In this document: positions 1 to 64,000 of the stretch, piece by piece | How the letters are laid out: each line of letters starts with the position of its first letter | Numbering within the stretch: position 1 is the stretch's first letter | Source: Chloroflexota bacterium | Lineage (GTDB): Bacteria > Chloroflexota > Anaerolineae > Aggregatilineales > Phototrophicaceae | Direction of reading: 5' to 3' | Assembly (NCBI GenBank): GCA_026708115.1 | Contig: JAPOVL010000051.1 | Location: 1-64,000 of the forward strand | Length of the DNA: 64,000 nt | The notes under the pieces: generated by a model | Told to the model about the DNA's origin: nothing | Seen by the model: only the letters and a program-made list of their open reading frames with translations | The model's database searches: none | Position numbers and translations under genes: made by a program

Positions 1-289
1 CGCATTGATAATGTATAGCTGGAACTCTATTCCCCAGTACCAGACAAGCCTTGTAGGGGCGACCTATCAGGTCGCCCGCCTTCCATACCTTCGCATGTTT
101 GGATTACCGCATTGATAATGTATAGCTGGAACTCTATTCCCCAGTACCGGACAAGCCTTGTAGGGGCGACCTATCAGGTCGCCCGCCTTCCATACCTTCG
201 CATGTTTGGATTACCGCATTGATAATGTATAGCTGGAACTCTATTCCACAATACCGGACAAGCCTTGTACGGGCGACACTTATGCCGCC
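1..289. repeat. Tandem 107-bp direct repeat, about 2.7 copies
   Basis: Two complete copies (1-107 and 108-214) are almost identical, and a third, more diverged partial copy starts at 215. Each contains a perfect hairpin of the form GGGCGACC-loop-GGTCGCCC (57-77, 164-184). In the third copy this hairpin has decayed to GGGCGACAC...GCCGCCC. The core GTAGGGGCGA is also found at both ends of the composite element at 55027-55254, so the two probably belong to one family of small palindromic repeats. The array runs off the left edge of the window, so its full copy number is unknown. Confidence 0.9.
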
Positions 290-565
290 CGCCAAAAATC
301 TCTCTCTGTGGCGGGGGGAGGGGGGTACCCCCCTGTACACATACTGTATCTATACTGTTACCCAAAAAGGGGGCAAAATGAGGGCATCTTCCGAGCATTT
401 GAGGACGCCCTGCGCTCCATCGAGCGCTATGATCATGTTGATGCGATGCCCCTTTTTCGCTGACGAAGACGTCATATGCTAAACTCAACCTGAGAACGAA
501 ACTTAAGCGCGGGCAGTGAATAAGCATCATAAGATTCCGGAGCTAGGTAGCCGAGAGTTCAAGCC
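290..565. other. Gene-free region with a G6-TA-C6 palindrome
   Basis: This stretch lies between the tandem repeat and the first gene. It holds a 14-bp perfect palindrome of six G, TA and six C (320-333) inside a purine-rich tract, followed by TACTGTATCTATACTG, an imperfect inverted repeat. Short reading frames here have no recognisable family. I see no convincing promoter for the gene at 566, although the last 60 bases are likely to contain it. Confidence 0.5.
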
Positions 566-1639
566 ATGTCTACGCAACCGATAAGCGACTTGCAGGATCC
601 GCGGCCAGATGAAGTATTTGACGAAGCGAGCCTTGCCGCGTATCTAGCCGGCGAACTGGAAGGCGCGGATCAGCCGATGACTGTGCGGCAGTTCACGGGC
701 GGCATGGCAAACCTGACCTATTTGCTGCGTTTTGGCGATACACAGGAATACGTGCTGCGGCGGCCACCGATAGGTCATTATGCGCCGACAGCTCACGATA
801 TGTCGCGCGAATACCGGGTGCTTTCGGTGCTGTATCCCGTTTTCCGCTTTGCGCCCCGAATCTACCTATATGTTGAAGACGCGAGCGTCATAGGCGCTCC
901 TTTTCTTATCATGGAGAGACGAAAGGGAGTTGTCGTACGTCGCGCCATGCCACCGAGCTTCGCTGCTATGCCAAATTCAGCGCGCCTGCTTAGCGAAGCG
1001 CTGGTGGATGTGCTGGTCGCGTTCCATTCTGTCGATTACAACTCAATCGGACTTTCGGGACTTGGAAAACCGGCGGGTTTTGTCGGCCGTCAAGTGGAAG
1101 GCTGGTATCGGCGCTGGAACGCGGCAAAACTTGAAGACAGTTCCGTCGTCGAGGAGCTCTATTCCTGGCTCGTGGATAACATGCCGGAATCGCCTTCTCC
1201 TACCTTGGTGCACAATGACTACAAGCTGGACAACACAATCTTTGACCCTGATGATCCATCCATCATGAGGGCGCTATTGGATTGGGATATGTGCACGCTT
1301 GGCGATCCCTTGCTTGATTTGGCGACGCTATTGACATACTGGACCGAGCCTGGCGATCCGGAGCATCTATTGCTGTTAACGCCGATGCCAACCGGGGACT
1401 ACGGTTTTCTCACCAGGAGGCAGATCATCGCCAGGTATGCCGAAGGCAGCGGCCGTGACGTGGGAGATATTCGCTTTTATCAGGCCTTGGCGCACTTCAG
1501 ATGGATGGTCTTCATGCAGCAGATGCATTTTCGCTACGTACAGGGCATGACCAAGGACCATCGCTTCAAGCACTTGGATGAAACGGCAGCGCTGTTGGCA
1601 GTGAGCGCGCTGCAAGCCTCGCGTGGCGAGTTCGCGTAG
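566..1639 (+). CDS. Phosphotransferase family protein (APH/choline-kinase fold)
   Basis: This 357-residue protein has the aminoglycoside phosphotransferase/choline kinase fold seen in acyl-CoA dehydrogenase-associated kinases (ACAD10/11-like). Visible landmarks are an N-terminal lobe with GGMANLTYLL and an ILE/LRR strand near residue 65, the Brenner-type catalytic loop HNDYKLDN at about 215-222, and the metal-binding DWDM at about 238, followed by GDPLLDLATLL. In this family the proteins usually phosphorylate small hydroxylated substrates or hydroxyacyl-CoA; the substrate cannot be read from sequence. An antibiotic-resistance role is not indicated. It stands alone on the plus strand, converging on the PlsC gene, whose stop codon lies 9 bp away. 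Confidence 0.8.
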   Translation: MSTQPISDLQDPRPDEVFDEASLAAYLAGELEGADQPMTVRQFTGGMANLTYLLRFGDTQEYVLRRPPIGHYAPTAHDMSREYRVLSVLYPVFRFAPRIYLYVEDASVIGAPFLIMERRKGVVVRRAMPPSFAAMPNSARLLSEALVDVLVAFHSVDYNSIGLSGLGKPAGFVGRQVEGWYRRWNAAKLEDSSVVEELYSWLVDNMPESPSPTLVHNDYKLDNTIFDPDDPSIMRALLDWDMCTLGDPLLDLATLLTYWTEPGDPEHLLLLTPMPTGDYGFLTRRQIIARYAEGSGRDVGDIRFYQALAHFRWMVFMQQMHFRYVQGMTKDHRFKHLDETAALLAVSALQASRGEFA

Positions 1640-1648
1640 CAGGAAGCG

Positions 1649-2377
1649 TCAAAGGAATTCGATGGTATCCGCGGTGGCGTTCTCGATCCCGGCATAGTGT
1701 CCGCGCAAATGGGCATACTCGTCGGGAATGGTAGCGGCGAGTTGATACATGGCTTCGCGAATCATTTGTGAAAGCACTTGGCGCGGTATGCGTTTCTGTC
1801 CTTCGGTTCGAAATCGGAATCCTTTGCCGAAAACTACCTTTGCGTAGGCGCGGCGGAAGCGCTTCATACGCGATTTCCAGTTTTCGGCGCCACAAATGGC
1901 TGTGGGAACGATGACAGCATCGGATTTGGTCGCGACGTAGGCCAGTCCATCCTTGCCCGGCTGCAAGCCCCCGGCGTGACGCGTGCCTTCCGGCGCCATC
2001 AGCACCAGTTGTCCACTTTGCAGCAGGGCGATAGTTTGCATGAGCGCTTTGCGGTCATAATTGCCACGATGGATCGGGAAATGTCCCCATTGCCGCAGGA
2101 ACCAGCCCGCAACAGGAATCTGAAAGTTTTCAATTTTTGAGAGCGATATCGTGTAGCGGAAAGGAATGCTGGCCGTCACGACAATTGGATCTAGGTAGGA
2201 TATGTGGTTTATCATGAGCGACGCGCTGCCGTGAAGAGGCACATTTTCCAGCCCTTCGACCTCGACCTTGCAAAAGGCGGGAACGGCCGCCCGCAGCATG
2301 GGAAGGAGAATACGCCGGCGCTTGTCGTATTCTGGCTGGCGAGCTATGTACTCCTCAATGCTCAGTTCGGTGGGCAT
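1649..2377 (-). CDS. plsC: 1-acyl-sn-glycerol-3-phosphate acyltransferase
   Basis: A 242-residue PlsC-family acyltransferase that would transfer an acyl group to lysophosphatidic acid during membrane phospholipid synthesis. The HX4D catalytic motif is NHISYLDP at 57-64 (His58, Asp63). The second block, APEGTRH at about 134, is the expected glycerophosphate-binding motif. A hydrophobic stretch around residues 65-110 fits the membrane-associated face of the family. Length is normal. It lies 16 bp downstream of the pseudouridine synthase gene on the same strand and is probably co-transcribed with it. Other acyl acceptors are possible in this broad family. Confidence 0.85.
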   Translation of the reverse strand: MPTELSIEEYIARQPEYDKRRRILLPMLRAAVPAFCKVEVEGLENVPLHGSASLMINHISYLDPIVVTASIPFRYTISLSKIENFQIPVAGWFLRQWGHFPIHRGNYDRKALMQTIALLQSGQLVLMAPEGTRHAGGLQPGKDGLAYVATKSDAVIVPTAICGAENWKSRMKRFRRAYAKVVFGKGFRFRTEGQKRIPRQVLSQMIREAMYQLAATIPDEYAHLRGHYAGIENATADTIEFL

Positions 2378-2393
2378 GCGCTTTTGTCAGGGA

Positions 2394-3170
2394 TTAGCGC
2401 TTCTTGCGCTGCTTGCGTTCGCGCCGTTTACGGCGAATCTCTGCCAGTTCCTTGGCCGGGGTCATCATCGCGTCAACTTCGGTTTGGTCTAGCTGATACC
2501 AGGCGCCCTTGCGCAAGGTGCCCAATCCCAGTTGCCCGATGTGCGTGCGAACCAAGCGGATCACTGGATGACCCAGGACAGAAGCTACCCGGCGGATCTG
2601 GCGCTTGCGTCCTTCGACCATGACAATTCGCAAGGTGCTGGACCGTCTGTTGGATTCCAATACTCTGGCGGAGCACGCGGCGGTACGGCTGTTATCCAGC
2701 CAGATGCCAGATTCCCATTTTTCCGCCGTTTCTTTCCGGACTCTGCCCTTGACCGTGACCTTGTATGTCTTGGTGTGTTCAAATCTCGGATGCGTCACTT
2801 TGTTGGCCAGTTTTCCGTCGTTGGTCAAGATCATCAGCCCCTCGCTGTCGGCGTCAAGGCGTCCGATGGTGAAGAGATGCCCAGGCAACTCTATGAGTTC
2901 GCGTATAGTGGGACGGCTATCGTCAGGTGGCGATTCGTTTGTCGAGAGCACACCTTTTGGCTTGTTCACGACGATATAAATTGGATCAAATGCGCCTCCG
3001 ATGACTTCCCCATCCACCAGGATGATATCCTTCCGTGGATCCGCTTTCGCCCCGAGTTCGATGACCTTGCCATTAACCCGTACACGGCCCGCTCGGATAA
3101 TTTCTTCGCATTTGCGTCGCGATCCGATATCGGCTTGGGCCATGATTTTCTGCACACGTTCAAATGTCAT
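2394..3170 (-). CDS. rluB: rRNA pseudouridine synthase, RsuA/RluB family
   Basis: A 258-residue member of the RsuA/RluB/RluE/RluF pseudouridine synthases. Residues 1-48 form an S4 RNA-binding domain (RVQKIMAQADIGSRRKCEE). The catalytic aspartate is Asp106 in GRLDADSEG, and the family signature continues with LMILTNDG and THPRFEHTKTY. The C-terminus is a basic tail rich in Lys/Arg. The bacterial RluB role would be isomerisation of a uridine in helix 80/89 of 23S rRNA, but RsuA-type activity on 16S rRNA cannot be excluded from sequence. It begins with ATG at 3168-3170 and is followed closely by plsC. Confidence 0.85.
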   Translation of the reverse strand: MTFERVQKIMAQADIGSRRKCEEIIRAGRVRVNGKVIELGAKADPRKDIILVDGEVIGGAFDPIYIVVNKPKGVLSTNESPPDDSRPTIRELIELPGHLFTIGRLDADSEGLMILTNDGKLANKVTHPRFEHTKTYKVTVKGRVRKETAEKWESGIWLDNSRTAACSARVLESNRRSSTLRIVMVEGRKRQIRRVASVLGHPVIRLVRTHIGQLGLGTLRKGAWYQLDQTEVDAMMTPAKELAEIRRKRRERKQRKKR

Positions 3171-3327
3171 GCTGGACTATCTTCACTGTGTTATGGAGAC
3201 GCGCTGATTGAGGGATCATAGGAAACTCGCTCGCTACCTACTAGGGTTAATCGACGCTAATAGGCACATTAGCCGATGCAAGTGGAAAGGCGTAGAAGAA
3301 CATGCCAACTGATCTCGCGCTGAGCTG

Positions 3328-4950
3328 TCACTCGGTCGACTTGTCAGTCACAATGAATTGCAGCGGAATCCCCAATAGCAGGCGCGTTTGGGCTACCAGC
3401 GTAGGCAGCGCAACAACAAGCAGTGTCAATACCAGCATAAAAGGGATGCTCAACAGCTCTTGCAGGCTTTCTACGAAGGTATAGGGACCGTCTCGCGGCG
3501 GCCGGATGCGATAATCCTGAATTTGAAAAACGATGACAAGGATGATCATGGTGATGCCAGAAATCGCCAAAAGAATCCAGGCCGGATGGCTTCTGGACAA
3601 TCCATCAATGACGTAAGACAACTTGTCCGAAGCGGCTATCAACGTATCCATCTGTACTGGCGCGATCTCGGGATGAAACAGCACAGGCAATTGTGACCCA
3701 ACCGTCAGGATTATCCAGCCAGCGCCGGCCAGCAAGATATCGTGAGCGATCCGGAACAGTAGCTTCAACGAGTTAAACGATACAACATGTGGATTCTCAA
3801 TTAACTTGGCCAGCATGTAACCGACCTCTTTGCTCCCCCAGGCGTGGCGCAGTGTCTGTGTATAGCGGTTTTTGACAGAACGAAAGATATTGGAACCTGT
3901 AGTCGAATCTGCTAGGAAGGGCAAGAAAATGTGCTGCAGCGAAACTTTGCCCCCTGTCGCGAAATATGCCTTGATCAACATGTGCCATTCATCGGCGATA
4001 ACATCTGTATCCCAGTTGCCGCTTTGTTCGAGCAGTTTCAGGCTGAGCGAATAGGAGGACATCGGCATCGCCATCCACCAGGGCGCCGCCAGGTAGGCCA
4101 TCTCAAAGGCCGTGGCATACGTGTTGATAATGCGCATCAAGGGGTTGACTTGCCATATATTGCCGTGATAGCGAATAGGAGCCTGCCAAAACGTACGATG
4201 CCTGTCCTTGCTTGCGGCGAAGAAGTACGTGAGGGCCGCGAAGTGCTTCGGGTGCCAGCGCGTGTCGGCGTCCATAGTCGTCACGACGATGTTATCAATG
4301 TCCAGATTCTCCGGCTCGACTACCTTGTCGAAGTACCATTTGACCGCCCAAGACAGATTGGCGGACTTGCATTGCATTTCGCCGATCAAGCCGCGAGGAT
4401 GAACTGTGTAATAGACATTGGCAAAGTGAGCCGCGTAATGGCGCTGCAAAAAACGCGCTTTGCGATAGCTATTCGGTTCCCCGCCTTCCATTGCCAGGAT
4501 GATCGAGATTTGCGTTTTCGCGTTGTGTTGCTGCCGGAGTTGGTTCAGCGTTCTGCCGAGAACCTCCAGTGATTCCTTGTAATTGGGGATGATTACGAGG
4601 TGATGCACTTCGTCCCAGGCGACGCCAACCTCGTCCTCAATTTCTAGGTACTTTTGATACCAGTCGATCGCTTCCCAGGTATTGACCTTGCGATTACCCA
4701 TGCCGTTGGCGATGCCGGCGAACAAGAACCTAAGCGCAGAATAGAGGGCTACAAATGCAGCTGCTAGCATCAGAGTTAGTGGAAAGGCGACTGCGCTTGC
4801 GATTGAGAGCAGCAAGGCCAGCCAGGCGATGAACCCCGGGATACCGTCGAGAACGCGTTCGGGAATTGGCGGTAGTGGCGCGCCACCCCAAATCGAACGG
4901 CCTACTTCAGACGGATAGGGCTGTCGTTGATTGTCGGATGTGTAGGGCAC
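3328..4950 (-). CDS. Membrane glycosyltransferase, family 2
   Basis: A 540-residue processive-type GT2 enzyme. Two or three transmembrane helices lie at about 35-85 (LLLSIASAVAFPLTLML), then a cytoplasmic catalytic domain begins with VIIPNYKES. The nucleotide-sugar/metal motif is TTMDADTRWH at about residue 225, and MSSYSLSLK with DWDTDVIADEWH-like residues form the later acceptor block near 300-330. At least three further helices occupy roughly 405-520. The fold resembles membrane-embedded polysaccharide or glycolipid synthases, but the sugar is not predictable. The start is GTG (4948-4950). It lies downstream of ddl and murF on the same strand, which suggests but does not prove an envelope role. 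Confidence 0.75.
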   Translation of the reverse strand: MPYTSDNQRQPYPSEVGRSIWGGAPLPPIPERVLDGIPGFIAWLALLLSIASAVAFPLTLMLAAAFVALYSALRFLFAGIANGMGNRKVNTWEAIDWYQKYLEIEDEVGVAWDEVHHLVIIPNYKESLEVLGRTLNQLRQQHNAKTQISIILAMEGGEPNSYRKARFLQRHYAAHFANVYYTVHPRGLIGEMQCKSANLSWAVKWYFDKVVEPENLDIDNIVVTTMDADTRWHPKHFAALTYFFAASKDRHRTFWQAPIRYHGNIWQVNPLMRIINTYATAFEMAYLAAPWWMAMPMSSYSLSLKLLEQSGNWDTDVIADEWHMLIKAYFATGGKVSLQHIFLPFLADSTTGSNIFRSVKNRYTQTLRHAWGSKEVGYMLAKLIENPHVVSFNSLKLLFRIAHDILLAGAGWIILTVGSQLPVLFHPEIAPVQMDTLIAASDKLSYVIDGLSRSHPAWILLAISGITMIILVIVFQIQDYRIRPPRDGPYTFVESLQELLSIPFMLVLTLLVVALPTLVAQTRLLLGIPLQFIVTDKSTE

Positions 4951-5081
4951 AAATATCTTGTCGGCGTATTAGCTGTCCCGAGCGCCTAAATCATAGCATA
5001 CAGCATATTGCCAACAAGCCAAAATCAAGGCGGGAGAATGCGTGGTGCGATGCGGCGCTTAGCACATTCTAGCCAAGCAGG

Positions 5082-6278
5082 TCAAGACTTGGCGCCCTTG
5101 CTGCCCTTTGTGCCGCGCTGGCTGGCGACTGATACGAGATTGGTCTGATAGTCATAGATGTTGCGGCGCTTTTCCGCGTGCGCTTCGCGCGCCAGGTCCA
5201 CCAACTTCTGGACCACTTGGCTTGGGGACAGCCCTTCTTCCCGCCAGAGATACAGCGCGAGCGAACCGGGCATGGTGTTTATTTCGTTGAGATAGATCTC
5301 GTCCTGATCAGGTCTTACGAGAAAATCAATGCGCGCTATGCCACGACCGTCGACAGCCTGGAAGGCGCGCACGCTCAGTTGCTGCAAGCGTTTCGTTAGC
5401 TCATCATTGATTGGCGCCGGGATTATCCGCTCGGCACTTTTCATGCCTTCGTCCCCGCGCAGATACTTGTCCTCATAAGACAGGAATTCGTCCCAAGAAA
5501 GGGGCTGTTCCAATGTGGAGGCTTGAAATTCGTCCCCGAAGCCTATGACTGAACAATTGATCTCTATGCCGTCGGCGATCGCCGGCTCAACCATGATGCG
5601 CCGGTCGAAATTGGCAGCGATGTCGATGCCAGCGCGCAGCAAGGGCAAGGACTCCGCTCGGCTGATTCCGATGCTGGACCCCAGCGTCGCTGGCTTAATG
5701 AAAAGAGGAAATGCCAAGCTTTGCTGAATCTCTTCGAGTACTTGACTGGGTTGGTTTAGCCAGCTTTCGCGAGAGAATACGAAGTCTTCGAGAACTGGGA
5801 CATCAGCCTGACGCAGCACTATCTTGGTCAAAGCCTTGTCATTCGTCAGGGCTGAACCGAGGGTGGCATATCCCACATAAGGTATGTCTGCCAACTCTAG
5901 CAAACCCTGGAGACTACCGTCCTCACCGTGGGTGCCGTGTAGCGCAGGAAAAGCGACGTCAATGCGCTTGACATTGCTCCTGCTGAATCTGCCTGCCAGG
6001 GGATTCACGATGAGACCATGGTGGCGCGTATCCGGCGATAGCAGGCAGGATGCGACTCCTTCCAAATGCAGCAAGCTCTTCTCTGCGAAGTTGTCCAGCT
6101 TCAGCAGCGGGTCGCCGGTAAACCAGGTGCCGTCGCGGGAGATGTAGACCGGAACAACCTCGTACAAGTCTTCGGGAAAAGCACTCATTATCTGGTGTCC
6201 GGTCACGATGGACACATCATGTTCGACGCTGCGGCCGCCAAAGATGACCGCCACGCATGTTCGCCGGCGATTGCACAT
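5082..6278 (-). CDS. ddl: D-alanine--D-alanine ligase
   Basis: This 398-residue ATP-grasp enzyme joins two D-alanines for the peptidoglycan stem peptide. The N-terminal domain begins VAVIFGGRSVEHDVS. The signature HGTHGEDGSLQGL lies at about residue 113, the ATP-grasp lysine region is FIKPATLGSSIGIS, and the metal/ATP motif is NEINTMPGS near 334. The long insertion between the signature and ATP-grasp blocks is typical of the VanA/DdlA-like branch. The tail is a short Gly/Ser/Lys-rich extension (GTKGSKGAKS). Its product is the substrate of MurF, encoded 94 bp upstream on the same strand, so the two genes are functionally paired. The ATG start directly precedes the first beta strand. Confidence 0.93.
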   Translation of the reverse strand: MCNRRRTCVAVIFGGRSVEHDVSIVTGHQIMSAFPEDLYEVVPVYISRDGTWFTGDPLLKLDNFAEKSLLHLEGVASCLLSPDTRHHGLIVNPLAGRFSRSNVKRIDVAFPALHGTHGEDGSLQGLLELADIPYVGYATLGSALTNDKALTKIVLRQADVPVLEDFVFSRESWLNQPSQVLEEIQQSLAFPLFIKPATLGSSIGISRAESLPLLRAGIDIAANFDRRIMVEPAIADGIEINCSVIGFGDEFQASTLEQPLSWDEFLSYEDKYLRGDEGMKSAERIIPAPINDELTKRLQQLSVRAFQAVDGRGIARIDFLVRPDQDEIYLNEINTMPGSLALYLWREEGLSPSQVVQKLVDLAREAHAEKRRNIYDYQTNLVSVASQRGTKGSKGAKS

Positions 6279-6372
6279 GGCTTCTTCTCGAGCGCTTGCT
6301 AAATCAGTGCAGTACTATGCAAGTTATGACCAATGATGTCAATAACGTTTCATGGGCTACCCAGCGGCGCGG

Positions 6373-8022
6373 CTAATAGGTATCTGGCAAGTCATTCAAG
6401 AACAGCACCGTATCGTTCGCCCTCAGGTTCTGCTGATACCATGCCACCGACTCTGCCAGCGTTTTATACACTTGTACGCGCGCCATGTCATATCCCGTCG
6501 ATTGAATACCTTCAAATATAGGCTTGGTCTGCTGCCTGCCAATGAGAATGATATCGGTCGCGTATTCGCAGGCAAGGACGCCCAGCTTTCGGTTTTCCTG
6601 GTCCTGCAAATCGCCGAGTTCTATCATGCCCGGCGTGATCAGCAGCCTTTTGCCATCTTTGTGCATGCCCAGCACCTTTAAGGCGCTGACGATACCTTTT
6701 GGATTGGCGCTATAGGCGTCGTTGATGATGGTGATCCCGGAAGCGGTCGTTTGCCGGACAAGTCGACTCTCCGCGGGCTTGAGCGTGCTGATTCTCATGC
6801 CAATATCACGCAAAGGGATGCCTTCATGAAACGCAACCGCGACGCAGAGCAGGAGATTCGTGATATTGTGCTCGCCCATGACGGGCGTGCTAAACCGCGC
6901 TTGCTCGCCAGAGGCTACATTGGTGACTGTGAATCGGAGGCCGTGCAAACTTTCTTCAGTGTCAGTCGCGATCCAGGTCAGGTTTTCGCGACGCGCCTCA
7001 TCCAGGTTCAGTTCCCGGCTCACTGACAATTGAGTCTTGGGGTGACCCTTGGCGATCATCTCGCGAATAAAGGCATTGTCCCAGTTGAAAACGCCGACGC
7101 CGTCTTCCTTGAGGTTCTTAATGATTTCGTATTTGGCGCGCATGACATTCTCCAGCGAGCCAAAGCGTTCCAGATGTTGCGGACCTATTTCTGTGACAAT
7201 CGCGACGTCGGGTGGCGTCAACCCGCAGATGCGATCAATCTCGCCGGGTACATAGGCGCCCATTTCGCTGACGAAGTATTCGGTTCGATAATCGTCGACG
7301 AGATCGCGATTGATCGCCAAAGAGATGCCCATAAGCGTGTTGTAGCTCTTCGGCGTCGCATAGGTACGATATCGCAGGCTCAGGATGTCGCGCAAGAAGT
7401 CTTTTGTCGTTGTCTTGCCGTAGCTGCCGGTGATTCCTATGATTTTAGGCTGGATCGCGTTCAGCACCGAGCGCGCCCCCGACAGATAGCGCTGCCGCCG
7501 GTAACGCTCGTAAGGCTGCAAAATTAGGTCGCCCAAAATCAGCCATATTGGCGCCAATGAGAAAAGGATAAACCCCGACGCAGCGATTGCTATCGAAGAA
7601 ATCTGGAGCAACTCCAAGCCACCAAATGCCTTTGTCGCCGTCGCAAAGGATGCGCCCTGCGCGAGGGCGGCGCAAATGGCCGCGGCGGCCAACATACGCT
7701 TGACGCGCCCGGTGTGGACGAGCGGCTTTTTGATTTCCTGTTCTCGCTCCGGCGAGACAGCGAAGAGAGCCGCGACAAGCATGATCAAGAGCGGGAGAGC
7801 GCTGTTCGGCGCTTCGCCCAGGACGAGGGCTATTGCCGTGCCGAGGAACCAGGCGCCCAGCGCGCGCTTGGGCAAGAGATGGCGCGGCGCGCGGCGAAGC
7901 CACCGGAAAAAGCGCCGGCTCATGTATTCTTCAATCTGATAGAAACGAGCCAGTTGGTAAATGCGAAGCCAGGTTCCAACTAGCCAAAGGGCAGCCAGTG
8001 CTAATAGCAAGAGACTTGGCAC
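6373..8022 (-). CDS. murF: MurF-type Mur ligase with N-terminal membrane domain
   Basis: The C-terminal two-thirds is a Mur ligase matching UDP-N-acetylmuramoyl-tripeptide--D-Ala-D-Ala ligase. The P-loop is GITGSYGKTTTK at about 196-205, the metal-binding EIG follows in TEIGPQHLERF, and the C-terminal domain carries NDAYSANP. The first 185 residues, where canonical MurF has its UDP-binding domain, instead hold four hydrophobic segments at about 1-20, 56-90, 108-126 and 140-170. The protein would therefore sit at the inner face of the cytoplasmic membrane. The start is GTG (8020-8022), and an internal cytosolic start is unlikely because the frame is open and coding throughout. Upstream of ddl in the same direction, it is probably the lead gene of a small peptidoglycan operon. 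Confidence 0.85.
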   Translation of the reverse strand: MPSLLLLALAALWLVGTWLRIYQLARFYQIEEYMSRRFFRWLRRAPRHLLPKRALGAWFLGTAIALVLGEAPNSALPLLIMLVAALFAVSPEREQEIKKPLVHTGRVKRMLAAAAICAALAQGASFATATKAFGGLELLQISSIAIAASGFILFSLAPIWLILGDLILQPYERYRRQRYLSGARSVLNAIQPKIIGITGSYGKTTTKDFLRDILSLRYRTYATPKSYNTLMGISLAINRDLVDDYRTEYFVSEMGAYVPGEIDRICGLTPPDVAIVTEIGPQHLERFGSLENVMRAKYEIIKNLKEDGVGVFNWDNAFIREMIAKGHPKTQLSVSRELNLDEARRENLTWIATDTEESLHGLRFTVTNVASGEQARFSTPVMGEHNITNLLLCVAVAFHEGIPLRDIGMRISTLKPAESRLVRQTTASGITIINDAYSANPKGIVSALKVLGMHKDGKRLLITPGMIELGDLQDQENRKLGVLACEYATDIILIGRQQTKPIFEGIQSTGYDMARVQVYKTLAESVAWYQQNLRANDTVLFLNDLPDTY

Positions 8023-8036
8023 TGTTCAGCCCCCAT

Positions 8037-8123
8037 AGCCGCTCGGCGGCGGCGAAAAGGTCTGCCGCGCTCACGCAAAATAGGTCGCCTTTTCGTCGCA
8101 TGAGCGACGCAGTTTACATAAGC
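8037..8123 (+). repeat. Dispersed two-hairpin repeat, copy 1 (subfamily A)
   Basis: One copy of a roughly 90-bp interspersed repeat. It starts AGCCGCTCGGCGGC, which folds as GCCGC-loop-GCGGC, and has a conserved centre CGCTCACGCAAAATAG. It ends with CGTCGCATGAGCGACGC, a second hairpin, and GTTTACATAA. It lies upstream of murF and is directly followed by a second, diverged copy. Confidence 0.85.
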
Positions 8124-8210
8124 AGCCGCTCGGCGCGTAACCGGCGAATTTGGGCTACCGTGCTCACACAAAATAGTAAACCTGCTCGGCTACCGCAGAT
8201 CGCGGTTCAA
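8124..8210 (+). repeat. Dispersed two-hairpin repeat, copy 2 (subfamily B, decayed 3' end)
   Basis: A second copy abuts the first in the same orientation. Its left part reads CGGCGCGTAACCGGCGAA instead of the CGGCGGC...GAAAAGG form, a variant shared with the copies at 12143 and 23489. The centre CTCACACAAAATAG is intact, but the right hairpin has degenerated. The remaining 75 bases up to the hydrolase gene show nothing recognisable. Confidence 0.75.
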
Positions 8211-8285
8211 AAAAGAGAATTCAAGCGCATTATAAGGTTTCTCCGTGATTAGACAACAGGACGGGGAAACAGCCGCATTGCTCTA

Positions 8286-9080
8286 TCAGGTGACTTGGGA
8301 ATCGTCGACTGAATAAAGCGCGTTCATGATTGACGCGGTCCTGCGCGCATAGTCAAGATATGCGTAGTGGCCCGCGCCTTCATGCACGATCAGGGCAGCA
8401 TCGGGAATGGCCCTTTCCAGTTTCTCGCCCATCCAGAGAGGCGTTTCCGTATCCGCATCACCCCAGATCAGTACTGTTGGAATGTTGACTCGGTATGCAT
8501 TGGGCAGCAAGTCTTGACCGATTACATTGACCAGGGTTTTGCGCATGACCCCCGATGCAGCTTGAAAGTCGGGCGATCCGTAGCGCTTATTGTAGCGCTG
8601 CCGAAGGTCCTGGGCGATTGCAGCAGCGCCGAGACGGTTCAAGCTCTTGCGGACAGACCGATACAGCCGCAGGCGCAATTGACTGTACATAGGTTGCCTC
8701 GATTTGATGCCGGCGCTGTTTGACAAGACCATGCTTTTGAGACGGTCACTGTAGTCAGACCCAAGAATCAAGCCAATGCGCCCGCCCAGCGAATGACCGA
8801 AGTAGTGAACTTGCTCGAGGCGGTGTAAATCCAGATAGGCGATGCAGAAGGCGGCGTAGTCGAAGATTGTATAAGGGGCGGGCGGTTCGGCGCTGCCGCC
8901 GAAACCAGGCAAATCCAACATGTAGAGTCGATAATCAAAGCCCTCTAGGTTTTGCGCCAGGGGCCCCAATAACTCAAGATTCGCGCCCCAGCCATGAATC
9001 ATCAACACCGGGTCGCCCTCGCCGACGACTCGTTCGCGAATCTCCTGACCATTGACGACAATGCGCCGGCTATTGTCCAA
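8286..9080 (-). CDS. Alpha/beta hydrolase
   Basis: A 264-residue alpha/beta hydrolase fold protein. The oxyanion loop is HGWGAN at 29-34, the nucleophile elbow GHSLGG places Ser97, the acid is probably in WGDADTETP near 212, and the catalytic His is in GAGHYAYLD near 237. The substrate is unknown; esterase, C-C hydrolase and haloperoxidase-like activities all occur in this family. The start is TTG, located 7 bp after the stop of the radical SAM gene, so translation is probably coupled to it. No better ATG exists before the first strand. No signal peptide is visible. Confidence 0.85.
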   Translation of the reverse strand: MDNSRRIVVNGQEIRERVVGEGDPVLMIHGWGANLELLGPLAQNLEGFDYRLYMLDLPGFGGSAEPPAPYTIFDYAAFCIAYLDLHRLEQVHYFGHSLGGRIGLILGSDYSDRLKSMVLSNSAGIKSRQPMYSQLRLRLYRSVRKSLNRLGAAAIAQDLRQRYNKRYGSPDFQAASGVMRKTLVNVIGQDLLPNAYRVNIPTVLIWGDADTETPLWMGEKLERAIPDAALIVHEGAGHYAYLDYARRTASIMNALYSVDDSQVT

Positions 9081-9086
9081 GGCGGG

Positions 9087-11012
9087 TCATCCGATGGAAC
9101 TGAGGGGAATCGAGACTTGCCGCGCGGCACGGCGTTCGCTGATCGGTGTGACCGGCGGGCATTCCCAAGCCTGTTCTTCTGTGGTTGAACGTTCCTTGGC
9201 GAATTTCGGCAGGATGCCACAGGCGAAGCATTTGTCGCGGCAATCGACGCGCGTCTCGCGCCGGACGCTCATGAGAAAATCTTCTTTGAGGAACTTTTTG
9301 TGTATGCCGACGTCGATATGATCCCAAGGGAAGACCTCGTCCAGATCGCGCTCACGGAAATTGTAAAAGTCTGGATCGAGCCCGCAATCTTCGAAGGCCT
9401 CTAACCACTTGTGATGCCGGTGCTGATCTTGCCAGGCGTCAAATTTGCAACCCAGTTCCCACGCGCGGCGAATCACCCTGGCCACTCGGCGATCGCCACG
9501 GCTTAGCCAGCCTTCGAACTCGCTGCCGGCGTAGTCGTTCCAGCGCAGGTGCATGCCGCCCCGGCGCATCTGCCGTTTCAAGAGCGACTGCTTCTGTTCG
9601 ACCTGGTCGCGTCGGTCTTGGGGCACCCACTGGAAAGGCGTATGCGGCTTGGGAATAAAGGTGCTGACGCCGACGTTGAGTGTGGCTTTCTTGCCAAGAA
9701 TCTTGGTGCCCTCGATGAGTGTTCGCAGGCAGAGATCGACAATTGCCTGAACGTCTTCCAGGGACTCGTCCGGATGTCCGATCATGAAATAGAATTTGAT
9801 CGTGCGCCATCCGCGTGAATATACGTCTTTGGCGGTTTGAATCACCCGATCGTCGGGCACGTATTTGTTGATCATATCGCGCATTTTCTCGGTAGCAGCC
9901 TCCGGCGCGAAGGTGAAGCCGCTGCGGCGCGTATCGCCGAGTTTTTCCAGAAGGTCGGCGCTAGCGCTCTCGATGCGCAGGCTGGGCAAACTCAAGCTCA
10001 AGCCCGCGTCCTTATAGACGCGGTTGACCTCTTCCGCGAGTTCTTCAACCCAAATGTAGTCCGAAGAGGACAAGCTCAACAAGCTGATCTCCTCGAAGCC
10101 CGTGTTTTGCACGATCTCTTCGATTGCCGACATAATCTCGTCAACCGGCCGTTCCCGTACCGGACGCGTCACCATGCCGGCATGACAGAAACGACAACCC
10201 CGTGTACAGCCGCGCATAATCTCGATCGGGGCTCGGTTATGCACGGTATCGATGTTGGGAACGATGAATTTGGTAAAGGGCTTGGGCAATGCAATCACGA
10301 TCCGTTTGAGCACGCGCTCGGGAATGCCCGGCCGATTGGGCGCAACGGAACATACGGTGCCGTCAGGATAATATTCGATGTCGTAAAACCTCGGCACATA
10401 CATGCCCTGGACCTTGGCAAGTTCCTTGAGTTGCTCGTTTCGGGTTCTATTCTTCAGTTGACCCATCAAGGACGCGATCTCAACGATGATCTCTTCGCCT
10501 TCGCCAATAACAAAGGCGTCAATGAAGTCCGCCATTGGTTCCGGATTGAAACAGGCATGGCCTCCCGCGATCACCAAGGGATGCCGTTCATCGCGCTCTC
10601 GGCTCAAAATGGGCATGCCAGCCAGGTCAATCAGGTTAAGGGCATTGGTGTAAAGCTGCTCGTAGGGCAAGCTGATGCCGAGGACATCAAATTCACTAAC
10701 CGGCTGTTTGCTTTCAAGCGAATACAAGGGGATCTCGTGCTCGCGCATGATCGCTTCCATGTCCAGCCAAGGCGAAAAGACACGCTCGGCCAGCATGTTT
10801 TCCTGCAAATTTACCTGGTGGTAGAGGTTCATAATGCCCAGGTTGGACATGCCCAAATCATAAATGTCTGGGAATGCCAGGGCGACCTTGATATCTGTAT
10901 TGTCCCATGCTTTGACGACGCTGTTATACTCGCCGCCGACGTAGCGTCCCGGTTTTTCCACTTGTAACAGCAAGCGATCCAATTTAGGCTCGATCAGTGC
11001 GGAAAGCGTCAC
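9087..11012 (-). CDS. TIGR03960 family B12-binding radical SAM protein
   Basis: A 641-residue protein with an N-terminal cobalamin-binding-like domain (about 35-190, DIYDLGMSNLGIMNLYHQV) and a radical SAM core. The iron-sulfur motif is RGCTRGCRFCHAG near residues 268-280 (CxxxCxxC). A C-terminal Cys cluster, CRDKCFACG, lies near 600. This matches the TIGR03960 family, whose members are usually encoded next to or fused with a TIGR03936 protein. That partner occurs here at 13766-14428, separated by three genes. The reaction is not established, and an RNA or ribosomal-protein modification is sometimes inferred from context. GTG start with TAAGG upstream. Confidence 0.88.
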   Translation of the reverse strand: MTLSALIEPKLDRLLLQVEKPGRYVGGEYNSVVKAWDNTDIKVALAFPDIYDLGMSNLGIMNLYHQVNLQENMLAERVFSPWLDMEAIMREHEIPLYSLESKQPVSEFDVLGISLPYEQLYTNALNLIDLAGMPILSRERDERHPLVIAGGHACFNPEPMADFIDAFVIGEGEEIIVEIASLMGQLKNRTRNEQLKELAKVQGMYVPRFYDIEYYPDGTVCSVAPNRPGIPERVLKRIVIALPKPFTKFIVPNIDTVHNRAPIEIMRGCTRGCRFCHAGMVTRPVRERPVDEIMSAIEEIVQNTGFEEISLLSLSSSDYIWVEELAEEVNRVYKDAGLSLSLPSLRIESASADLLEKLGDTRRSGFTFAPEAATEKMRDMINKYVPDDRVIQTAKDVYSRGWRTIKFYFMIGHPDESLEDVQAIVDLCLRTLIEGTKILGKKATLNVGVSTFIPKPHTPFQWVPQDRRDQVEQKQSLLKRQMRRGGMHLRWNDYAGSEFEGWLSRGDRRVARVIRRAWELGCKFDAWQDQHRHHKWLEAFEDCGLDPDFYNFRERDLDEVFPWDHIDVGIHKKFLKEDFLMSVRRETRVDCRDKCFACGILPKFAKERSTTEEQAWECPPVTPISERRAARQVSIPLSSIG

Positions 11013-11088
11013 CAGAGTGCCTTACTAATCCTATGTTTTGGAATCACGATACTGAGATTATAGCCTATGCCAGCGAGCTTGTGTAGCG

Positions 11089-12141
11089 ATGAAACATCTA
11101 TGCGCGGTTGTCTGTCTAGTGGTTACGCTGTTGCTGGCGACGGCGGCGAACATCGCACAGGAATACGGAGAGGCGATTTCCGCAGAAAACTTGCATCGAT
11201 TGCGTCCCTACGATCGAATTGACTTCGCAGGATTTGACGGCAAGCTTAGGATCGGCTGGTTTGCAGCCAATGACGACGCGACCGAGTTCGTATTATTTGG
11301 CCAATCGGACGAGATTTATAGCATTTCGCTTTTGGATGATAGGCAGCGTTGGCTCAACCAACAGGAGCAGGGCGATCAACCTTTTGCCCTAATTGATGGC
11401 GTATACGTACAGGGTGAGCCTATAATCCTGCGTCAGTTGGATGGCCAGTACCTTATCAATGCAAACAAGCTACAGAACGGCAATGTTCCTATTGCGCTCT
11501 TTCAGGGCCTTTCAGAAGACGATTTTTTTGTTGAAACAATCGACGATGACGGACAGACGCGATTCCTGCACTACGTGCTGAATCGTGAAACGGGTGATCT
11601 TGGCCTGCAGGATGTGATCCCGTTTCCGGACAGGGCCTCCGATATTCCGGCCATGCGGATAGGCAGAATAAACTTTCCGGTGGTGATCGTGTCGGCCTTG
11701 GCGGAAAGCATGTTGTATATCGATATCTATCCCGACTCGTTTGGCGAATTCGGAGCCAAAGAATTCCAACTCGTCAACGGTCCTGCCGTCTTGGGCGCGG
11801 TCAACGCCCCAGCAGCCAGCCATCTCGCTTGGACTAACCCATTAAGAGAGCATATCAGCCTCTTGGATCTGGAAACCGGTGAAGACCGAATCGTTGCGGC
11901 GCTGGATGGAGGGTATCCACAATACCTCTTGCTATCGAACGATGCGAGCGCGATTCTGGCAGTGAATCTCGATTTCCAACCAGCGGTAGTCGCCTGGAAC
12001 GCCGAAAGCGGCGAGCGCTCCGACCTGGGAGCCTATCGAGAATGTGGAAGGATTCCGGATAATGTTGAACTCAGCCGGGACGGGAGGGCGCTGATAATTG
12101 GCTGCGATACGGGCTTGGACATCTGGCGAGTAATTGAATAA
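11089..12141 (+). CDS. Secreted protein with beta-propeller-like repeats, unknown function
   Basis: I do not recognise a specific family. The first 23 residues form a signal peptide (MKHLCAVVCLVVTLLLATAA), so the 350-residue protein is probably exported. The rest is rich in short beta-strand units such as LVNGPAVLGAVNAPAASHLA and ISLLDLETGEDRIVAALDGG, and ends in a WD40-like blade (LSRDGRALIIGCDTGLDIW). It resembles propeller proteins that report quantities as they run, but no catalytic residues stand out. It is transcribed divergently from the TIGR03960 gene (76 bp) and is followed by a repeat. Confidence 0.7.
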   Translation: MKHLCAVVCLVVTLLLATAANIAQEYGEAISAENLHRLRPYDRIDFAGFDGKLRIGWFAANDDATEFVLFGQSDEIYSISLLDDRQRWLNQQEQGDQPFALIDGVYVQGEPIILRQLDGQYLINANKLQNGNVPIALFQGLSEDDFFVETIDDDGQTRFLHYVLNRETGDLGLQDVIPFPDRASDIPAMRIGRINFPVVIVSALAESMLYIDIYPDSFGEFGAKEFQLVNGPAVLGAVNAPAASHLAWTNPLREHISLLDLETGEDRIVAALDGGYPQYLLLSNDASAILAVNLDFQPAVVAWNAESGERSDLGAYRECGRIPDNVELSRDGRALIIGCDTGLDIWRVIE

Positions 12142-12142
12142 C

Positions 12143-12240
12143 AGCCGCTCTGCGCGCAATCGACGAATCCTCCACAAGCATGTCGCGCTCGCTTACAATA
12201 GTGAGCCATCTCGTTGCAGGAGCGACACGGTTGATTGAAC
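12143..12240 (+). repeat. Dispersed two-hairpin repeat, copy 3 (subfamily B), abutting a ribosome binding site
   Basis: A diverged copy starting AGCCGCTCTGCGCGCAATCG directly after the stop of the preceding gene. It ends GCAGGAGCGACACGGTTGATTGAAC. The next bases are AAGGAGAG, the ribosome binding site of the DinB gene at 12255. The repeat is open in the DinB frame and would add 25 residues if translation began at 12180. That extension looks like repeat sequence rather than protein. Confidence 0.7.
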
Positions 12241-12254
12241 AAGGAGAGACAAAC

Positions 12255-12758
12255 ATGATTCTGCAAGCGGTTCGCACGTTGGTCGATTATCACTATGCAG
12301 CGTACGACCAAGTTTGGTCGTCTGTTATGGACCTGAGCAGGGAACAATTCGTACAAGAGTACGATTACTCATTGGGGTCAGTGCGCAATCAGCTGGTGCA
12401 TGTGATGAATGTAGATGACCGTTGGCTGTCTCGTCTTCAGAATCAGCAGCCTACGGAGAGTCTCATGTTCGCAGATTTTCCGGACCCGCAATCGGTGTTG
12501 CAAAAGTGGGGTTCGATTCGCCAGAGCGTCCAGAATTATGTGTTTGGACTGAGCCTTGAACAGTTGGAGCAGACAGTAGAACTTCATTTTCCCCTGCGTG
12601 GAGGCAGGCGCCACAACACACGATGGCAAATCTTGCTGCATGTGTTCAATCACGGCACCGACCACCGCGCCCAGATTCTGGCCCTGCTGCACGACTTGGG
12701 CGGTCAAACGTTTGAGCAAGATCTCATTCTACATTTGTGGTCCCAAGAAGAGAGTTGA
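12255..12758 (+). CDS. DinB family protein
   Basis: A 167-residue four-helix DinB/YfiT-type protein. The metal-binding His triad is visible: His49 in NQLVHVMNV, and His133 and His137 in FNHGTDHRAQ. Family members are putative metal-dependent thiol S-transferases or damage-induced proteins. The actual substrate is unknown, and DNA damage induction cannot be inferred here. I chose ATG 12255 because AAGGAGAG lies six bases upstream. The longer frame from 12180 is repeat-derived. The gene converges on psuG with only one base between the stops. Confidence 0.85.
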   Translation: MILQAVRTLVDYHYAAYDQVWSSVMDLSREQFVQEYDYSLGSVRNQLVHVMNVDDRWLSRLQNQQPTESLMFADFPDPQSVLQKWGSIRQSVQNYVFGLSLEQLEQTVELHFPLRGGRRHNTRWQILLHVFNHGTDHRAQILALLHDLGGQTFEQDLILHLWSQEES

Positions 12759-12759
12759 G

Positions 12760-13671
12760 TTACAAGCAACTCAATTCCCGCGCGATCTCTCCAGCGACTC
12801 TTGCATTGTTGATGAGCAAGGCAATATTCGCTTCCAGGGAAGTCCCGCCTGTCAGTTGACTGACACGATTCAGGACGAAGGGCGTAATGGCATTGCCGGT
12901 GATACCAGCGTTTTCCGCCTCGCGCGTCGCCTGCTCAATGGCTTGCTCCGCAGTGGCGGCCTCTAGAGCTTTGTCCTCTGGGACCGGCACGGTCACAAGT
13001 ATGCCATGTGAGGCTCCCAGTTGCTGAGTAGCCTGGATAATATGCGCCGCTTGAACTGCAGAATCCACACGCTGGTCAATTGGCAGTCCGCTGCTTGACG
13101 CGTAAAAGGCGGGCAAGCTGTCGGTCTGAAAGCCCAGAATCGGCACGCCTTGCGTTTCCAAAACTTCGAGCGTGAGCGGCAAATCGAGGATAGACTTTGC
13201 GCCGGATGATACGACCGCTACATGTGTGCGCCCGAATTCGATCAAATCGGCAGAGACATCTTGTGGCTGACCGCGATGAACGCCACCAATACCGCCGGTC
13301 GCGAAGACCTTAATGCCGACCATGTCCGCGACGATCATTGTTCCCGCTACTGTGGTGGCGCCGGTTTGACGCAGCGCGAGCGCGATGGGTAAATCGCGAC
13401 GGCTGCATTTGCGGACGCCGCCTTCAGGCAAGTTCGCCAGGTGATTAATCTGCTCGTCGGAGATGCCTACGACGATAACGCCGTCCAGGACAGCGATTGT
13501 GGCGGGCGTTGCGCCGCCCTCGCGCACCGCCGCTTCCATCACCAAGGCAGTTTCCACGTTGAGCGGATAGGGCAATCCATGCGTGATTAGCGTCGACTCC
13601 AAGGCGACGACTGGCTGGCCATTGCTAAGCGCCGCTTTTACATTTGGACTGACTTGAAAAGGCTCGGACAT
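12760..13671 (-). CDS. psuG: Pseudouridine-5'-phosphate glycosidase
   Basis: This 303-residue enzyme cleaves (or, in reverse, forms) the C-C bond of pseudouridine 5'-phosphate, giving uracil and ribose 5-phosphate. Signatures include VALESTLITHGLPYP near 23, the lysine-bearing GGVRKCSRRDLP near 83-95, FATGGIGGVHRG, and VVSSGAKSILDLP. Length is normal for the family. Its usual partner, the PfkB-type pseudouridine kinase PsuK, is not adjacent. The only PfkB gene in the window is nearly 50 kb away at 62195 and has a different context. The gene may salvage nucleosides alone or work with a distant kinase. Confidence 0.93.
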   Translation of the reverse strand: MSEPFQVSPNVKAALSNGQPVVALESTLITHGLPYPLNVETALVMEAAVREGGATPATIAVLDGVIVVGISDEQINHLANLPEGGVRKCSRRDLPIALALRQTGATTVAGTMIVADMVGIKVFATGGIGGVHRGQPQDVSADLIEFGRTHVAVVSSGAKSILDLPLTLEVLETQGVPILGFQTDSLPAFYASSSGLPIDQRVDSAVQAAHIIQATQQLGASHGILVTVPVPEDKALEAATAEQAIEQATREAENAGITGNAITPFVLNRVSQLTGGTSLEANIALLINNARVAGEIARELSCL

Positions 13672-13765
13672 GAATCTCGCTTTCTCTGATTAGGTAGGCA
13701 GACGCGATTTTGGCGCCTTGTTACGCCGACTTATTTGTCGACCCAGACAGCTTCATGCGAGACCA

Positions 13766-14428
13766 TCAATCGGGCAGCAGGTGCAGTTTGTAGCGATGCA
13801 CGGCATGGTGATAGTCCGCGAGACCCATTTGCTCGACAAGCTGATCGGGCCGCAAATTGCCGCGATCGCCGACCGAAAGATGCGCAATCAGGTCATTGTT
13901 TTGGTCCACATGCAGGTCAATGATCAAAGGACGGAGATCCATTACGCTGCGTTTTCGTTTTCTGATGCGTTCGACTACGATGGTCTCTCGTTCAAGAATG
14001 TCGTCAATCCTTTGATCGAGAAAGTCGGGGTCCACGGCATCAAGAAAACTGACACGATATTCAGCGCTAACAATCCGCGATTGCATTGTCGATTCACGTA
14101 AATCGATATCCTGGATGCGGTGGATGGACAGACCAGCGGGCGCCACCAGCAAAAGGCGGTGAGCCAGTTCCTCCGTCTGCAGGTCAATCGCCTCGCGCAA
14201 GGCGATATCGAGAATTTCGCATTCGCTTGTGATCCCAAGTGGAAGGGGCATCGCCAACTGGAGGCGCGGCCTGGTATTGAATCCCTGTGTATATAGGATG
14301 GGCAGCCGAGCGCGGCGAAGCACGCGTTCCCAGATTTTGGCAACATCGAGGCTGCTGGTGTATTTTAGCGGGCCCGATTTGCCAAAGGTGATGCGAATTC
14401 GCTGCGCGACCGGCGAAATATGTGTCAT
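13766..14428 (-). CDS. TIGR03936 family radical SAM-associated protein (DUF2344)
   Basis: A 220-residue DUF2344/TIGR03936 protein, recognisable from its start (VAQRIRITFGKSGPLKYTSSLD) and from the FNTRPRLQLAMPLPLGITSECE block near residues 50-70. In many genomes it sits directly behind, or is fused to, the TIGR03960 radical SAM enzyme. Here both are on the minus strand, but PsuG (minus), DinB (plus) and a secreted protein (plus) lie between them. It has no Cys cluster of its own and probably acts as an accessory or substrate-binding subunit. The precise function is unknown. Confidence 0.85.
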   Translation of the reverse strand: MTHISPVAQRIRITFGKSGPLKYTSSLDVAKIWERVLRRARLPILYTQGFNTRPRLQLAMPLPLGITSECEILDIALREAIDLQTEELAHRLLLVAPAGLSIHRIQDIDLRESTMQSRIVSAEYRVSFLDAVDPDFLDQRIDDILERETIVVERIRKRKRSVMDLRPLIIDLHVDQNNDLIAHLSVGDRGNLRPDQLVEQMGLADYHHAVHRYKLHLLPD

Positions 14429-14505
14429 TGGCGTTTAAGCCTGATTGGATGGGATGCAAGGTCTAGGGTACAATACTCGTCGCGTTCCGATTAGACAATG
14501 GAAGG

Positions 14506-14985
14506 ATGATGACGCAGAACGACATGGTCGATAGCGCGGGGCAGGATAGATTTCATGCTGAGCTAGATAGACTTCGCCGCCGCCGCTGCCGCAAAAGCGT
14601 GATCCTACCATTTGGATTCGTGTTACTCTTAGTGTTGGCGTACATAGGGATCGCAGTAGCACTGCCGGCACCGACTCAAGTGGCGGTGCTTTCGAACGCG
14701 GCACTTTCATTGTTAGTTCTTTGTCCGGCGGCCTTGTGCTTGTTTCCGCTCGTATTAGCTACAATCGTCTTTGTAGTCCTGATGCATCGCTGGCAGAGTG
14801 GGACGGTGTCCCCGCTGCGCCGCTTGGAGCGATGGGCGGCGGCATTGGAAAGCAACGCGGACAGGTGGTTGGGCAGGATTGACCAGCGGATCTTGAATTG
14901 GGCGGTTGCTTTTGCCCCGGTTCGACAACTGCTGAAGAGCTTTGATACACTGTCAGAACAAACGGTTGACGAGGAAGAGGTATGA
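14506..14985 (+). CDS. Small membrane protein, unknown
   Basis: A 159-residue protein with no family I recognise. After a charged N-terminus (residues 1-30, LDRLRRRRCRK) come two strong transmembrane segments at about 31-52 and 62-90. An amphipathic C-terminal part follows (PLRRLERWAAALESNADRW) and ends in an acidic tail. Two ATG codons lie side by side (14506, 14509) behind GAAGG. The stop overlaps the start of the next gene (ATGA), so the two proteins are translationally coupled and may form a complex. Confidence 0.65.
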   Translation: MMTQNDMVDSAGQDRFHAELDRLRRRRCRKSVILPFGFVLLLVLAYIGIAVALPAPTQVAVLSNAALSLLVLCPAALCLFPLVLATIVFVVLMHRWQSGTVSPLRRLERWAAALESNADRWLGRIDQRILNWAVAFAPVRQLLKSFDTLSEQTVDEEEV

Positions 14986-15248
14986 CGGACCTAAGACGCC
15001 CGCTGAACGAACAAGATCGTTTGGAGCGCAAAACGCGCGTGCTCATACTTGGCATCGGTTTAGGCGCGATTGTTGGTTTAGTCTCGAGCTATTTGTACAC
15101 GCGCGCGGCGGAAGAATACGACAGTTCGGAATCAGCGGCGCCGCGTACTGTATCCACTGGACAACTGCTCGCTATTCTGTTGGCGATACTAGGCGTGGTA
15201 CGTCAAGTTGCCGAGCTTGGGAAACCGAAGAAACCTGGAAAGAAATAG
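14982..15248 (+). CDS. Small membrane protein, unknown, coupled to the preceding gene
   Basis: An 88-residue protein with one transmembrane segment at about 22-43 (LILGIGLGAIVGLVSSYLY), a polar linker, and a second hydrophobic stretch at about 60-76 (GQLLAILLAILGVVRQV). The tail is basic (GKPKKPGKK). Its ATG overlaps the TGA of the preceding gene. It resembles short two-helix proteins that are common in Chloroflexota operons, but I cannot name it. Confidence 0.65.
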   Translation: MTDLRRPLNEQDRLERKTRVLILGIGLGAIVGLVSSYLYTRAAEEYDSSESAAPRTVSTGQLLAILLAILGVVRQVAELGKPKKPGKK

Positions 15249-15252
15249 TCGG

Positions 15253-15942
15253 ATGTGCGGAAGATATACATTGACGGCTGATGCCGAGTCCATCCAGCTT
15301 GCCTTTGATTTGGATGATGTATCGGTTTGGGAGCAACCGCGTTACAATATCGCGCCTTCTCAGATGGTGCCAGTGATCACAAATCGAAAAAGGAAGGAAC
15401 TGACACTATTGAAGTGGGGACTGGTGCCGACTTGGGCCAAGGATCCAGCCATCGGCAACCGCATGATCAATGCTCGTTCGGAGACAGCGGCGGAAAAACC
15501 CTCGTTCAGGACGGCTTTCAAGAGACGCCGCTGTTTGATCCCGTCCGACGGCTACTATGAGTGGACAAAGCGAGACGGCAAAAAAGTGCCGATGTATATC
15601 AAGCGGAGGGACCGGGAAATCTTCGCATTCGCCGGGCTATGGGAAAACTGGAAAAAACCGGACGGGAGTTGGCTTGGCACGTGCACAATTCTGACCACGG
15701 AAGCCAATGATTTCATGCGCCCCATACATCATCGAATGACCGTCATGATTGAGCCCGAGGACTATGATACCTGGTTATCCGAGGAGGAACTGAACCCGGG
15801 CCAATGGCTAGCGCTCAGAGCCGGCTGCGATAGCGAGCTATTGACCGCCTTCGAAGTCTCTACGCAAGTGAATCGTCCAGTTAACGACAACCCCACTGTC
15901 ATTTCCCCGGTCGATACGGGCAATCAGCAGAAGCTGTTTTAA
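15253..15942 (+). CDS. SOS response-associated peptidase (SRAP/YedK/HMCES family)
   Basis: A 229-residue SRAP protein, which in characterised members forms a covalent crosslink to abasic sites in single-stranded DNA through the N-terminal Cys. The start is fixed by the invariant MCGRYTL: Cys2 must follow the initiator Met, which gives ATG 15253 rather than the upstream in-frame start at 15208. Other conserved blocks are YNIAPSQ, MINARSETAAEKPSFR, GYYEW and HHRMTVMI (usually HxRMP, so the Pro is replaced by Thr). The gene lies 4 bp downstream of the small membrane gene. No LexA-like box was identified. Confidence 0.92.
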   Translation: MCGRYTLTADAESIQLAFDLDDVSVWEQPRYNIAPSQMVPVITNRKRKELTLLKWGLVPTWAKDPAIGNRMINARSETAAEKPSFRTAFKRRRCLIPSDGYYEWTKRDGKKVPMYIKRRDREIFAFAGLWENWKKPDGSWLGTCTILTTEANDFMRPIHHRMTVMIEPEDYDTWLSEEELNPGQWLALRAGCDSELLTAFEVSTQVNRPVNDNPTVISPVDTGNQQKLF

Positions 15943-16040
15943 GAACGGAACCGACTCTCTTCAATCGATCTACAGCATCTGTCGATTTGGCGGAACAGTC
16001 GTGGGGCCGAAGTTGATGCAGTCGCTCAGTTCGAAGGATT

Positions 16041-18566
16041 TCAGTTGTCTTGCTGCTTCTTGAGATGGCGCTCGAGGACGAACCTGAAAGGGTCAGGCAC
16101 TGGAGGGATGATCACCTCGCGGGCGCGTCCACCGGCAACGACATCGCCGACTACGTCTAGTTCTTCCAGCAGGTCCATGATACGAGCCGCGCGCGGATAA
16201 CCCAATCCCAGGCGCCGCTGGATGAGAGACGCAGAGGCCTCTTGCGCCTCTACCACCAGTTTGATAACTTCTTCCAGCATGGGGTCCGTATCGGTCAAGA
16301 ATTGACGCCGCTTCAAGGTACGCTCCCAGGGTCCCCGCTGTGCGGTCGCGCCACTGTCCGTGTCAAATCGCGCGGCTTGCCACTGCTGCCAATGTTGCAC
16401 GACCGTACGTACATCGTCTTCCGAAACAAAGCAACCTTGGACGCGCTGCGGCCCCGCTGCGTCGGATGAAAGAAATAGCATATCTCCCTTGCCCAGCAGA
16501 TGCTCGGCGCCGGTTTTGTCCAGGATAACGCGTGAATCCGCGCCCGACGCGACAGAAAAGGCAATACGCGATGGGAAGTTGGCTTTGATCAGACCGGTGA
16601 TCACGTCTACGCTTGGGCGTTGTGTGGCCACGACCATATGCATGCCCACTGCGCGCGCCATCTGCGCGAGCCGTGTGATGCAGGCTTCCGTTTCGACCGG
16701 GTCGCGCATCATTAGATCGCCAATTTCGTCGATCATGATCACCAGGTGCGGCAGCTTGCTGTCGAGATTACCGCTTTCTTCCTGACGATTGTTGAAGATG
16801 TCAATGTTACGCGCTGAGTGCTTTTCCAGCAGTTTGTACCTGCGATCCATTTCCCGCGTGCACCAGCGCAAGACCCCAATGATTCGCTCGTTGTCTGTTT
16901 CTACCGGTCCCAACAAGTGAGGTATCCCGTTGAATCGCGCCAACTCGACCATCTTTGGATCGAGCATAACCATTTGCAGCCGGTCGGGCGCGTTTTGCAT
17001 TAACAATGAAGTGGCAATAGCCGCCATGCATACGGACTTTCCGGAACCGGTTGTCCCCGCGATCAGAAGGTGTGGCATTGATGTAAGGTCAATTGGCACA
17101 GGCTCGCCCATAACGTCGCGGCCCAAAGGTATCATCAGAGCAGACGCCGAATGCGCACGCGCCTTTCGATAGGTATCGCTTTCCATTACGTTGCGCAGCG
17201 CTACGACGCTTGGTTGCTTGTTAGGTACTTCAATCCCCATGTAATTTGTGCCTGGAACCGGCGTTTCCATGCGGAGCCGCTTGGCCGCGAGTGCCAGGGA
17301 CAAATCGCGCGAATATGAGGCAATCTTGCTTAACCGAATTCGCTCGCTGCCGTCAGCCTTGTGAGGTTGCAGTGCATAGCGGGTGACCGTTGGTCCCACC
17401 TGAACATCTACAACATGGATCTCAATGTCAAATTCCAGGAGCGTGTTTTCGATAAGCGAGACATTTTTGTCGATTTCTTCCTCTTCCGGCATCAGCAGTT
17501 CGATGGCAGAAAGCAATTCAAGCGCGGGCAGCGCGCCTTCATCGTAGTCGCTGGCGGCCAGGTCCCCAATCTCAACGTGCTTTACGTCTTCTGTAGTTTG
17601 AAGTTCTCCTTCATTGACATCGTCCGCTGCCGCAGATTCCGACGAAATGAGGCCTTCGACCACCTTCTCGGATTCTGCAACCTTTTCATCTACAAAGGAA
17701 TCTGTCTCAGTTTCCGTTGCTGCCACAGATGCGTCCTGAACTGGCATCAGTCCAGGCTTCTCGGGAGCGGCTAGCTCCTCTCTCAACTCTTCAGGGATGT
17801 TTTCTGGATCTGGGCGTATCCGCATGATCCGAGTTCGATAACCCGGTGTTGTCGCTAAACGTCGATATAAACCGATACCGTTTTGGTTAAGCGCCCCCCC
17901 AGAATCCTGGCTATAGTCGGTTAGCTGTTGGCTTAGATTTCCCAGAAAAGCAACAATATGTCGTCGCCTCAACCCGATGAAGATCACAACAGATACGACA
18001 ATCATAAGCGCAAAAAACGCGAGGGCGGGCTGCCTGCCCATGACCCAATAAAATGGATAACTGATACCCCAGCCAATGAGTCCGCCGCCTTGCCCGGCAC
18101 GGGCGAGCGCGCGCAATTCCGCGTCGCTATTGCTTAGATGCAGCATGGCCAAAACTGAAAGAAATATGATCTCCAGCGCTAGCATGCGCACAGAACTGAA
18201 ACCGACGCGAATGCCCGCCTTTGGCAACCACAATAGGATTCCGAACGCAAACAGGGTCCCAGCGACGAAAACGCTGCCATTGCCAAACAACTTGTGCAAA
18301 ATATCAGCCCAGGTCACCGCCACCAGCGCTTCGGACGGAAAATAAAGCGAGATGAAAGAAAGAATACCAAAGACAAAGAGCACAAAACCAACAACTTCGT
18401 CGATCCATGGAGGCAAGCTATCTTTGAGATCTTCCCAAAAGTCGTACTCTAATTGCTCGTCCTCCAGGGGCTTTATGACAGATTCCCTTTGAACCGAAAT
18501 GAGATGGTCGACCGCCTCTGATACCTGGTCAGTGGCTTGCGGATCAACAGGTTGTTCTTGCGCCAT
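16041..18566 (-). CDS. ftsK: FtsK/SpoIIIE DNA translocase
   Basis: This 841-residue protein pumps DNA through the division septum. Four transmembrane helices lie at about 57-80, 90-115, 122-145 and 165-200. A long acidic linker (about 230-360) follows. The motor contains the beta/alpha RecA-like part with Walker A GTTGSGKS near 503 and Walker B LVIMIDEIGDL near 600. The C-terminal winged-helix gamma domain (about 775-841, SLIQRRLGLGYPRAARIMDLL) reads KOPS-like or SRS-like orientation sequences. The ATG start precedes a soluble N-terminus. It is probably monocistronic: a 161-base gap separates it from the membrane-GAF gene upstream. Confidence 0.94.
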   Translation of the reverse strand: MAQEQPVDPQATDQVSEAVDHLISVQRESVIKPLEDEQLEYDFWEDLKDSLPPWIDEVVGFVLFVFGILSFISLYFPSEALVAVTWADILHKLFGNGSVFVAGTLFAFGILLWLPKAGIRVGFSSVRMLALEIIFLSVLAMLHLSNSDAELRALARAGQGGGLIGWGISYPFYWVMGRQPALAFFALMIVVSVVIFIGLRRRHIVAFLGNLSQQLTDYSQDSGGALNQNGIGLYRRLATTPGYRTRIMRIRPDPENIPEELREELAAPEKPGLMPVQDASVAATETETDSFVDEKVAESEKVVEGLISSESAAADDVNEGELQTTEDVKHVEIGDLAASDYDEGALPALELLSAIELLMPEEEEIDKNVSLIENTLLEFDIEIHVVDVQVGPTVTRYALQPHKADGSERIRLSKIASYSRDLSLALAAKRLRMETPVPGTNYMGIEVPNKQPSVVALRNVMESDTYRKARAHSASALMIPLGRDVMGEPVPIDLTSMPHLLIAGTTGSGKSVCMAAIATSLLMQNAPDRLQMVMLDPKMVELARFNGIPHLLGPVETDNERIIGVLRWCTREMDRRYKLLEKHSARNIDIFNNRQEESGNLDSKLPHLVIMIDEIGDLMMRDPVETEACITRLAQMARAVGMHMVVATQRPSVDVITGLIKANFPSRIAFSVASGADSRVILDKTGAEHLLGKGDMLFLSSDAAGPQRVQGCFVSEDDVRTVVQHWQQWQAARFDTDSGATAQRGPWERTLKRRQFLTDTDPMLEEVIKLVVEAQEASASLIQRRLGLGYPRAARIMDLLEELDVVGDVVAGGRAREVIIPPVPDPFRFVLERHLKKQQDN

Positions 18567-18727
18567 CTTTGCTGAGAATTCCTACCGTCTCTACCTTCAC
18601 AAGCCTATCATGATTGAGGAATCTCGCAGAGAAATTTGAGGGGGAAAATGAACAATCAGGTAAGAGCGCTAAGGGTTGCCGGTAGAGCACTCTTGCTCCA
18701 CCGATGCCAAATCACGGAAAAGCGATC

Positions 18728-20647
18728 TCAGCCCTTGGCTTGTTTTTCTCGCTGCAACAGGAGGTCGGACACAGCCAGAATGGCGACACGCTGTTTGCGG
18801 TAAAGATCTGCTTCGCTCATGCTGAGACGGCGAGCAACGTCACGAACTTTTTTTCGTTCGAGGAATCTCAACTGTAAAATGTTGTATAGGGTCCATTCCG
18901 GGCTAGCCAGCTTTCGTTCGCCCTCGGGCTTGAGCGTAGCGATGCAGTCTTGGAGTGTATTGCGCAAGGCGTTGACAGCCGTGTCCTGGTCCGCGCTCAT
19001 TCTTGCCTGCACGATACGCAGGTTGATCAAGTTGCTCTGGGTGATGCCAGCGCCTCCCCAATAGTGCCGCAAGGCCGCCCGTACCTGCTCAAATAGCTCC
19101 TGTTGGTCTGGCCAGGTCTCTACCGCAGCAAACTGAGCTTGTGATTGGCGATACTCGACTTGTACGGCGCGCGACCTCGTCATCTGGAATTGCGGAAGCA
19201 GGCCTTCCAGCAGCGTGTACATCTCCGATTGCAATCGCATGTCTTCGAGACTTTTTTCCAGGCGATCCAGATAAGCATACAGAATACTGCTTGTATCATC
19301 TAGCTCCGCATGTACAGAGTTGTTGCCCTTCAGCAATCCCAGTGCACCAATAACGCGCCCTGGCGAATTGTCGTCGGAAATACGGCTACTGTACAATGGA
19401 ACCAAGGCATAATCGTTCCATTCGACCAAGGCTTTGCCGGCGCTTTGGGAATAAGCGTTTACGAGGGATTGACGTAAGTCGCTATTGGCCCGCAAGTCGT
19501 CTTCCGAGAAGCCTGGTTCTCCGACTTGGTTCAGAAGCTCCGGGGAGCCGTTCACGAAGTGAATCACACATGCTTCGTCGATGCGCATGTAGTCGCATAT
19601 CGACTCGGTGGTTGCGGCGATCAATTGCGACAGGTCGCTGCGGGTAAGGACCCTCTCACTGAGAGATTGCAACATAGTAATCTGCACACCGTCTTCGTCG
19701 CGATATATTGAGAGCAGCTCAAAATAGGGCAGCGCCAGTGATACGAACCACTGCCAAAGCAAGACCGCGGCGACGACGGCCGGCGGGGTAAAGGCCTCGC
19801 CTGGCAAGCCCAGAATGCGCGTTGCTTGTGCAGTGAAGTTGACTACGGCCAGGGCGATCAAGCCAGTTGCGGGTCCCCTGAGCAAGAAATCCAACAATTG
19901 CTTTTTGACCAGTCTATCGGGAATATCGGACCCGAAAAAATAAAGGGGATAGGACAGGAAAAACAGCATCAAAATAATGATGATGTTCGCAGTGTTGATA
20001 ACCAGGAGACCAAAGACGCTGAATTCGTCTCCTGGGCTGAGCAGTACGGAATAAGGAAAGATGCCCAAAGCGGGTGTCAGGATAGCAATTTGCAGGAATG
20101 CCATGCGCCGCTGAGTGCCTTGAGTCAGGCAGCGCTTGCGAGCGCGCTGTACATTATAGAATGCAAATCCATTGGCGGAGACGAAGTAGACGAAATAGAT
20201 GGGGAATAGGGAGCCGGCCTGGATACTCAGAAATCCACCCGCGTCAACAAACACAAACAGAGAATCGGCAAATGCCGCGGACAGCAAAAAGCCCGCGCCG
20301 ATCAAATACAGGATGCGAATCGCTCGCCGGCGACGCCCGCGCGAAGGTAGTCCTGTGGTTGCGAGCAGAGCGTCCGACAAGTGGTACATAGCCGCCGGTA
20401 TAAAGGCGATGCCTATCCACTGCAAGCGTGAAGCGATCTCGTGGGCAGCGTAGTCTGGTTCGAGCGAGATAAAAGCATCCGCGACATAAGCGATTGTTAC
20501 GCAGGCGAGCACAACCGCCGACGATTTGGCGACTCGATTTTTAAGATTACGTGTGAGATTGAAGAGCAATAGAGAAACCGCAATGATCGCATTGCTCGCG
20601 GTCAAAGTCTCGTTGACAATTAGCAGAATCGCAGTTGCCAGATCCAA
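18728..20647 (-). CDS. Polytopic membrane protein with GAF-like domain and C-terminal helical/HTH-like module
   Basis: A 639-residue protein. Residues 1-300 contain about eight hydrophobic segments, similar in plan to 7TM sensor-kinase input domains. Residues 320-455 look like a GAF domain (LSQLIAATTESICDYMRIDEA region). Instead of a kinase, the C-terminus has a helical module with YNILQLRFLERKKVRDVA and RRLSMSEADLYRKQRVAI near 585-625. I have seen this pattern in Chloroflexota signalling proteins, and it resembles a sigma-region-4/HTH helix pair. It may be a membrane-tethered regulator, but DNA binding is inference. TTG start supported by AAAGG seven bases upstream. The nearest genes are ftsK and a GNAT. 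Confidence 0.65.
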   Translation of the reverse strand: MDLATAILLIVNETLTASNAIIAVSLLLFNLTRNLKNRVAKSSAVVLACVTIAYVADAFISLEPDYAAHEIASRLQWIGIAFIPAAMYHLSDALLATTGLPSRGRRRRAIRILYLIGAGFLLSAAFADSLFVFVDAGGFLSIQAGSLFPIYFVYFVSANGFAFYNVQRARKRCLTQGTQRRMAFLQIAILTPALGIFPYSVLLSPGDEFSVFGLLVINTANIIIILMLFFLSYPLYFFGSDIPDRLVKKQLLDFLLRGPATGLIALAVVNFTAQATRILGLPGEAFTPPAVVAAVLLWQWFVSLALPYFELLSIYRDEDGVQITMLQSLSERVLTRSDLSQLIAATTESICDYMRIDEACVIHFVNGSPELLNQVGEPGFSEDDLRANSDLRQSLVNAYSQSAGKALVEWNDYALVPLYSSRISDDNSPGRVIGALGLLKGNNSVHAELDDTSSILYAYLDRLEKSLEDMRLQSEMYTLLEGLLPQFQMTRSRAVQVEYRQSQAQFAAVETWPDQQELFEQVRAALRHYWGGAGITQSNLINLRIVQARMSADQDTAVNALRNTLQDCIATLKPEGERKLASPEWTLYNILQLRFLERKKVRDVARRLSMSEADLYRKQRVAILAVSDLLLQREKQAKG

Positions 20648-20722
20648 TGCAAGCCTTTGAAGATTGGGTCCATAGAACTGACGCTACTACAAGTTTAGCA
20701 AATTATGACGAATACACTGTTG

Positions 20723-21286
20723 CTAAACGGAAACGCTGAAGAAGACCGCGATCTCTCTACTGGGCAAATGCCTGTCGTTGAAGCCACAAAAGACAAATCC
20801 TTGGTCTTGAGCGAATTGGATGCAAGGATAATTAGTCGTTGCGATCTCGAACATGATCTGCCGCAGTTCGTTTTCACGCGCCCAGACCCGCGCCACATTT
20901 ACCAAGCGTGAGCCCAAGCTCTGCCGCCGATAGGGACGGTCGACAACGATGTCCTGCAAGTAGGCGATTTCACTGGTTTCGTCAACACGCATGGATATGA
21001 AAGCGAGTATCTGGTGGGAATTCCTATCTTGTACGACGACAAAGCAATGCCGACGCCTGATAGCCATCTCCAAATGCCGGGGGTCGGTCTCGTGCGCAGC
21101 AACAAGTGGGCGGGGCAGACGCTGACGGCGATAACTGATCTGGATCTGGTCCGTCAACTCCTGCACGGTCATTTGCCAGACATGCTCGGTCTGGTAATCG
21201 CTCCGCAACTCCAGACAGAATGGGATGTCGGTTTCTACACCATCACGTATGACGATTCGCGACTGGTCGATTGCGGGCTGCGTCAT
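20723..21286 (-). CDS. GNAT family N-acetyltransferase
   Basis: A 187-residue GNAT-fold acetyltransferase. The fold is visible as an N-terminal strand (RIVIRDGVETDIPF), the central strand EIAYLQDIVVDRPYR, and the acetyl-CoA-binding loop RRQSLGSRL near 128-136, a variant of R/QxxGxG/A. The C-terminus has ATTNYPCIQFAQDQGF, the usual NxxAxxFYxxxGF element. The substrate is unknown. It lies downstream of rpoD on the same strand, separated by a hairpin, so it may be transcribed partly by readthrough. Confidence 0.85.
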   Translation of the reverse strand: MTQPAIDQSRIVIRDGVETDIPFCLELRSDYQTEHVWQMTVQELTDQIQISYRRQRLPRPLVAAHETDPRHLEMAIRRRHCFVVVQDRNSHQILAFISMRVDETSEIAYLQDIVVDRPYRRQSLGSRLVNVARVWARENELRQIMFEIATTNYPCIQFAQDQGFVFCGFNDRHLPSREIAVFFSVSV

Positions 21287-21328
21287 AACCCTGCGTCTCC
21301 AGATTTCAACAATACCATCTTACAGAAC

Positions 21329-21363
21329 AATGACCCCAAGCACACAAGGCGAATGGGGTCATT
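21329..21363 (-). terminator. Hairpin downstream of the sigma factor gene
   Basis: A perfect 9-bp inverted repeat, AATGACCCC...GGGGTCATT, with a 17-base loop, lies 38 bases after the sigma factor stop. On the minus strand it is followed only by TGTTC rather than a full T-run, so termination may be incomplete. It also lies 43 bases ahead of the GNAT start. Confidence 0.5.
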
Positions 21364-21401
21364 ATACAAGACGTACTGAGAATGAGAGGCGGGATCAGCG
21401 A

Positions 21402-22697
21402 TTAAACTTCGTACAAATAGTCCTTCAGAATCACGTGTGCCGACGACTGACGCAATCGGTTGAGGGCTTGCGCCTCTAGCTGACGAACGCGTTCCCGGGT
21501 GACGCCTATCGTCTGACCAACTTCCTCCAGCGTGTATACGCGTCCGTCGGCAAGGCCATAGCGCAGGCGCAGAATCTGGGCTTCGCGCGGAGGCAACTTG
21601 TCAAGCGCTTGCTGCAACTGGACATGCAACAAGTGCGTCGCTACTTCGTCGGAGGGCGCCGGGCTATTAATGTCTTCAACGAAATCGCCAAAGGTCGAGT
21701 CGCCTTCGTCATCGATAGGCGTTTCCAAACTGACTGGACGCCGGGAAATCTCCAGCAAGTTTTCTACTTTGTCCGGTGTGGTCTCCATGCCTTGCGCCAA
21801 CTCATCAATCTTGGGTTCGCGTCCCAGTTCTTGGAGCAACTGCAATTGAACACGGCGCATGCGATTCAGTTGGTCGCCCATATGGACGGGGACACGAATG
21901 GTCCGGCCTTGGTCGGCGACGGCGCGGCTGACCGCTTGGCGGATCCACCAGGTAGCATAAGTGCTGAACTTGTGGCCACGCTGATACTCGAATTTGTTGG
22001 TAGCCCGGATCAAACCAATGTTGCCCTCCTGGATCAAGTCAAGGAAGGGTACGCCGCGTCCGATATACTTCTTAGCCACACTGATCACAAGGCGCGCGTT
22101 AGCGCGAATCAAGTGCTCCTGTGCCTTTTCGCCGTCGAAAACGATGCCGCGCAATTCTTGCTCTTCGCTCCAGGTCAATTCATCGGCGCGCATCGCGGCG
22201 GCATCTTCCAGACGAGCGCTCGCGAACTCCGCCGCCTCCATGCGCTTAGCGAGCAGCACTTCTTCTTCGGCGGTCAAAAGCGGAACACGACCCGCTTCCT
22301 TGAGATACAAGCCAACGACATCGTCGGTATCGAGGGCCGCCTGATAGCCGGCGTCGCTTGTCAGATCCTTTTTCAGGACCATGAGCAGAGCATCACGCTC
22401 GACTACGTCCTCGTCGTCCGTTTCAGCAATCAACGAATCGCTGTGCGGCTTCTGCTCTTTGCTGTCTTCGCCGTCTTCATCCGCGGCTTTTGTAGTTGCC
22501 GGAACAACTTCGATTCCCGCTTCCAGCAGGCTGTCCATTAGGTCATCGAGAAGCGCGACATCACCTTCAACATCTGGCAGCAACTCCAAAATGTCGCTAT
22601 ACGTGACAAAGCCTTGCTTGTTCGCCTTGCCGACAAGCTGTTTCTGAATCTCTTCTCGCTGGCTGATATTTGTAACGTTGTCCAGAACTGCAACCAC
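21402..22697 (-). CDS. rpoD: Primary RNA polymerase sigma factor (sigma-70/RpoD)
   Basis: A sigma-70 of about 431 residues. It has a short region 1.1-like N-terminal domain (residues 10-75), an acidic linker, region 1.2 ([17 protein letters not shown]), region 2 ([36 protein letters not shown]), region 3 and region 4 ([19 protein letters not shown] and [18 protein letters not shown]). The complete regions 1.2 to 4 and the QEGNIGL signature mark it as the housekeeping factor. The longest frame opens with TTG at 22703, but AGAAAGG lies only one base from it. The GTG at 22695-22697 has seven-base spacing, so I place the start there. Confidence 0.93.
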
Positions 22698-22703
22698 GGA
22701 CAA

Positions 22704-23259
22704 GCCTTTCTGCTAAACGCGCTAAATTAGCACTGTACTAACAATAAACGATATAAAAACAATACTCTTTGGCCCTGCAAATTGCGTAGCGCATACGCCC
22801 AGGCGACTGGCACACAATTTCTATTTTACTGAATGATTCGCCGGGACGGAGATTAATCGATCAACGATCTCGGTTGTTTCTATATGGCCCTCAGTTGCTG
22901 GCTCACCAATTATACAGTTGCATTGATTTTTATACTTACGCAGTCTATCAATGACCGTATGATGAGACGCTTTCAATATTCGGTTAAGTCTCGCCAATGT
23001 TTTCCGGCAGTCCAATAGAACAATTTAACGCCAATTTGATTACTTGTCAAGTTTTTCGCGACAATTCGTCATTTGGAGCTCAATTGATATCGTTGGTATG
23101 CACAGACAAGTAGTCATTTTGTACACTAATCCCGATTGCAGACGGTGACTCTCGGTCATCCTGTGCCATACCTGTGGCGGTGGATAGCAGTAGCGCAGAA
23201 GAGTTGTGTTAAACTGGGATTGGCGCCGATTTTGCTTTGACAGAAGTTGCAGGTGAATT
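22704..23259. other. Gene-free 556-bp region upstream of the sigma factor gene
   Basis: This region is noticeably richer in A/T than its surroundings and must contain the promoters for the sigma factor (minus strand) and for the membrane protein at 23260 (plus strand), but no hexamer pair is convincing. A 64-codon TTG-initiated frame on the minus strand (22821-23015) includes an HTH-like stretch (RLNRILKASHHTVIDRLRKY). It has no ribosome binding site and is cut by stops upstream, so it may be a decayed transposase fragment or chance. No RNA gene was recognised. Confidence 0.5.
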
Positions 23260-23838
23260 GTGCTTGGATTCGGTTCATCGCGCTATCCACGATCCCTCAG
23301 AATGCTGATACTGTTAGCGGCTGTCTTGCCGATATCGCTTGCGGCGTTGATTGTTACTTCAGTCTTGCAATTGTATGGCATAGCGTACGACATACCGCAA
23401 CTGGTTTATGGCAGTGAACTGGCGGAGCGGCCCGCTTGGATCTTGCTGGGATTGGCTTCGGCAATTGCTGCTGGAATCGTAACCACAACCGCGGCGCGTA
23501 ATCGGCGAAAAAGTCTACCGCGCTCACAGAAAATTGCAAGCGTTCTGCTTGTGCGAGCAAGGTGGTTTGTAAAGCGCGGATTCTTGCGTAAGGCGCGCTG
23601 GAGAGGCGAATTGGTCGTCCGTCCTAACATCAAGAACACCGAGATCGACGCTCACGGCTGTGAAATCACAAACGATACTGATGTCATGCGTTTGCTAGAC
23701 TCTTTGTCAAGAACTGAGCGGGATCTGCTTAGGCAACATCTGGCGGAATCTCGTCTAGCCATCCGTCACGACGGTGTTCTCATTGCTCGTGAACAGGGCG
23801 AAATGAAGCAAGAGATAGGAAAATTCATTCTTCGATAA
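23260..23838 (+). CDS. Membrane protein of unknown function containing an in-frame repeat copy
   Basis: A 192-residue protein with a GTG start. Two hydrophobic segments lie at about 14-40 and 60-78, followed by a basic stretch and a soluble C-terminal domain (LDSLSRTERDLLRQHL, LAIRHDGVLIAREQGEM). The basic stretch from about residue 77 to 105 (AARNRRKSLPRSQK and onwards) is translated from a copy of the dispersed repeat at 23489-23575, inserted without breaking the frame. I do not recognise the family. The C-terminus could interact with a partner, but there is no genomic hint about which one. Confidence 0.6.
   Translation: MLGFGSSRYPRSLRMLILLAAVLPISLAALIVTSVLQLYGIAYDIPQLVYGSELAERPAWILLGLASAIAAGIVTTTAARNRRKSLPRSQKIASVLLVRARWFVKRGFLRKARWRGELVVRPNIKNTEIDAHGCEITNDTDVMRLLDSLSRTERDLLRQHLAESRLAIRHDGVLIAREQGEMKQEIGKFILR
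23489..23575 (+). repeat. Dispersed repeat, copy 4 (subfamily B), inside a coding region
   Basis: The sequence matches the family from CGGCGCGTAATCGGCGAA through CCGCGCTCACAGAAAATTG to GGTTTGTAAAGC. It keeps the host frame open and supplies about 29 mostly basic residues just after the second membrane segment. The two hairpins are degenerate here, as expected if the copy is old or under coding selection. Confidence 0.65.
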
Positions 23839-23958
23839 CTCTCGAAATATGTCTGTAGAGCTAGACGCCGAGATTGCTCAATAATATATTGCGTTTGGAC
23901 AAGTTTGGTGCAATATGCACAAGCAACCTGAAAAAGTGCATAATTCTCTTGCAGTGTG

Positions 23959-23987
23959 TTGACGGGTGGCAAAAGCTTCATTAGAAT
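23959..23987 (+). promoter_or_regulatory. Promoter of the argC operon
   Basis: TTGACG (23959-23964) and TAGAAT (23982-23987) are separated by exactly 17 bases, a good housekeeping sigma-70 match. A start near 23994 would give a leader of about 206 nucleotides ahead of argC. Confidence 0.6.
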
Positions 23988-24028
23988 GCCGTCGAGTGAG
24001 TCAAGCTCGGAATGAAGAAGACCGTAGC

Positions 24029-24118
24029 GTGAACGAATTTTCGCAAGTGAATCCGCGTACGAGGCCAAGGCGCGCAATTGCGCTGATAGAGTTCAGTGTG
24101 GATTTTTTGCATTCCTGA
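24029..24118 (+). CDS. Candidate arginine leader peptide upstream of argC
   Basis: A 29-codon frame opens with GTG at 24029 and stops with TGA at 24116-24118. Codons 10-15 read Arg-Thr-Arg-Pro-Arg-Arg (CGT ACG AGG CCA AGG CGC), so four of six are Arg, two of them the typically rare AGG codon. A perfect 12-bp palindrome GCGCAATTGCGC (24072-24083) begins at the last Arg codon, and an intrinsic terminator follows 30 bases after the stop. This layout is that of a transcription attenuator sensing charged tRNA-Arg. The ribosome binding site is weak (GAAGAAGACC), and a six-codon ATG frame (24012) overlaps the GTG. Function is inferred from position and composition alone. Confidence 0.4.
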   Translation: MNEFSQVNPRTRPRRAIALIEFSVDFLHS

Positions 24119-24148
24119 TGCGCCGCTTTGACTAGTCGTTGAAAGGAC

Positions 24149-24182
24149 ACCCTGATCTCGAAATGATGGTCGGGGTTTTTTG
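24149..24182 (+). terminator. Intrinsic terminator in the argC leader (probable attenuator)
   Basis: ACCCTGATC (24149-24157) pairs with GGTCGGGGT (24168-24176) through nine pairs, two of them G-U, around a ten-base loop. A run of six T then G and TTT follows. It ends only about 18 bases before the argC ATG, which suits attenuation better than simple termination of the upstream gene. GGCGC at 24070-24074 can pair with GCGCC at 24120-24124 as a possible competing structure. Confidence 0.65.
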
Positions 24183-24199
24183 TTTGTGGGGGAATTGCT

Positions 24200-25201
24200 A
24201 TGAGCAGAATACGAGTTGGCGTATTTGGCGGATCTGGTTACGCCGGTCTGGATCTTGTTGAGTTGCTGAATACGCATCCTAATGTAGAGCTTGCATTTGC
24301 GACATCCAATACCTATGTTGGGGATGCCGTCCCGGGAAGCGATCTGTCATTTGCGTCTCCGGAGTCTGTTTCGCTCGATGCCGTCGATGTGATATTCCTG
24401 GCGCTTCCTCACAAGGCATCCGCCGAAGTAGCCAGACAAGGTGTGGACGCTGGGGTCAAGGTGGTAGACCTGTCGGCTGATCTGCGTCTCGATACGGCCG
24501 AAAGCTATGAAGAGAGTTATGGGATTCCGCATCCGCATCCGGAATTGCTGCCAACGTCCTACGGCTTGCCCGAGATCAATCGCGCCGATATCATCGACCA
24601 GGATTTGATCGCGACACCGGGTTGTTACCCAACGACGACATTGCTCGGTCTATTTCCCTTATTGCGTTGTGGTGGAATCCGTCATGATGCCCCCATCATT
24701 GTCGACGCAAAGTCGGGCGTGACCGGCGCAGGGCGCAAGCCCTCGCTTAGTACGCATTTTGCCGAAGTATATGGCAATCTCACGCCATACAAGACGGGCC
24801 GATCCCATCGCCACGTCGGCGAAATGGAGCAAGAGGCGCTCAAAGTGGACAGGGACATTGGTCCTATTATCTTTTGCCCGCATTTGCTGCCGGTGGATCG
24901 CGGGTTGATGTCCAGCATCTATGTCACGCTCGACGACTCGCTTTCCAGCGGACAGGCATATGATCTCTTCTGCGAAGTTTACGACAACGAGGCTTTGGTG
25001 GATGTGCTTCCGCTCGGCGAACAAGCCAGCCTGAAGCACGCAGTGAAGACCAACAAATGCATTATCAGCATCACGCCGGTATTGCGGCAGTATCTTCACG
25101 TCACGAGCGTCACGGACAATCTACGCAAAGGGGCTTCGAGCCAAGCTGTGCAAAACATGAATCTGATGTTTGGGATCGATGAAACGCTGGGATTAATCTA
25201 G
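24200..25201 (+). CDS. argC: N-acetyl-gamma-glutamyl-phosphate reductase
   Basis: This 333-residue enzyme reduces N-acetylglutamyl phosphate to the semialdehyde with NADPH, the third step of ornithine synthesis. The Rossmann motif is GVFGGSGYAGLDL at 7-19, the catalytic Cys is in ATPGCYPTTT near 139, and the conserved His-containing block is YKTGRSHRHVGEMEQE near 197-212. It is the first gene of argC-argB-argD-argJ. Its ATG follows the leader terminator by about 18 bases, with GTGGGGG as the likely ribosome binding site. The stop overlaps the argB start by one base. Confidence 0.95.
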   Translation: MSRIRVGVFGGSGYAGLDLVELLNTHPNVELAFATSNTYVGDAVPGSDLSFASPESVSLDAVDVIFLALPHKASAEVARQGVDAGVKVVDLSADLRLDTAESYEESYGIPHPHPELLPTSYGLPEINRADIIDQDLIATPGCYPTTTLLGLFPLLRCGGIRHDAPIIVDAKSGVTGAGRKPSLSTHFAEVYGNLTPYKTGRSHRHVGEMEQEALKVDRDIGPIIFCPHLLPVDRGLMSSIYVTLDDSLSSGQAYDLFCEVYDNEALVDVLPLGEQASLKHAVKTNKCIISITPVLRQYLHVTSVTDNLRKGASSQAVQNMNLMFGIDETLGLI

Positions 25202-25950
25202 TGGGTAGCGTTATTTCCTTGGTCAAGATCTCCGGTCATTATCTGGATGATGATGCGTTGCTGCAGCAGTTTGCGGGGGCTGTCGCCGAGCGAGAGGAGC
25301 AATTGGTCATCGTGCATGGCGGTGGCATCGAGATAACCCGATTGCAGGAACGTCTCAATATTGAACCAACATACGTGGACGGGCTGAGAGTCACAGACGC
25401 CCAGTCCTTGTCGCTGGTAGAAATGGTGCTCTGTGGGAGTGTCAATAAGCGGCTGGTGCGGCATTTGCTCAACGCCGGAGTGGATGCGCAAGGCTTGTCG
25501 GGCGTCGATCGTGGTCTAGTACGAGCTCGACAAATGCAGCACGAGTCGGTGGATATGCAGTTTACCGGGACTGTGACCTCAGTGCGGGGCGAAGTCCTCA
25601 TTCAGTTGCTGGAGCTTGGTGTGACACCGGTGATCGCGCCAGTCAGCGCCGGGATTGACAGCAACTTCAATCTAAATGCAGACCCGGTCTCTGGAGCGCT
25701 GGCGGCGGCAATAGGCGCCGACAGTGTCGTTTTCATTTCCAATGTATCGGGTGTCTTGATGGACAACGATCTCGTTGAGAGACTCAGTGAAGCTGAAGCG
25801 CAAGAGTTGATCGCTGACGGGATCATATATGGCGGCATGATACCGAAAGTCAAATCGGCGCTGGATGTGCTATCATCTGGCGTGCCCAAGGCCATCATCA
25901 CGGATTTGGATGGCTGGGCATGCGATGTTGGAACGACATTTGTACAATAG
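25201..25950 (+). CDS. argB: Acetylglutamate kinase
   Basis: A 249-residue amino-acid kinase that phosphorylates N-acetylglutamate. Features are SLVKISGHYLDD at the N-terminus, the substrate loop VHGGGIEIT near 38-46, the NADPV block (FNLNADPVSGALA) near 155, and GGMIPKV near 212 with the catalytic lysine. The short N-terminus lacks the extra helix found in hexameric, arginine-inhibited ArgB. It may therefore be less sensitive to feedback inhibition, which would fit control by leader attenuation; this is inference. The GTG start at 25201 shares its G with the argC stop. Confidence 0.93.
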   Translation: MGSVISLVKISGHYLDDDALLQQFAGAVAEREEQLVIVHGGGIEITRLQERLNIEPTYVDGLRVTDAQSLSLVEMVLCGSVNKRLVRHLLNAGVDAQGLSGVDRGLVRARQMQHESVDMQFTGTVTSVRGEVLIQLLELGVTPVIAPVSAGIDSNFNLNADPVSGALAAAIGADSVVFISNVSGVLMDNDLVERLSEAEAQELIADGIIYGGMIPKVKSALDVLSSGVPKAIITDLDGWACDVGTTFVQ

Positions 25951-25978
25951 CTATCGTGAAGTTGGACAGAGGGATGGG

Positions 25979-27181
25979 ATGACTCTTCAAAGCGAAGTAA
26001 TTCAGAAAGATCAAGCGTATAGCGTACCGGTCGCGGCACGTCCGGATTTCGTATTGGCGAGGGGAGAAGGGGTCACGGTCTACGATACGGAAGGCAAGGC
26101 GTATACCGACTGGGTTGCCGGTATCGCCGTGAATGCCTTGGGCTACGGTGACGAAGAACTGACGGCGGTTGTCAATCAGCAGATGAACACCGGCTTGATC
26201 CATGTCAGCGGACTGTATCATACGCAGGCGCTTGCGGAGCTTGCTGAATTGCTGTGCACGCATTCCTTCGCCAACAAAGTCTACTTTTGCAACAGCGGCG
26301 CCGAAGCGAACGAAGGCGCGCTAAAGTTCGCCCGCAAGCTGGCCTATGTCAACGAAAAACCGAACAAGACCAAAGTGGTTAGTTTTACCGAGGCCTTTCA
26401 TGGTAGAACGATGGGCGCCTTGGCAATCACACCCAAAGAGAAGTATCAGACCCCGTTTAAGCCGATGGTGCCCGGGGCGGTGGTAGGGGAATTCAACGAT
26501 ATTGACAGCGCCAGAGAAGTCATTGATGAAGATACGGTGGCGGTGATCGTCGAGCCCTTGCAAGGCGAAGGCGGTATCAACATTGCCACAGCGGAGTTTC
26601 TTCAAGCATTGCGTCAACTATGTGACGAGAAAGGCGCGACGCTCATTTTCGACGAGATTCAGTGCGGACTTGGACGCACAGGCGACCTGTGGGGGCACAG
26701 CTTCAGCGGCATAACGCCGGACATTATGACTCTGGCCAAACCCTTGGCAGGTGGTCTGCCTGTCGGCGCCATCTTGACAAGCGAGGCCGTGGGCAGCGCG
26801 ATGGAACCGGGCGATCACGGGTCGACGTTTTCCGGGGGCGCGGTTGTGATGCGCGCGGCGGAGATGGTTGTCAATCGTGTATTGAGCGACGGATTCCTCG
26901 AACACGTGAAAGAAGTCGGCGACTACCTGTTGGAGCGCCTTTCGGAAATCAACAGCCCACATATCAAAGACGTACGTGGTCGGGGCCTCATGGCGGGAAT
27001 CGAGCTGGATGTCGCGCCGGCTGATATCGTGCAAAAGGGTTACGAACATGGTTTGCTGCTGGTCAATTCGGGCGCCAACGTGATTCGCTTTGTTCCACCT
27101 TTGATCATCGAAAAGAAACACGTCGATGAATTGGCGGAAAAACTGACGGTCATACTGGAGGAAGTCGATGATCAAGATTAG
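25979..27181 (+). CDS. argD: Acetylornithine aminotransferase
   Basis: A 400-residue class III PLP-dependent aminotransferase. It makes N-acetylornithine from the semialdehyde with glutamate as donor. Landmarks are the pyrophosphate loop NSGAEANEGALKFAR, FHGRTMGALA, the aspartate block LIFDEIQCGLGRTG, and the PLP lysine in MTLAKPLAGGLPVG. The start at 25979 is preceded by CAGAGGGA and fits the family N-terminus. A longer in-frame opening at 25865 lies within argB. Lysine biosynthetic DapC activity is possible in this family, but the operon assigns it to arginine. It overlaps argJ by 14 bp. Confidence 0.92.
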   Translation: MTLQSEVIQKDQAYSVPVAARPDFVLARGEGVTVYDTEGKAYTDWVAGIAVNALGYGDEELTAVVNQQMNTGLIHVSGLYHTQALAELAELLCTHSFANKVYFCNSGAEANEGALKFARKLAYVNEKPNKTKVVSFTEAFHGRTMGALAITPKEKYQTPFKPMVPGAVVGEFNDIDSAREVIDEDTVAVIVEPLQGEGGINIATAEFLQALRQLCDEKGATLIFDEIQCGLGRTGDLWGHSFSGITPDIMTLAKPLAGGLPVGAILTSEAVGSAMEPGDHGSTFSGGAVVMRAAEMVVNRVLSDGFLEHVKEVGDYLLERLSEINSPHIKDVRGRGLMAGIELDVAPADIVQKGYEHGLLLVNSGANVIRFVPPLIIEKKHVDELAEKLTVILEEVDDQD

Positions 27182-28397
27182 CCCCAACATTCGTTCTGTA
27201 ACTGGATTCCATGCCGCCGGCGTTCATGCGGGCCTGAAAAAGGACGGCGCGCTGGACTTTGCGCTGATCAGCAGCGAGACCGATTGTGTGACTGCCGGTG
27301 TCTTTACCCGCAACAAGGTCAAAGCGGCGCCCGTGCTTTTGAACATGGAACGCTTGCGAGAAAAGGCGTCGGGCATCCGCGCCGTTGCCATCAATACGGT
27401 TAGCGCAAATGCCTGTACCGGCGCCCTGGGCTTGGAAAACGCCCGCGCAAGCTCGGAGCTGGTTGCCGAGCGCCTGGCGATCGCTAGCGACCAGGTCCTG
27501 GTGATGTCGACCGGCGTCATCGGTACCCACTTGCCGATGGACAAGATGGCGCGCGGTGTCGCGCTGGCCAGCGAGAATCTGGGAAACGACTGGTCAGCAG
27601 CCGCCGCCGGCATCATGACAACAGACACGCGCCCCAAACTTGGCTCCGTCACCATCCCGACGAGCAAGGGACCAGTTAGCTTGGCGGGCATCGTCAAAGG
27701 CGCAGGCATGATCGCGCCAGATATGGCAACCATGCTCAGCGTCATTGTGACCGATGCCAGCCTCGAGCTGCCATTGGCGGGGGCGGCGCTTTCCGCGGCG
27801 ACTCGGCAAAGCTATAACCGCATCGTCATCGACGGCGATACCAGCACCAATGACATGGTCGTTCTGATGTGTAATGGCGCCAGCGGCGTCGATATCTCGG
27901 ACGAAGCAGATGTCGAGCTATTCCAAGCCGCGTTGAATGCCCTGGCCAGGTACCTGGCGCAAGAGGTGGTGCGTGATGGCGAGGGCGTGACGAAATTCGT
28001 CACGCTTGACATACGCAACGCCGAGTCGGTCGCGGCAGCCGAGCGCATCGGACAGACGATCGGCGCCTCCGTTTTGACCAAGTCCGCCTTTTATGGCAAC
28101 GACGCCAATTGGGGACGAATCATGGCGGCAGCGGGCCGCGCCGAAGCCGCTTTTGATCCCGACAGTTCATCGCTGTTTGTCGCGGCTGGTGAGTCGATTC
28201 CGGCGGCGGAGAGAAACTTGCTCATCTTCAGCCAGGGGATGCCGACCGACTACCTTGAAGACGATGCCGCCGCCATCATGGCCGAACCGTCAATCTATTT
28301 CACCTTGGATTGTGGCCTGGGCGCGGCTGAAGCGACAATTTGGACCTGCGATATTAGTCACGACTACATCACAATTAATGGCGACTATCGTTCTTGA
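27168..28397 (+). CDS. argJ: Glutamate N-acetyltransferase / amino-acid acetyltransferase
   Basis: This 409-residue self-cleaving enzyme moves the acetyl group from N-acetylornithine to glutamate, which recycles it and makes the pathway cyclic. The autocleavage site is before Thr in the motif APDMATMLSVIVTDA near 190, giving alpha and beta chains. NDANWGRIMAAAGRAEA near 315 is the other signature. No argA is visible, so ArgJ may be bifunctional and also use acetyl-CoA. It overlaps argD and is the last gene before a dispersed repeat and carA. Confidence 0.94.
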   Translation: MIKISPNIRSVTGFHAAGVHAGLKKDGALDFALISSETDCVTAGVFTRNKVKAAPVLLNMERLREKASGIRAVAINTVSANACTGALGLENARASSELVAERLAIASDQVLVMSTGVIGTHLPMDKMARGVALASENLGNDWSAAAAGIMTTDTRPKLGSVTIPTSKGPVSLAGIVKGAGMIAPDMATMLSVIVTDASLELPLAGAALSAATRQSYNRIVIDGDTSTNDMVVLMCNGASGVDISDEADVELFQAALNALARYLAQEVVRDGEGVTKFVTLDIRNAESVAAAERIGQTIGASVLTKSAFYGNDANWGRIMAAAGRAEAAFDPDSSSLFVAAGESIPAAERNLLIFSQGMPTDYLEDDAAAIMAEPSIYFTLDCGLGAAEATIWTCDISHDYITINGDYRS

Positions 28398-28398
28398 T

Positions 28399-28504
28399 AG
28401 CCGCTCGGCGGCAACGTAAAGGTCACAGGAATGCCGCGCTCGTGCAAAATCGCTAGCCTTCTCGTCGCATGAGCGACGCGGTTTACATAAACGGGGTCGA
28501 GGGT
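28399..28504 (+). repeat. Dispersed two-hairpin repeat, copy 5 (subfamily A), running into the carA ribosome binding site
   Basis: The copy begins one base after the argJ stop with AGCCGCTCGGCGGCAACG and contains CGTCGCATGAGCGACGCGG and TTTACATAAAC. Its right end GGGGTCGAGGGT is shared with the copy at 38115 and supplies the GAGGG ribosome binding site five bases before the carA ATG. It separates the arginine and carbamoyl-phosphate genes, and its hairpins could modulate readthrough. Confidence 0.85.
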
Positions 28505-28508
28505 CAAA

Positions 28509-29630
28509 ATGCGCGCTGCGCTAGTGCTAGAAGACGGAAGGGTTTTCCCGGGCGACGGCTTTGGGGCTGAAGGCGTCCAAACCGGTGAAATCGTATTCAA
28601 CACGTCTATGACGGGTTATCAAGAGATTCTGACCGATCCCTCATATTATCGTCAGGTTGTGGCGATGACTGTGCCTCACGTCGGCAATACGGGCGTGAAT
28701 CTGGAAGATCCGGAATCGAAAAGAGTCTGGGTTTCAGGCTTTGTGGTGCGTTCGCTTAGCCCCATCGTCAGCAATTGGCGCAATCGCGGCGACCTGGCGA
28801 CCTATCTGCGTGACAACGCTGTCATCGGCGTTTCCGGGGTTGCCACCCGCGCGTTGGTGCGGCATATCCGCGAAAAGGGTGTCATGCGAGCGGCAGTGGC
28901 TCATGGCGATGCGGCGCTGAATACGGATCGGTTAACGGCGATTGCGCGCGCGTCGCTCGACATGTCCGGCGCCAACCTGGTCGACGCCGTCACAGTTTCG
29001 CAGGCCTACGAGTGGCGCCAGGGCAGCGATCCACAGTGGTACGGCGGTTCAAGCTTGGCTCGCGAGCGTCCGCTGGTTGTGGCATACGACTTTGGCATCA
29101 AACACAATATATTGCGCATGATGACGGATCGCGGCCTGCGAGTCAAAGTTGTCCCAGCGCAGACTTCTCCTCGCGATGTGCGCGCGCTGCGGCCCTCGGG
29201 CTTGTTCCTCAGCAACGGCCCAGGCGATCCGGCAGCGGTGGATTACGCGATCGAGAATGTGAGATCCCTGCTGGGAGAACTGCCGATTTTCGGCATTTGC
29301 CTCGGCCACCAGATTCTCGCGCTAGCGCTGGGAGGGAAAACCGAAAAAATGCGCTTCGGGCACCGTGGGGGCAATCAACCGGTGAAGAATCTGCACAACG
29401 GCGAAGTAGAGATAGCGACGCACAATCATGGATTCGCGGTTTCAGCGGATAGCGACCTGGGCGGCGGCGAAGTGACCCATGTTAACTTGAACGACAATAC
29501 AGTTGCCGGACTTCGTCATGAAGTCTTGCGGGCCTTTAGTGTTCAATACCATCCCGAGGCTGCGCCGGGTCCACACGATTCAATGTACCTGTTTGACGAA
29601 TACGTAGCGGCGGTTCAAACACCGCTTTAG
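28509..29630 (+). CDS. carA: Carbamoyl-phosphate synthase, small (glutaminase) subunit
   Basis: A 373-residue glutamine amidotransferase subunit. It hydrolyses glutamine and passes ammonia to CarB. Residues 1-150 form the CarA N-terminal domain (LVLEDGRVFPGDGFG, VFNTSMTGYQEILTDPSY). The class I glutaminase triad is Cys in FGICLGHQILALALGG near 262 and His-Glu in VQYHPEAAPGP near 345. The neighbours argCBDJ upstream and carB 47 bp downstream point to supply for arginine and pyrimidines. Translation probably initiates from a ribosome binding site delivered by the repeat. Confidence 0.95.
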   Translation: MRAALVLEDGRVFPGDGFGAEGVQTGEIVFNTSMTGYQEILTDPSYYRQVVAMTVPHVGNTGVNLEDPESKRVWVSGFVVRSLSPIVSNWRNRGDLATYLRDNAVIGVSGVATRALVRHIREKGVMRAAVAHGDAALNTDRLTAIARASLDMSGANLVDAVTVSQAYEWRQGSDPQWYGGSSLARERPLVVAYDFGIKHNILRMMTDRGLRVKVVPAQTSPRDVRALRPSGLFLSNGPGDPAAVDYAIENVRSLLGELPIFGICLGHQILALALGGKTEKMRFGHRGGNQPVKNLHNGEVEIATHNHGFAVSADSDLGGGEVTHVNLNDNTVAGLRHEVLRAFSVQYHPEAAPGPHDSMYLFDEYVAAVQTPL

Positions 29631-29677
29631 CAACCCTTTGATGCCTTTGGCAGTCCTCTTAATTACGGACTATATCA

Positions 29678-32600
29678 ATGCCCAAACGGTCAGATATCAA
29701 GACAATCATGATCATCGGTTCCGGGCCGATTGTCATTGGACAAGCCTGCGAATTCGATTATAGCGGCGTACAGGCCTGCAAAGCCTTGAAGCAAAAGGGA
29801 TATCGCATTGTCTTGCTTAACTCCAACCCGGCCACGATTATGACCGATCCCGAATTTGCCGACGCAACATATATCGAACCGCTGACCACCTACATCTGCG
29901 AAAAGATCATAGCCAAGGAAAGGCCCGACGCCTTGCTGCCCACAGTTGGCGGACAGACCGCGCTTAATCTTGCCGTGGAATTGCAAGAGGCCGGCTTGCT
30001 GGAGCGATTCGGCGTGGACTTAATCGGCGCGACCCTGACCAGCATTCAACTTGCGGAAGACCGGCAACTGTTCAATGAGACAATGACTGAGATCGGCCTG
30101 CGCGTACCAGATAGCAAAGTGGTCGGCAATGTCGAGGAAGCCTTGTCCTTCGCCGCCCACATCGGCTATCCGGTTTTGATCCGCCCGTCGTTCACAATGG
30201 GCGGCGCCGGGGGTGGCGTGGCCTATGATGCGGACGAACTGCGCGCGGTGGCGGCAAATGGCATTCGTCAAAGCCCGGTCGGGCAGGTGCTCGTGGACAA
30301 GAGCCTGCTCGGCTGGAAGGAATACGAACTCGAGTTAATGCGCGACGCCAAAGGTAACTTTGTCGTCGTCTGTTCGATAGAAAACCTCGACCCGATGGGC
30401 GTGCATACGGGTGACAGCATTACCATTGCCCCGGCCCAGACGCTTACGGACAAGGAATTGCAGCGACTACGCAATATGTCCCGCCTGATATTTGACCGCG
30501 TGGGCATCACGACCGGCGGCGCGAACGTGCAGTTCGCCATCAACCCCGATGATGGCGACGTCTATGTGATCGAGATGAATCCGCGCGTATCCCGTTCCTC
30601 CGCCCTGGCTAGCAAAGCCACCGGCTTTCCTATCGCCAAGATCGCTGCGCTGCTCGCGGTCGGTTTCACCTTGGACGAGATCGCCAACGACATCACCCGG
30701 CAGACGCCCGCCAGTTTCGAGCCGTCGCTGGACTATGTCGTGGTCAAGATTCCCCGCTGGGATTTCAAGAAGTTTGCGGGCGCGGATCCGGTTTTGGGTC
30801 CCCAGATGAAAGCGGTGGGCGAGGTCATGGCGATCGGCAGGACCTTTCCCGAAGCCCTGCAAAAGGCCGTCCGCTCGCTCGATATCGGCATTGACGGATT
30901 CGGCAGCCAGGCGCGCGAGCATCTATCGCCGGAAGCGCTTGCCGTGCCGACGGCACAGCGCTTGTTCCAGGTGGCGACGGTGATTGGCGAAAGGGTCCAA
31001 ATTGATGAAATCGTTCGCCAGACGCGCTTCGACCCCTGGTTTGTCCAGCAAATGAGCGAGTTAATGGCGATTCACAATACGCTGCTGGACAAGGGACTGC
31101 GCCTTTCCGATCTGGATCAACGCGATATGCTCAAGCTGAAACGCTACGGATTCAGCGACGCCTACATTGCTGGACTATTGGAGGAAGAAGAACTTACCGT
31201 TCGGCATCATCGCAAGTCGCTGGGCGTCTCTGCCAATTTCTATCGCGTCGATACCTGTGCCGCGGAATTCGAAGCGCATACACCTTACCTATATTCGACT
31301 TACGAAATGGACGACGAAGCCGAGCCCGTCCCGACCCGCAAAGTGATGATTCTAGGCGGCGGGCCCAATCGTATCGGTCAAGGGATCGAGTTCGATTACT
31401 GTTGCGTCCACGCTTGCTTCGCACTGCGGGAGATGGGCTTCGAGACCATTATGGTGAATTGCAATCCGGAAACGGTCAGCACCGACTACGACACGGCTGA
31501 TCGCTTGTATTTCGAGCCGCTGACAGCGGAAGACGTCATGAACATTGTCGACCGTGAAGGGCCGGATGGCATACTGGTGCAATTTGGTGGGCAGACGCCG
31601 CTAAATATCGCCCGCGACTTGCAGCGGATGGGCGCGCCAATTTGGGGCACGTCAGTTGATACGATTGACCTTGCAGAAGATAGAGAACGCTTCAATGCCC
31701 TCATGGGCGAACTTAATATCATGCAACCGGCGGGCGCGACGATTGTTACGAGAAACGATGCCGCGCTGGCTGCTGGTCGCATTGGTTATCCGGTGCTGGT
31801 ACGTCCCAGTTATGTCTTGGGTGGGCGCGGCATGGCGATAGTTTTTGACGAGTGTCAACTGCTAGCCTGGCTGGACAATAACGTGACTTGGGGCGGCCAT
31901 CCTGTGTTGCTCGATCAATTCTTGGACGATGCCTACGAAGTCGATGTGGACGCGCTGGCGGATGGCAGGCAAGTTACAATTGGCGGAATCATGCAGCACA
32001 TCGAACAAGCCGGCGTGCACAGCGGCGATTCCGCCTGTGTTGCGCCGCCCTACAGAATCAGTTATTTTCATTTGGATGTGATTAGAGACTATACTCGGCG
32101 CATTGGCAAGGCGCTGGGCATCAAGGGACTGTTTAACATACAGTTTGCGGTCAAGGATGATGAAGTGTACGTGCTGGAAGTGAATCCGCGCTCCAGTCGG
32201 ACCGTGCCTTTTATCAGCAAGGCTATTGGACATCCACTGGCGCGCTACGCCGCGGAAATCGCCGCTGGCAGGACGCTGCAAGAGATTGGATTTGTTTCGG
32301 AACCCGCCACAGACGGTTTTTTTGTTAAGGAAGCAGTGTTTCCCTTTCAGAAGTTCCCGGGGGTCGATACGCGTCTGGGACCGGAGATGCGGTCGACGGG
32401 AGAGGTGATGGGGCACGCATCGTCATTCGGTCACGCCTATGTAAAGGCGCAAGCGGCCGCGGGCACGCCCTTGCCGGTGGATGGCACCGTGTTCATCAGC
32501 GTTAATGACTTTGACAAGGCGGTTGTCGCCAAGATTGCCAGAGACCTGGTTCAGTTCGGCTTCCGACTGGTTGCAACGAATGGAACCGCCAACTGGCTAA

Positions 32601-32899
32601 ACAGCCTGGGAATCAAAGCCAGTCCCGTGAAGAAGCTTTCGCAAGGCGCGCCAAACGTTTTGGACTTGATGCAAAACGGCGGCGTTGATTTGGTGATAAA
32701 CACCCCCAGGGGCGGCCAAGCGCACGAAGACGGCATTCGGATCCGCAGCCAGGCTTACGCTTTGGGCGTACCGATTATTACGACCATGAGCGCGGCGGCG
32801 GCTTCAGTGCAGGGCATTCGGCGACTGCGCGAAAGCCCGCTGAGTGTTCGCAGTTTGCAGTCACATTATGAAGAAAACGGCAGGACAAGCGATAAATGA
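29678..32899 (+). CDS. carB: Carbamoyl-phosphate synthase, large subunit
   Basis: A 1073-residue, full-length synthetase. Two homologous ATP-grasp halves are visible: the first from [21 protein letters not shown] at 10-30 and the second from [19 protein letters not shown] near 555. They make carboxyphosphate and carbamoyl phosphate, respectively. ATP-binding glycine-rich segments [13 protein letters not shown] and [13 protein letters not shown] are intact, as are the [10 protein letters not shown] and EVNPRSSRT metal-binding blocks. The C-terminal MGS-like regulatory domain (about 935-1073) would bind UMP or ornithine. It follows carA and precedes hpt by 15 bp. Confidence 0.96.
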
Positions 32900-32914
32900 G
32901 AGGACGAACGGCCA

Positions 32915-33475
32915 ATGGCGCGTGCATACAAAAGATATCTTGAAGAGATTCTTATTGATGAGGATCGCCTGCAAGCGCGAATCGCCGAACTCGGAAAGAT
33001 ACTTAACCGTGATTATGCGGATTGCGAAGATCTGCTATTGCTGTGCATTCTAAAGGGCGGCGTCATGTTCCTGACGGATCTTTCGCGTCATATCCAGGTA
33101 CCACATATGATTGATTTCATGGCGGCCAGCAGCTATGGAGTTGGCGCCCGTCAGTCCGCCGGATCGGTGCGTATCGATATGGATCTGCAAACTGATGTCC
33201 GTGGCAAACACGTGCTCGTTGTTGAGGACATCATTGATAGCGGACATACCTTGAGTTTCGTCATTAAGACGCTAAAGAGCCGTGAACCGGCCAGCTTAAA
33301 GCTATGCGCCTTGCTCAACAAGCAGTCGCGCCGGGAAATCGAGATCGACGTCGATTATGTCGGTTTCGATATCGAAAACAAGTTTGTTTTTGGCTATGGG
33401 CTCGATCTGGACGAACGATTCCGCAACCTTCCCTTCGTTGGGGTGGCGCGGCAGGATGCCCTAGTAGATGAGTGA
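32915..33475 (+). CDS. hpt: Hypoxanthine phosphoribosyltransferase
   Basis: A 186-residue type I phosphoribosyltransferase that salvages hypoxanthine or guanine with PRPP. The PRPP loop is VLVVEDIIDSGHTL at about 94-107, the catalytic flexible loop contains SSYGVGARQSAGSV, and the early CILKGGVMFLTDL motif is also typical. The C-terminal FVFGYGLDLDERFRNLPF is the Hpt signature. It lies 15 bp behind carB and overlaps the following gene by eight bases, so it is probably part of a long carA-carB-hpt-cca transcript. Confidence 0.94.
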   Translation: MARAYKRYLEEILIDEDRLQARIAELGKILNRDYADCEDLLLLCILKGGVMFLTDLSRHIQVPHMIDFMAASSYGVGARQSAGSVRIDMDLQTDVRGKHVLVVEDIIDSGHTLSFVIKTLKSREPASLKLCALLNKQSRREIEIDVDYVGFDIENKFVFGYGLDLDERFRNLPFVGVARQDALVDE

Positions 33476-34931
33476 CGCAGGCCCTCTCCTGCAATGGAGT
33501 GAACTTGTATACGATCTGCAGCGCCTGCTTCGCGACAAGGGAGTCACAACACCGTTGTACGTTGTCGGCGGGGCGGTGCGCGACGCCTACAAGCGCGCGG
33601 CTATCACCGATGTTGATATCGCAGTAGATGGGGACGCGATCGGCATCGCCAAGCAAGTGGCCGACTGGCTGGATGCCGACATTTATATTATGGATCGCGA
33701 ACGCGGCGTCGCGCGCGTCTTCCTCAAGCGCGAGTCGGGAGCGTTTTTGCTCGACTTCGCGCGCTTTCGCGGCGCGACCCTCCACGACGATCTCATTAAG
33801 CGCGATTTCACAGTGAATACCTTGGCAGCCGACCTGCTCGGGGACCTGTCTCATTTGATAGACCTGCTTGGTGGCGAGCGCGACCTTCGCGAAGGCGTGT
33901 TGCGCCGCTGCTCGCCAAATGCGATCAAAGATGATCCTGTCCGAGCCCTAAGAGCCGTGCGGCAAAGCACGCAGTTGGGTTTGAAAATGCACCCGGCGAC
34001 ATTGTCCGATGTTCGTCTGTTTGCCCCCGGCCTTAGTCAGATTTCGCCCGAAAGAATACGTGACGAGTTTTTCAAGTTGTTGGCTCTGGACAACGCAGCG
34101 CGCGGGCTCCGAGTATTGCAGCATTTGGGGATACTCCAGCGTATCTTGCCAGATCAGTTTGGCCAGACGCCGGCAGAAGGTCCACCGCAGCAGCAGCTGG
34201 ATGCATGGTCTCGCAGCCTGCGCATAACCGAGCGCATGTGCGCCATCTTGACCGCTGTTAGCGAGAGGCGTACGGACAACAACGCTGCAGCCTTTGATCT
34301 CGGGATGCTAGTCATTCAAATGGATCGCTTTCGCGGACAATTGCAAGAGCGCTTGAGCCGCAGCTATGGCAACGGGAGACGACATCGAGAATTGTTAGTC
34401 CTGGCCGCGTTCTTGAGCAACCTGAGCGAGATGGATTCTGCAACAGATGGAGAGCAATTGTCCCTGTTGGCAAAAGCTGTATCCAGGTCTCTGCGGCTAA
34501 CGCTGGAAGAGGGTCGTCATCTGTCGCTGGCCATGTCCAAATATCAGGTCATACTGGATGAATCCGAGTGGTCGCCTTTGGCCCGTCATCGCTTCTGGTT
34601 TGGCTTAGACGAAGCGGGGATTGACGCCATTTTCCTGGCGGCGGCCGTTTATTTGGGCAGGCAAGGCGAGGGGATCCAGCAAGCAGATTGGCTTGCTTTT
34701 GTCGACATCGCAACTGAGTTGCTGGATACCTGGTTCAGGCAATATGAAGATGTCGTCAGTCCTCCGCTGCTGCTGGACGGTGAAGATATTATGAAAACGC
34801 TTGGCATCAAACGCGGACCGGTGGTAGGCCGGCTTTTGAGCACCTTGCGCGAGGCGCAGGTCCTCGGCACAGTGCGTAGTGTTGATGAGGCACGAGCCTT
34901 CGTTGCCCGACAACAGGTCGAATCAGGCTAA
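33468..34931 (+). CDS. cca: CCA tRNA nucleotidyltransferase / poly(A) polymerase family protein
   Basis: A 487-residue class II nucleotidyltransferase. The head domain carries LYVVGGAVRDAYKR near residue 24-37 and the metal aspartates DVDIAVDGDAI near 45. DFARFRGATLHDDLIKRDFTVN near 100-120 and the RRCSPNAIKDDPVRALRAVR region are the neck and CCA-specific motifs. The long C-terminal part (about 240-487) is helical and without an obvious HD domain. CCA-adding, A-adding or poly(A) polymerase activity cannot be distinguished by eye. Its end overlaps the convergent rsmD by 9 bp. Confidence 0.85.
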   Translation: MSDAGPLLQWSELVYDLQRLLRDKGVTTPLYVVGGAVRDAYKRAAITDVDIAVDGDAIGIAKQVADWLDADIYIMDRERGVARVFLKRESGAFLLDFARFRGATLHDDLIKRDFTVNTLAADLLGDLSHLIDLLGGERDLREGVLRRCSPNAIKDDPVRALRAVRQSTQLGLKMHPATLSDVRLFAPGLSQISPERIRDEFFKLLALDNAARGLRVLQHLGILQRILPDQFGQTPAEGPPQQQLDAWSRSLRITERMCAILTAVSERRTDNNAAAFDLGMLVIQMDRFRGQLQERLSRSYGNGRRHRELLVLAAFLSNLSEMDSATDGEQLSLLAKAVSRSLRLTLEEGRHLSLAMSKYQVILDESEWSPLARHRFWFGLDEAGIDAIFLAAAVYLGRQGEGIQQADWLAFVDIATELLDTWFRQYEDVVSPPLLLDGEDIMKTLGIKRGPVVGRLLSTLREAQVLGTVRSVDEARAFVARQQVESG

Positions 34932-35537
34932 ATCCGAATTATCTTCATCGATATGCGCCGTGCGCTTTTGCTCACTGGCGTCGACGAACTCAAAAAACAG
35001 CAGCATCGTCCTGCCATATACGCGCCGGTCATATTCGATCAAGTGGCGCAAGCAAAAATCATCTTCCAGTTCGCGCGGATCAATCTGTACGACTATGACC
35101 GAATCCGGGTGATGCCAAGAAGGGTTTCCGTCAAGGGCTTTCAGGGTTGTCAACCAGTGCCCAAGGTATTGCGGCGGCGCAACGTAAATGAAGTCGAAGC
35201 GTCTTTCCGGCGGACGCTTGATTAGGTCAAAAGCGTCACGATGCCGCAGGACCGCGCGCGCAGCGAGCCGCGTGCGCTTGAGGTTTTCGCGGATGGTCTT
35301 GAGCGCGGCGCGATGGCGGTCGACGAAGTAGACCTGTTCGCCGCCACGACTTAACGCTTCTATGCCGACGCTGCCGGTGCCGGCGAAAAGATCGAGCATC
35401 GTAGCGCCAATGATGTCATCGCCGATGATGCTGAAGAGGGCTTCTTTGACCCGGTCCATGATCGGGCGGGTGCTATCCCCGGGGACGGCTTTTAGCCGAG
35501 CGCCGCGCGCGCTGCCAGCGATGACGCGCAGAGACAT
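34923..35537 (-). CDS. rsmD: 16S rRNA (guanine966-N2)-methyltransferase RsmD family
   Basis: A 204-residue Rossmann methyltransferase. RVIAGSARGARLKAVPG and STRPIMDRVKEALFSII are clear RsmD signatures, and the SAM loop is LDLFAGTGSVGIEALSRGG near 48-66. The catalytic motif IV, normally [DN]PP[FY], reads YVAPPQY near 125, so the Asp is replaced by Ala. This may be a lineage-specific variant, because the rest of the fold is complete, but activity should not be taken for granted. Its ATG overlaps the stop of the UroD-like gene (TGATG), which shows translational coupling. Confidence 0.85.
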   Translation of the reverse strand: MSLRVIAGSARGARLKAVPGDSTRPIMDRVKEALFSIIGDDIIGATMLDLFAGTGSVGIEALSRGGEQVYFVDRHRAALKTIRENLKRTRLAARAVLRHRDAFDLIKRPPERRFDFIYVAPPQYLGHWLTTLKALDGNPSWHHPDSVIVVQIDPRELEDDFCLRHLIEYDRRVYGRTMLLFFEFVDASEQKRTAHIDEDNSDLA

Positions 35538-36532
35538 CAGACCGCCAGACTTTCCACGATACTGCGGACGGCGCGCAAGTTTGACAGCGGCGCGGTTATG
35601 TAGCCGTCCCCGCTCCCGGCCAGTATGAGTCGGCGTCCTTCCATGTGATGCAAAATGTCGCGAATCGCGGACTGAAGCAGGGCGGGCGTGCCTTGATGCA
35701 AGTGCTCCCAGTCGCTCAAACCACCGCAGACAGCGCCTGGAAATGCCAGCTTCATCTGTAATAGTTCGCTTTTGTCACCCGAGAAGTCCCAATTGAGAAA
35801 TTGTACGGGCGCAGCGGAAAAGAGGTCGAACATCGGGGATGTACCCTGAACCTGTACCGCATTGAGCCACCAGTCGGGTTGGATGTAATCCAGGATCGCT
35901 TGATTGAATGGCATCGCCATTGCTTTGTATTCGAATGCAGACATTAACTTATAGCTTGCCATACGCGAGACCATGAAAATGCCGGCAATCAGGGGTTTGG
36001 TTCGTATCGCTTCCAGGAAGCGAAGTGTGCTTTCAGTCAGGGCATTAAGCCCGCTGCGCAACCTGTCCGGGCGCAAGCGCATGTCTCTTAACAATTGCGC
36101 GCAACCGGCGATTTGCGCCGCCTGGGTCATCGGGCTGTAAATGGTTTGCAAAACCGGCATGTCATCGGCTCCAATTGCTGAATTCACGAGGGACAAGCAC
36201 TCGATCTGTTGGGCCAGGGCGCCGCGTTCCGGGGAAAGCGGCCGTATCGTCGTCCAGTCAAGGGAGCGTTGTATGATGAACTTCTGCGTTTCGCGCTTGC
36301 CTCGTCGATCACCGAGCCAGGCGTCCTGGATGCCGTAATCTGCAACCAGGAAATTGTTCGACGGCATCACACGAACAAAGTCCCAGTCATATTCTTGCTG
36401 ATAGTTTACGATGGAGCGAGCCAAATCGGCCGAGCGCTGATCGTCGCCGGGAAAATGGCGCCACAAGGACAGGGGCAGACGATCAACCGGTACCCCGGCG
36501 ATTGCGCGTTCGAGTCGCTCGCGTTTGTGCAT
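35537..36532 (-). CDS. Uroporphyrinogen decarboxylase family protein
   Basis: A 331-residue TIM-barrel protein of the UroD/MtaA-CmuA family. The opening KRERLERAIAGVPVDRLPLSLWRHFPGDD and the WDF(V)RVMPSNNF block are typical. The true haem enzyme would carry RQAGR-type residues and conserved arginines, and these are not clear here, so it is more likely a divergent member than HemE. Methylcorrinoid transfer is another function in this family. It is upstream of rsmD, with which it shares an overlapping stop and start, and downstream of a TPR gene by 8 bp. Confidence 0.75.
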   Translation of the reverse strand: MHKRERLERAIAGVPVDRLPLSLWRHFPGDDQRSADLARSIVNYQQEYDWDFVRVMPSNNFLVADYGIQDAWLGDRRGKRETQKFIIQRSLDWTTIRPLSPERGALAQQIECLSLVNSAIGADDMPVLQTIYSPMTQAAQIAGCAQLLRDMRLRPDRLRSGLNALTESTLRFLEAIRTKPLIAGIFMVSRMASYKLMSAFEYKAMAMPFNQAILDYIQPDWWLNAVQVQGTSPMFDLFSAAPVQFLNWDFSGDKSELLQMKLAFPGAVCGGLSDWEHLHQGTPALLQSAIRDILHHMEGRRLILAGSGDGYITAPLSNLRAVRSIVESLAV

Positions 36533-36540
36533 GGCAGGGG

Positions 36541-36900
36541 CTAGGAACCGTTGCCCCCTACGTCCTCGATACGCTGTTTCAGCATGCGAGTTAGCATCAT
36601 AAATCGGTCATCGTCGTTGGAATCCAGGTCATTGGCGCCGTGATGGCCCTCGATGTGGGACGTCGTTTGTACGGCATCGAGCGCCTGCTGCGCGAAGTTC
36701 AGGGCTCTTTGGAAAGCGGCCATTGATTCGCTCTTATTGCCATCCGCTTTGTGCGCCAGGCCGAGGCCATAATGCGCGTCAACATTCTCGGGATTGGCGC
36801 TGATGACTTCTCCAAACAATCTGATGGCTTCGGCGTTATTGCCATCGCGATGTGCGCGCCAGGCTCTGCCAACTCGTTCTGTCGTGGGTAGGGTAGACAT
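36541..36900 (-). CDS. Small TPR protein
   Basis: A 119-residue protein with tetratricopeptide repeats: RVGRAWRAHRDGNNAEAIRLFGEV and AHYGLGLAHKADGNKSESM are two helix pairs. A third, FAQQALDAVQTT, may follow. The start at 36898-36900 is preceded by AGGAG five bases away. A longer frame from 36915 is less likely. It is probably a scaffold or adaptor, and its partner is unknown. It begins the minus-strand cluster that continues with the UroD-like and RsmD genes. Confidence 0.75.
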   Translation of the reverse strand: MSTLPTTERVGRAWRAHRDGNNAEAIRLFGEVISANPENVDAHYGLGLAHKADGNKSESMAAFQRALNFAQQALDAVQTTSHIEGHHGANDLDSNDDDRFMMLTRMLKQRIEDVGGNGS

Positions 36901-37083
36901 ATAAACTCCTATCACTGTGTTTCTCGCCTATCGACATAGCGCGACAGGCAAGGCTCGTTTCAGTTAGGCATATTCTACTTCAAAATCATCGGTCTATACC
37001 AATCGGCTCTGCTACGACAGTTGCGCGTTTGCGTGTCATCTTGTCTTGTCGCTAAACTTCGCGAGTGATATGCTATCGTCGAC

Positions 37084-37566
37084 ATGAGATTGAACAAGAT
37101 ACGCCACTTGGCGATACGTTTTGCAGTAGAGGAAGACTTGAGGCAGGCAGTTCTTGTTTGGAACGAGCGCGCGTCGTTGCTGCAGCAGTCAGATGATTTT
37201 CAGCCCTTAAACCCGGAGCGGATGCTCGATTGGCAGCGACAAGCCAGTTCTTGGCTGACGAACGACAAGTGCGCCTTCTTCGTAGGGGAGGTGAACAAGA
37301 GCATATGCGGCTACATGGTGATCATGATCTCTGAGGGACCTGCCGGGCTGGGGCCGGCCGTCGTTGGGACAGTGATCGATATGGCCGTTGACCTGCACGA
37401 ATCTCGTCCTGGCCTCGCTGGCGCGTTGTTAGATGAAGCGTGTAAATGGCTCAAGGCGCGCGATATTGCTTATTTGACCGTGGACGTACCAGCGCGTTAT
37501 CCCGTTGAAGAGGCTTTCTGGCGGGCGCGTTTGCGATTTAACCAGAATTGGTTAGCTCTGTCTTAA
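37084..37566 (+). CDS. GNAT family N-acetyltransferase
   Basis: A 160-residue GNAT-like protein. The fold is supported by the N-terminal RFAVEEDLRQAVLVWNE, the strand KSICGYMVIMISE, the VVGTVIDMAVDLHESRPGLAGALLDEA acetyl-CoA loop with an atypical PGLAGAL in place of RGxGxG, and the C-terminal AFWRARLRFNQNW. The altered loop makes cofactor binding less certain. It precedes a second GNAT gene by 80 bases, with a reverse-oriented repeat between them. The substrate is unknown. Confidence 0.7.
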   Translation: MRLNKIRHLAIRFAVEEDLRQAVLVWNERASLLQQSDDFQPLNPERMLDWQRQASSWLTNDKCAFFVGEVNKSICGYMVIMISEGPAGLGPAVVGTVIDMAVDLHESRPGLAGALLDEACKWLKARDIAYLTVDVPARYPVEEAFWRARLRFNQNWLALS

Positions 37567-37572
37567 TATACC

Positions 37573-37646
37573 CCCTTGCTCGGGCAATGAGAAGGCTTGT
37601 TATTTTGTGTGAGCGCGGTAGACCCTATCGCTGCAGCCGAGCGGCT
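37573..37646 (-). repeat. Dispersed repeat, copy 6 (subfamily A), reverse orientation, truncated
   Basis: The reverse complement of the family: GAGAAGGCTTGTTATTTTGTGTGAGCGCGG and CTGCAGCCGAGCGGCT. The right hairpin is decayed at 37573. It ends exactly one base before the GTG start of the second GNAT. If translation is extended upstream, it yields the peptide RRLVILCERGRPYRCSRAA, which is repeat-derived, not part of the fold. Confidence 0.75.
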
Positions 37647-38114
37647 GTGATACGATTGGCAAGTGATGCCGACGCGGAGCGAATCGGCTGCTTGTGGCTG
37701 GAAATGGTGGAACATCATCAAGCCCTCGATCCGCTCACGTTTCGCGCGGCCGATGATGGCGCCGACTTGTACGCGCAGCGGATCCTGCAACGGTTGTCCG
37801 ATCCTTGGACTTGTATTTTGGTTGCTGAAGTTGAGGGAGACATTGTCGCCTATGCGCTTGGCTTGGTGGCCGATATCACGACTGAGATGTTCCAGCCGCT
37901 GCGCAGTGGATTGCTGGCTGACATTTACGTCATGGCCGAACACCGCCGCCAAGGGCTGGGCCGTGAGCTGGTGGCGAAAATGTCAGACTGGTTCCAAACG
38001 CAGAAGGTGGGCCATTTTGAATGGCATGTCAGCGCTCAGAATCCAGTGGCGATTCAGTTTTGGCAGGCAATTGGCGGCAAAGCGACGATGCTGCGAATGC
38101 GCGCCGAGATTTGA
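37647..38114 (+). CDS. GNAT family N-acetyltransferase
   Basis: A 155-residue GNAT acetyltransferase. It starts IRLASDADAERIG, and the acetyl-CoA loop is EHRRQGLGRELV near 105, a canonical R/QxxGxG/A. The C-terminal NPVAIQFWQAIGG is the usual final element. A longer open frame begins at 37548, but its first 33 residues overlap the previous gene and translate the repeat. The GTG at 37647 fits the fold and gives a family-normal length. No obvious ribosome binding site precedes it, so it may depend on repeat sequence or coupling. Confidence 0.8.
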   Translation: MIRLASDADAERIGCLWLEMVEHHQALDPLTFRAADDGADLYAQRILQRLSDPWTCILVAEVEGDIVAYALGLVADITTEMFQPLRSGLLADIYVMAEHRRQGLGRELVAKMSDWFQTQKVGHFEWHVSAQNPVAIQFWQAIGGKATMLRMRAEI

Positions 38115-38212
38115 AGCCGCTCGGCGGCAGCTAAAAGGCCCCCTGCGCTCACGCAAAATAGTATGCCGTTTCGTCGCATGAGCGGCGCGGTTTATGTAAA
38201 CAGGAGTCGAGG
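38115..38212 (+). repeat. Dispersed two-hairpin repeat, copy 7 (subfamily A), supplying the alaX ribosome binding site
   Basis: The copy begins directly after the GNAT stop and runs through CGTCGCATGAGCGGCGCGG to TTATGTAAACAGGAGTCGAGG. AGGAG at 38202-38206 lies six bases before the GTG start of alaX. Its right end (GTCGAGGGT) is also present in the copy before carA. Confidence 0.85.
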
Positions 38213-38920
38213 GTGACGGAACAATTGTACTTGCGAGACAGTTATCTGCGGGAGTTTGAAGCCAGGGTCGTATCGCATGATATCGGGAACAATGGCGTCA
38301 TACTCGACAGGACGGCCTTTTATCCTGGCGGCGGCGGTCAGCCTTGCGATATCGGCAGGCTTGCCAACGGGCGGAGCGAATACGATGTCAGCAAGGTCGC
38401 GCGCGGGAACTTGCACATCATCAAGGGCCCACTGCCGCCCGTTGGCAGCGACATAAGCGGCATGATCGACTGGGAGCGGCGCTACAAGCTGATGCGCACG
38501 CACACCGCCATGCATATTTTGTGCGGCGTAGTATGGCGCGACTACCAGGCTCGCGTTACCGGCGGGAATATGGATGTTTTGTCGGGCAGGATGGACTTCG
38601 AATTCGATAGGCTGGCGCCGGAAGTCGTAGTGGAAATTGAAGAGAAGATTAATTTGGAAGTGGCCGCAGCCCGCGACGTCAAGATCCAGATATTGCCGCG
38701 AAGCGTCGCCTTTGAGATTCCCGATCTGATTCGCACAAAGATCAATTTGCTGCCGGAGGCGATCAAGGAAGTGCGCACGGTGGAAATCGTCGGACTTGAT
38801 CTGCAAGCGGATGGCGGAACGCACGTTGCCAACACTTGCGAAGTTGGCGCGATCAAGATCAGCAAGTACAAGAGCAAAGGCGGCATCAACAAGAGGCTCT
38901 ATGTGGAGATCGGCGGCTGA
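38213..38920 (+). CDS. Alanyl-tRNA editing protein AlaX
   Basis: A 235-residue stand-alone homologue of the AlaRS editing domain, which hydrolyses Ser-tRNA(Ala) or Gly-tRNA(Ala). FYPGGGGQPCDIG marks the N-terminal barrel. Zinc-binding HTAMH lies near 98-102, and the second zinc block reads ADGGTHVANTCEVG, where the AlaRS Cys of CGGTH is Asp. A Cys in NTCEVG could compensate. Length fits the mid-sized AlaX group. The GTG start follows the repeat, and the stop overlaps the next gene, which is coupled. Confidence 0.88.
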   Translation: MTEQLYLRDSYLREFEARVVSHDIGNNGVILDRTAFYPGGGGQPCDIGRLANGRSEYDVSKVARGNLHIIKGPLPPVGSDISGMIDWERRYKLMRTHTAMHILCGVVWRDYQARVTGGNMDVLSGRMDFEFDRLAPEVVVEIEEKINLEVAAARDVKIQILPRSVAFEIPDLIRTKINLLPEAIKEVRTVEIVGLDLQADGGTHVANTCEVGAIKISKYKSKGGINKRLYVEIGG

Positions 38921-39621
38921 TGCGCTATTTGCATCCGGTGCAGGCGCACGAAAGTTTTGTCGCCAGCGGCAATTACTTGTTCGCGAAGGATGGCAGATCG
39001 CTAGGCAAGACAGAATCATGGACCATTCATGAGTTGGGCGATGGCAGCAAGTTCGTTCGCGTTGACAGCGACGCGCGCGAAGAAGAAGGCAAGTCGCTAT
39101 TGGCGGAGCTTTTGATCGGCCCCGACGACGAAGTAATCCGATTTGACGTTCGATATGAGAATGGTCAGTTTGATGGCGGCATCAGGACATTGTCTGCTGC
39201 GTACAGCCTGGTTGACCAAGTCCTGCAGGTTGGCTACCGGATGAATGGGGCGGCGCGAAGCTATCTTGAACGAGAGCTTGCGCCCGAGGTATTGATAGAT
39301 ATCCCGCTTCTAGTCATGCGCGGGCGAACGCTCTTCGCGCTGTCGGAATGCAAGGGAAAACCGGTCTCTGTTTTTGTGCCGATGTTCGAACATGCGCAAT
39401 TGTTCCCAGGCGTAAGTCGCGTCGTGGAATCGCCGGTGGCGTGCCTGGGTCCCGATCGCCTGGCCTTGGGCAAGCGCGAAATCGTGACTCAGCGATTCCG
39501 CTACGTCGATAAAGCAGCGTCTTACTGGGTTGATGAGCAGGGCATTGTCATCAAACGAATAAACGCATTCAAGCAGCAGGAATTCTCGGTAACTGTCAGC
39601 AACTATGCGCGCCGTCTCTAG
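38920..39621 (+). CDS. Protein of unknown function, coupled to AlaX
   Basis: A 233-residue soluble protein, family not recognised. Its composition suggests a two-domain beta-rich protein: ESFVASGNYLFAKDG opening, SWTIHELGDGSKFVRVDSDARE, then GGIRTLSAAYSLVDQVLQVGYR and VLIDIPLLVMRGRTLFALSE. The C-terminus is basic. No catalytic motif stands out. Its start was set at ATG 38920, overlapping the alaX TGA (TGATG), since the longer frame from 38836 lies in alaX. It may use an RNA or translation-related substrate, but this is a guess from position. Confidence 0.7.
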   Translation: MRYLHPVQAHESFVASGNYLFAKDGRSLGKTESWTIHELGDGSKFVRVDSDAREEEGKSLLAELLIGPDDEVIRFDVRYENGQFDGGIRTLSAAYSLVDQVLQVGYRMNGAARSYLERELAPEVLIDIPLLVMRGRTLFALSECKGKPVSVFVPMFEHAQLFPGVSRVVESPVACLGPDRLALGKREIVTQRFRYVDKAASYWVDEQGIVIKRINAFKQQEFSVTVSNYARRL

Positions 39622-39662
39622 CAGCAGGGGCCAGGGCCAGCGTTCCCGGAAAGCAATGGCGA

Positions 39663-40664
39663 ATGGTTAGGCGCTTTCGAATTTTCCTCGGTCCGGCCAG
39701 ATTCAAGGCCTTATTCGTGCTGCTTGGCGTGACGGGTATTGCCAGCCTATTGCTGAATATCGTGGCGGACAGGCTCTACTGGGCTACAACAGCACAGACA
39801 TTATTGCTGATTGTTTTTCTCGCGGGCGCATCGTACTTGATACTTGGTCGCTTACCGCGCGAAGAACGTCTTCGCTGGTTGGCGGTGATCGTGCCTGCGA
39901 CTTTGGCTATCGTCATTGCTTCGGCTGTGCTGCCGCACTTGACTGGACTGTTTGTAGGCGCCGGCATCGGCTGGATCGTCGCCGGCATCTTCGTGTTCAA
40001 CAGCACAGGGGGCCCTCAAAATTACAAGCGCGCCGTGCGCGCCATGCGCAAGGGAGATTACGAGGCCGCTATCAAGTCGATCAGCGCGCAGATTAAGCTC
40101 GAACCTTCGCGGGGCGAGCATTATCGCTTTCGGGCGGAACTCTATCGCCTGGCGGGAAAGCTTGAAGCCGCGAAGCAAGATTATCGCAGGATGATCAAAT
40201 TGAAGGAGCAAACTGCGATTGCATATAATGGCTTGGCGGAAGTGGAATTGCAGGGAGGCAATTATCAGAAGGCCTTTGAGGCAGCAAAGACCGCTTACGA
40301 AATGTCCCCGGAAGAGTGGGTAGCTGCCTACAACCTTGGCATGATTGAAGACCGCTTGCAACGCAGTGAAGGCGCGATTGAACATCTCCGCTCTGCCCTG
40401 GCGCTAAAGATGCCTGATTCTCGACACCGGCTACTAGCTCATCTATACTTATTGAGAGCGCATCTGCGACTGGGCGATTCAATTGAGGCAGTACAGGCCT
40501 TGGATGCGATGAAGAGAGAGAAGTCTGGCCTGGAAGAGTGGCAGGTGATTGTGAGCGCTGATGAGGCGCATGCCTTGCGAGATGTGCTGAGCGAGGATAT
40601 CGCATATGCCCGCGATCTGATTCAGGGTGAAAAAGACCTGGGGATAACGCGGGTTGGAGGATGA
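39663..40664 (+). CDS. Membrane-anchored TPR protein 1 of 3
   Basis: A 333-residue protein. Residues 15-120 have four hydrophobic segments (ALFVLLGVTGIASLLL, TLLLIVFLAGASYLIL, WLAVIVPATLAIVIA, GLFVGAGIGWIVAGIFVF). From about 125 there are TPR repeats: AVRAMRKGDYEAAIKSISAQ, AELYRLAGKLEAAKQDYRRM and AAYNLGMIEDRLQRSEGAIEHL. It is the first of three neighbouring paralogues with membrane helices followed by TPRs, which overlap by ATGA-type junctions. The set could form a membrane scaffold; no enzyme is visible nearby. Confidence 0.75.
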   Translation: MVRRFRIFLGPARFKALFVLLGVTGIASLLLNIVADRLYWATTAQTLLLIVFLAGASYLILGRLPREERLRWLAVIVPATLAIVIASAVLPHLTGLFVGAGIGWIVAGIFVFNSTGGPQNYKRAVRAMRKGDYEAAIKSISAQIKLEPSRGEHYRFRAELYRLAGKLEAAKQDYRRMIKLKEQTAIAYNGLAEVELQGGNYQKAFEAAKTAYEMSPEEWVAAYNLGMIEDRLQRSEGAIEHLRSALALKMPDSRHRLLAHLYLLRAHLRLGDSIEAVQALDAMKREKSGLEEWQVIVSADEAHALRDVLSEDIAYARDLIQGEKDLGITRVGG

Positions 40665-41551
40665 TGATGTCGGTCCGCCGGTTGATGGGGTGGATAGCGG
40701 TTTTCGTGTCCGTTGCGCTGGCGCTGCTGGGGATTGTAGTTTTTGTCCTGGGCGTGGTGATCGAATTTGCCAGCGGGATGACACAACCGCTTGACCCCTA
40801 CCTGTCACCGGTGGCGCAATTGTCGCTGGCGGGCCTTTGCTTGTCCGCGAGCATGATCGTTCTCGGCTTTTTGCTCGTCGGCATCTTGTTGGCGCGGCAG
40901 TCCCGTCAGTACGGCGCGGGATACGGCGAGGCTTATCGTCTGATCCAGAAACTGCAGTTCCCGCAGGCGATACAATTGTTGGAACGGGTATTGGCCGGCG
41001 GCAAAATCACGCCGGACTTGCTCATGCTCTTGACAAGCGCCTATGCCTACAACGGGCAACTGGCGAAAGCACAGGCGACCGCCGATCAAGCTGTACAGAT
41101 GTTCCCGCAAAACGCTGCCGCTTACATGACCTTGGCAAACGGCTATCGGATGCAGGCGAGCTACGGCGAAGCGGCCATGGCGCTGCAGACGGCCGCGCAG
41201 TTGTCGCCCGATCAGCCGATAATTTGGGCGGAACTGGGCTTCATTCAGCAGTTGGCTGGCGAGCAGGAAGCGGCCATCGAGTCCTTCAAGCATGCGGCCT
41301 TGTATTCGATGCCTTCAATGTACAGCGTGCGGGTCAACTATTATCTTGCGCAACACTACTTGCATGTCGAGGATACGCAAAACGCGGCCAAAGCGACCGA
41401 GCGCATGATCAGTACGAAACATGGACTGAAGGCCTGGAAGTCTACGCTTAGCGCGCTGGAAGGAACTGCCTACGGCAGTTTGCTCAATTACGAAATCGAA
41501 AAAATCGAGCGAGCGATCGGCGCTACTGAAGAGCAGCAGCAGAAGGCATGA
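40661..41551 (+). CDS. Membrane-anchored TPR protein 2 of 3
   Basis: A 296-residue protein with two transmembrane helices at about 10-35 and 50-75 (LSLAGLCLSASMIVLGFLLV), then at least four TPRs: YRLIQKLQFPQAIQLLERVL, TSAYAYNGQLAKAQATADQA, NGYRMQASYGEAAMALQTAA and LGFIQQLAGEQEAAIESFKH. Its ending MISTKHGLKAWKSTLSALEG resembles MKREKSGLEEWQVIVSADEA in the first paralogue. Two in-frame ATGs at 40661 and 40664 overlap the previous stop. Confidence 0.75.
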   Translation: MMMSVRRLMGWIAVFVSVALALLGIVVFVLGVVIEFASGMTQPLDPYLSPVAQLSLAGLCLSASMIVLGFLLVGILLARQSRQYGAGYGEAYRLIQKLQFPQAIQLLERVLAGGKITPDLLMLLTSAYAYNGQLAKAQATADQAVQMFPQNAAAYMTLANGYRMQASYGEAAMALQTAAQLSPDQPIIWAELGFIQQLAGEQEAAIESFKHAALYSMPSMYSVRVNYYLAQHYLHVEDTQNAAKATERMISTKHGLKAWKSTLSALEGTAYGSLLNYEIEKIERAIGATEEQQQKA

Positions 41552-42414
41552 TCTTCGGTCATTTCCTGCGCGATCTGTACAAGCGCTTGCCGGAGTGGGA
41601 CCGGTCTGCCCGGCTGTCGCTCTATTTGGCGGTCATTCTTCTCATCGCCTTGCTGCTTGCTGGCTTTGTTGGTCCAGACGAGATCAAGTTGCCAGCTCGT
41701 CTGGGCGCGTTTGGATTGCTCCTGACGTTGCAATTGCTGATCTTATGGGCAAATCGTCGCGCTATTTCGCCTTATCACGAAGCCCAGCAGCACTACATTC
41801 GCGGCGAATATGAGTCTGCGCGCGACTTGCTCGAGCCGGCCCTGGACTCGCATCGAGGGTCTGCTGACGCGCTGGCGCTCTTGGGCAACTGTTACAGACA
41901 GTTGGGTCAATTTGATCGCGCCGAGCTTGCCATTGAGCGGGCGCTGCAAACCAAGCCAGACTATCATTACGCGCTATATGCGGCGGGCAAGCTCAACTTG
42001 GTCTTGGGCGACTATGCTCAAGCGAGCGAACTCATAGAGCGCGCTTGTTCAATGGGGGCGCCCGAGGTCGTTTATTTCGATTTGGGCCAAGCATATTACT
42101 ATCTGCGCGATCACGCGCGGGCGGCGGCATACCTTGGCAGATTCTGCAAGTTGTCCTTTGAGGAACCAGCCAAGACGATGCTGGCTATGCACTACCTCAA
42201 AACCTTGACCGACAGTCAGCCAGCATCGGCAGAGTTGATCCGCGAAAGCATAATCTATTGGCAAGAAGAGGCCGCAAGATATCGGCGCACGGGTTACGGG
42301 ACGGCAATCTTGAACGAGGTCAGGCTGTTGCAGGGGACTGCTGATGGTAGTGTACCTCCCAAAAGTCCCTCGGCGGCAGCGAATCGTCCGGATGCGCTCG
42401 CAGATAAACAGTAA
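41548..42414 (+). CDS. Membrane-anchored TPR protein 3 of 3
   Basis: A 288-residue protein. Two helices at about 25-70 (LSLYLAVILLIALLLAGFVG, GLLLTLQLLILWANRR) precede TPRs at about 80-220, including QHYIRGEYESARDLLEPAL and LALLGNCYRQLGQFDRAELA. Its ATG overlaps the stop of the second paralogue. The last 15 codons fall in a decayed copy of the dispersed repeat, so its C-terminus has probably been altered by that insertion. Confidence 0.75.
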   Translation: MIFGHFLRDLYKRLPEWDRSARLSLYLAVILLIALLLAGFVGPDEIKLPARLGAFGLLLTLQLLILWANRRAISPYHEAQQHYIRGEYESARDLLEPALDSHRGSADALALLGNCYRQLGQFDRAELAIERALQTKPDYHYALYAAGKLNLVLGDYAQASELIERACSMGAPEVVYFDLGQAYYYLRDHARAAAYLGRFCKLSFEEPAKTMLAMHYLKTLTDSQPASAELIRESIIYWQEEAARYRRTGYGTAILNEVRLLQGTADGSVPPKSPSAAANRPDALADKQ

Positions 42415-42450
42415 GCCTGCTTGTGGCAGGCGCGACGCGGTTTTGGGTAA
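42369..42450 (+). repeat. Dispersed repeat, copy 8 (relic), overlapping a gene end
   Basis: CTCGGCGGCAGCGAATCGTCCGGATGCGCTCGCAG and AGTAAGCCTGCTTGTGGCAGGCGCGACGCGG are recognisable as the family with an altered centre. It provides the last 15 codons and the stop of the third TPR gene. Confidence 0.6.
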
Positions 42451-42469
42451 GGGGCTGGCCCAGCGAAAA

Positions 42470-42574
42470 CGCTCAGCAAGCCTGAGCGCGAGCGCCGTTT
42501 TCACCCTATCGAAATCGCCGGCAGTAAGCCATAATTTCTGCGTTATTCGGAGCCCAAGGGGAGGTGGAAACGTG
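42470..42574 (+). promoter_or_regulatory. Structured ileS leader with weak T-box resemblance
   Basis: The 281-bp gap before ileS contains a hairpin (CGCTCAG-loop-CTGAGCG, 42470-42488) and AGGTGGAAACGTGG at 42562-42575, two changes away from the T-box consensus AGGTGGAACCGCGG. GTGGTG at 42572 can also pair with CACCGC downstream at 42598-42603. No specifier loop or T-run was found, and the UGGA would not match the usual tRNA-Ile discriminator base. I list it as a weak candidate. Confidence 0.2.
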
Positions 42575-42695
42575 GTGTCGCTGCGCGAAGTGCTCGCACC
42601 GCGGGTCATTGCCATAGTGATGCGAACAAAGGGCTAGCAGTCCGATTCATTGCAAGTTGTCGATTCGTATCACTATCATGGAGAGAAAAGTCGTC

Positions 42696-45600
42696 ATGTT
42701 TAGGGCAGTAAACTCGAAGATCAATAGCGAGAGCATCAACAAACTCGAACAGAAGCAATTGGATTTCTGGCGCTTCAACCGCGTCTTTGAGCGCACCACC
42801 GAAGGGCGCGAAGATGCTCCTCGATACGTGTTTTATGAAGGGCCGCCAACGGCGAACGGCAAGCCGGCAAGCCATCACGTCTTGGCGCGGGCTTTCAAGG
42901 ATATGTTCCCGCGCTACAAGGTGATGAATGGATTTTATTGTCTGCGGCGGGGTGGCTGGGACACGCACGGCCTGCCGGTGGAAATCGCGGTTGAGAAGGA
43001 GCTCGGCTTCGACAACAAGAGCCAGATCGAAGAATACGGCATCGCGAAATTCAACGAAAACTGCCGTTCCACCGTCTTTCGACACATTATCGAATGGGAG
43101 AAGTTCACAGAGCGCATCGGCTTCTGGGTGAACATCGACGATGCTTATGTGACATTCTCGAATGAATACATCGAAAGCGTCTGGTGGATCCTCAAGGAGT
43201 TTTGGAACAAGGGCTTGCTCTATCGCGGCTACAAAGTAGTGCCATATAGCCCCACCTCCGGCACACCCTTGAGCAGCCACGAGGTTTCGCTCGGCTACAA
43301 GACCATCGTTGATCCCAGCATATTTGTTCGCTTTCCGCTCAAGGACCAGCCGGGCGTTTATCTGTTGGCCTGGACGACTACGCCCTGGACCTTGCCGGCC
43401 AATGCCGCGCTGGCAGTTGGCGAGGACGTTGACTACGTACAGGTGGCAGGACCCGCCTCGGATGGCGAGGGCGCCGAGCAGCTTATCCTGGCCGAAGCGC
43501 TCATGGAGAAGGTGCTGGACGGAGATATCGATTACAGAGTGGTGCGGCGTCTCAAGGGCAAGGACTTGCTAGGCTGGCACTATCATCCGCTTTATACCTT
43601 CTTGCCTGTGGAAAACGATTACGCCTACGTGGTGCCTGCGGACTACGTGAGCACGGAAGACGGCACAGGCATCGTGCATACAGCGCCGGCTTATGGCGTG
43701 GACGACCTGGCGACGGGAAGAAAACACGACTTGCCGGTGCTGATCACGGTTGACGAGACAGGCTGCTTTGTTGATGCCTGCGCCAATTTCCGCGGTATGT
43801 GGTTCAAGGATGCCGACAAGGAAATCATCGCGGATCTGATAGAACGCGGCTTGATGTACCGCAACGAGAAATATGAGCATACCTATCCGCACAACTGGCG
43901 CGATGATACGCCGCTGATGTACTTCGCGCGGGAGACCTGGTTCATCGACACGCTGAAATACAAACAGACGATGATTGATCTCAATCAGACCATAAACTGG
44001 GTGCCCGAGCACCTGAAGGACGGTCGCTTTGGCAACTGGCTGGAGGATCTCAAGGAGTGGTCCTTGGGGCGGGAGCGCTACTGGGGCACACCCTTGCCGG
44101 TCTGGGTTGACGACGAAACCGGGGAAATGCTCTGCGTCGGCAGCGTTGCGGAATTGAGCGAACTTGCCGGGGAGGATTTGAGCGAGCTGGATTTGCACAG
44201 GCCCTATGTCGACGAAGTCAGTTTCGACAATCCCAGCGGGGCGGGCGGGACCATGCGCCGCGTGCCGGAAGTGATCGACGTCTGGTTCGACAGCGGCGCC
44301 ATGCAGGTAGCGCAGTGGGCCTATCCCCAGAAGAACAGGGATTTGCTTGAAGAACAGCATCCGGCGGATTACATCTGTGAAGCCGTCGACCAAACGCGCG
44401 GCTGGTTCTATAGCCTGCACGCGATCGGCGCCATGTTGTTCGATTCAGTTGCCTTCAAGAACGTCATCTCGCTTGGGCACATCCTCGACGAAAAGGGGCA
44501 AAAGATGTCGACGAGCAAAGGCAATGTCGTCGACCCCTGGGAGGTGCTGGAAGAAGCTGGCGCAGATGCCTTTCGCTGGTATCTCTATACATCCGGGCCG
44601 CCGGGCGAACCGCGTCGTTTTTCCAAAAACCTAGTGAGCGAGGTCATCAAGAAGTTTTGGTCCACGTTGTGGAATACCTACAGCTTCTTCGTCACGTACG
44701 CCAACATAGACTCGTGGACACCGGCGATGAAGGCGCCCGAGCCTGCCGAACGAGAATTGCTGGATCGCTGGGTCTTGGCAGAATTGCACAGTCTGATCAA
44801 GACCGTGACCGATGCCTTTGAAGACTATGACGCCGTAGCCGCCACGCGTCCCGTCGAAGAGTTTGTAGAGCGACTGAGCAATTGGTACGTTCGGCTGAGC
44901 CGGGAACGCTTTTGGAAAAGCGATGTGGACGCGAGCAAACGCTCGGCTTATGCGACTTTGTACGAGGTGCTGACGACCTTGGCGAAATTGCTGGCTCCGA
45001 CGATGCCATTCTTGAGCGAAGAGCTGTATCGCAATCTGGTAGGCGAGCAAGAGGGCTCTACGGAAGACAGCGTGCATTTGTCTTCCTGGCCGCATTGCGA
45101 TGAATCGTTGATCATCGACGAGCTGATATCGGAAATGGCGCTGGTACAGCGCTTGGTGAGCTTGGGATTGTCAGCGCGCAATGCAGCGCAAATAGGCGTT
45201 CGGCAACCTTTGGCCAGCGCCCAATTCGCGACTCGCGACATAGCGGAGACGGAGACAATTGAGCGTTACGCCGAGTTAATCAAGAGCGAGTTGAATTTGA
45301 AAGATATCAAGGTCATGGGCGCGGACGATGTGGATCGCTACGCGGCGGCCAATGTCTACAGCCTCAATCCATTGCCGCGTTTTCTGGGTCCCAAATTCGG
45401 CAAGGACTTCAAGGCGCTACAGTCGGCGCTCAAGTTTGGCGAACAGGACTATGTGCGACCCTTTGCCGAGCGCCTGCTAGCTGGGGAAGACATCAGCGTC
45501 GAGCTCGAGGGCAAGACCTATGACATCGCCAATGCCGAATGCGAGGTCAAGGTCACGGTCGAGACCCCGGAAGGCGCGATAGAAGACGGTGGGTATATGG

Positions 45601-45899
45601 TGGTCCTGGATACGCGTTTGTCCTCCGACCTGGTAGAAGAAGGGCTGGCGCGAGAGTTGGTCAGACGTATCCAGAACTTGCGCAAGGTGGCGGATTTCGA
45701 ATTGGACGACCGCATCAGCATTGTATATTGTGACGCCTCGGACGCCATAGACGCCGTCATGCAACTCTTCAGTGGTTACATCACCCAAGAGACCTTGGCA
45801 GACGATTTGCAGCCGGGGACTCCCTCAGGCGATTTCGTCAGCGAAAGCGTGGAAATCAAGGGTGAAACGCTTACAATCGGTGTTAGACTATACGGCTGA
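42696..45899 (+). CDS. ileS: Isoleucyl-tRNA synthetase (long type)
   Basis: A 1067-residue class I synthetase. Domains: Rossmann catalytic core, CP1 editing domain (about 190-400, TWTTPWTLPAN-like TTTPWTLPANAALAVG), WDTHGLPVE near 90, the KMSKS loop GQKMSTSKGNVVD near 605, and an anticodon-binding helical domain followed by a C-terminal extension (about 800-1067). The HIGH motif reads ASHH within NGKPASHHVLA; a GxHH form is known in some IleS groups. No C-terminal zinc finger is visible. I chose ATG 42696 because GGAGAG precedes it and the ATG at 42678 has no ribosome binding site. Confidence 0.93.
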   Translation: MFRAVNSKINSESINKLEQKQLDFWRFNRVFERTTEGREDAPRYVFYEGPPTANGKPASHHVLARAFKDMFPRYKVMNGFYCLRRGGWDTHGLPVEIAVEKELGFDNKSQIEEYGIAKFNENCRSTVFRHIIEWEKFTERIGFWVNIDDAYVTFSNEYIESVWWILKEFWNKGLLYRGYKVVPYSPTSGTPLSSHEVSLGYKTIVDPSIFVRFPLKDQPGVYLLAWTTTPWTLPANAALAVGEDVDYVQVAGPASDGEGAEQLILAEALMEKVLDGDIDYRVVRRLKGKDLLGWHYHPLYTFLPVENDYAYVVPADYVSTEDGTGIVHTAPAYGVDDLATGRKHDLPVLITVDETGCFVDACANFRGMWFKDADKEIIADLIERGLMYRNEKYEHTYPHNWRDDTPLMYFARETWFIDTLKYKQTMIDLNQTINWVPEHLKDGRFGNWLEDLKEWSLGRERYWGTPLPVWVDDETGEMLCVGSVAELSELAGEDLSELDLHRPYVDEVSFDNPSGAGGTMRRVPEVIDVWFDSGAMQVAQWAYPQKNRDLLEEQHPADYICEAVDQTRGWFYSLHAIGAMLFDSVAFKNVISLGHILDEKGQKMSTSKGNVVDPWEVLEEAGADAFRWYLYTSGPPGEPRRFSKNLVSEVIKKFWSTLWNTYSFFVTYANIDSWTPAMKAPEPAERELLDRWVLAELHSLIKTVTDAFEDYDAVAATRPVEEFVERLSNWYVRLSRERFWKSDVDASKRSAYATLYEVLTTLAKLLAPTMPFLSEELYRNLVGEQEGSTEDSVHLSSWPHCDESLIIDELISEMALVQRLVSLGLSARNAAQIGVRQPLASAQFATRDIAETETIERYAELIKSELNLKDIKVMGADDVDRYAAANVYSLNPLPRFLGPKFGKDFKALQSALKFGEQDYVRPFAERLLAGEDISVELEGKTYDIANAECEVKVTVETPEGAIEDGGYMVVLDTRLSSDLVEEGLARELVRRIQNLRKVADFELDDRISIVYCDASDAIDAVMQLFSGYITQETLADDLQPGTPSGDFVSESVEIKGETLTIGVRLYG

Positions 45900-45927
45900 A
45901 TTGGCATATTTGGCTAAGCAAGGCCTT

Positions 45928-45964
45928 AGGGAGACGGTACAAGCAGCGTTCTCCCTATCTTTTC
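45928..45964 (+). terminator. ileS terminator
   Basis: AGGGAGA (45928-45934) pairs with TCTCCCT (45950-45956), followed by ATCTTTT. The hairpin lies 29 bases after the ileS stop. The T-run is short, so strength is moderate. Confidence 0.55.
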
Positions 45965-45967
45965 GGC

Positions 45968-45996
45968 TGGCAATATGTTAAGTTATTGGTTATAAG
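45968..45996 (+). promoter_or_regulatory. Possible promoter of the first PucR gene
   Basis: TGGCAA and TATAAG are separated by 17 bases; only the -10 is a good match. An inverted repeat GGTAC-aaattg-GTACC follows at 45996-46012 (46 bases further there is no other signal) and could be an operator. Confidence 0.3.
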
Positions 45997-46087
45997 GTAC
46001 AAATTGGTACCGCCGATTTGTTGTTTCTGCCAATGAGATATTGGTAAGAGGCTATTTGGCTTTGTTCACGCTTGTAGGAATCTAGCC

Positions 46088-47743
46088 ATGTCAGATAAAA
46101 ACACCGCTTCAATTCAGTCCTTGCTTAGGTATTCTTTACCATTGGGCGCGAGCATTGTAGCCGGCGACCCGGAAACGCAAGTGAATTGGTCGGTCACTAT
46201 TCGCGCGCAACCTCCCGTCTTCCCTGACATTTACGGTGGGGAGCTGGCGCTGGTATCTATGGACGTCTTGCGCAGTTTCGATGATCGGCTGCGTTTGGCA
46301 GGTGTGATTCGTCTCTTGTCAGATATCGGCGTCAAAGCGGTACTCGCGACGGGCGAAACCAGCCAGAGCGCTAAAGATGCCGCTAACGAATGCGGGACGG
46401 TTTTGGTATCAGTGCCCCTAGATACCAGCTTGACGACCGTTGAGCGCGCAGTAAATTCTCTGCTATTGAACCAATCTGCGCGTCTGACGGAGAGAGCGAT
46501 CGAGATCCAACGGCAATTGACGCGCTTGGCTGCCGAGAATCGTGATCTTGGCAGCCTCTTGCAAGTTATGTCACGATCGACGGGAAAGCCCATTGTCATT
46601 CACGACGATGCTGGTCTGATGATTTCCCAGGTCTATCCCAATATTGGCCGCCGCAGCTCAAACGGCCGCTATCCGCCCGCAGAATTGCCCTTGGGGGATT
46701 TCCAAACCTGGTTGAGCCAAGAAGCGCCCTCCAGCCAAGGTGTGATCACCCAAAGCCCCTTGGGCTTTACCACGGTGCTAAAGGTGGAAAAGCGCGTGGC
46801 GGGTTATCTTTCGCTGGTGGATCAAAAGAGCGACCTGGATGAATTCGGCCGCTTGGTCTTGGTCTATGGCGCCGACGTTTGCGCGATAGAAATGGCCAAG
46901 AACCGCGCCATCGCTTCGGCCGTTGAGCAGGCGCGAGGCGACTGGATACAGATGTGGCTGAGTGGTACGCCGGCAGACGACGACTTGTTGCGTACACGCG
47001 CGCAGCAGGCGGGCTTCCAGCCCGGCTCCAGCTTCGTTGTGTCCGTGTTCCGCGCGATCACGCAGTCCGGCCAGTCGCTTTCCCTGGAAACACTGATTTC
47101 GCTGGTACGCGATGATATGTCGCGCCGCCAGCTCAACGGGGCAGTTGGACAATATGTGGATGCGATTGTGGCCTTGTATCCGCTGGACGAAGATGATGCT
47201 GCGGGATTGTCGAGAACGCGTACAACAATCGAAAATGTACGCGGGCAAATCTCCAGCCGCCTTGCGAATGGCTTGATTGCGGCGGGCATAAGTCGTCGCG
47301 CGACGGGGCTTTCCATGTTGCGGGACGCCTACCGCGAGGCCAAGGACGCTGTTGGCATTTCCTACCAGCTTAGCGACCGCGATACGACGACATTCTACGG
47401 CGATCTGAAATTGTTTCAGCTGCTTCTGGCGTTGAAGGAACGGAACCTGGACAATCTTCATCAGTTCTACGACGATGCCTTGGGTCCGCTAGTTGAGCAT
47501 GACAAACGCAAACAAAGCGACCTGATCCGGACCTTGAGCGGATTCTTTGAAGCGAACGGGAATCTGGCGAAGGCGGCGCAAGCCCTTGATGTGCACCGCA
47601 ATACCTTGGTCTATCGGCTGGAGCGGATAGCCGAGCTCACTAAATTGGACCTGGACGACTCGGACAATCGACTAATCTTGCATTTGGCGCTCAAAACCCA
47701 GCGCGTGTTGGCAACGATTCCCGGGCAGGGATCGACTGCATGA
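46088..47743 (+). CDS. PucR family transcriptional regulator 1
   Basis: A 551-residue regulator. The N-terminal 130 residues are a PucR-type ligand-binding domain, followed by a helix (LTERAIEIQRQLTRLAAENRD) and a GAF-like middle region. The C-terminus (about 480-545) is the HTH_30/PucR DNA-binding domain with VHRNTLVYRLERI. PucR proteins in other bacteria control purine and nitrogen metabolism. It is convergent with gltB, 67 bp away, and paralogous to the regulator at 52805-54451. The ligand is unknown. Confidence 0.88.
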   Translation: MSDKNTASIQSLLRYSLPLGASIVAGDPETQVNWSVTIRAQPPVFPDIYGGELALVSMDVLRSFDDRLRLAGVIRLLSDIGVKAVLATGETSQSAKDAANECGTVLVSVPLDTSLTTVERAVNSLLLNQSARLTERAIEIQRQLTRLAAENRDLGSLLQVMSRSTGKPIVIHDDAGLMISQVYPNIGRRSSNGRYPPAELPLGDFQTWLSQEAPSSQGVITQSPLGFTTVLKVEKRVAGYLSLVDQKSDLDEFGRLVLVYGADVCAIEMAKNRAIASAVEQARGDWIQMWLSGTPADDDLLRTRAQQAGFQPGSSFVVSVFRAITQSGQSLSLETLISLVRDDMSRRQLNGAVGQYVDAIVALYPLDEDDAAGLSRTRTTIENVRGQISSRLANGLIAAGISRRATGLSMLRDAYREAKDAVGISYQLSDRDTTTFYGDLKLFQLLLALKERNLDNLHQFYDDALGPLVEHDKRKQSDLIRTLSGFFEANGNLAKAAQALDVHRNTLVYRLERIAELTKLDLDDSDNRLILHLALKTQRVLATIPGQGSTA

Positions 47744-47772
47744 GCAACATGTTTGAGCATTTGTCATGATGG

Positions 47773-47805
47773 AAAGCTGCCGGCATGCACACCGGCAGCT
47801 TTTGA
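47773..47805. terminator. Bidirectional terminator between the PucR gene and gltB
   Basis: AAAGCTGCCGG (47773-47783) and CCGGCAGCTTT (47792-47802) form a perfect 11-bp stem with an eight-base loop, flanked by A's on the left and T's on the right. It lies between two convergent genes and can serve both. Confidence 0.85.
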
Positions 47806-47810
47806 TTTGA

Positions 47811-50800
47811 CTAGCTTTCGTTGATGATTTTGCGCGCGACTGGCGGCGCGATCTTCACGAAGTGGTCTTCGGGGCGCTTCAGCAGGGCATAGAGCGGCTC
47901 TGCGGCCTGCGACTGATGATTCTCCTCGAGCGTACGGATATAGGCATTCAAGAGTTCGCGCACATCCTGATGTCCCTCGTCGTCCAAGGGCTGCACCTCG
48001 ACCACAGATCCGGAAGCGATACGGCGTCTGATCGCGTCGACAGTCAGATTCATTGCCGGCTGAACGCGTTGATATACGACACCACCGGTCATGCCGGCGC
48101 ACATCCAGGGTCCGGGGTCGCCCAAGACGACCGCGCGTCCGGATGTCATATACTCGAAGGCATAGCCCTTTAGGTTGGCGCGCGCGCCTAAACCGCCGAG
48201 TCCGTCCTGCAATGGTTCGGTGATTTCGCCTCCAAACACCACGTCGGCGCCGCTCATGCGGATGCAGGCTCGCGTATCGGCGTTGCCTTGCACGATAAAA
48301 AGGCCGCCTTGCGCGCCATAGGCGAAGCTCTTGCCGACCGAGCCGTCCAAACGACGCCCATTATGATTCAAGCCTTTCAAAATGGAGATCTTGCTGCCTA
48401 CGGCGCATTTGCCCACGCCATCCTGCGCGCCGCCTTCGACCAGGACGTTAACCGGGTCATCCAGGAACGCGGCCAGGCCGTTACCGGGAATCGCCGAATT
48501 ACTGAAGCTAAGATTAATGGCGCGTATCCGGTCGCCGTGTGGAACGGACTTGCGCTGGATGGCCCCAGCGAGATGCGTACCCAGGGCGCGGTCCATCGCC
48601 ATGACTTGCTCATCGTCATAGGTCAGTTCGTATTCCCCCTTGCTGACGTACTCGGCAACGATATCGGTTATTTGCTTGCTGACGGTGTTGCGCGGCCGTG
48701 TGACACGACGCCCGCCGGGCTGCGCGCGATCTTTTTGCACGCTCGGCACCGAACGAAGCAAGTCGGTCAGGTCGATCCGGTCGTGGTGCGAGCGCTGTAC
48801 CAGCAAGTCGGCGCGACCGACGATATCTTGCAAGTTGCTGATGCCCATCTTCGCCAGCCACTTGCGGATGTCATCGCCCAGGGCGTCAAACATGGTGACG
48901 ATGCTCTCGGCCGATCCGCGTTCCTCAAAGGGGCGGAATGCCTTGAAATTGCGCTTTTCAGCTTCTTCCTTGGTTTTGACATGAGTGGTAATGCCGACGT
49001 GGCAGGTTCCGTCGTGGCAGCCGCGGCAAATGGTGCAGCCGACCGCTACCATTGCCAGCGTGGCGAAGCCCACGCGATTTGCGCCCAGGCAGACCATCTT
49101 TATCACATCGCGGCCGCTTTTCATGCCGCCGTCAACCCAGATCTCCACATCGTCGCGCAGTCCACTATGGATCAGATGACGATGCGCCATCCAAACACCG
49201 ATTTCGGCGGGCAAGCCAACGTGGCGCAAGGCGTGCGCGCGCGCGGCGCCGGTACTGCCCGTATATCCCGTGATAGTGATGATGTCGGCGCCTGCCTTGG
49301 CGACGCCAACTGCGATAATGCCGATGCCGGGCACCACTGGCAGCTTGACCGAAACTTTGGCGTGCGGATTCGCGGTCTTGAGTTCATCGATCAATTGCGC
49401 CAAGTCTTCAATTGAGTACAAATCGTGATTGTTGCTGGGAGAGATCAAGCCGATACCCGGCGTTGTGCTGCGGACGGCGGCAATCTGCTCGGTAACCTTG
49501 TAGCCGGGCAGGTGACCGCCTTCGCCCGGTTTCGCCCCTTGTCCGATTTTGATCTCGATATAGTCGGCACTGTTCAAGAAGGCGATGTTGACGCCAAAAC
49601 GGCCCGAGGCCACTTGTTGCCCGCGATTGCGAGGATACTTGCCCAGCAAGTCGTGAATCTCGCCACCTTCGCCGTTCATACAGATAATGTTGAGTTGGTG
49701 AGCCGCTTCAAAATAGGAGCGATAGGCTAGTTCACCCTGCGACCCAAAGGACATGGCGCTGATCAAGACAGGCATGTCATAGCCCTTGATGCTGATATCA
49801 ACATCGTCCGGGTTTAGCGGCGTCGAGCTCTCTTTCAATGACATAATGTGCCTGATTGACACCGGCATGCGGTCTTCCAGACTCATGAGCGTGTCGGTGT
49901 AATCTTCGAATGTCAATTCACCGTGAGCGACCGCCTCGGCTTTCTTCCACATCTTGGGATAGAAGCGCTCCGGGTTCTTCAAGCGCGCGCGCACCTCGCC
50001 GCGAAATTCTTTGGCGCGCTCTTCGGCGTCGTTCGTCAGCGCAGTCCAGGTTAAGCCGCGGCCGGTCGAGCCGAAGTAATTCGGCGTTCCCAGCAAGTTG
50101 ACCAGGTTCTTGGACAGACCGATCGAACTGAAGCTATGACCGTATCCGCGCAATTCGTGACAGCCTACGGTGGACGTGATCTTCTGGAGCGCGGCATGGA
50201 TCGCCTTCAGCGAATTGCCGAGATATGTTTTGATGTGGTCATCTGTCAGCGGATTCTTGCTGCCGCGCGGGGCAGTGCCCAAACAGACGGCGTACATGGC
50301 ATAGGGCAATATGGCGTTCGCGCCCAGGCTGAGGCAAATTGACAAGTCATGCATGTCGCGCAGCGCGCCCGAGCGAACCACCAATCCAACCCGTCTGCGC
50401 AGGTTGGGTGAATGGTCCGCCAATCTCAAGGCTTTGTCCACGGCAGCAGTCGCCAACAATGGATCGATGAACAATTCCTCGCCCGACGCCACCTTGTTGT
50501 CGTCGAGAATGATGCATTGAACGCCGGCCAGTACATCTTCAACCGCGCGCCCCTGAAGCATTTCGATGGCTTGGTCGATTGACATGTCTGCCGGGCAGCC
50601 CATTGAAAGGAAGCTGACACGATCTTCAAAGACATCGGCAAGATCCTGGATCATCATGGTGCCGTATTGCGATGCGATATCGCGGAGCAGCGCCGTATCT
50701 TCGAAGTCGGGTATTGATTCAAGCAGAAGGGGGATTTCCAGGCGGATCAAGGTCGCTTCATCGTCTCGTCCAAGAGCGACTTCCGGGCGCGCGCCAATGA

Positions 50801-52502
50801 GCACCTGGGAAGAAAATTGTGATTGCTCGCGCTCGCGATCAATCGACGGGTTGGTCACGACGGCGATCGTCTCTTTGAAATAATCCGCCAAATTGACGCG
50901 CAAGTTGCTCAACGCGGCCACGGGACCGTCCCAACCGAGACTGCCTATTTGCTCCTTGGCGTTTTCGGCCAGCGACGACATAACTTCGACGTGGTAACGC
51001 TCCCAACCGAAGCCGGACATGACAGCGGCATTGACTTTGGCCGGCGCATCGGACCAGGGCAACTTAGCGGCGGTCTTGCGCGCTTCGGGCGCTTTCTCCA
51101 ACACGGCTACCGGCGCCGTCTCCATTTGTAGCTGTCGGCCGCCATCCGGCGTCGGAGGCATGGGGTAGTTGCCGCTTGGCTCTCCGCGACCATTGCCGGA
51201 GCTGGAAACCCAGATGTCGGACCCGGGCGATTCACCGGGCTTGCGGTCCCGATACTTGTTGTAGACATATCTCTGAATTGCCGGATAGTCGAGAACTTGA
51301 ATCGAGTGTCCGGTGTTGATCTCGAGAGCGATCTTTTCGCCAGGGGCCATCGGTTTGGGGCTGACAGACATGGAGTCGAGCGGATAAACCCCGCGTTCCG
51401 ACGAAACAAAATACTCTTTCTCGGTTTCCCCAAACCAGAGCGGACGCAATCCCAGCGCGTCGACGCTGAATACTGCCAGATTGCCCAATCGAGAGGCGAC
51501 GGCAGCCGGACCCTGCGCGAAGGGACCAAATGATTGCCGGATTTCGTCGTACATATCGTGGATTTCCGGCGCGTCCTGAATCAAATCGTGGCTGAATGGC
51601 GGGAAAACGTGTTCCATGGCTTCAATCAGGTCGAGGCCGTGGCGCATACACAATGCGTAGATAGTCCGGTCGACATCCTGGGAGTCCGATCCGTTTTCCA
51701 CCATCGGTATCTTCAGCATTTCCGATTCCAGCCGGAAACGGGAAATGGTGTTAAATTCGCCATTGTGTCCGATCAGACAGAAGGGCTGCGCGCGTTCAAA
51801 GATCGGGTTGGTATTTGTGCTGTAGCGAGCGTGTCCCATGGTGAGCGACGAGGCGTAGTCCGGGTCGCGCAATTCCGGGTAGTAGCGTCGCAGAATCTCG
51901 ATGGTGCCTTGCACTTTGTAGACCACGCTGTGCGAGGAGAACGATGGAAAATGCACACCGAGATCGGCTTCCAACTGGACCTGCAGTTCGAAGAGCGTCG
52001 CATCCAGCATCGCAGATGGCACTTGACCGTTGATACCGGCGATCTGCCAAAAGACGGGTTCATTCTTTTCCGCATTAGGTCCCAGAACCTGGGAATTCAC
52101 GCGGCTGCTGCGGTCGATCAATATGTGCAGACCGGATTCGCTGATATGACGGCAGATCTGATCAATGATGTTTTGCGATCGCGCGCGATCGGTGGCGGGA
52201 ATCATCACGTGGGCAACCCAGAAATTGCGGTCGGTCGCCAATGAAGATCTTAGCCCGGCTTCTGCTAGCCACTTGGTCCAGAGCTGACGGGGGATATCCG
52301 TCAATACGCCAACGCCATCGCCTTCGCCATTGATGTAACCAGTGCGATGCCCCATGCGCGTCAATGCTTCTATTGTTCGTTTTACGTTGCCGTGCGTGGC
52401 CTGGCCGCCCTTACGCACGGAACAAATAAGCGCACATGCGTCGCGATGATCGCGATCGATGCGATGAAGGTCGGCAAAGTTATCGTTCTGGGAATGAGTC
52501 AT
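47811..52502 (-). CDS. gltB: Glutamate synthase, large subunit (GOGAT alpha chain)
   Basis: This 1563-residue enzyme makes two glutamates from glutamine and 2-oxoglutarate. Domains in order: N-terminal glutaminase with the candidate nucleophile Cys in RDACALIC near residue 26, a central domain, the FMN/2-oxoglutarate synthase barrel (about 860-1240; NGEGGEIHDLLGKYPRN, GQGAKPGEGGHLPG), the 3Fe-4S Cys motif CTICRGCHDGTC near 1150, and the C-terminal GXGXG beta-helix (about 1310-1550). The usual small subunit gltD is not in the window. I set ATG at 52500-52502, with AGGAGG eight bases upstream; a longer frame to 52535 lacks this. Confidence 0.92.
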   Translation of the reverse strand: MTHSQNDNFADLHRIDRDHRDACALICSVRKGGQATHGNVKRTIEALTRMGHRTGYINGEGDGVGVLTDIPRQLWTKWLAEAGLRSSLATDRNFWVAHVMIPATDRARSQNIIDQICRHISESGLHILIDRSSRVNSQVLGPNAEKNEPVFWQIAGINGQVPSAMLDATLFELQVQLEADLGVHFPSFSSHSVVYKVQGTIEILRRYYPELRDPDYASSLTMGHARYSTNTNPIFERAQPFCLIGHNGEFNTISRFRLESEMLKIPMVENGSDSQDVDRTIYALCMRHGLDLIEAMEHVFPPFSHDLIQDAPEIHDMYDEIRQSFGPFAQGPAAVASRLGNLAVFSVDALGLRPLWFGETEKEYFVSSERGVYPLDSMSVSPKPMAPGEKIALEINTGHSIQVLDYPAIQRYVYNKYRDRKPGESPGSDIWVSSSGNGRGEPSGNYPMPPTPDGGRQLQMETAPVAVLEKAPEARKTAAKLPWSDAPAKVNAAVMSGFGWERYHVEVMSSLAENAKEQIGSLGWDGPVAALSNLRVNLADYFKETIAVVTNPSIDREREQSQFSSQVLIGARPEVALGRDDEATLIRLEIPLLLESIPDFEDTALLRDIASQYGTMMIQDLADVFEDRVSFLSMGCPADMSIDQAIEMLQGRAVEDVLAGVQCIILDDNKVASGEELFIDPLLATAAVDKALRLADHSPNLRRRVGLVVRSGALRDMHDLSICLSLGANAILPYAMYAVCLGTAPRGSKNPLTDDHIKTYLGNSLKAIHAALQKITSTVGCHELRGYGHSFSSIGLSKNLVNLLGTPNYFGSTGRGLTWTALTNDAEERAKEFRGEVRARLKNPERFYPKMWKKAEAVAHGELTFEDYTDTLMSLEDRMPVSIRHIMSLKESSTPLNPDDVDISIKGYDMPVLISAMSFGSQGELAYRSYFEAAHQLNIICMNGEGGEIHDLLGKYPRNRGQQVASGRFGVNIAFLNSADYIEIKIGQGAKPGEGGHLPGYKVTEQIAAVRSTTPGIGLISPSNNHDLYSIEDLAQLIDELKTANPHAKVSVKLPVVPGIGIIAVGVAKAGADIITITGYTGSTGAARAHALRHVGLPAEIGVWMAHRHLIHSGLRDDVEIWVDGGMKSGRDVIKMVCLGANRVGFATLAMVAVGCTICRGCHDGTCHVGITTHVKTKEEAEKRNFKAFRPFEERGSAESIVTMFDALGDDIRKWLAKMGISNLQDIVGRADLLVQRSHHDRIDLTDLLRSVPSVQKDRAQPGGRRVTRPRNTVSKQITDIVAEYVSKGEYELTYDDEQVMAMDRALGTHLAGAIQRKSVPHGDRIRAINLSFSNSAIPGNGLAAFLDDPVNVLVEGGAQDGVGKCAVGSKISILKGLNHNGRRLDGSVGKSFAYGAQGGLFIVQGNADTRACIRMSGADVVFGGEITEPLQDGLGGLGARANLKGYAFEYMTSGRAVVLGDPGPWMCAGMTGGVVYQRVQPAMNLTVDAIRRRIASGSVVEVQPLDDEGHQDVRELLNAYIRTLEENHQSQAAEPLYALLKRPEDHFVKIAPPVARKIINES

Positions 52503-52611
52503 CTCATTTCCTCCTAACGTCCAATGTCGTCGCACAACAAAATAAGCGTCTTTGAGGACTTATTATGAATCCAGTACAGTAAAACTGTTGTTTGACTTTT
52601 GTCACTTTGCA

Positions 52612-52635
52612 CAGTATGTATACTGCATTATACCA
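52612..52635 (-). promoter_or_regulatory. gltB extended -10 promoter with overlapping palindromic operator
   Basis: On the minus strand TGGTATAAT (52627-52635) is a perfect extended -10. Directly downstream, at the expected transcription start, lies the palindrome CAGTATGTATACTG (52612-52625). A regulator bound there would block gltB initiation. The leader from this start to the gltB ATG is about 115 nucleotides. The neighbouring PucR proteins are the obvious candidates; this is inference. Confidence 0.45.
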
Positions 52636-52804
52636 GAACTGATCGGCGGCACTATTGCTAGAAATTATGGACTATTCAAGCGTAGGCTTGGGCAAAATAT
52701 ACAAAGAGCGCAAGCCAATGTTGTTATGGACAACCAGAAACTGGAGAGCCAGTTTGCTACAAAGATGCCGTATTGCGACGAAAACGCAGTCATTTCTAGG
52801 TGAA

Positions 52805-54451
52805 TTAACTGAGAGCGAGCAATCGTCTGATGGTCAGCCCAAGGTGCAATGCCAGGCGCGTTTCCGGCCTGTTCAGGTCAATAGCGGCTATTTCGTTAAT
52901 GCGATTCATGCGATAAAGCAGTGTGTTGCGATGGACGATCAGGGATTCCGCCGTTTGCGACAGATTGCCGTGGCAATTGAAAAACGCCTCCAATGTCTTG
53001 ATCAAGTCAGCATTCTGGCGCATGTCATAGTCCATTAAGGGACCAAGTGTATCCTCGCAGAAGTCGCTTAGCTTGTCTCTGTCGGATAGGCTCAGGATGA
53101 GTTGATATACGCCCAGATCGCCTATATAGAGTGGCGAGTCGGTTTGCAGGCGCTCGGCCAATTCCATGGCTTGCACAGCGTCACGGTAACTGCTGCGCCA
53201 GCCGTTGATATCCCGTGCGATCTGGCCCAAGCCAATCGCAATGCGGTATTGTGGATACTGACGGTTCAATTCTTTACTGAACGCATTGGACAGTTCCATG
53301 CTTCGATCGACGGGATTGCTGTAATCAGTCGCGTGGAAGACGACGACTTGACCTTCTTTTTCTCTAGTCCACACCAGGGCGGAACAATTGCGGCTCGCTA
53401 TGATGGTATTCACAGTGGTTTCCAACCGCCGCAGCGAGGGACGGTTTTCGCCGCGCCAAGACAAGACAAAGGCGATATGTGTTTGTGTCATCTCGTGATT
53501 GAAGCGCTCGCCCTGGCGGATCGCCTCCTGCTGACTAACGTCGCCAAGCAAGAGTCGATCAAGGAAGGTACCGCGCAGACGCTTCTCCGTTTCGTTTACT
53601 GCTTTCTGCTTTGCCATTTCCAAAGCACAGGCAGCCGCGCCGTGCTCGCAAACCAACTGGTCAATTTCATCGAGATCGCCTTCGTGACCGATGATTGACA
53701 AGTAACCGCGGCCAACGCCCTTGGTGATCACCGGCGCAACCAAGCGGGCAACGCCGGATATTGGCAGCGCTTGCATGAGCACGGGCGGATCGATCTCGAC
53801 GACGCGGTGCCGATCATGCAATTCGACCGGCAGATTGTCCTGCTTTTTCAAAAAGAACTCGATGTCATCCCAGATTTCCACGAATTCGGGCTGGATCTTA
53901 TGCGAAAGCGGATGCAGACGCTTGTCGTGAATGACGACGGCTTTCTTGGTCAAACGCGCCATGGCAGCGATTAACTCGTCCATGCCTTCGTTGCGCGAAG
54001 AGATCTGTGTCAATTGGCGATAAATCTGGGTGGCGCGGCGTTCAACTTGTCCCTTGCGATTGACCAGCAGGCTGATAATCGTCTTCTCGATATCGCGAAT
54101 GCGCACATTGCTGGTTACGTTCAAGACCGGGAGGTTGCGGGCTTTTGCCTCGGCTAGGGCGGATGCGCTAACCGCGCCGCAAAAGGCAACGGCGGAGGCC
54201 TGCACGCCGGCGCACCACTGAATCAGTTCGGTGTCTCCATGCGCCTTTGGCGGATTGTTAACCGGCGCTATCAAGACAAGCTCGCGCTTTTGCAGTTGCT
54301 TGGAGGAGATGTCGTCTTCTGGATGGATCACCGTTGTCCATGTCACTGGGCGGTCCAGCAGACCTTCGCCCGACAGAATATACGTGCTCAACGGTAGCGC
54401 CAGCTTGCGAACTTCTTCTACCGTGATCTCTTGTGCGCTAGGTCTACTCAT
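52805..54451 (-). CDS. PucR family transcriptional regulator 2
   Basis: A 548-residue paralogue of the regulator on the other side of gltB. The N-terminal PucR domain (about 1-130: LALPLSTYILSGEGLLDRPV) is followed by a GAF-like part with VEIDPPVLMQALPISG and a C-terminal HTH_30 with VHRNTLLYRMNRINEIA near 505. It is transcribed in the direction of gltB and begins 302 bp before it. The hydrophobic gene at 54487 is 35 bp upstream in the same direction. It probably links nitrogen state to gltB expression. Confidence 0.88.
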   Translation of the reverse strand: MSRPSAQEITVEEVRKLALPLSTYILSGEGLLDRPVTWTTVIHPEDDISSKQLQKRELVLIAPVNNPPKAHGDTELIQWCAGVQASAVAFCGAVSASALAEAKARNLPVLNVTSNVRIRDIEKTIISLLVNRKGQVERRATQIYRQLTQISSRNEGMDELIAAMARLTKKAVVIHDKRLHPLSHKIQPEFVEIWDDIEFFLKKQDNLPVELHDRHRVVEIDPPVLMQALPISGVARLVAPVITKGVGRGYLSIIGHEGDLDEIDQLVCEHGAAACALEMAKQKAVNETEKRLRGTFLDRLLLGDVSQQEAIRQGERFNHEMTQTHIAFVLSWRGENRPSLRRLETTVNTIIASRNCSALVWTREKEGQVVVFHATDYSNPVDRSMELSNAFSKELNRQYPQYRIAIGLGQIARDINGWRSSYRDAVQAMELAERLQTDSPLYIGDLGVYQLILSLSDRDKLSDFCEDTLGPLMDYDMRQNADLIKTLEAFFNCHGNLSQTAESLIVHRNTLLYRMNRINEIAAIDLNRPETRLALHLGLTIRRLLALS

Positions 54452-54486
54452 GATGCCATCCAGTGCTGACAGTAAATCAATATTGC

Positions 54487-54837
54487 TTAAGTCTCATTGG
54501 CAAAAACGCCAATCCCGATCACAAAAACAGCCAGCAAGACAACTGGCAATGTCATGTCCAATTCTGGTCGTTCCAGCAGGCTGTAAATCGCTATCCCAAA
54601 ACTTATTGTTCCGGCGACCCAGGTCGAGAAACCAACACGCCACCTCCGCCGATGCTGGTATATGCCAGAGGCGATTAGCACGAACCCGGCAAATAAAGGA
54701 GAAAGCGCGTTGTGCAGCGTTAGCCAGTCTGGCGCGATGCTAGGGATGACCAAAACAGCCACCAATCCAAACCAGGTTAGGCGCTCTATCCGCAATTCAG
54801 CGCTGGTCTTCGCCAGAACAGGTTCTTCTGTAGCCAT
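54487..54837 (-). CDS. Small membrane protein, unknown
   Basis: A 116-residue protein with four predicted transmembrane segments at about 20-36, 46-60, 68-88 and 94-112 (LTWFGLVAVLVIPSIAP, LSPLFAGFVLIASGIY, STWVAGTISFGIAIYSLL, LPVVLLAVFVIGIGVF). It has no family I recognise. It lies 35 bp upstream of the second PucR gene and is preceded by a good promoter at 54904-54932. It may be an operon partner of the regulator. Confidence 0.65.
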   Translation of the reverse strand: MATEEPVLAKTSAELRIERLTWFGLVAVLVIPSIAPDWLTLHNALSPLFAGFVLIASGIYQHRRRWRVGFSTWVAGTISFGIAIYSLLERPELDMTLPVVLLAVFVIGIGVFANET

Positions 54838-54903
54838 GACAAGTTAAGTCCAGTCGCACGACGGTTTGCATATTAACGGCGGGCGCCACTGTGCTTAACT
54901 TGA

Positions 54904-54932
54904 ATTATATGGTATCGACAAAGACTTGTACA
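54904..54932 (-). promoter_or_regulatory. Promoter for the membrane protein-PucR gene pair
   Basis: On the minus strand TGTACA (54927-54932) and TATAAT (54904-54909) are separated by 17 bases. The predicted start lies about 60 bases before the ATG at 54837. TGTACA is itself palindromic. Confidence 0.5.
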
Positions 54933-55026
54933 TATTGCCTATATAATATTAGTGTATCCATTTCGGTTGAATCACTTCGTAGCCAAGCAATTACGGGTAA
55001 GTCATGCAACGGATCGCAAAGTCATT

Positions 55027-55254
55027 GTAGGGGCGAGCCCGTGGCTCGCCCACCGTTCCGGCTAGGTTTTTCGGGCGACCCACCGGTAGCTGTTGAAATT
55101 CTACCCCTCATCCCCCGGCCCCTTCTCCCACCAGGGGAGAAGGGGAGCCTTGTGACCCATATTAAGCCCTTTAAGCCCCTCTCCCTTTATGGGAGAGGGG
55201 TTTGGGGTGAGGGTCTAGGCGGTTTTTCAACAGACTCCGGTGGGTCGCCCCTAC
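55027..55254. mobile_element. Nested MITE-like palindromic element, 228 bp, no coding capacity
   Basis: Three layers are visible. The outer ends are GTAGGGGCGA (55027-55036) and its complement TCGCCCCTAC (55245-55254), with a GGGCGAGCC hairpin inside the left end. The middle layer has 26-bp inverted repeats (55073-55098 and 55225-55250) that share 23 positions, running from GGGCGACCCACCGG to TGTTGAAA. The core contains two strong hairpins, CCCCTTCTCCC with GGGAGAAGGGG (55119-55145) and CCCCTCTCCC with GGGAGAGGGG (55177-55200). No transposase is present, so it would move only with a helper. The layers suggest one element inserted in another. Confidence 0.75.
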
Positions 55255-55516
55255 CGACGACTGTTATTTTGGAGTTGCAAAAGTTAGTCGGTCCTACTCA
55301 GTCCTCGACACGGTATGCTTAACCCAAAATACCAGGGATCGCCCCTAGCGGCTGTGGGGTAGTTGTAGTTCTCAAATTCAGCCGAACTCGATACGCTGCC
55401 ATACAATGGCGTTTCGACCAGGAATCAGTCAATTGTCCAGTTCCAATTTGGGGAAGCAATGGCGGATTATCTGGCTATTGCCTGGCCGTCAGGCAAGTAA
55501 CCGGGCCGCGACTCAC
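55255..55516. other. Gap after the MITE, with a hairpin near the unknown operon end
   Basis: No gene is visible in this 262-bp region. A remnant GATCGCCCCTAGCGGCTGTGGGG (55334-55356) resembles the outer repeat. A hairpin TTGCCTG-GCCGT-CAGGCAA lies at 55478-55496, 21 bases beyond the stop of the minus-strand operon, and may act as its terminator although no T-run follows. Confidence 0.45.
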
Positions 55517-55939
55517 TCAATGCGTCTTCTCGCGCATGAGCTTGCCGTACATACCGATCCAGTCGCTTGGATCGCGCGTAAGTCTGTTGACCTTGATATC
55601 GGAAAAATGCGGAAAAAGCTTGAACATAGCTTCCGGGATCTGCTCCCAATTGTCGCTCCTGACCAGTTTTTCCAAGGAAGCCGATGAAAGCGAACACCAC
55701 CACCATTTTTGCTGGAAGTCATCGGCTTTTTTCCAATAGCCGCGTTTCTCCCAGGCGACGGCCGACTCCTCAACCGTGGCCTCAATCGCGCGCAAACTGA
55801 AAATAACTGCGGCCACCATATCTTTGGAACTGTCATCTATTGTTGTCTTCTGCCCGAGATGCCGCAGAATCTCGGCGACGGTTCTCATGTGCGCATTGCG
55901 ACGTTTGCCAGGGCTGTTTGTGTTTATGACCCGCGCCAT
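55517..55939 (-). CDS. Unknown operon, third gene: conserved-looking small protein
   Basis: A 140-residue protein without a name. It opens MARVINTNSPGKRRNAHMR and contains TVAEILRHLGQKTTID, then a helical middle (SLRAIEATVEESAVAWEKRGYW) and an aromatic, KKADDFQQKWWW-rich part. NSPGKRRN looks like a nucleic-acid-contacting loop but is only suggestive. It starts three bases after the stop of the middle gene, so all three genes of this cassette belong to one transcript. Confidence 0.7.
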   Translation of the reverse strand: MARVINTNSPGKRRNAHMRTVAEILRHLGQKTTIDDSSKDMVAAVIFSLRAIEATVEESAVAWEKRGYWKKADDFQQKWWWCSLSSASLEKLVRSDNWEQIPEAMFKLFPHFSDIKVNRLTRDPSDWIGMYGKLMREKTH

Positions 55940-55942
55940 GGA

Positions 55943-56377
55943 CTATTCCCCGGCTGCCGGGTGATGGGGACGGATACCGCGGTAGATCCGCACGCCGCCT
56001 ATAGTCTTGAGAATCGTGGCGGCGTCCCTGCCAGTGATTTCCGCTAGTTCGAGCGGATTCAGGGGTTGGTTGCCATTGACTAGCAGAGCGCGAAAAACGC
56101 TATCAATGAGGCCAATGTGCTCGCTGATGAAATCGGCTCTTTGCGATGACTCCCTGATCGCCAAACCCAATGTGTCCAACTGGAAAACTTCTCCGGTCTG
56201 TGGGTCGATGTAGTCGAAGGATTCGTGCAAGTCTTGCTGCTCGAGTTGTGTCTGTTGCTCGCGCGTCAGGTGCGTAAGCAGATAAACATGTAAGTCGTCT
56301 CGGCTTGACTCCCACCAATCATAGTCGATACGGAATTTGGTTTTTATGCTGGGCTTGATCAGATAATTGAGAGACAT
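55943..56377 (-). CDS. Unknown operon, second gene: protein with possible C-terminal winged helix
   Basis: A 144-residue protein. The start was placed at ATG 56375-56377 (MSLNYLIKPSIK), 17 bases after the preceding stop; a longer frame reaches 56449 inside the previous gene. The first half is charged with RIDYDWWESSRDDLHVY. The second half ends QPLNPLELAEITGRDAATILKTIGGVRIYRG, which reads like a degenerate winged helix. No enzymatic motif is visible. The neighbour upstream also ends in a winged-helix-like tail. Confidence 0.65.
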   Translation of the reverse strand: MSLNYLIKPSIKTKFRIDYDWWESSRDDLHVYLLTHLTREQQTQLEQQDLHESFDYIDPQTGEVFQLDTLGLAIRESSQRADFISEHIGLIDSVFRALLVNGNQPLNPLELAEITGRDAATILKTIGGVRIYRGIRPHHPAAGE

Positions 56378-56393
56378 CTGGATGGCCTTAGGA

Positions 56394-57977
56394 TCACTCG
56401 CTGAGTTTCCAGTAGTTGCCGCCGACATACTCAAATTCGGGATTGGCAACGAGCGTGGCGCAAATGGGACCCGGTGGACAGCGGCGCAAAATGTTTATGG
56501 TACTGTAAAGTACTTTGGCGTGTACCGACTTTTGCGGATTCTGTTTGCTTAGTTCGGCAATCAGACTGCGCAATAGCTTAGCAAGCGGCACCTGCTTGTT
56601 TTGCACATCCTTACCCAGGCGATCGACTTCGGAAAGCACATTGGCGCCAACAATAATCATGTCATCGTAATCGGCGCCGATAGCTCGTTTCGCCGTGCTA
56701 AAACGGAGTTGGTCGTTATCTGTGCTTTCGACCACGGGAATCCATTCGGTGCGCGGACGATAATTGTCAAACTCAATTTCGAATCGACTGGGGTCTTTGG
56801 TCCGGTTTAGATAAACGTACGCGCCGACGGGAAGATGGTGCTTCTGGTAAAGCGCGGCCAGGCCATAAACATATTTGAACCGGTGGACAACCCAACAGGG
56901 GTATTCCTCTTTATCCAGGGTATCAACGATCGTGATGGCGATACGCGGCGTCTTGGCATCCGGGAAAACGTGCTTGGTTTCCGAATTGATGGGCAATGTG
57001 CCGACGCGTCGATGCGGATAGGTCAAGGTAATGCTGACCTCATCGTCGGGTGGCGCGGACTTCAAAGGCGAATGCTCGTCGTCCAAATCATATTCCAGTT
57101 GCAGCATTTCGTTCTTGAGCAGACCCCGATCATACTCGACCGGCAGGTACTGCAGAATCTTGGGCACCTGCCGCACCATCCGGGGCAGCAAGCGGGTCAA
57201 ATGCCAAAGTATGATGCCGGCGGGTCCCACTTCGTCAAATCGTTCATCCTGGTTCATGGCGTAATTCAAGGAAAAGACTTGCAAGGGTTTTGGTGAATCC
57301 CCAAGTCCGCCAATCTGTTCCAAGATTTCATCAGGCCCCAATGGCCCTCCCCCGTGCATGTCCAAGACTGCTTCTGACAAGTGCAAATGTCCGATATCAA
57401 CCTCTTGCATGAGTTCGCGTACAAACCAGGTCCCCGCGATCCGCACAAGATCGGGGTTCTTTTCCAGAGCGTCATTCACTTGTTGGATAATCGTCACTTC
57501 CGGGGCATTGACAATGTCTTCTACGGTGAATTCGCTGTGTGAATCGCCGGGGTGATGGTTGTTGTCGGGCTCGTTGAGAGGGTGCTCTCCGCTGTACTCT
57601 GTGGCAAATTCACGAAGTGGCGCATCCGGCATCGAAGCCGCGTCGTCAAATGCAACTGATGCAACTTTGAAAGGGCCCACATTGTTGTTCTTGCCGTCCC
57701 GCAATCCGATAACGGTGGCAGTACGGAAGTTCATTTGCGAAAAGGTTAATCGATCTCCAACCGCGAAGCTCCCGCAAGGCTGGTATACCTTGGTACCTTG
57801 ATATTGTTGCTCAAGCTGTCGTTTGATGTTTTCTTCGCGCTGTCTGATTATCGCAGTCGCAAGCTCTACGCTGGACAAGGGCATCTCTTTTTCCAGCAGG
57901 AGGTTGGTGATGCTATCTATGTCTTCAGCACCGATTGAGAAGCTGTACGCCCAATGTTGTGCCGGTAACAAGGTCAT
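56394..57977 (-). CDS. Unknown operon, first gene: large protein with terminal helix-turn-helix-like modules
   Basis: A 527-residue soluble protein, no recognised family. Residues 15-60 (ITNLLLEKEMPLSSVELATAI) look like a winged-helix start, and about 66-115 (QPCGSFAVGDRLTF, TATVIGLRDGKNNN) a small beta barrel. A central region around 175-300 includes GTWFVRELMQEVDIGHLHLSEAVLDM. Residues 300-440 are beta-rich. The C-terminus again resembles a winged helix (STINILRRCPPGPICATLV, FEYVGGNYWKLSE), similar to HARE-HTH tails. The start has a strong AAGGAGG. It leads the operon and may be a DNA-binding or regulatory factor; this is inference. Confidence 0.7.
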   Translation of the reverse strand: MTLLPAQHWAYSFSIGAEDIDSITNLLLEKEMPLSSVELATAIIRQREENIKRQLEQQYQGTKVYQPCGSFAVGDRLTFSQMNFRTATVIGLRDGKNNNVGPFKVASVAFDDAASMPDAPLREFATEYSGEHPLNEPDNNHHPGDSHSEFTVEDIVNAPEVTIIQQVNDALEKNPDLVRIAGTWFVRELMQEVDIGHLHLSEAVLDMHGGGPLGPDEILEQIGGLGDSPKPLQVFSLNYAMNQDERFDEVGPAGIILWHLTRLLPRMVRQVPKILQYLPVEYDRGLLKNEMLQLEYDLDDEHSPLKSAPPDDEVSITLTYPHRRVGTLPINSETKHVFPDAKTPRIAITIVDTLDKEEYPCWVVHRFKYVYGLAALYQKHHLPVGAYVYLNRTKDPSRFEIEFDNYRPRTEWIPVVESTDNDQLRFSTAKRAIGADYDDMIIVGANVLSEVDRLGKDVQNKQVPLAKLLRSLIAELSKQNPQKSVHAKVLYSTINILRRCPPGPICATLVANPEFEYVGGNYWKLSE

Positions 57978-58060
57978 CGGCCTCCTTATCCTTTTGCCGC
58001 CAATCCAATTTCAAGCATAGAAACTGCCGGGGAGTTGCTGATAATCTCGATAACGCTGCA

Positions 58061-58090
58061 ATCCTACTGTAAGCGGTCGCTGGTCGTCAA
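58061..58090 (-). promoter_or_regulatory. Possible promoter of the unknown three-gene operon
   Basis: On the minus strand TTGACG (58085-58090) and TAGGAT (58061-58066) are 18 bases apart. The predicted start lies about 75 bases before the first gene. The -35 matches five of six positions, the -10 four of six. Confidence 0.4.
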
Positions 58091-58223
58091 GCGCAACTTG
58101 TGCCAATCTTGGCTCTTGACAAGGAATTACGGGAGAATCGACCAGGTTGACTACCTTGGGTTGCGCCCAGATTTAGCTCAGCGGGTCATTCTGGTATTGG
58201 ATCCGATGTGATCGAGGCGACTG

Positions 58224-58252
58224 TTGACCTAAAATTCTTGCTCGACTATACT
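58224..58252 (+). promoter_or_regulatory. Promoter of the rpmH operon
   Basis: TTGACC (58224-58229) and TATACT (58247-58252) with exactly 17 bases between them, five of six matches in each hexamer. It starts about 40 bases before the rpmH ATG. Confidence 0.7.
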
Positions 58253-58296
58253 TACCCTTTGTGGATTGAGACGTAGCAAATGTAAAGGCAAGTGGG

Positions 58297-58476
58297 ATGT
58301 CAACCAAAAGAACATGGCAGCCAAAAGTGCGACGCCGCAAACGCGTGCATGGATTCCGCAAGCGAATGAGTACCAGTAACGGTCGCCGTGTACTCAAGGC
58401 AAGGCGGAGGCGCGGACGTCATCAACTTGCCGTCACGCCCAACCATGTCAAGAAAGTCAACTGGAATGCAAGCTAA
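58297..58476 (+). CDS. rpmH: Ribosomal protein L34
   Basis: A 59-residue, highly basic protein with the L34 signature: [38 protein letters not shown]. It is slightly longer at the C-terminus than the usual 44-46 residues ([18 protein letters not shown] extension). It begins the classic rpmH-rnpA-yidD-yidC order. The ATG at 58297 follows a short leader from the promoter at 58224; GTGGG lies close to the start. The stop TAA abuts the rnpA GTG. Confidence 0.95.
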
Positions 58477-58821
58477 GTGATGAAAACTGCCCTAAGGCTG
58501 CGGCAGTCTAGCGATTTTGCTCGTGTGCGGCAAGAAGGCAAAGTTTATCGTCATCCTGCAATGCTGATCAGCTTACGCGACAACGACCTGCCCCGCAATC
58601 GCTATGGCTTTGTCGTTGGCAAACGCACAGGGACCGCCGTATCTCGCAACCGAGTCAAACGCCGCCTTCGAGCTGTGATTGACGGCGTGCACGATTGTTT
58701 GGGGCAGGGCTACGATATCGTAATCGTTGCCAAACCCGCAATACTTCAGCAACCATATAGCGAATTGCAGCGTATAGTGAATGTCTTGTTTCAGCGCGCG
58801 CGCCTGTTGAAGGTCGGCTGA
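58477..58821 (+). CDS. rnpA: Ribonuclease P protein component
   Basis: A 114-residue basic protein that helps the RNase P RNA process tRNA precursors. The signature [13 protein letters not shown] near 56-68 and the GFVVGKRTG strand are clear. Start is GTG 58477, directly after the rpmH stop, or ATG 58480, one codon further. The gene is followed by yidD after one base. Confidence 0.95.
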
Positions 58822-58822
58822 A

Positions 58823-59050
58823 GTGTTCAAGTGGATTTTGTTGCGAGCGATCCGTGGCTACAAGCGAATTTTGTCGCCGTTATTGCCATCCGCTTGCCGA
58901 TTCACGCCAACATGTTCCGCCTATGCTTACGAGGCAATTGAAGTCTATGGACCTGCGCGAGGCGCATGGATGGGATTGCGGCGGATATTGAGATGCCATC
59001 CGCTTAACCCAGGTGGTTATGATCCCGTTCCCCCAAGGAGTGATGCTTGA
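58823..59050 (+). CDS. yidD: Membrane protein insertion efficiency factor YidD
   Basis: A 75-residue YidD protein. [33 protein letters not shown] and [18 protein letters not shown] are nearly diagnostic, with three conserved Cys. It probably assists YidC at the cytoplasmic membrane. Starts at GTG, right behind rnpA, and its last codons overlap the next gene's TTG start. Confidence 0.95.
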
Positions 59051-60222
59051 ACTTGACGACACATAGGCGAATTCGCTTGGGCATAATCATGCTGCTTTTT
59101 GCGCTGACCGCGACGTCTTGTGTCGGAACGCGCATGGGTGTCAGTTGGCCATCGGTCGGGCTGATTGACCTCGATGGCCAGGAACACATCTCACTGTCAT
59201 ACAACGACCAGGTCGCAATACTGAGCCCGGCAAATGGCGTGCCGGCCAGATTGATCAATCCTGAAAGTGGCAGGCCAATACGCGATAGCGAAAACAATCC
59301 GCGCAGTTGGGTGCTTTCGGGCGCCTCCTATGACAACGCGCAGTTTTACGCCTTGCCCATACGGCTGGACGAGGAAACGCTTTTGGTCGCTGACCATAAC
59401 AAAAGGCTGCTGAAGGTCGATGCCGTCGTGGCAGAAGTGCAGCGCGCCATACCTGTTGCCGATCAAGTCGTCGCCAGCATGCTCGAGGTCGAGGACGTCA
59501 TCTACGTTCCCTATCAGAATGGCGGTCTGAGAGCGACTTCAAAGATCGACTTCAGCGAATTGTGGACCTTCCCCACGAGCGGGGGCATTTGGGCGCGGCC
59601 GCTCTCGGTGGACGGCATGATCTTTGTACCCTCGATGAATCATCAGTTGTACGCGATTGATCGGGCAAGCGGCGCGCAGTTGTGGTCGGTCGACTTGGGC
59701 GGAAGCGTCGCCTCCACCCCGTTGCTGGCAAACGGCCGTCTATATGTCGGTAGCTTTAACAAGTCCTTTTTTGAGATATCGCTTGATGGCCAGATCCTGA
59801 GCAAATACGACACGCAGAATTGGGTCTGGGGCACCCCGGCGATTGACCAGAATGGGGTCATATACGTCGCGGATCTCGGCGGATATGTGCATGCGCTTGA
59901 TACGCGCGGCGGCCTGGCCGAACGCTGGTCCGTGCAGGTGGCGGAAAGAGGCATTCAGGCGGGACCGCTGTTTTATGACGGGCGCGTGATCGTTTCTTCG
60001 CGTGATGGCAAGGTCTATTGGCTGGACAGCCGCGATGGCGAGTTGATAAATGCGCGCGAAATCGAAGGAGCGCCAGAGTTGCTTGGCAACTTGCTGTTAT
60101 TGGAGCCAAGCGCGACCATGGATATCGATGAACCCTTGATCATTGTAAGTTCAGTCGATCCTGGCAAGCTGTTAATCGCGTTTGGAGTCGATGGGCGCCA
60201 AACCTGGGTATACCCTCGTTAG
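59047..60222 (+). CDS. Lipoprotein with PQQ-like beta-propeller (BamB-like fold)
   Basis: A 391-residue exported lipoprotein. The signal peptide and lipobox LTATSC place the modified Cys near residue 25. The mature part has repeated propeller blades ([68 protein letters not shown]). The fold resembles BamB and quinoprotein propellers, but without PQQ-binding acidic residues that I can identify. The start is TTG, preceded by AAGGAG. Lying between yidD and yidC in a membrane-insertion operon, it may help fold or monitor secreted proteins. Confidence 0.75.
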
Positions 60223-60245
60223 CCTTTCGACGGGAGCACTGTGGC

Positions 60246-61151
60246 ATGTGGGATATCATCCTTAACCCCTTCGTGACAATCCTGACCTGGTTATACGCCC
60301 TGCTTAACCAGGATATCGTTCTTGCGATTGTCGTCTTGACAGTGATTATTCGTTTCTTGACTTATCCATTGCTGGCAAAACAGCAAGAGTCTTCGCGCAA
60401 GATGCAACAGATACAGCCCCAGTTGAAGAAGCTGCAGGAGAAATACAAGAACGACAAGGAGAAACTCTCCCAAGCTCAAATGAAGTTGTACCGGGAGAAC
60501 AAAGTTAATCCGGTTGGCGGCTGCTTTCCTCTGGTGATCCAGTTCCCGATATTGATTGGTTTGTATCAGGCGATATTCTTCGCCCTAGCTGCGACCCCCT
60601 TCCAGTTGATTGATCTGTCCGAGCGTTTGCTCATCCCGGGCCTGGATGCCTTGATTCCCTTGCAAAGAATGTGGAGCCCGATACCGGGGCTGACGCAGCT
60701 CTTGCCCGAAATGGATCTGACGCTGCCGCCAACGGCGAACCCCTCTTACGCGCTGGTCCTGCCGCTCCTGGTCCTTGTTACGACCTGGGCGCAGTCCAAG
60801 CTGACTATGGCTACGACCAAGGGAAAGAGCGACAAGAAAGATGACGACGATGATGAGGATAGCGGCAGTGGCGTAGGTGGCCAAGCGCAAGCCATGACAA
60901 AAAGCATGACCACCATTATGCCCATCATGTTTGGCGCCTTCTCGCTGTCGTTTTCGGTAGGGCTGTCAATTTATTTCGTCACTTCCAATTTGATTGGCAT
61001 TGTTCAATACAGCCCGCAGGGGCGGCAATTACTGGACAAGGTATTTAGAAAAAAGCAGACCGACGATGTGATTGTCGATGTTGAACTCGAGGATGACAAA
61101 CCGGCAAAGAAACCGCGCCGGTCCAGAAAAAAGAAGCCTCGCAGGAAGTAA
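60246..61151 (+). CDS. yidC: Membrane protein insertase YidC/Oxa1/SpoIIIJ
   Basis: A 301-residue Oxa1-type insertase without the large periplasmic domain of Gram-negative YidC. Segments lie at about 15-35, 97-117, 178-196 and 225-250, with NPVGGCFPLVIQFPILIGLYQ as the conserved part. The coiled cytoplasmic hairpin KMQQIQPQLKKLQEKYKND precedes it. A charged Asp/Lys-rich loop (about 197-213) replaces part of the last interhelical loop. The C-terminus is strongly basic (KKPRRSRKKKPRRK), suited to ribosome contact. It is followed by khpB, as in many bacteria. Confidence 0.93.
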   Translation: MWDIILNPFVTILTWLYALLNQDIVLAIVVLTVIIRFLTYPLLAKQQESSRKMQQIQPQLKKLQEKYKNDKEKLSQAQMKLYRENKVNPVGGCFPLVIQFPILIGLYQAIFFALAATPFQLIDLSERLLIPGLDALIPLQRMWSPIPGLTQLLPEMDLTLPPTANPSYALVLPLLVLVTTWAQSKLTMATTKGKSDKKDDDDDEDSGSGVGGQAQAMTKSMTTIMPIMFGAFSLSFSVGLSIYFVTSNLIGIVQYSPQGRQLLDKVFRKKQTDDVIVDVELEDDKPAKKPRRSRKKKPRRK

Positions 61152-61190
61152 GCTGTTGCATCGGGCGCATCGACGACAGAGGATGACAAC

Positions 61191-61931
61191 ATGGAAATGA
61201 TAGAAGTGACCGGTAACTCGGTCGAATCAGCCATTAGCAAGGGATTGGCCGAATTGAACGCGGCGCCTGCGGACGTGATGATTGAAGTCCTGGAAGAACC
61301 AAATACGGGACTCTTCGGTTTTGGCGCGCGGGAAGCGCGCGTCCGTATGGTGCTGATCGGGAGGCGAAAGACGGCAGAGCCGGACATTGACAGCGCGGAC
61401 GAAACGCAGAGCGATGATCTCCCCTCTGAAACTGCTCTTAAAACTGTACCTGAGGAAGAACTCGGCGATGATGCCATCGTCGGTAAACAAGTTCTCGAAG
61501 AATTGCTCGGCAAAATGGGGGTAGACGCGCGCGTCAGCGTACACCTGACGGATGACGATGCAGACGGTGAAGATCCCCACTGGATGCTGAATGTGACGGG
61601 CGATGGCATTAATCGCTTGATCGGCAGGCGTGGAGAAACATTGTCGTCCTTGCAATACATCGTTCGGCTGATCTGCAGCCGCCGCTTGCAGCGGCGCGCG
61701 AATATTATCGTGGACGCCGCAGGGTATAAAGCCGGCCGTTCAAAACGCCTGCGTGGTCTGGCTAATCGCATGGCCAAGCAGGCGGTGCAACAGGGTCGCA
61801 CGATTACACTCGAGCCGATGCACCCGAATGAACGCCGCATCATCCACTTGACGCTGCGGGGTCGCCAAGATGTTACGACGCGCAGCATTGGAGAGGGACG
61901 TACCCGCAAAGTTACCATCGTTCCCAAATGA
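61191..61931 (+). CDS. khpB: RNA-binding protein KhpB/Jag
   Basis: A 246-residue Jag/EloR/KhpB homologue with three parts: Jag-N (1-55; EEPNTGLFGFGAREARV), an acidic linker, a KH domain (about 130-175; INRLIGRRGETLSSLQYIV) and an R3H domain (about 195-246; MHPNERRIIHLTLRG). In monoderm bacteria it binds RNA with KhpA and affects cell elongation. Its position after yidC is the conserved spoIIIJ-jag arrangement, and a terminator follows. Confidence 0.93.
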   Translation: MEMIEVTGNSVESAISKGLAELNAAPADVMIEVLEEPNTGLFGFGAREARVRMVLIGRRKTAEPDIDSADETQSDDLPSETALKTVPEEELGDDAIVGKQVLEELLGKMGVDARVSVHLTDDDADGEDPHWMLNVTGDGINRLIGRRGETLSSLQYIVRLICSRRLQRRANIIVDAAGYKAGRSKRLRGLANRMAKQAVQQGRTITLEPMHPNERRIIHLTLRGRQDVTTRSIGEGRTRKVTIVPK

Positions 61932-61964
61932 CCGATTGCGGCGATCAATACCGATATCATCTGG

Positions 61965-61991
61965 AGACGCAGTTGCTGCGTCTTTATTTTC
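61965..61991 (+). terminator. Terminator of the rpmH-khpB operon
   Basis: AGACGCAG (61965-61972), loop TTG, CTGCGTCT (61976-61983), followed by TTATTTTCTT. A perfect 8-bp stem. Confidence 0.8.
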
Positions 61992-61998
61992 TTATTTG

Positions 61999-62079
61999 AG
62001 AAACCGCGTCGCTCATGCGACGAGAAGGCTGGTTATTTTGTGTGAGCGCGCCAGACCTTTTCGCTGCCGCCGAGCGGCT
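61999..62079 (-). repeat. Dispersed repeat, copy 9 (subfamily A), reverse orientation
   Basis: The reverse complement of a near-consensus copy: GAAACCGCGTCGCTCATGCGACGAG, TTATTTTGTGTGAGCGCG and TTTTCGCTGCCGCCGAGCGGCT. It follows the operon terminator. Confidence 0.85.
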
Positions 62080-62194
62080 TTTATGGAACCGCTTTACCTG
62101 TGCAAGGATAAGCCTGGTTTTGCTCACTGCCCGCGTCATACCTGCCGCTTTTCTGCCGGTTACGTACCGATCAGCTGCAATCGCTTGAATTCGC

Positions 62195-63049
62195 ATGAAC
62201 GCAAATAGCGAGATTGATGTCTTGCTTGTTGGCCACATGACGGCTGACCTTGTACCTGGCGGCAAGATGCTCGGCGGCACGGTTGCTTATGCCGCGCCGA
62301 CATACGCGGCCTTTGGCCACCGAGTCGGCATTTTGACCAGCGCTGCTTTTGACGAGACCTTGCTCGGCCAGCTTCTGCGCTTTGGCAAAGTGGTTTCGCT
62401 GCCGTCGGCTTCCTCGTTGACATACGAAAACGTATACAGCGATCACGGGCGACAGCAGTTCGTCCGCGCGACGGCATGCGATCTCCGCTTCGGCGACCTG
62501 CCAAATGCCTGGCTTAACGCGCCTTTTGTGCACTTGGGTCCCCTGGCGGCCGAGCTTGACCCGCTGGACATGGCGCGCAACTTTCCGCATGCTACAGTGA
62601 TGTTGACCCTGCAGGGTCTGATGCGACAATGGGGGGCAGACGGCTTAGTTCGCTTCCGGCCCTGGTTCGATGCCGATGCCTTGAGGCTAATTGACATTGT
62701 CGTCTTTAGTCAGGAAGATGTACAGCAGTATCCCCAGCTGACTGAGAAAGTGCGCGGCCTATCCAAGCACCTGATTGTTACCAACGGTCGGCACGGCGGC
62801 ACGTACTACAACTCCGGAGAGGAGATGCGATATGCGAGTTTAGAGGTTGTTCCGCTGGACTTGACCGGTGCCGGCGACGTCTTCGCTGCATCGCTGCTCG
62901 GCGTCCTGCCCTTGGTCGGCAACGACGTGCGAAAGGCAGTCAGCCTTGCCGGGCGCCTGGCCGCCTATTCTGTAACGCGCAGCGGCGTCGATAGCGCGCC
63001 CACTCCAGACGAAATCGCCGCTGCTATCAAGCGCTTTCAAGGAGGATGA
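62195..63049 (+). CDS. PfkB family carbohydrate kinase
   Basis: A 284-residue ribokinase-like sugar or nucleoside kinase. The start NANSEIDVLLVGHMTADLV and GGTVAYAAPTYAAFGHRV give the N-terminal half; the catalytic loop is LDLTGAGDVFAASLLG near 222-237 with the GAGD anion hole and Asp base. The short length suggests an archaeal or Chloroflexota subfamily rather than FruK or RbsK. The substrate is unknown; it precedes an amidohydrolase by 3 bp. The ATG is 115 bases after the repeat. Confidence 0.85.
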   Translation: MNANSEIDVLLVGHMTADLVPGGKMLGGTVAYAAPTYAAFGHRVGILTSAAFDETLLGQLLRFGKVVSLPSASSLTYENVYSDHGRQQFVRATACDLRFGDLPNAWLNAPFVHLGPLAAELDPLDMARNFPHATVMLTLQGLMRQWGADGLVRFRPWFDADALRLIDIVVFSQEDVQQYPQLTEKVRGLSKHLIVTNGRHGGTYYNSGEEMRYASLEVVPLDLTGAGDVFAASLLGVLPLVGNDVRKAVSLAGRLAAYSVTRSGVDSAPTPDEIAAAIKRFQGG

Positions 63050-63052
63050 GCT

Positions 63053-64000
63053 TTGATTGATATGATTCTCTTCAACGGTAACATCATCACACTCGACGCC
63101 CGACTGCCGAAAGCCACCGCCCTGGCGACGGCATATGGGCGCATAGCGGCCCTCGGCGACGAGGCCGAGATGCGCCGCTTGGCCGGGCCTGATACGGTCG
63201 AAGTCAACCTGGATGGGAAAACGGTTCTTCCCGGCTTGACAGACGCTCATATTCACTGGGAATGGCAAGCGCGCGCTCTGCGCTCTGTCGATGTGTTTGA
63301 AGTGCCCAGCAAAGAGATCGCATTGGAGCGTGTAGGCGATCGCGCGGCTGCGACGCCGGCGGGCGAATGGATTACTGGACAGGGATGGGCTCAGGATTTG
63401 TGGCCGGATCGCGCTTTCCCGACAAGATTCGATCTGGACGCTGTCGCTCCGGAGAATCCGGTGGTCTTGTTCGCAAAGAGCGGGCACGCGGACTGGGTCA
63501 ATTCCAGGGCGCTTGAAGTTGCCGGCATTACAACGTCCACGGCGGATCCTGAAGGCGGCCAAATTGTGCGCGATGGCGCTGGCGAAGCTACCGGAATTCT
63601 TCTTGAAACGGCGGGCGACCTGGTAAAGGCGGCAGTACCCGATCCGACCAGCGCGCAATTGGCGGAGATGATGGCGGAGGCCCAGAAAGAAGCGCTCGCC
63701 TGTGGCATCACAATGATCCATGATTTTGACGACCCCTCCTGCCTGGTTTCGCTGCAACTGCTGCGCGAGCAAGGTCGGCTGGGCTTGCGCGCGCTCAAGC
63801 ATATCAATCTGAACTGGTTGGACGCGGCCCTAGAATCGGGCATCCGCAGCGGCTTCGGCGACGACTGGATCCGTTTCGGCGCGCTGAAACTCTTTGCCGA
63901 CGGCGCCTTGGGGCCAAAGACCGCGCTCATGTTCGAGCCATACATTGGCGAACCGGAAAACTACGGTATGGCTTTGGTTGATAAGGAAGAGATGGTCGAA
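63053..64000 (+). CDS. Amidohydrolase family protein (YtcJ-like), cut by the window end
   Basis: 316 residues are present without a stop. The N-terminal beta-sandwich (LFNGNIITLDARLPKA) and DAHIHWEWQARAL metal motif near 62 identify a metal-dependent amidohydrolase, close to YtcJ/long-chain amidohydrolases. ACGITMIHDFDDPSC near 220 and LKLFADGALGPKTALM near 285 continue the barrel. The start is TTG at 63053 with GGAGG, or ATG 63062. It is downstream of the PfkB kinase on the same transcript. Confidence 0.82.
   Translation, partial: MIDMILFNGNIITLDARLPKATALATAYGRIAALGDEAEMRRLAGPDTVEVNLDGKTVLPGLTDAHIHWEWQARALRSVDVFEVPSKEIALERVGDRAAATPAGEWITGQGWAQDLWPDRAFPTRFDLDAVAPENPVVLFAKSGHADWVNSRALEVAGITTSTADPEGGQIVRDGAGEATGILLETAGDLVKAAVPDPTSAQLAEMMAEAQKEALACGITMIHDFDDPSCLVSLQLLREQGRLGLRALKHINLNWLDAALESGIRSGFGDDWIRFGALKLFADGALGPKTALMFEPYIGEPENYGMALVDKEEMVE

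Follow-up and report, generated by a model that had tools for sequence, protein, structure and literature searches.

A probable arginine-specific leader-peptide attenuator before argC in Chloroflexota that lack ArgR

Arginine biosynthesis is the textbook regulon of ArgR, a DNA-binding repressor, and the operon described here raises the question of what governs it where that repressor is not found. Searches identified no ArgR in the 34 genomes of our genus set (PF01316) and none in 150 genomes of the class (PF02863), with control genomes positive in each case; of 201 Chloroflexota genomes sampled evenly, 43 carried ArgR, none of them of this class. The operon lies in a 64,000-nucleotide stretch (the window) of genome G000 (4.83 Mb, 96% complete), whose nearest relatives are Chloroflexi MAGs that would, judging from their isolate names, be associated with sponges. 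It makes arginine and begins, on the forward strand like all features below, with argC (24200-25201; TIGR01850, 322.8 bits), followed by a stretch of overlapping genes (25201-28397) consisting of argB (25201-25950; TIGR00761), argD (ORF 25865-27181; TIGR00707) and argJ (27168-28397; NF003802). From their spacing and shared direction, a carA-like ORF (28509-29630) and a carB-like ORF (29678-32899), both recognized by reading the translations by eye, are probably on the same transcript (28509-32899).

A preliminary description of the locus, made from its letters alone, had pointed to a promoter, a 29-codon ORF with four Arg codons and a terminator 18 nt before argC, and we found all of these in the places it gave. 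The promoter, which would transcribe the leader, is of the sigma-70 type (23959-23987), with TTGACG (23959-23964) and TAGAAT (23982-23987) separated by 17 nt, and TTGAC/TAnAAT is retained in nearly all of the 32 genus members compared. The leader ORF (24029-24118) has a GTG start and a TGA stop, lacks a clear Shine-Dalgarno sequence, and encodes the peptide MNEFSQVNPRTRPRRAIALIEFSVDFLHS; its start is supported by the relative L005, in which an in-frame stop closes the frame just 5' of this GTG. Codons 10, 12, 14 and 15 (CGT, AGG, AGG and CGC; 24056-24073) form the Arg cluster that we propose as the ribosome stall site. Using the frequency of Arg in ten neighbouring genes (6.1% of codons), we computed a chance of ~0.005 that an ORF this size would hold at least four Arg in any six-codon window. 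The clustering alone is suggestive only, in line with the earlier caution that composition would not prove the case, and it was the relatives that decided the matter: since the cluster is conserved across them, a chance origin is negligible. Between the leader ORF and the first structural gene is an intrinsic terminator (24149-24181), a hairpin at 24149-24176 with a T6 tract at 24176-24181 (-14.8 kcal/mol, z -2.7), which ends 18 nt before the argC ATG (24200).

Thirty-two of the 34 genus genomes have an argC of the window type, the remaining two having only a distant argC paralogue, and the order of elements before argC is the same in all 32. A covariance model of the leader found one strong match per genome in these 32 of the 34 genomes, always at argC, with E-values of 1e-17 to 1e-36; the next best match was 6e-4, so that no second target was seen elsewhere in the genus genomes, and argG, the sole other arginine gene checked, had no such leader. 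The Arg cluster is in frame in 32/32 members despite differing codons and indels, and the distance from the first Arg to the stop (39 to 60 nt) always changes in whole-codon steps; the spacing from the stop to the terminator ignores the reading frame. Arg accounts for 18% of the residues of genus leaders and for 20% of those from other families, as against 6% in the ten neighbouring genes, examples from the genus being MSQALSAILEVRRRRLTRFEFSVAFLCC (L007), MLSAQNLKLAKTRRRRDLRLEISVDCLCC (L009), MIGRRRGINMRMEIGADAPDC (L024) and MKMLHLAPQPKRNRRRIYHVEVDINFLCC (L112). The pattern that the preliminary description had looked for in relatives, with Arg cluster, frame and terminator kept while the rest drifts, was thus seen throughout the genus (32/32) and at 17 of 19 argC loci outside it; loss of the cluster or frame, which it had named as grounds for giving up its reading, occurred in none of the 32. 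Since two or more frames carry Arg at some loci, we verified the automatic ORF choice by eye; the wrong automatic picks were segment 2 of L022 in the folding set and the ORF of L030 in the frame set, for which the alignment gives the right ones. Separately, most genus members, though not the window clade, keep the last codons of the leader ORF (TTTGTGTTnnTGA, peptide LC[CLW]), for which we found no pairing partner or role.

The leader carries two strands that could form an antiterminator: segment 2, GAGTTCAGTGTG (24089-24100), inside the ORF, and segment 3, CACCCTGATCTC (24148-24159), which overlaps the terminator 5' arm. Across the genus, segment 2 takes the form GAGTTCAGYGYG, lies within the ORF 1-22 nt past the last Arg codon, and is complementary to CRC-C-CTGATCTC, the terminator 5' arm, making terminator and antiterminator mutually exclusive. 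Over 32 sequences, 95.6% of cells in the antiterminator are standard pairs, compared with 17-51% for slid versions, and pairing as high was reached in none of 500 shuffles; 99.7% of terminator cells are paired over the same number of sequences. Ten antiterminator cells are changed on both sides and three pairs show two-sided changes, with compensatory changes such as AAG:CUU in L020 and GAGGUC:GACCUC in L112, and a UA/CG exchange adjoining the terminator base, at columns 50/105. Most members have a U.U mismatch in this helix, which some replace by A-U or G-U (GAGATC, GAGATT, GAGGTC; we compared L009, L016, L021, L024, L026-L028 and L030 with the rest), and these variants may tune the strength of the switch. 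The preliminary description had suggested other pairings. GGCGC (24069) with GCGCC (24120) can indeed form in the window and has no counterpart of the same form elsewhere, the conserved antiterminator being 24089-24100:24148-24159. The palindrome GCGCAATTGCGC (24072-24083), for its part, is present as described, and occurs only in the six-genome clade of the window, where it is already broken in L004. We rejected both as functional hairpins on account of this confinement to the window clade.

These elements suggest the following mechanism. RNA polymerase would start at the promoter and copy the leader, with a ribosome translating the leader ORF behind it. A shortage of charged tRNA-Arg would stall that ribosome on the Arg cluster and leave segment 2 free to pair with segment 3, sequestering the terminator 5' arm and allowing read-through into argC. 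With ample arginine the ribosome would move over segment 2, segments 3 and 4 would form the terminator, and transcription would end early; in some lineages the leader may instead fold otherwise in this state, with the terminator again formed. Partition function calculations agree with such a switch: for RNA beginning just before segment 2, as with a stalled ribosome, the antiterminator had a mean probability of 0.89, versus 0.34 for the ribosome-free leader, and for the window the values were 0.95 and 0.00. Segment 3 was sequestered more than in shuffled leaders in 32/32 genus members (0.81 vs 0.48), and the antiterminator was predicted even without a ribosome in 12 of the 32. In attenuators of the his/trp type a 1:2 protector or pause hairpin favours termination when no ribosome is stalled; here 1:2 helices are present in some leaders (e.g., L001, L018, L115), and across families their helix score was not above that of shuffles (14.3 vs 13.8 +/- 0.39), for which reason we prefer ribosome occlusion of segment 2 as the explanation of the arginine-rich state. 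Against this, segment 2 in the genus ends 12-22 nt before the stop, and a ribosome halted there would occlude only part of it; the antiterminator predicted without a ribosome in those 12 members and the lack of a clear Shine-Dalgarno sequence in the window leader also weigh against the mechanism.

To see how far the arrangement extends we ran a crude screen of sequence upstream of argC, asking for a terminator preceded by an ORF with four or more Arg within seven codons. Of 19 argC loci taken from further families of the order and other named Chloroflexota, 17 passed; L114, of the same family as the window, and L036 showed no such leader, which counts against the reading. Outside the genus only the Arg run links the otherwise unrelated leader peptides, among them MTLLIAIPVVELRRPRRRPQTNPVWQG (L115), MKIVFNLPRRQSRRTPSTLYGFGQAIARALGVV (L122), MINQTHTTPMLRRADRRRVRIGPGSVIRIG in a Roseiflexaceae MAG (L038) and ELRRVRRRRLQV in an Anaerolinea sp. 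MAG (L070). In the even phylum sample, 109 argC upstream regions were readable, of which 13 passed, with none of the 109 passing on the reverse strand; all 13 come from genomes without ArgR, and none of 24 regions from ArgR-bearing genomes passed, a relationship in which absence of ArgR and presence of the leader are confounded by phylogeny. The screen also fired on 15 of 67 proteobacterial controls. We take the peptides given for these control matches, recognized by eye, to be the C-terminus of ribosomal protein S9 (...RKARRRKQFSKR), which lies upstream of argC there, and we rejected them as leaders. Over 32 leaders from ~15 families, the helix between the segment following the Arg codons and the terminator arm scored a mean of 21.2; shuffling the segment brought this to 15.6 (sd 0.48), and exchanging arms among families to 16.0 (sd 0.55). 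Some helices were perfect or nearly so (GTTCAGGTCTGG:CCGGACCTGAAC in L113, TACGGGTTCGG:CCGGACCCGTA in L122, ATGAGGTTCG:CGAACCTCAT in L119). Since families with different leader sequences show such matched segments and arms, the sequence has turned over while its pairing logic was kept; the Arg-rich frame, the complementarity and the terminator are common to leaders of different families, and nothing else is.

We weighed three other explanations of this region. The terminator might only end transcription of the upstream gene (23260-23838), with the argC promoter lying downstream and the Arg-rich ORF arising by chance. In favour of this, the terminator is on the same strand as that gene, ~310 nt past the gene's stop; against it, the T tract is followed by only ~18 nt before argC, too short for another promoter. 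The preliminary description had itself named this outcome as one that would count against it, and the relatives point the other way: every genus member has the promoter 5' of the leader, argC keeps its terminator even next to a different upstream gene, and the 192-aa upstream neighbour has a full-length match only in the six-genome window clade, yet the leader persists. With an Arg frame kept in 32/32 members, which argues against a chance ORF, and an antiterminator strand that covaries with the terminator arm, we give this explanation almost no credence. It is very unlikely, if not quite to that degree, that something other than stalling on Arg codons does the sensing, such as a riboswitch, a T-box-like RNA or an RNA-binding protein, the ORF being merely permissive. 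Such a sensor could account for parts of the ORF after the Arg codons (GAGTTCAG, TTTGTGTTnnTGA) being conserved as nucleotides within the genus; it fits poorly with indels that preserve the frame up to the stop, with families that have in common only the Arg-rich frame, complementarity and terminator, and with the lack of any Rfam match at E<=1.

Nascent-peptide arrest was also considered, in which ribosome and peptide together sense free arginine (or ornithine) in place of slow decoding of Arg codons; fungal AAP and bacterial SpeFL are arrest switches of this kind, sensing arginine or ornithine. The C-terminal end of the leader peptide is fairly conserved in the genus (FS[AV]xxLC[CLW]*), as an arrest peptide might be, but the window clade ends in LHS and the peptides of other families are unrelated, with only the Arg run common to them. 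Moreover, were arginine itself the cause of arrest, ribosomes would be held in its abundance and read-through favoured, the wrong sign for a biosynthetic operon, and we regard this explanation as extremely improbable. We therefore retain stalling on Arg codons as the preferred reading.

No known RNA family offered an identity for the leader: a search of 23900-24260 gave no Rfam match at E<=1, T-box included, and the Rfam covariance models of His, Leu, Thr and Trp leaders did not match. A T-box, an element that binds uncharged tRNA directly, was found by a search of the same kind before trpE in this genome; in the genus, trpE is preceded by a T-box (RF00230) at L280:1098-1352 and L282:3038-3288 (107 and 106 bits), so that trp and arg in a single genome appear to be controlled by different devices, a T-box and a leader peptide respectively. 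Four genus genomes (L272-L275) have a further small ORF between the upstream gene and leuA, ~110 nt before the leuA match, with a strong Shine-Dalgarno sequence (AAAGGAGG) and a conserved start, MS[ED]DGL. Outside the attenuator proper, just upstream of the -35 box, the element GTGCAA-TGCACAA-N14-TGCATAA (23908-23943), with a TGCAYAA repeat at 21 bp, is present in 32/32 genus members. It is probably an operator for a DNA-binding regulator, in which case the arg operon may be under two layers of control. Conserved elements 5' of the -35 box are also found in L113, L115 and L117 (CCGAACTTTT..CGG) and in L118-L121 (CGAAGTATACGAA), which suggests lineage-specific operators.

Bacterial biosynthetic operons with leader-peptide attenuators are known for a few other amino acids, the majority of cases coming from Proteobacteria and Actinobacteria. 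The arrangement described here shares with the his, trp, leu, thr, ilv and phe attenuators of Proteobacteria a promoter, a short ORF in which codons for the operon's product run together, an intrinsic terminator with an antiterminator that excludes it, and a biosynthetic operon downstream, and the earlier reading of it as a his/trp-type attenuator is supported by the relatives and by the absence of ArgR. It differs in being specific for arginine, in occurring in Chloroflexota and in having no sequence relation to them, and, compared with the his/trp type, in usually having the antiterminator strand inside the leader ORF and in a 1:2 protector hairpin that finds no support across families. In a survey taking in Chloroflexi, the attenuator specificities listed were His, Leu, Thr, Trp, Ile/Val and Phe, and no others (PMC3766115). 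In 2010, His leader peptides of Firmicutes were reported as a new finding beyond Proteobacteria and Actinobacteria (PMC2965389), and an examination of Actinobacteria for attenuators gave none for arginine and mentioned arginine T-boxes (PMC1262725). A similar case of sensing is the Salmonella speF leader orf34, a bacterial ORF in which two adjacent Arg codons (AGG CGG) stall the ribosome under low arginine and so alter downstream RNA folding (PMC6386406); unlike the leader here, it controls ornithine decarboxylase through Rho, translation and RNase G, with no intrinsic terminator or arginine operon (PMC6386406). The leader peptide rbfL of Staphylococcus aureus likewise has Arg codons and senses arginine shortage, but acts on translation, covering the ribosome-binding site of a biofilm regulator whose synthesis it thereby represses, and is no transcription attenuator (PMC13009471). 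Arginine T-boxes and ArgR with its ARG box exert the same arginine-dependent control of arg genes, and neither was detected here. In the open-access papers searched we found no leader-peptide attenuator of an arginine operon, nor any in Chloroflexi, which agrees with the earlier suggestion that this would be a new case; an earlier prediction may exist in subscription papers.

Taken as a whole, the evidence makes it highly probable that the region before argC governs the argCBDJ(-carAB) operon by ribosome-mediated transcription attenuation, with charged tRNA-Arg as the signal sensed; leader translation, stalling, termination and the response to arginine are what we infer from sequence. An arginine-specific leader-peptide attenuator most likely stands in for ArgR here. 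We also think it likely, with somewhat less assurance, that such attenuators constitute a class with unrelated sequences and one architecture across Anaerolineae and parts of Chloroflexia, replacing ArgR in a phylum for which we found no such attenuator described. An arginine attenuator kept without ArgR across much of a phylum would widen the specificity of the mechanism as well as its range, and the leader shows how arginine control may be managed without a repressor. Many diverged natural variants would be available in which only the logic of the switch is common, and an overlooked small ORF would become annotatable in many Chloroflexota genomes.
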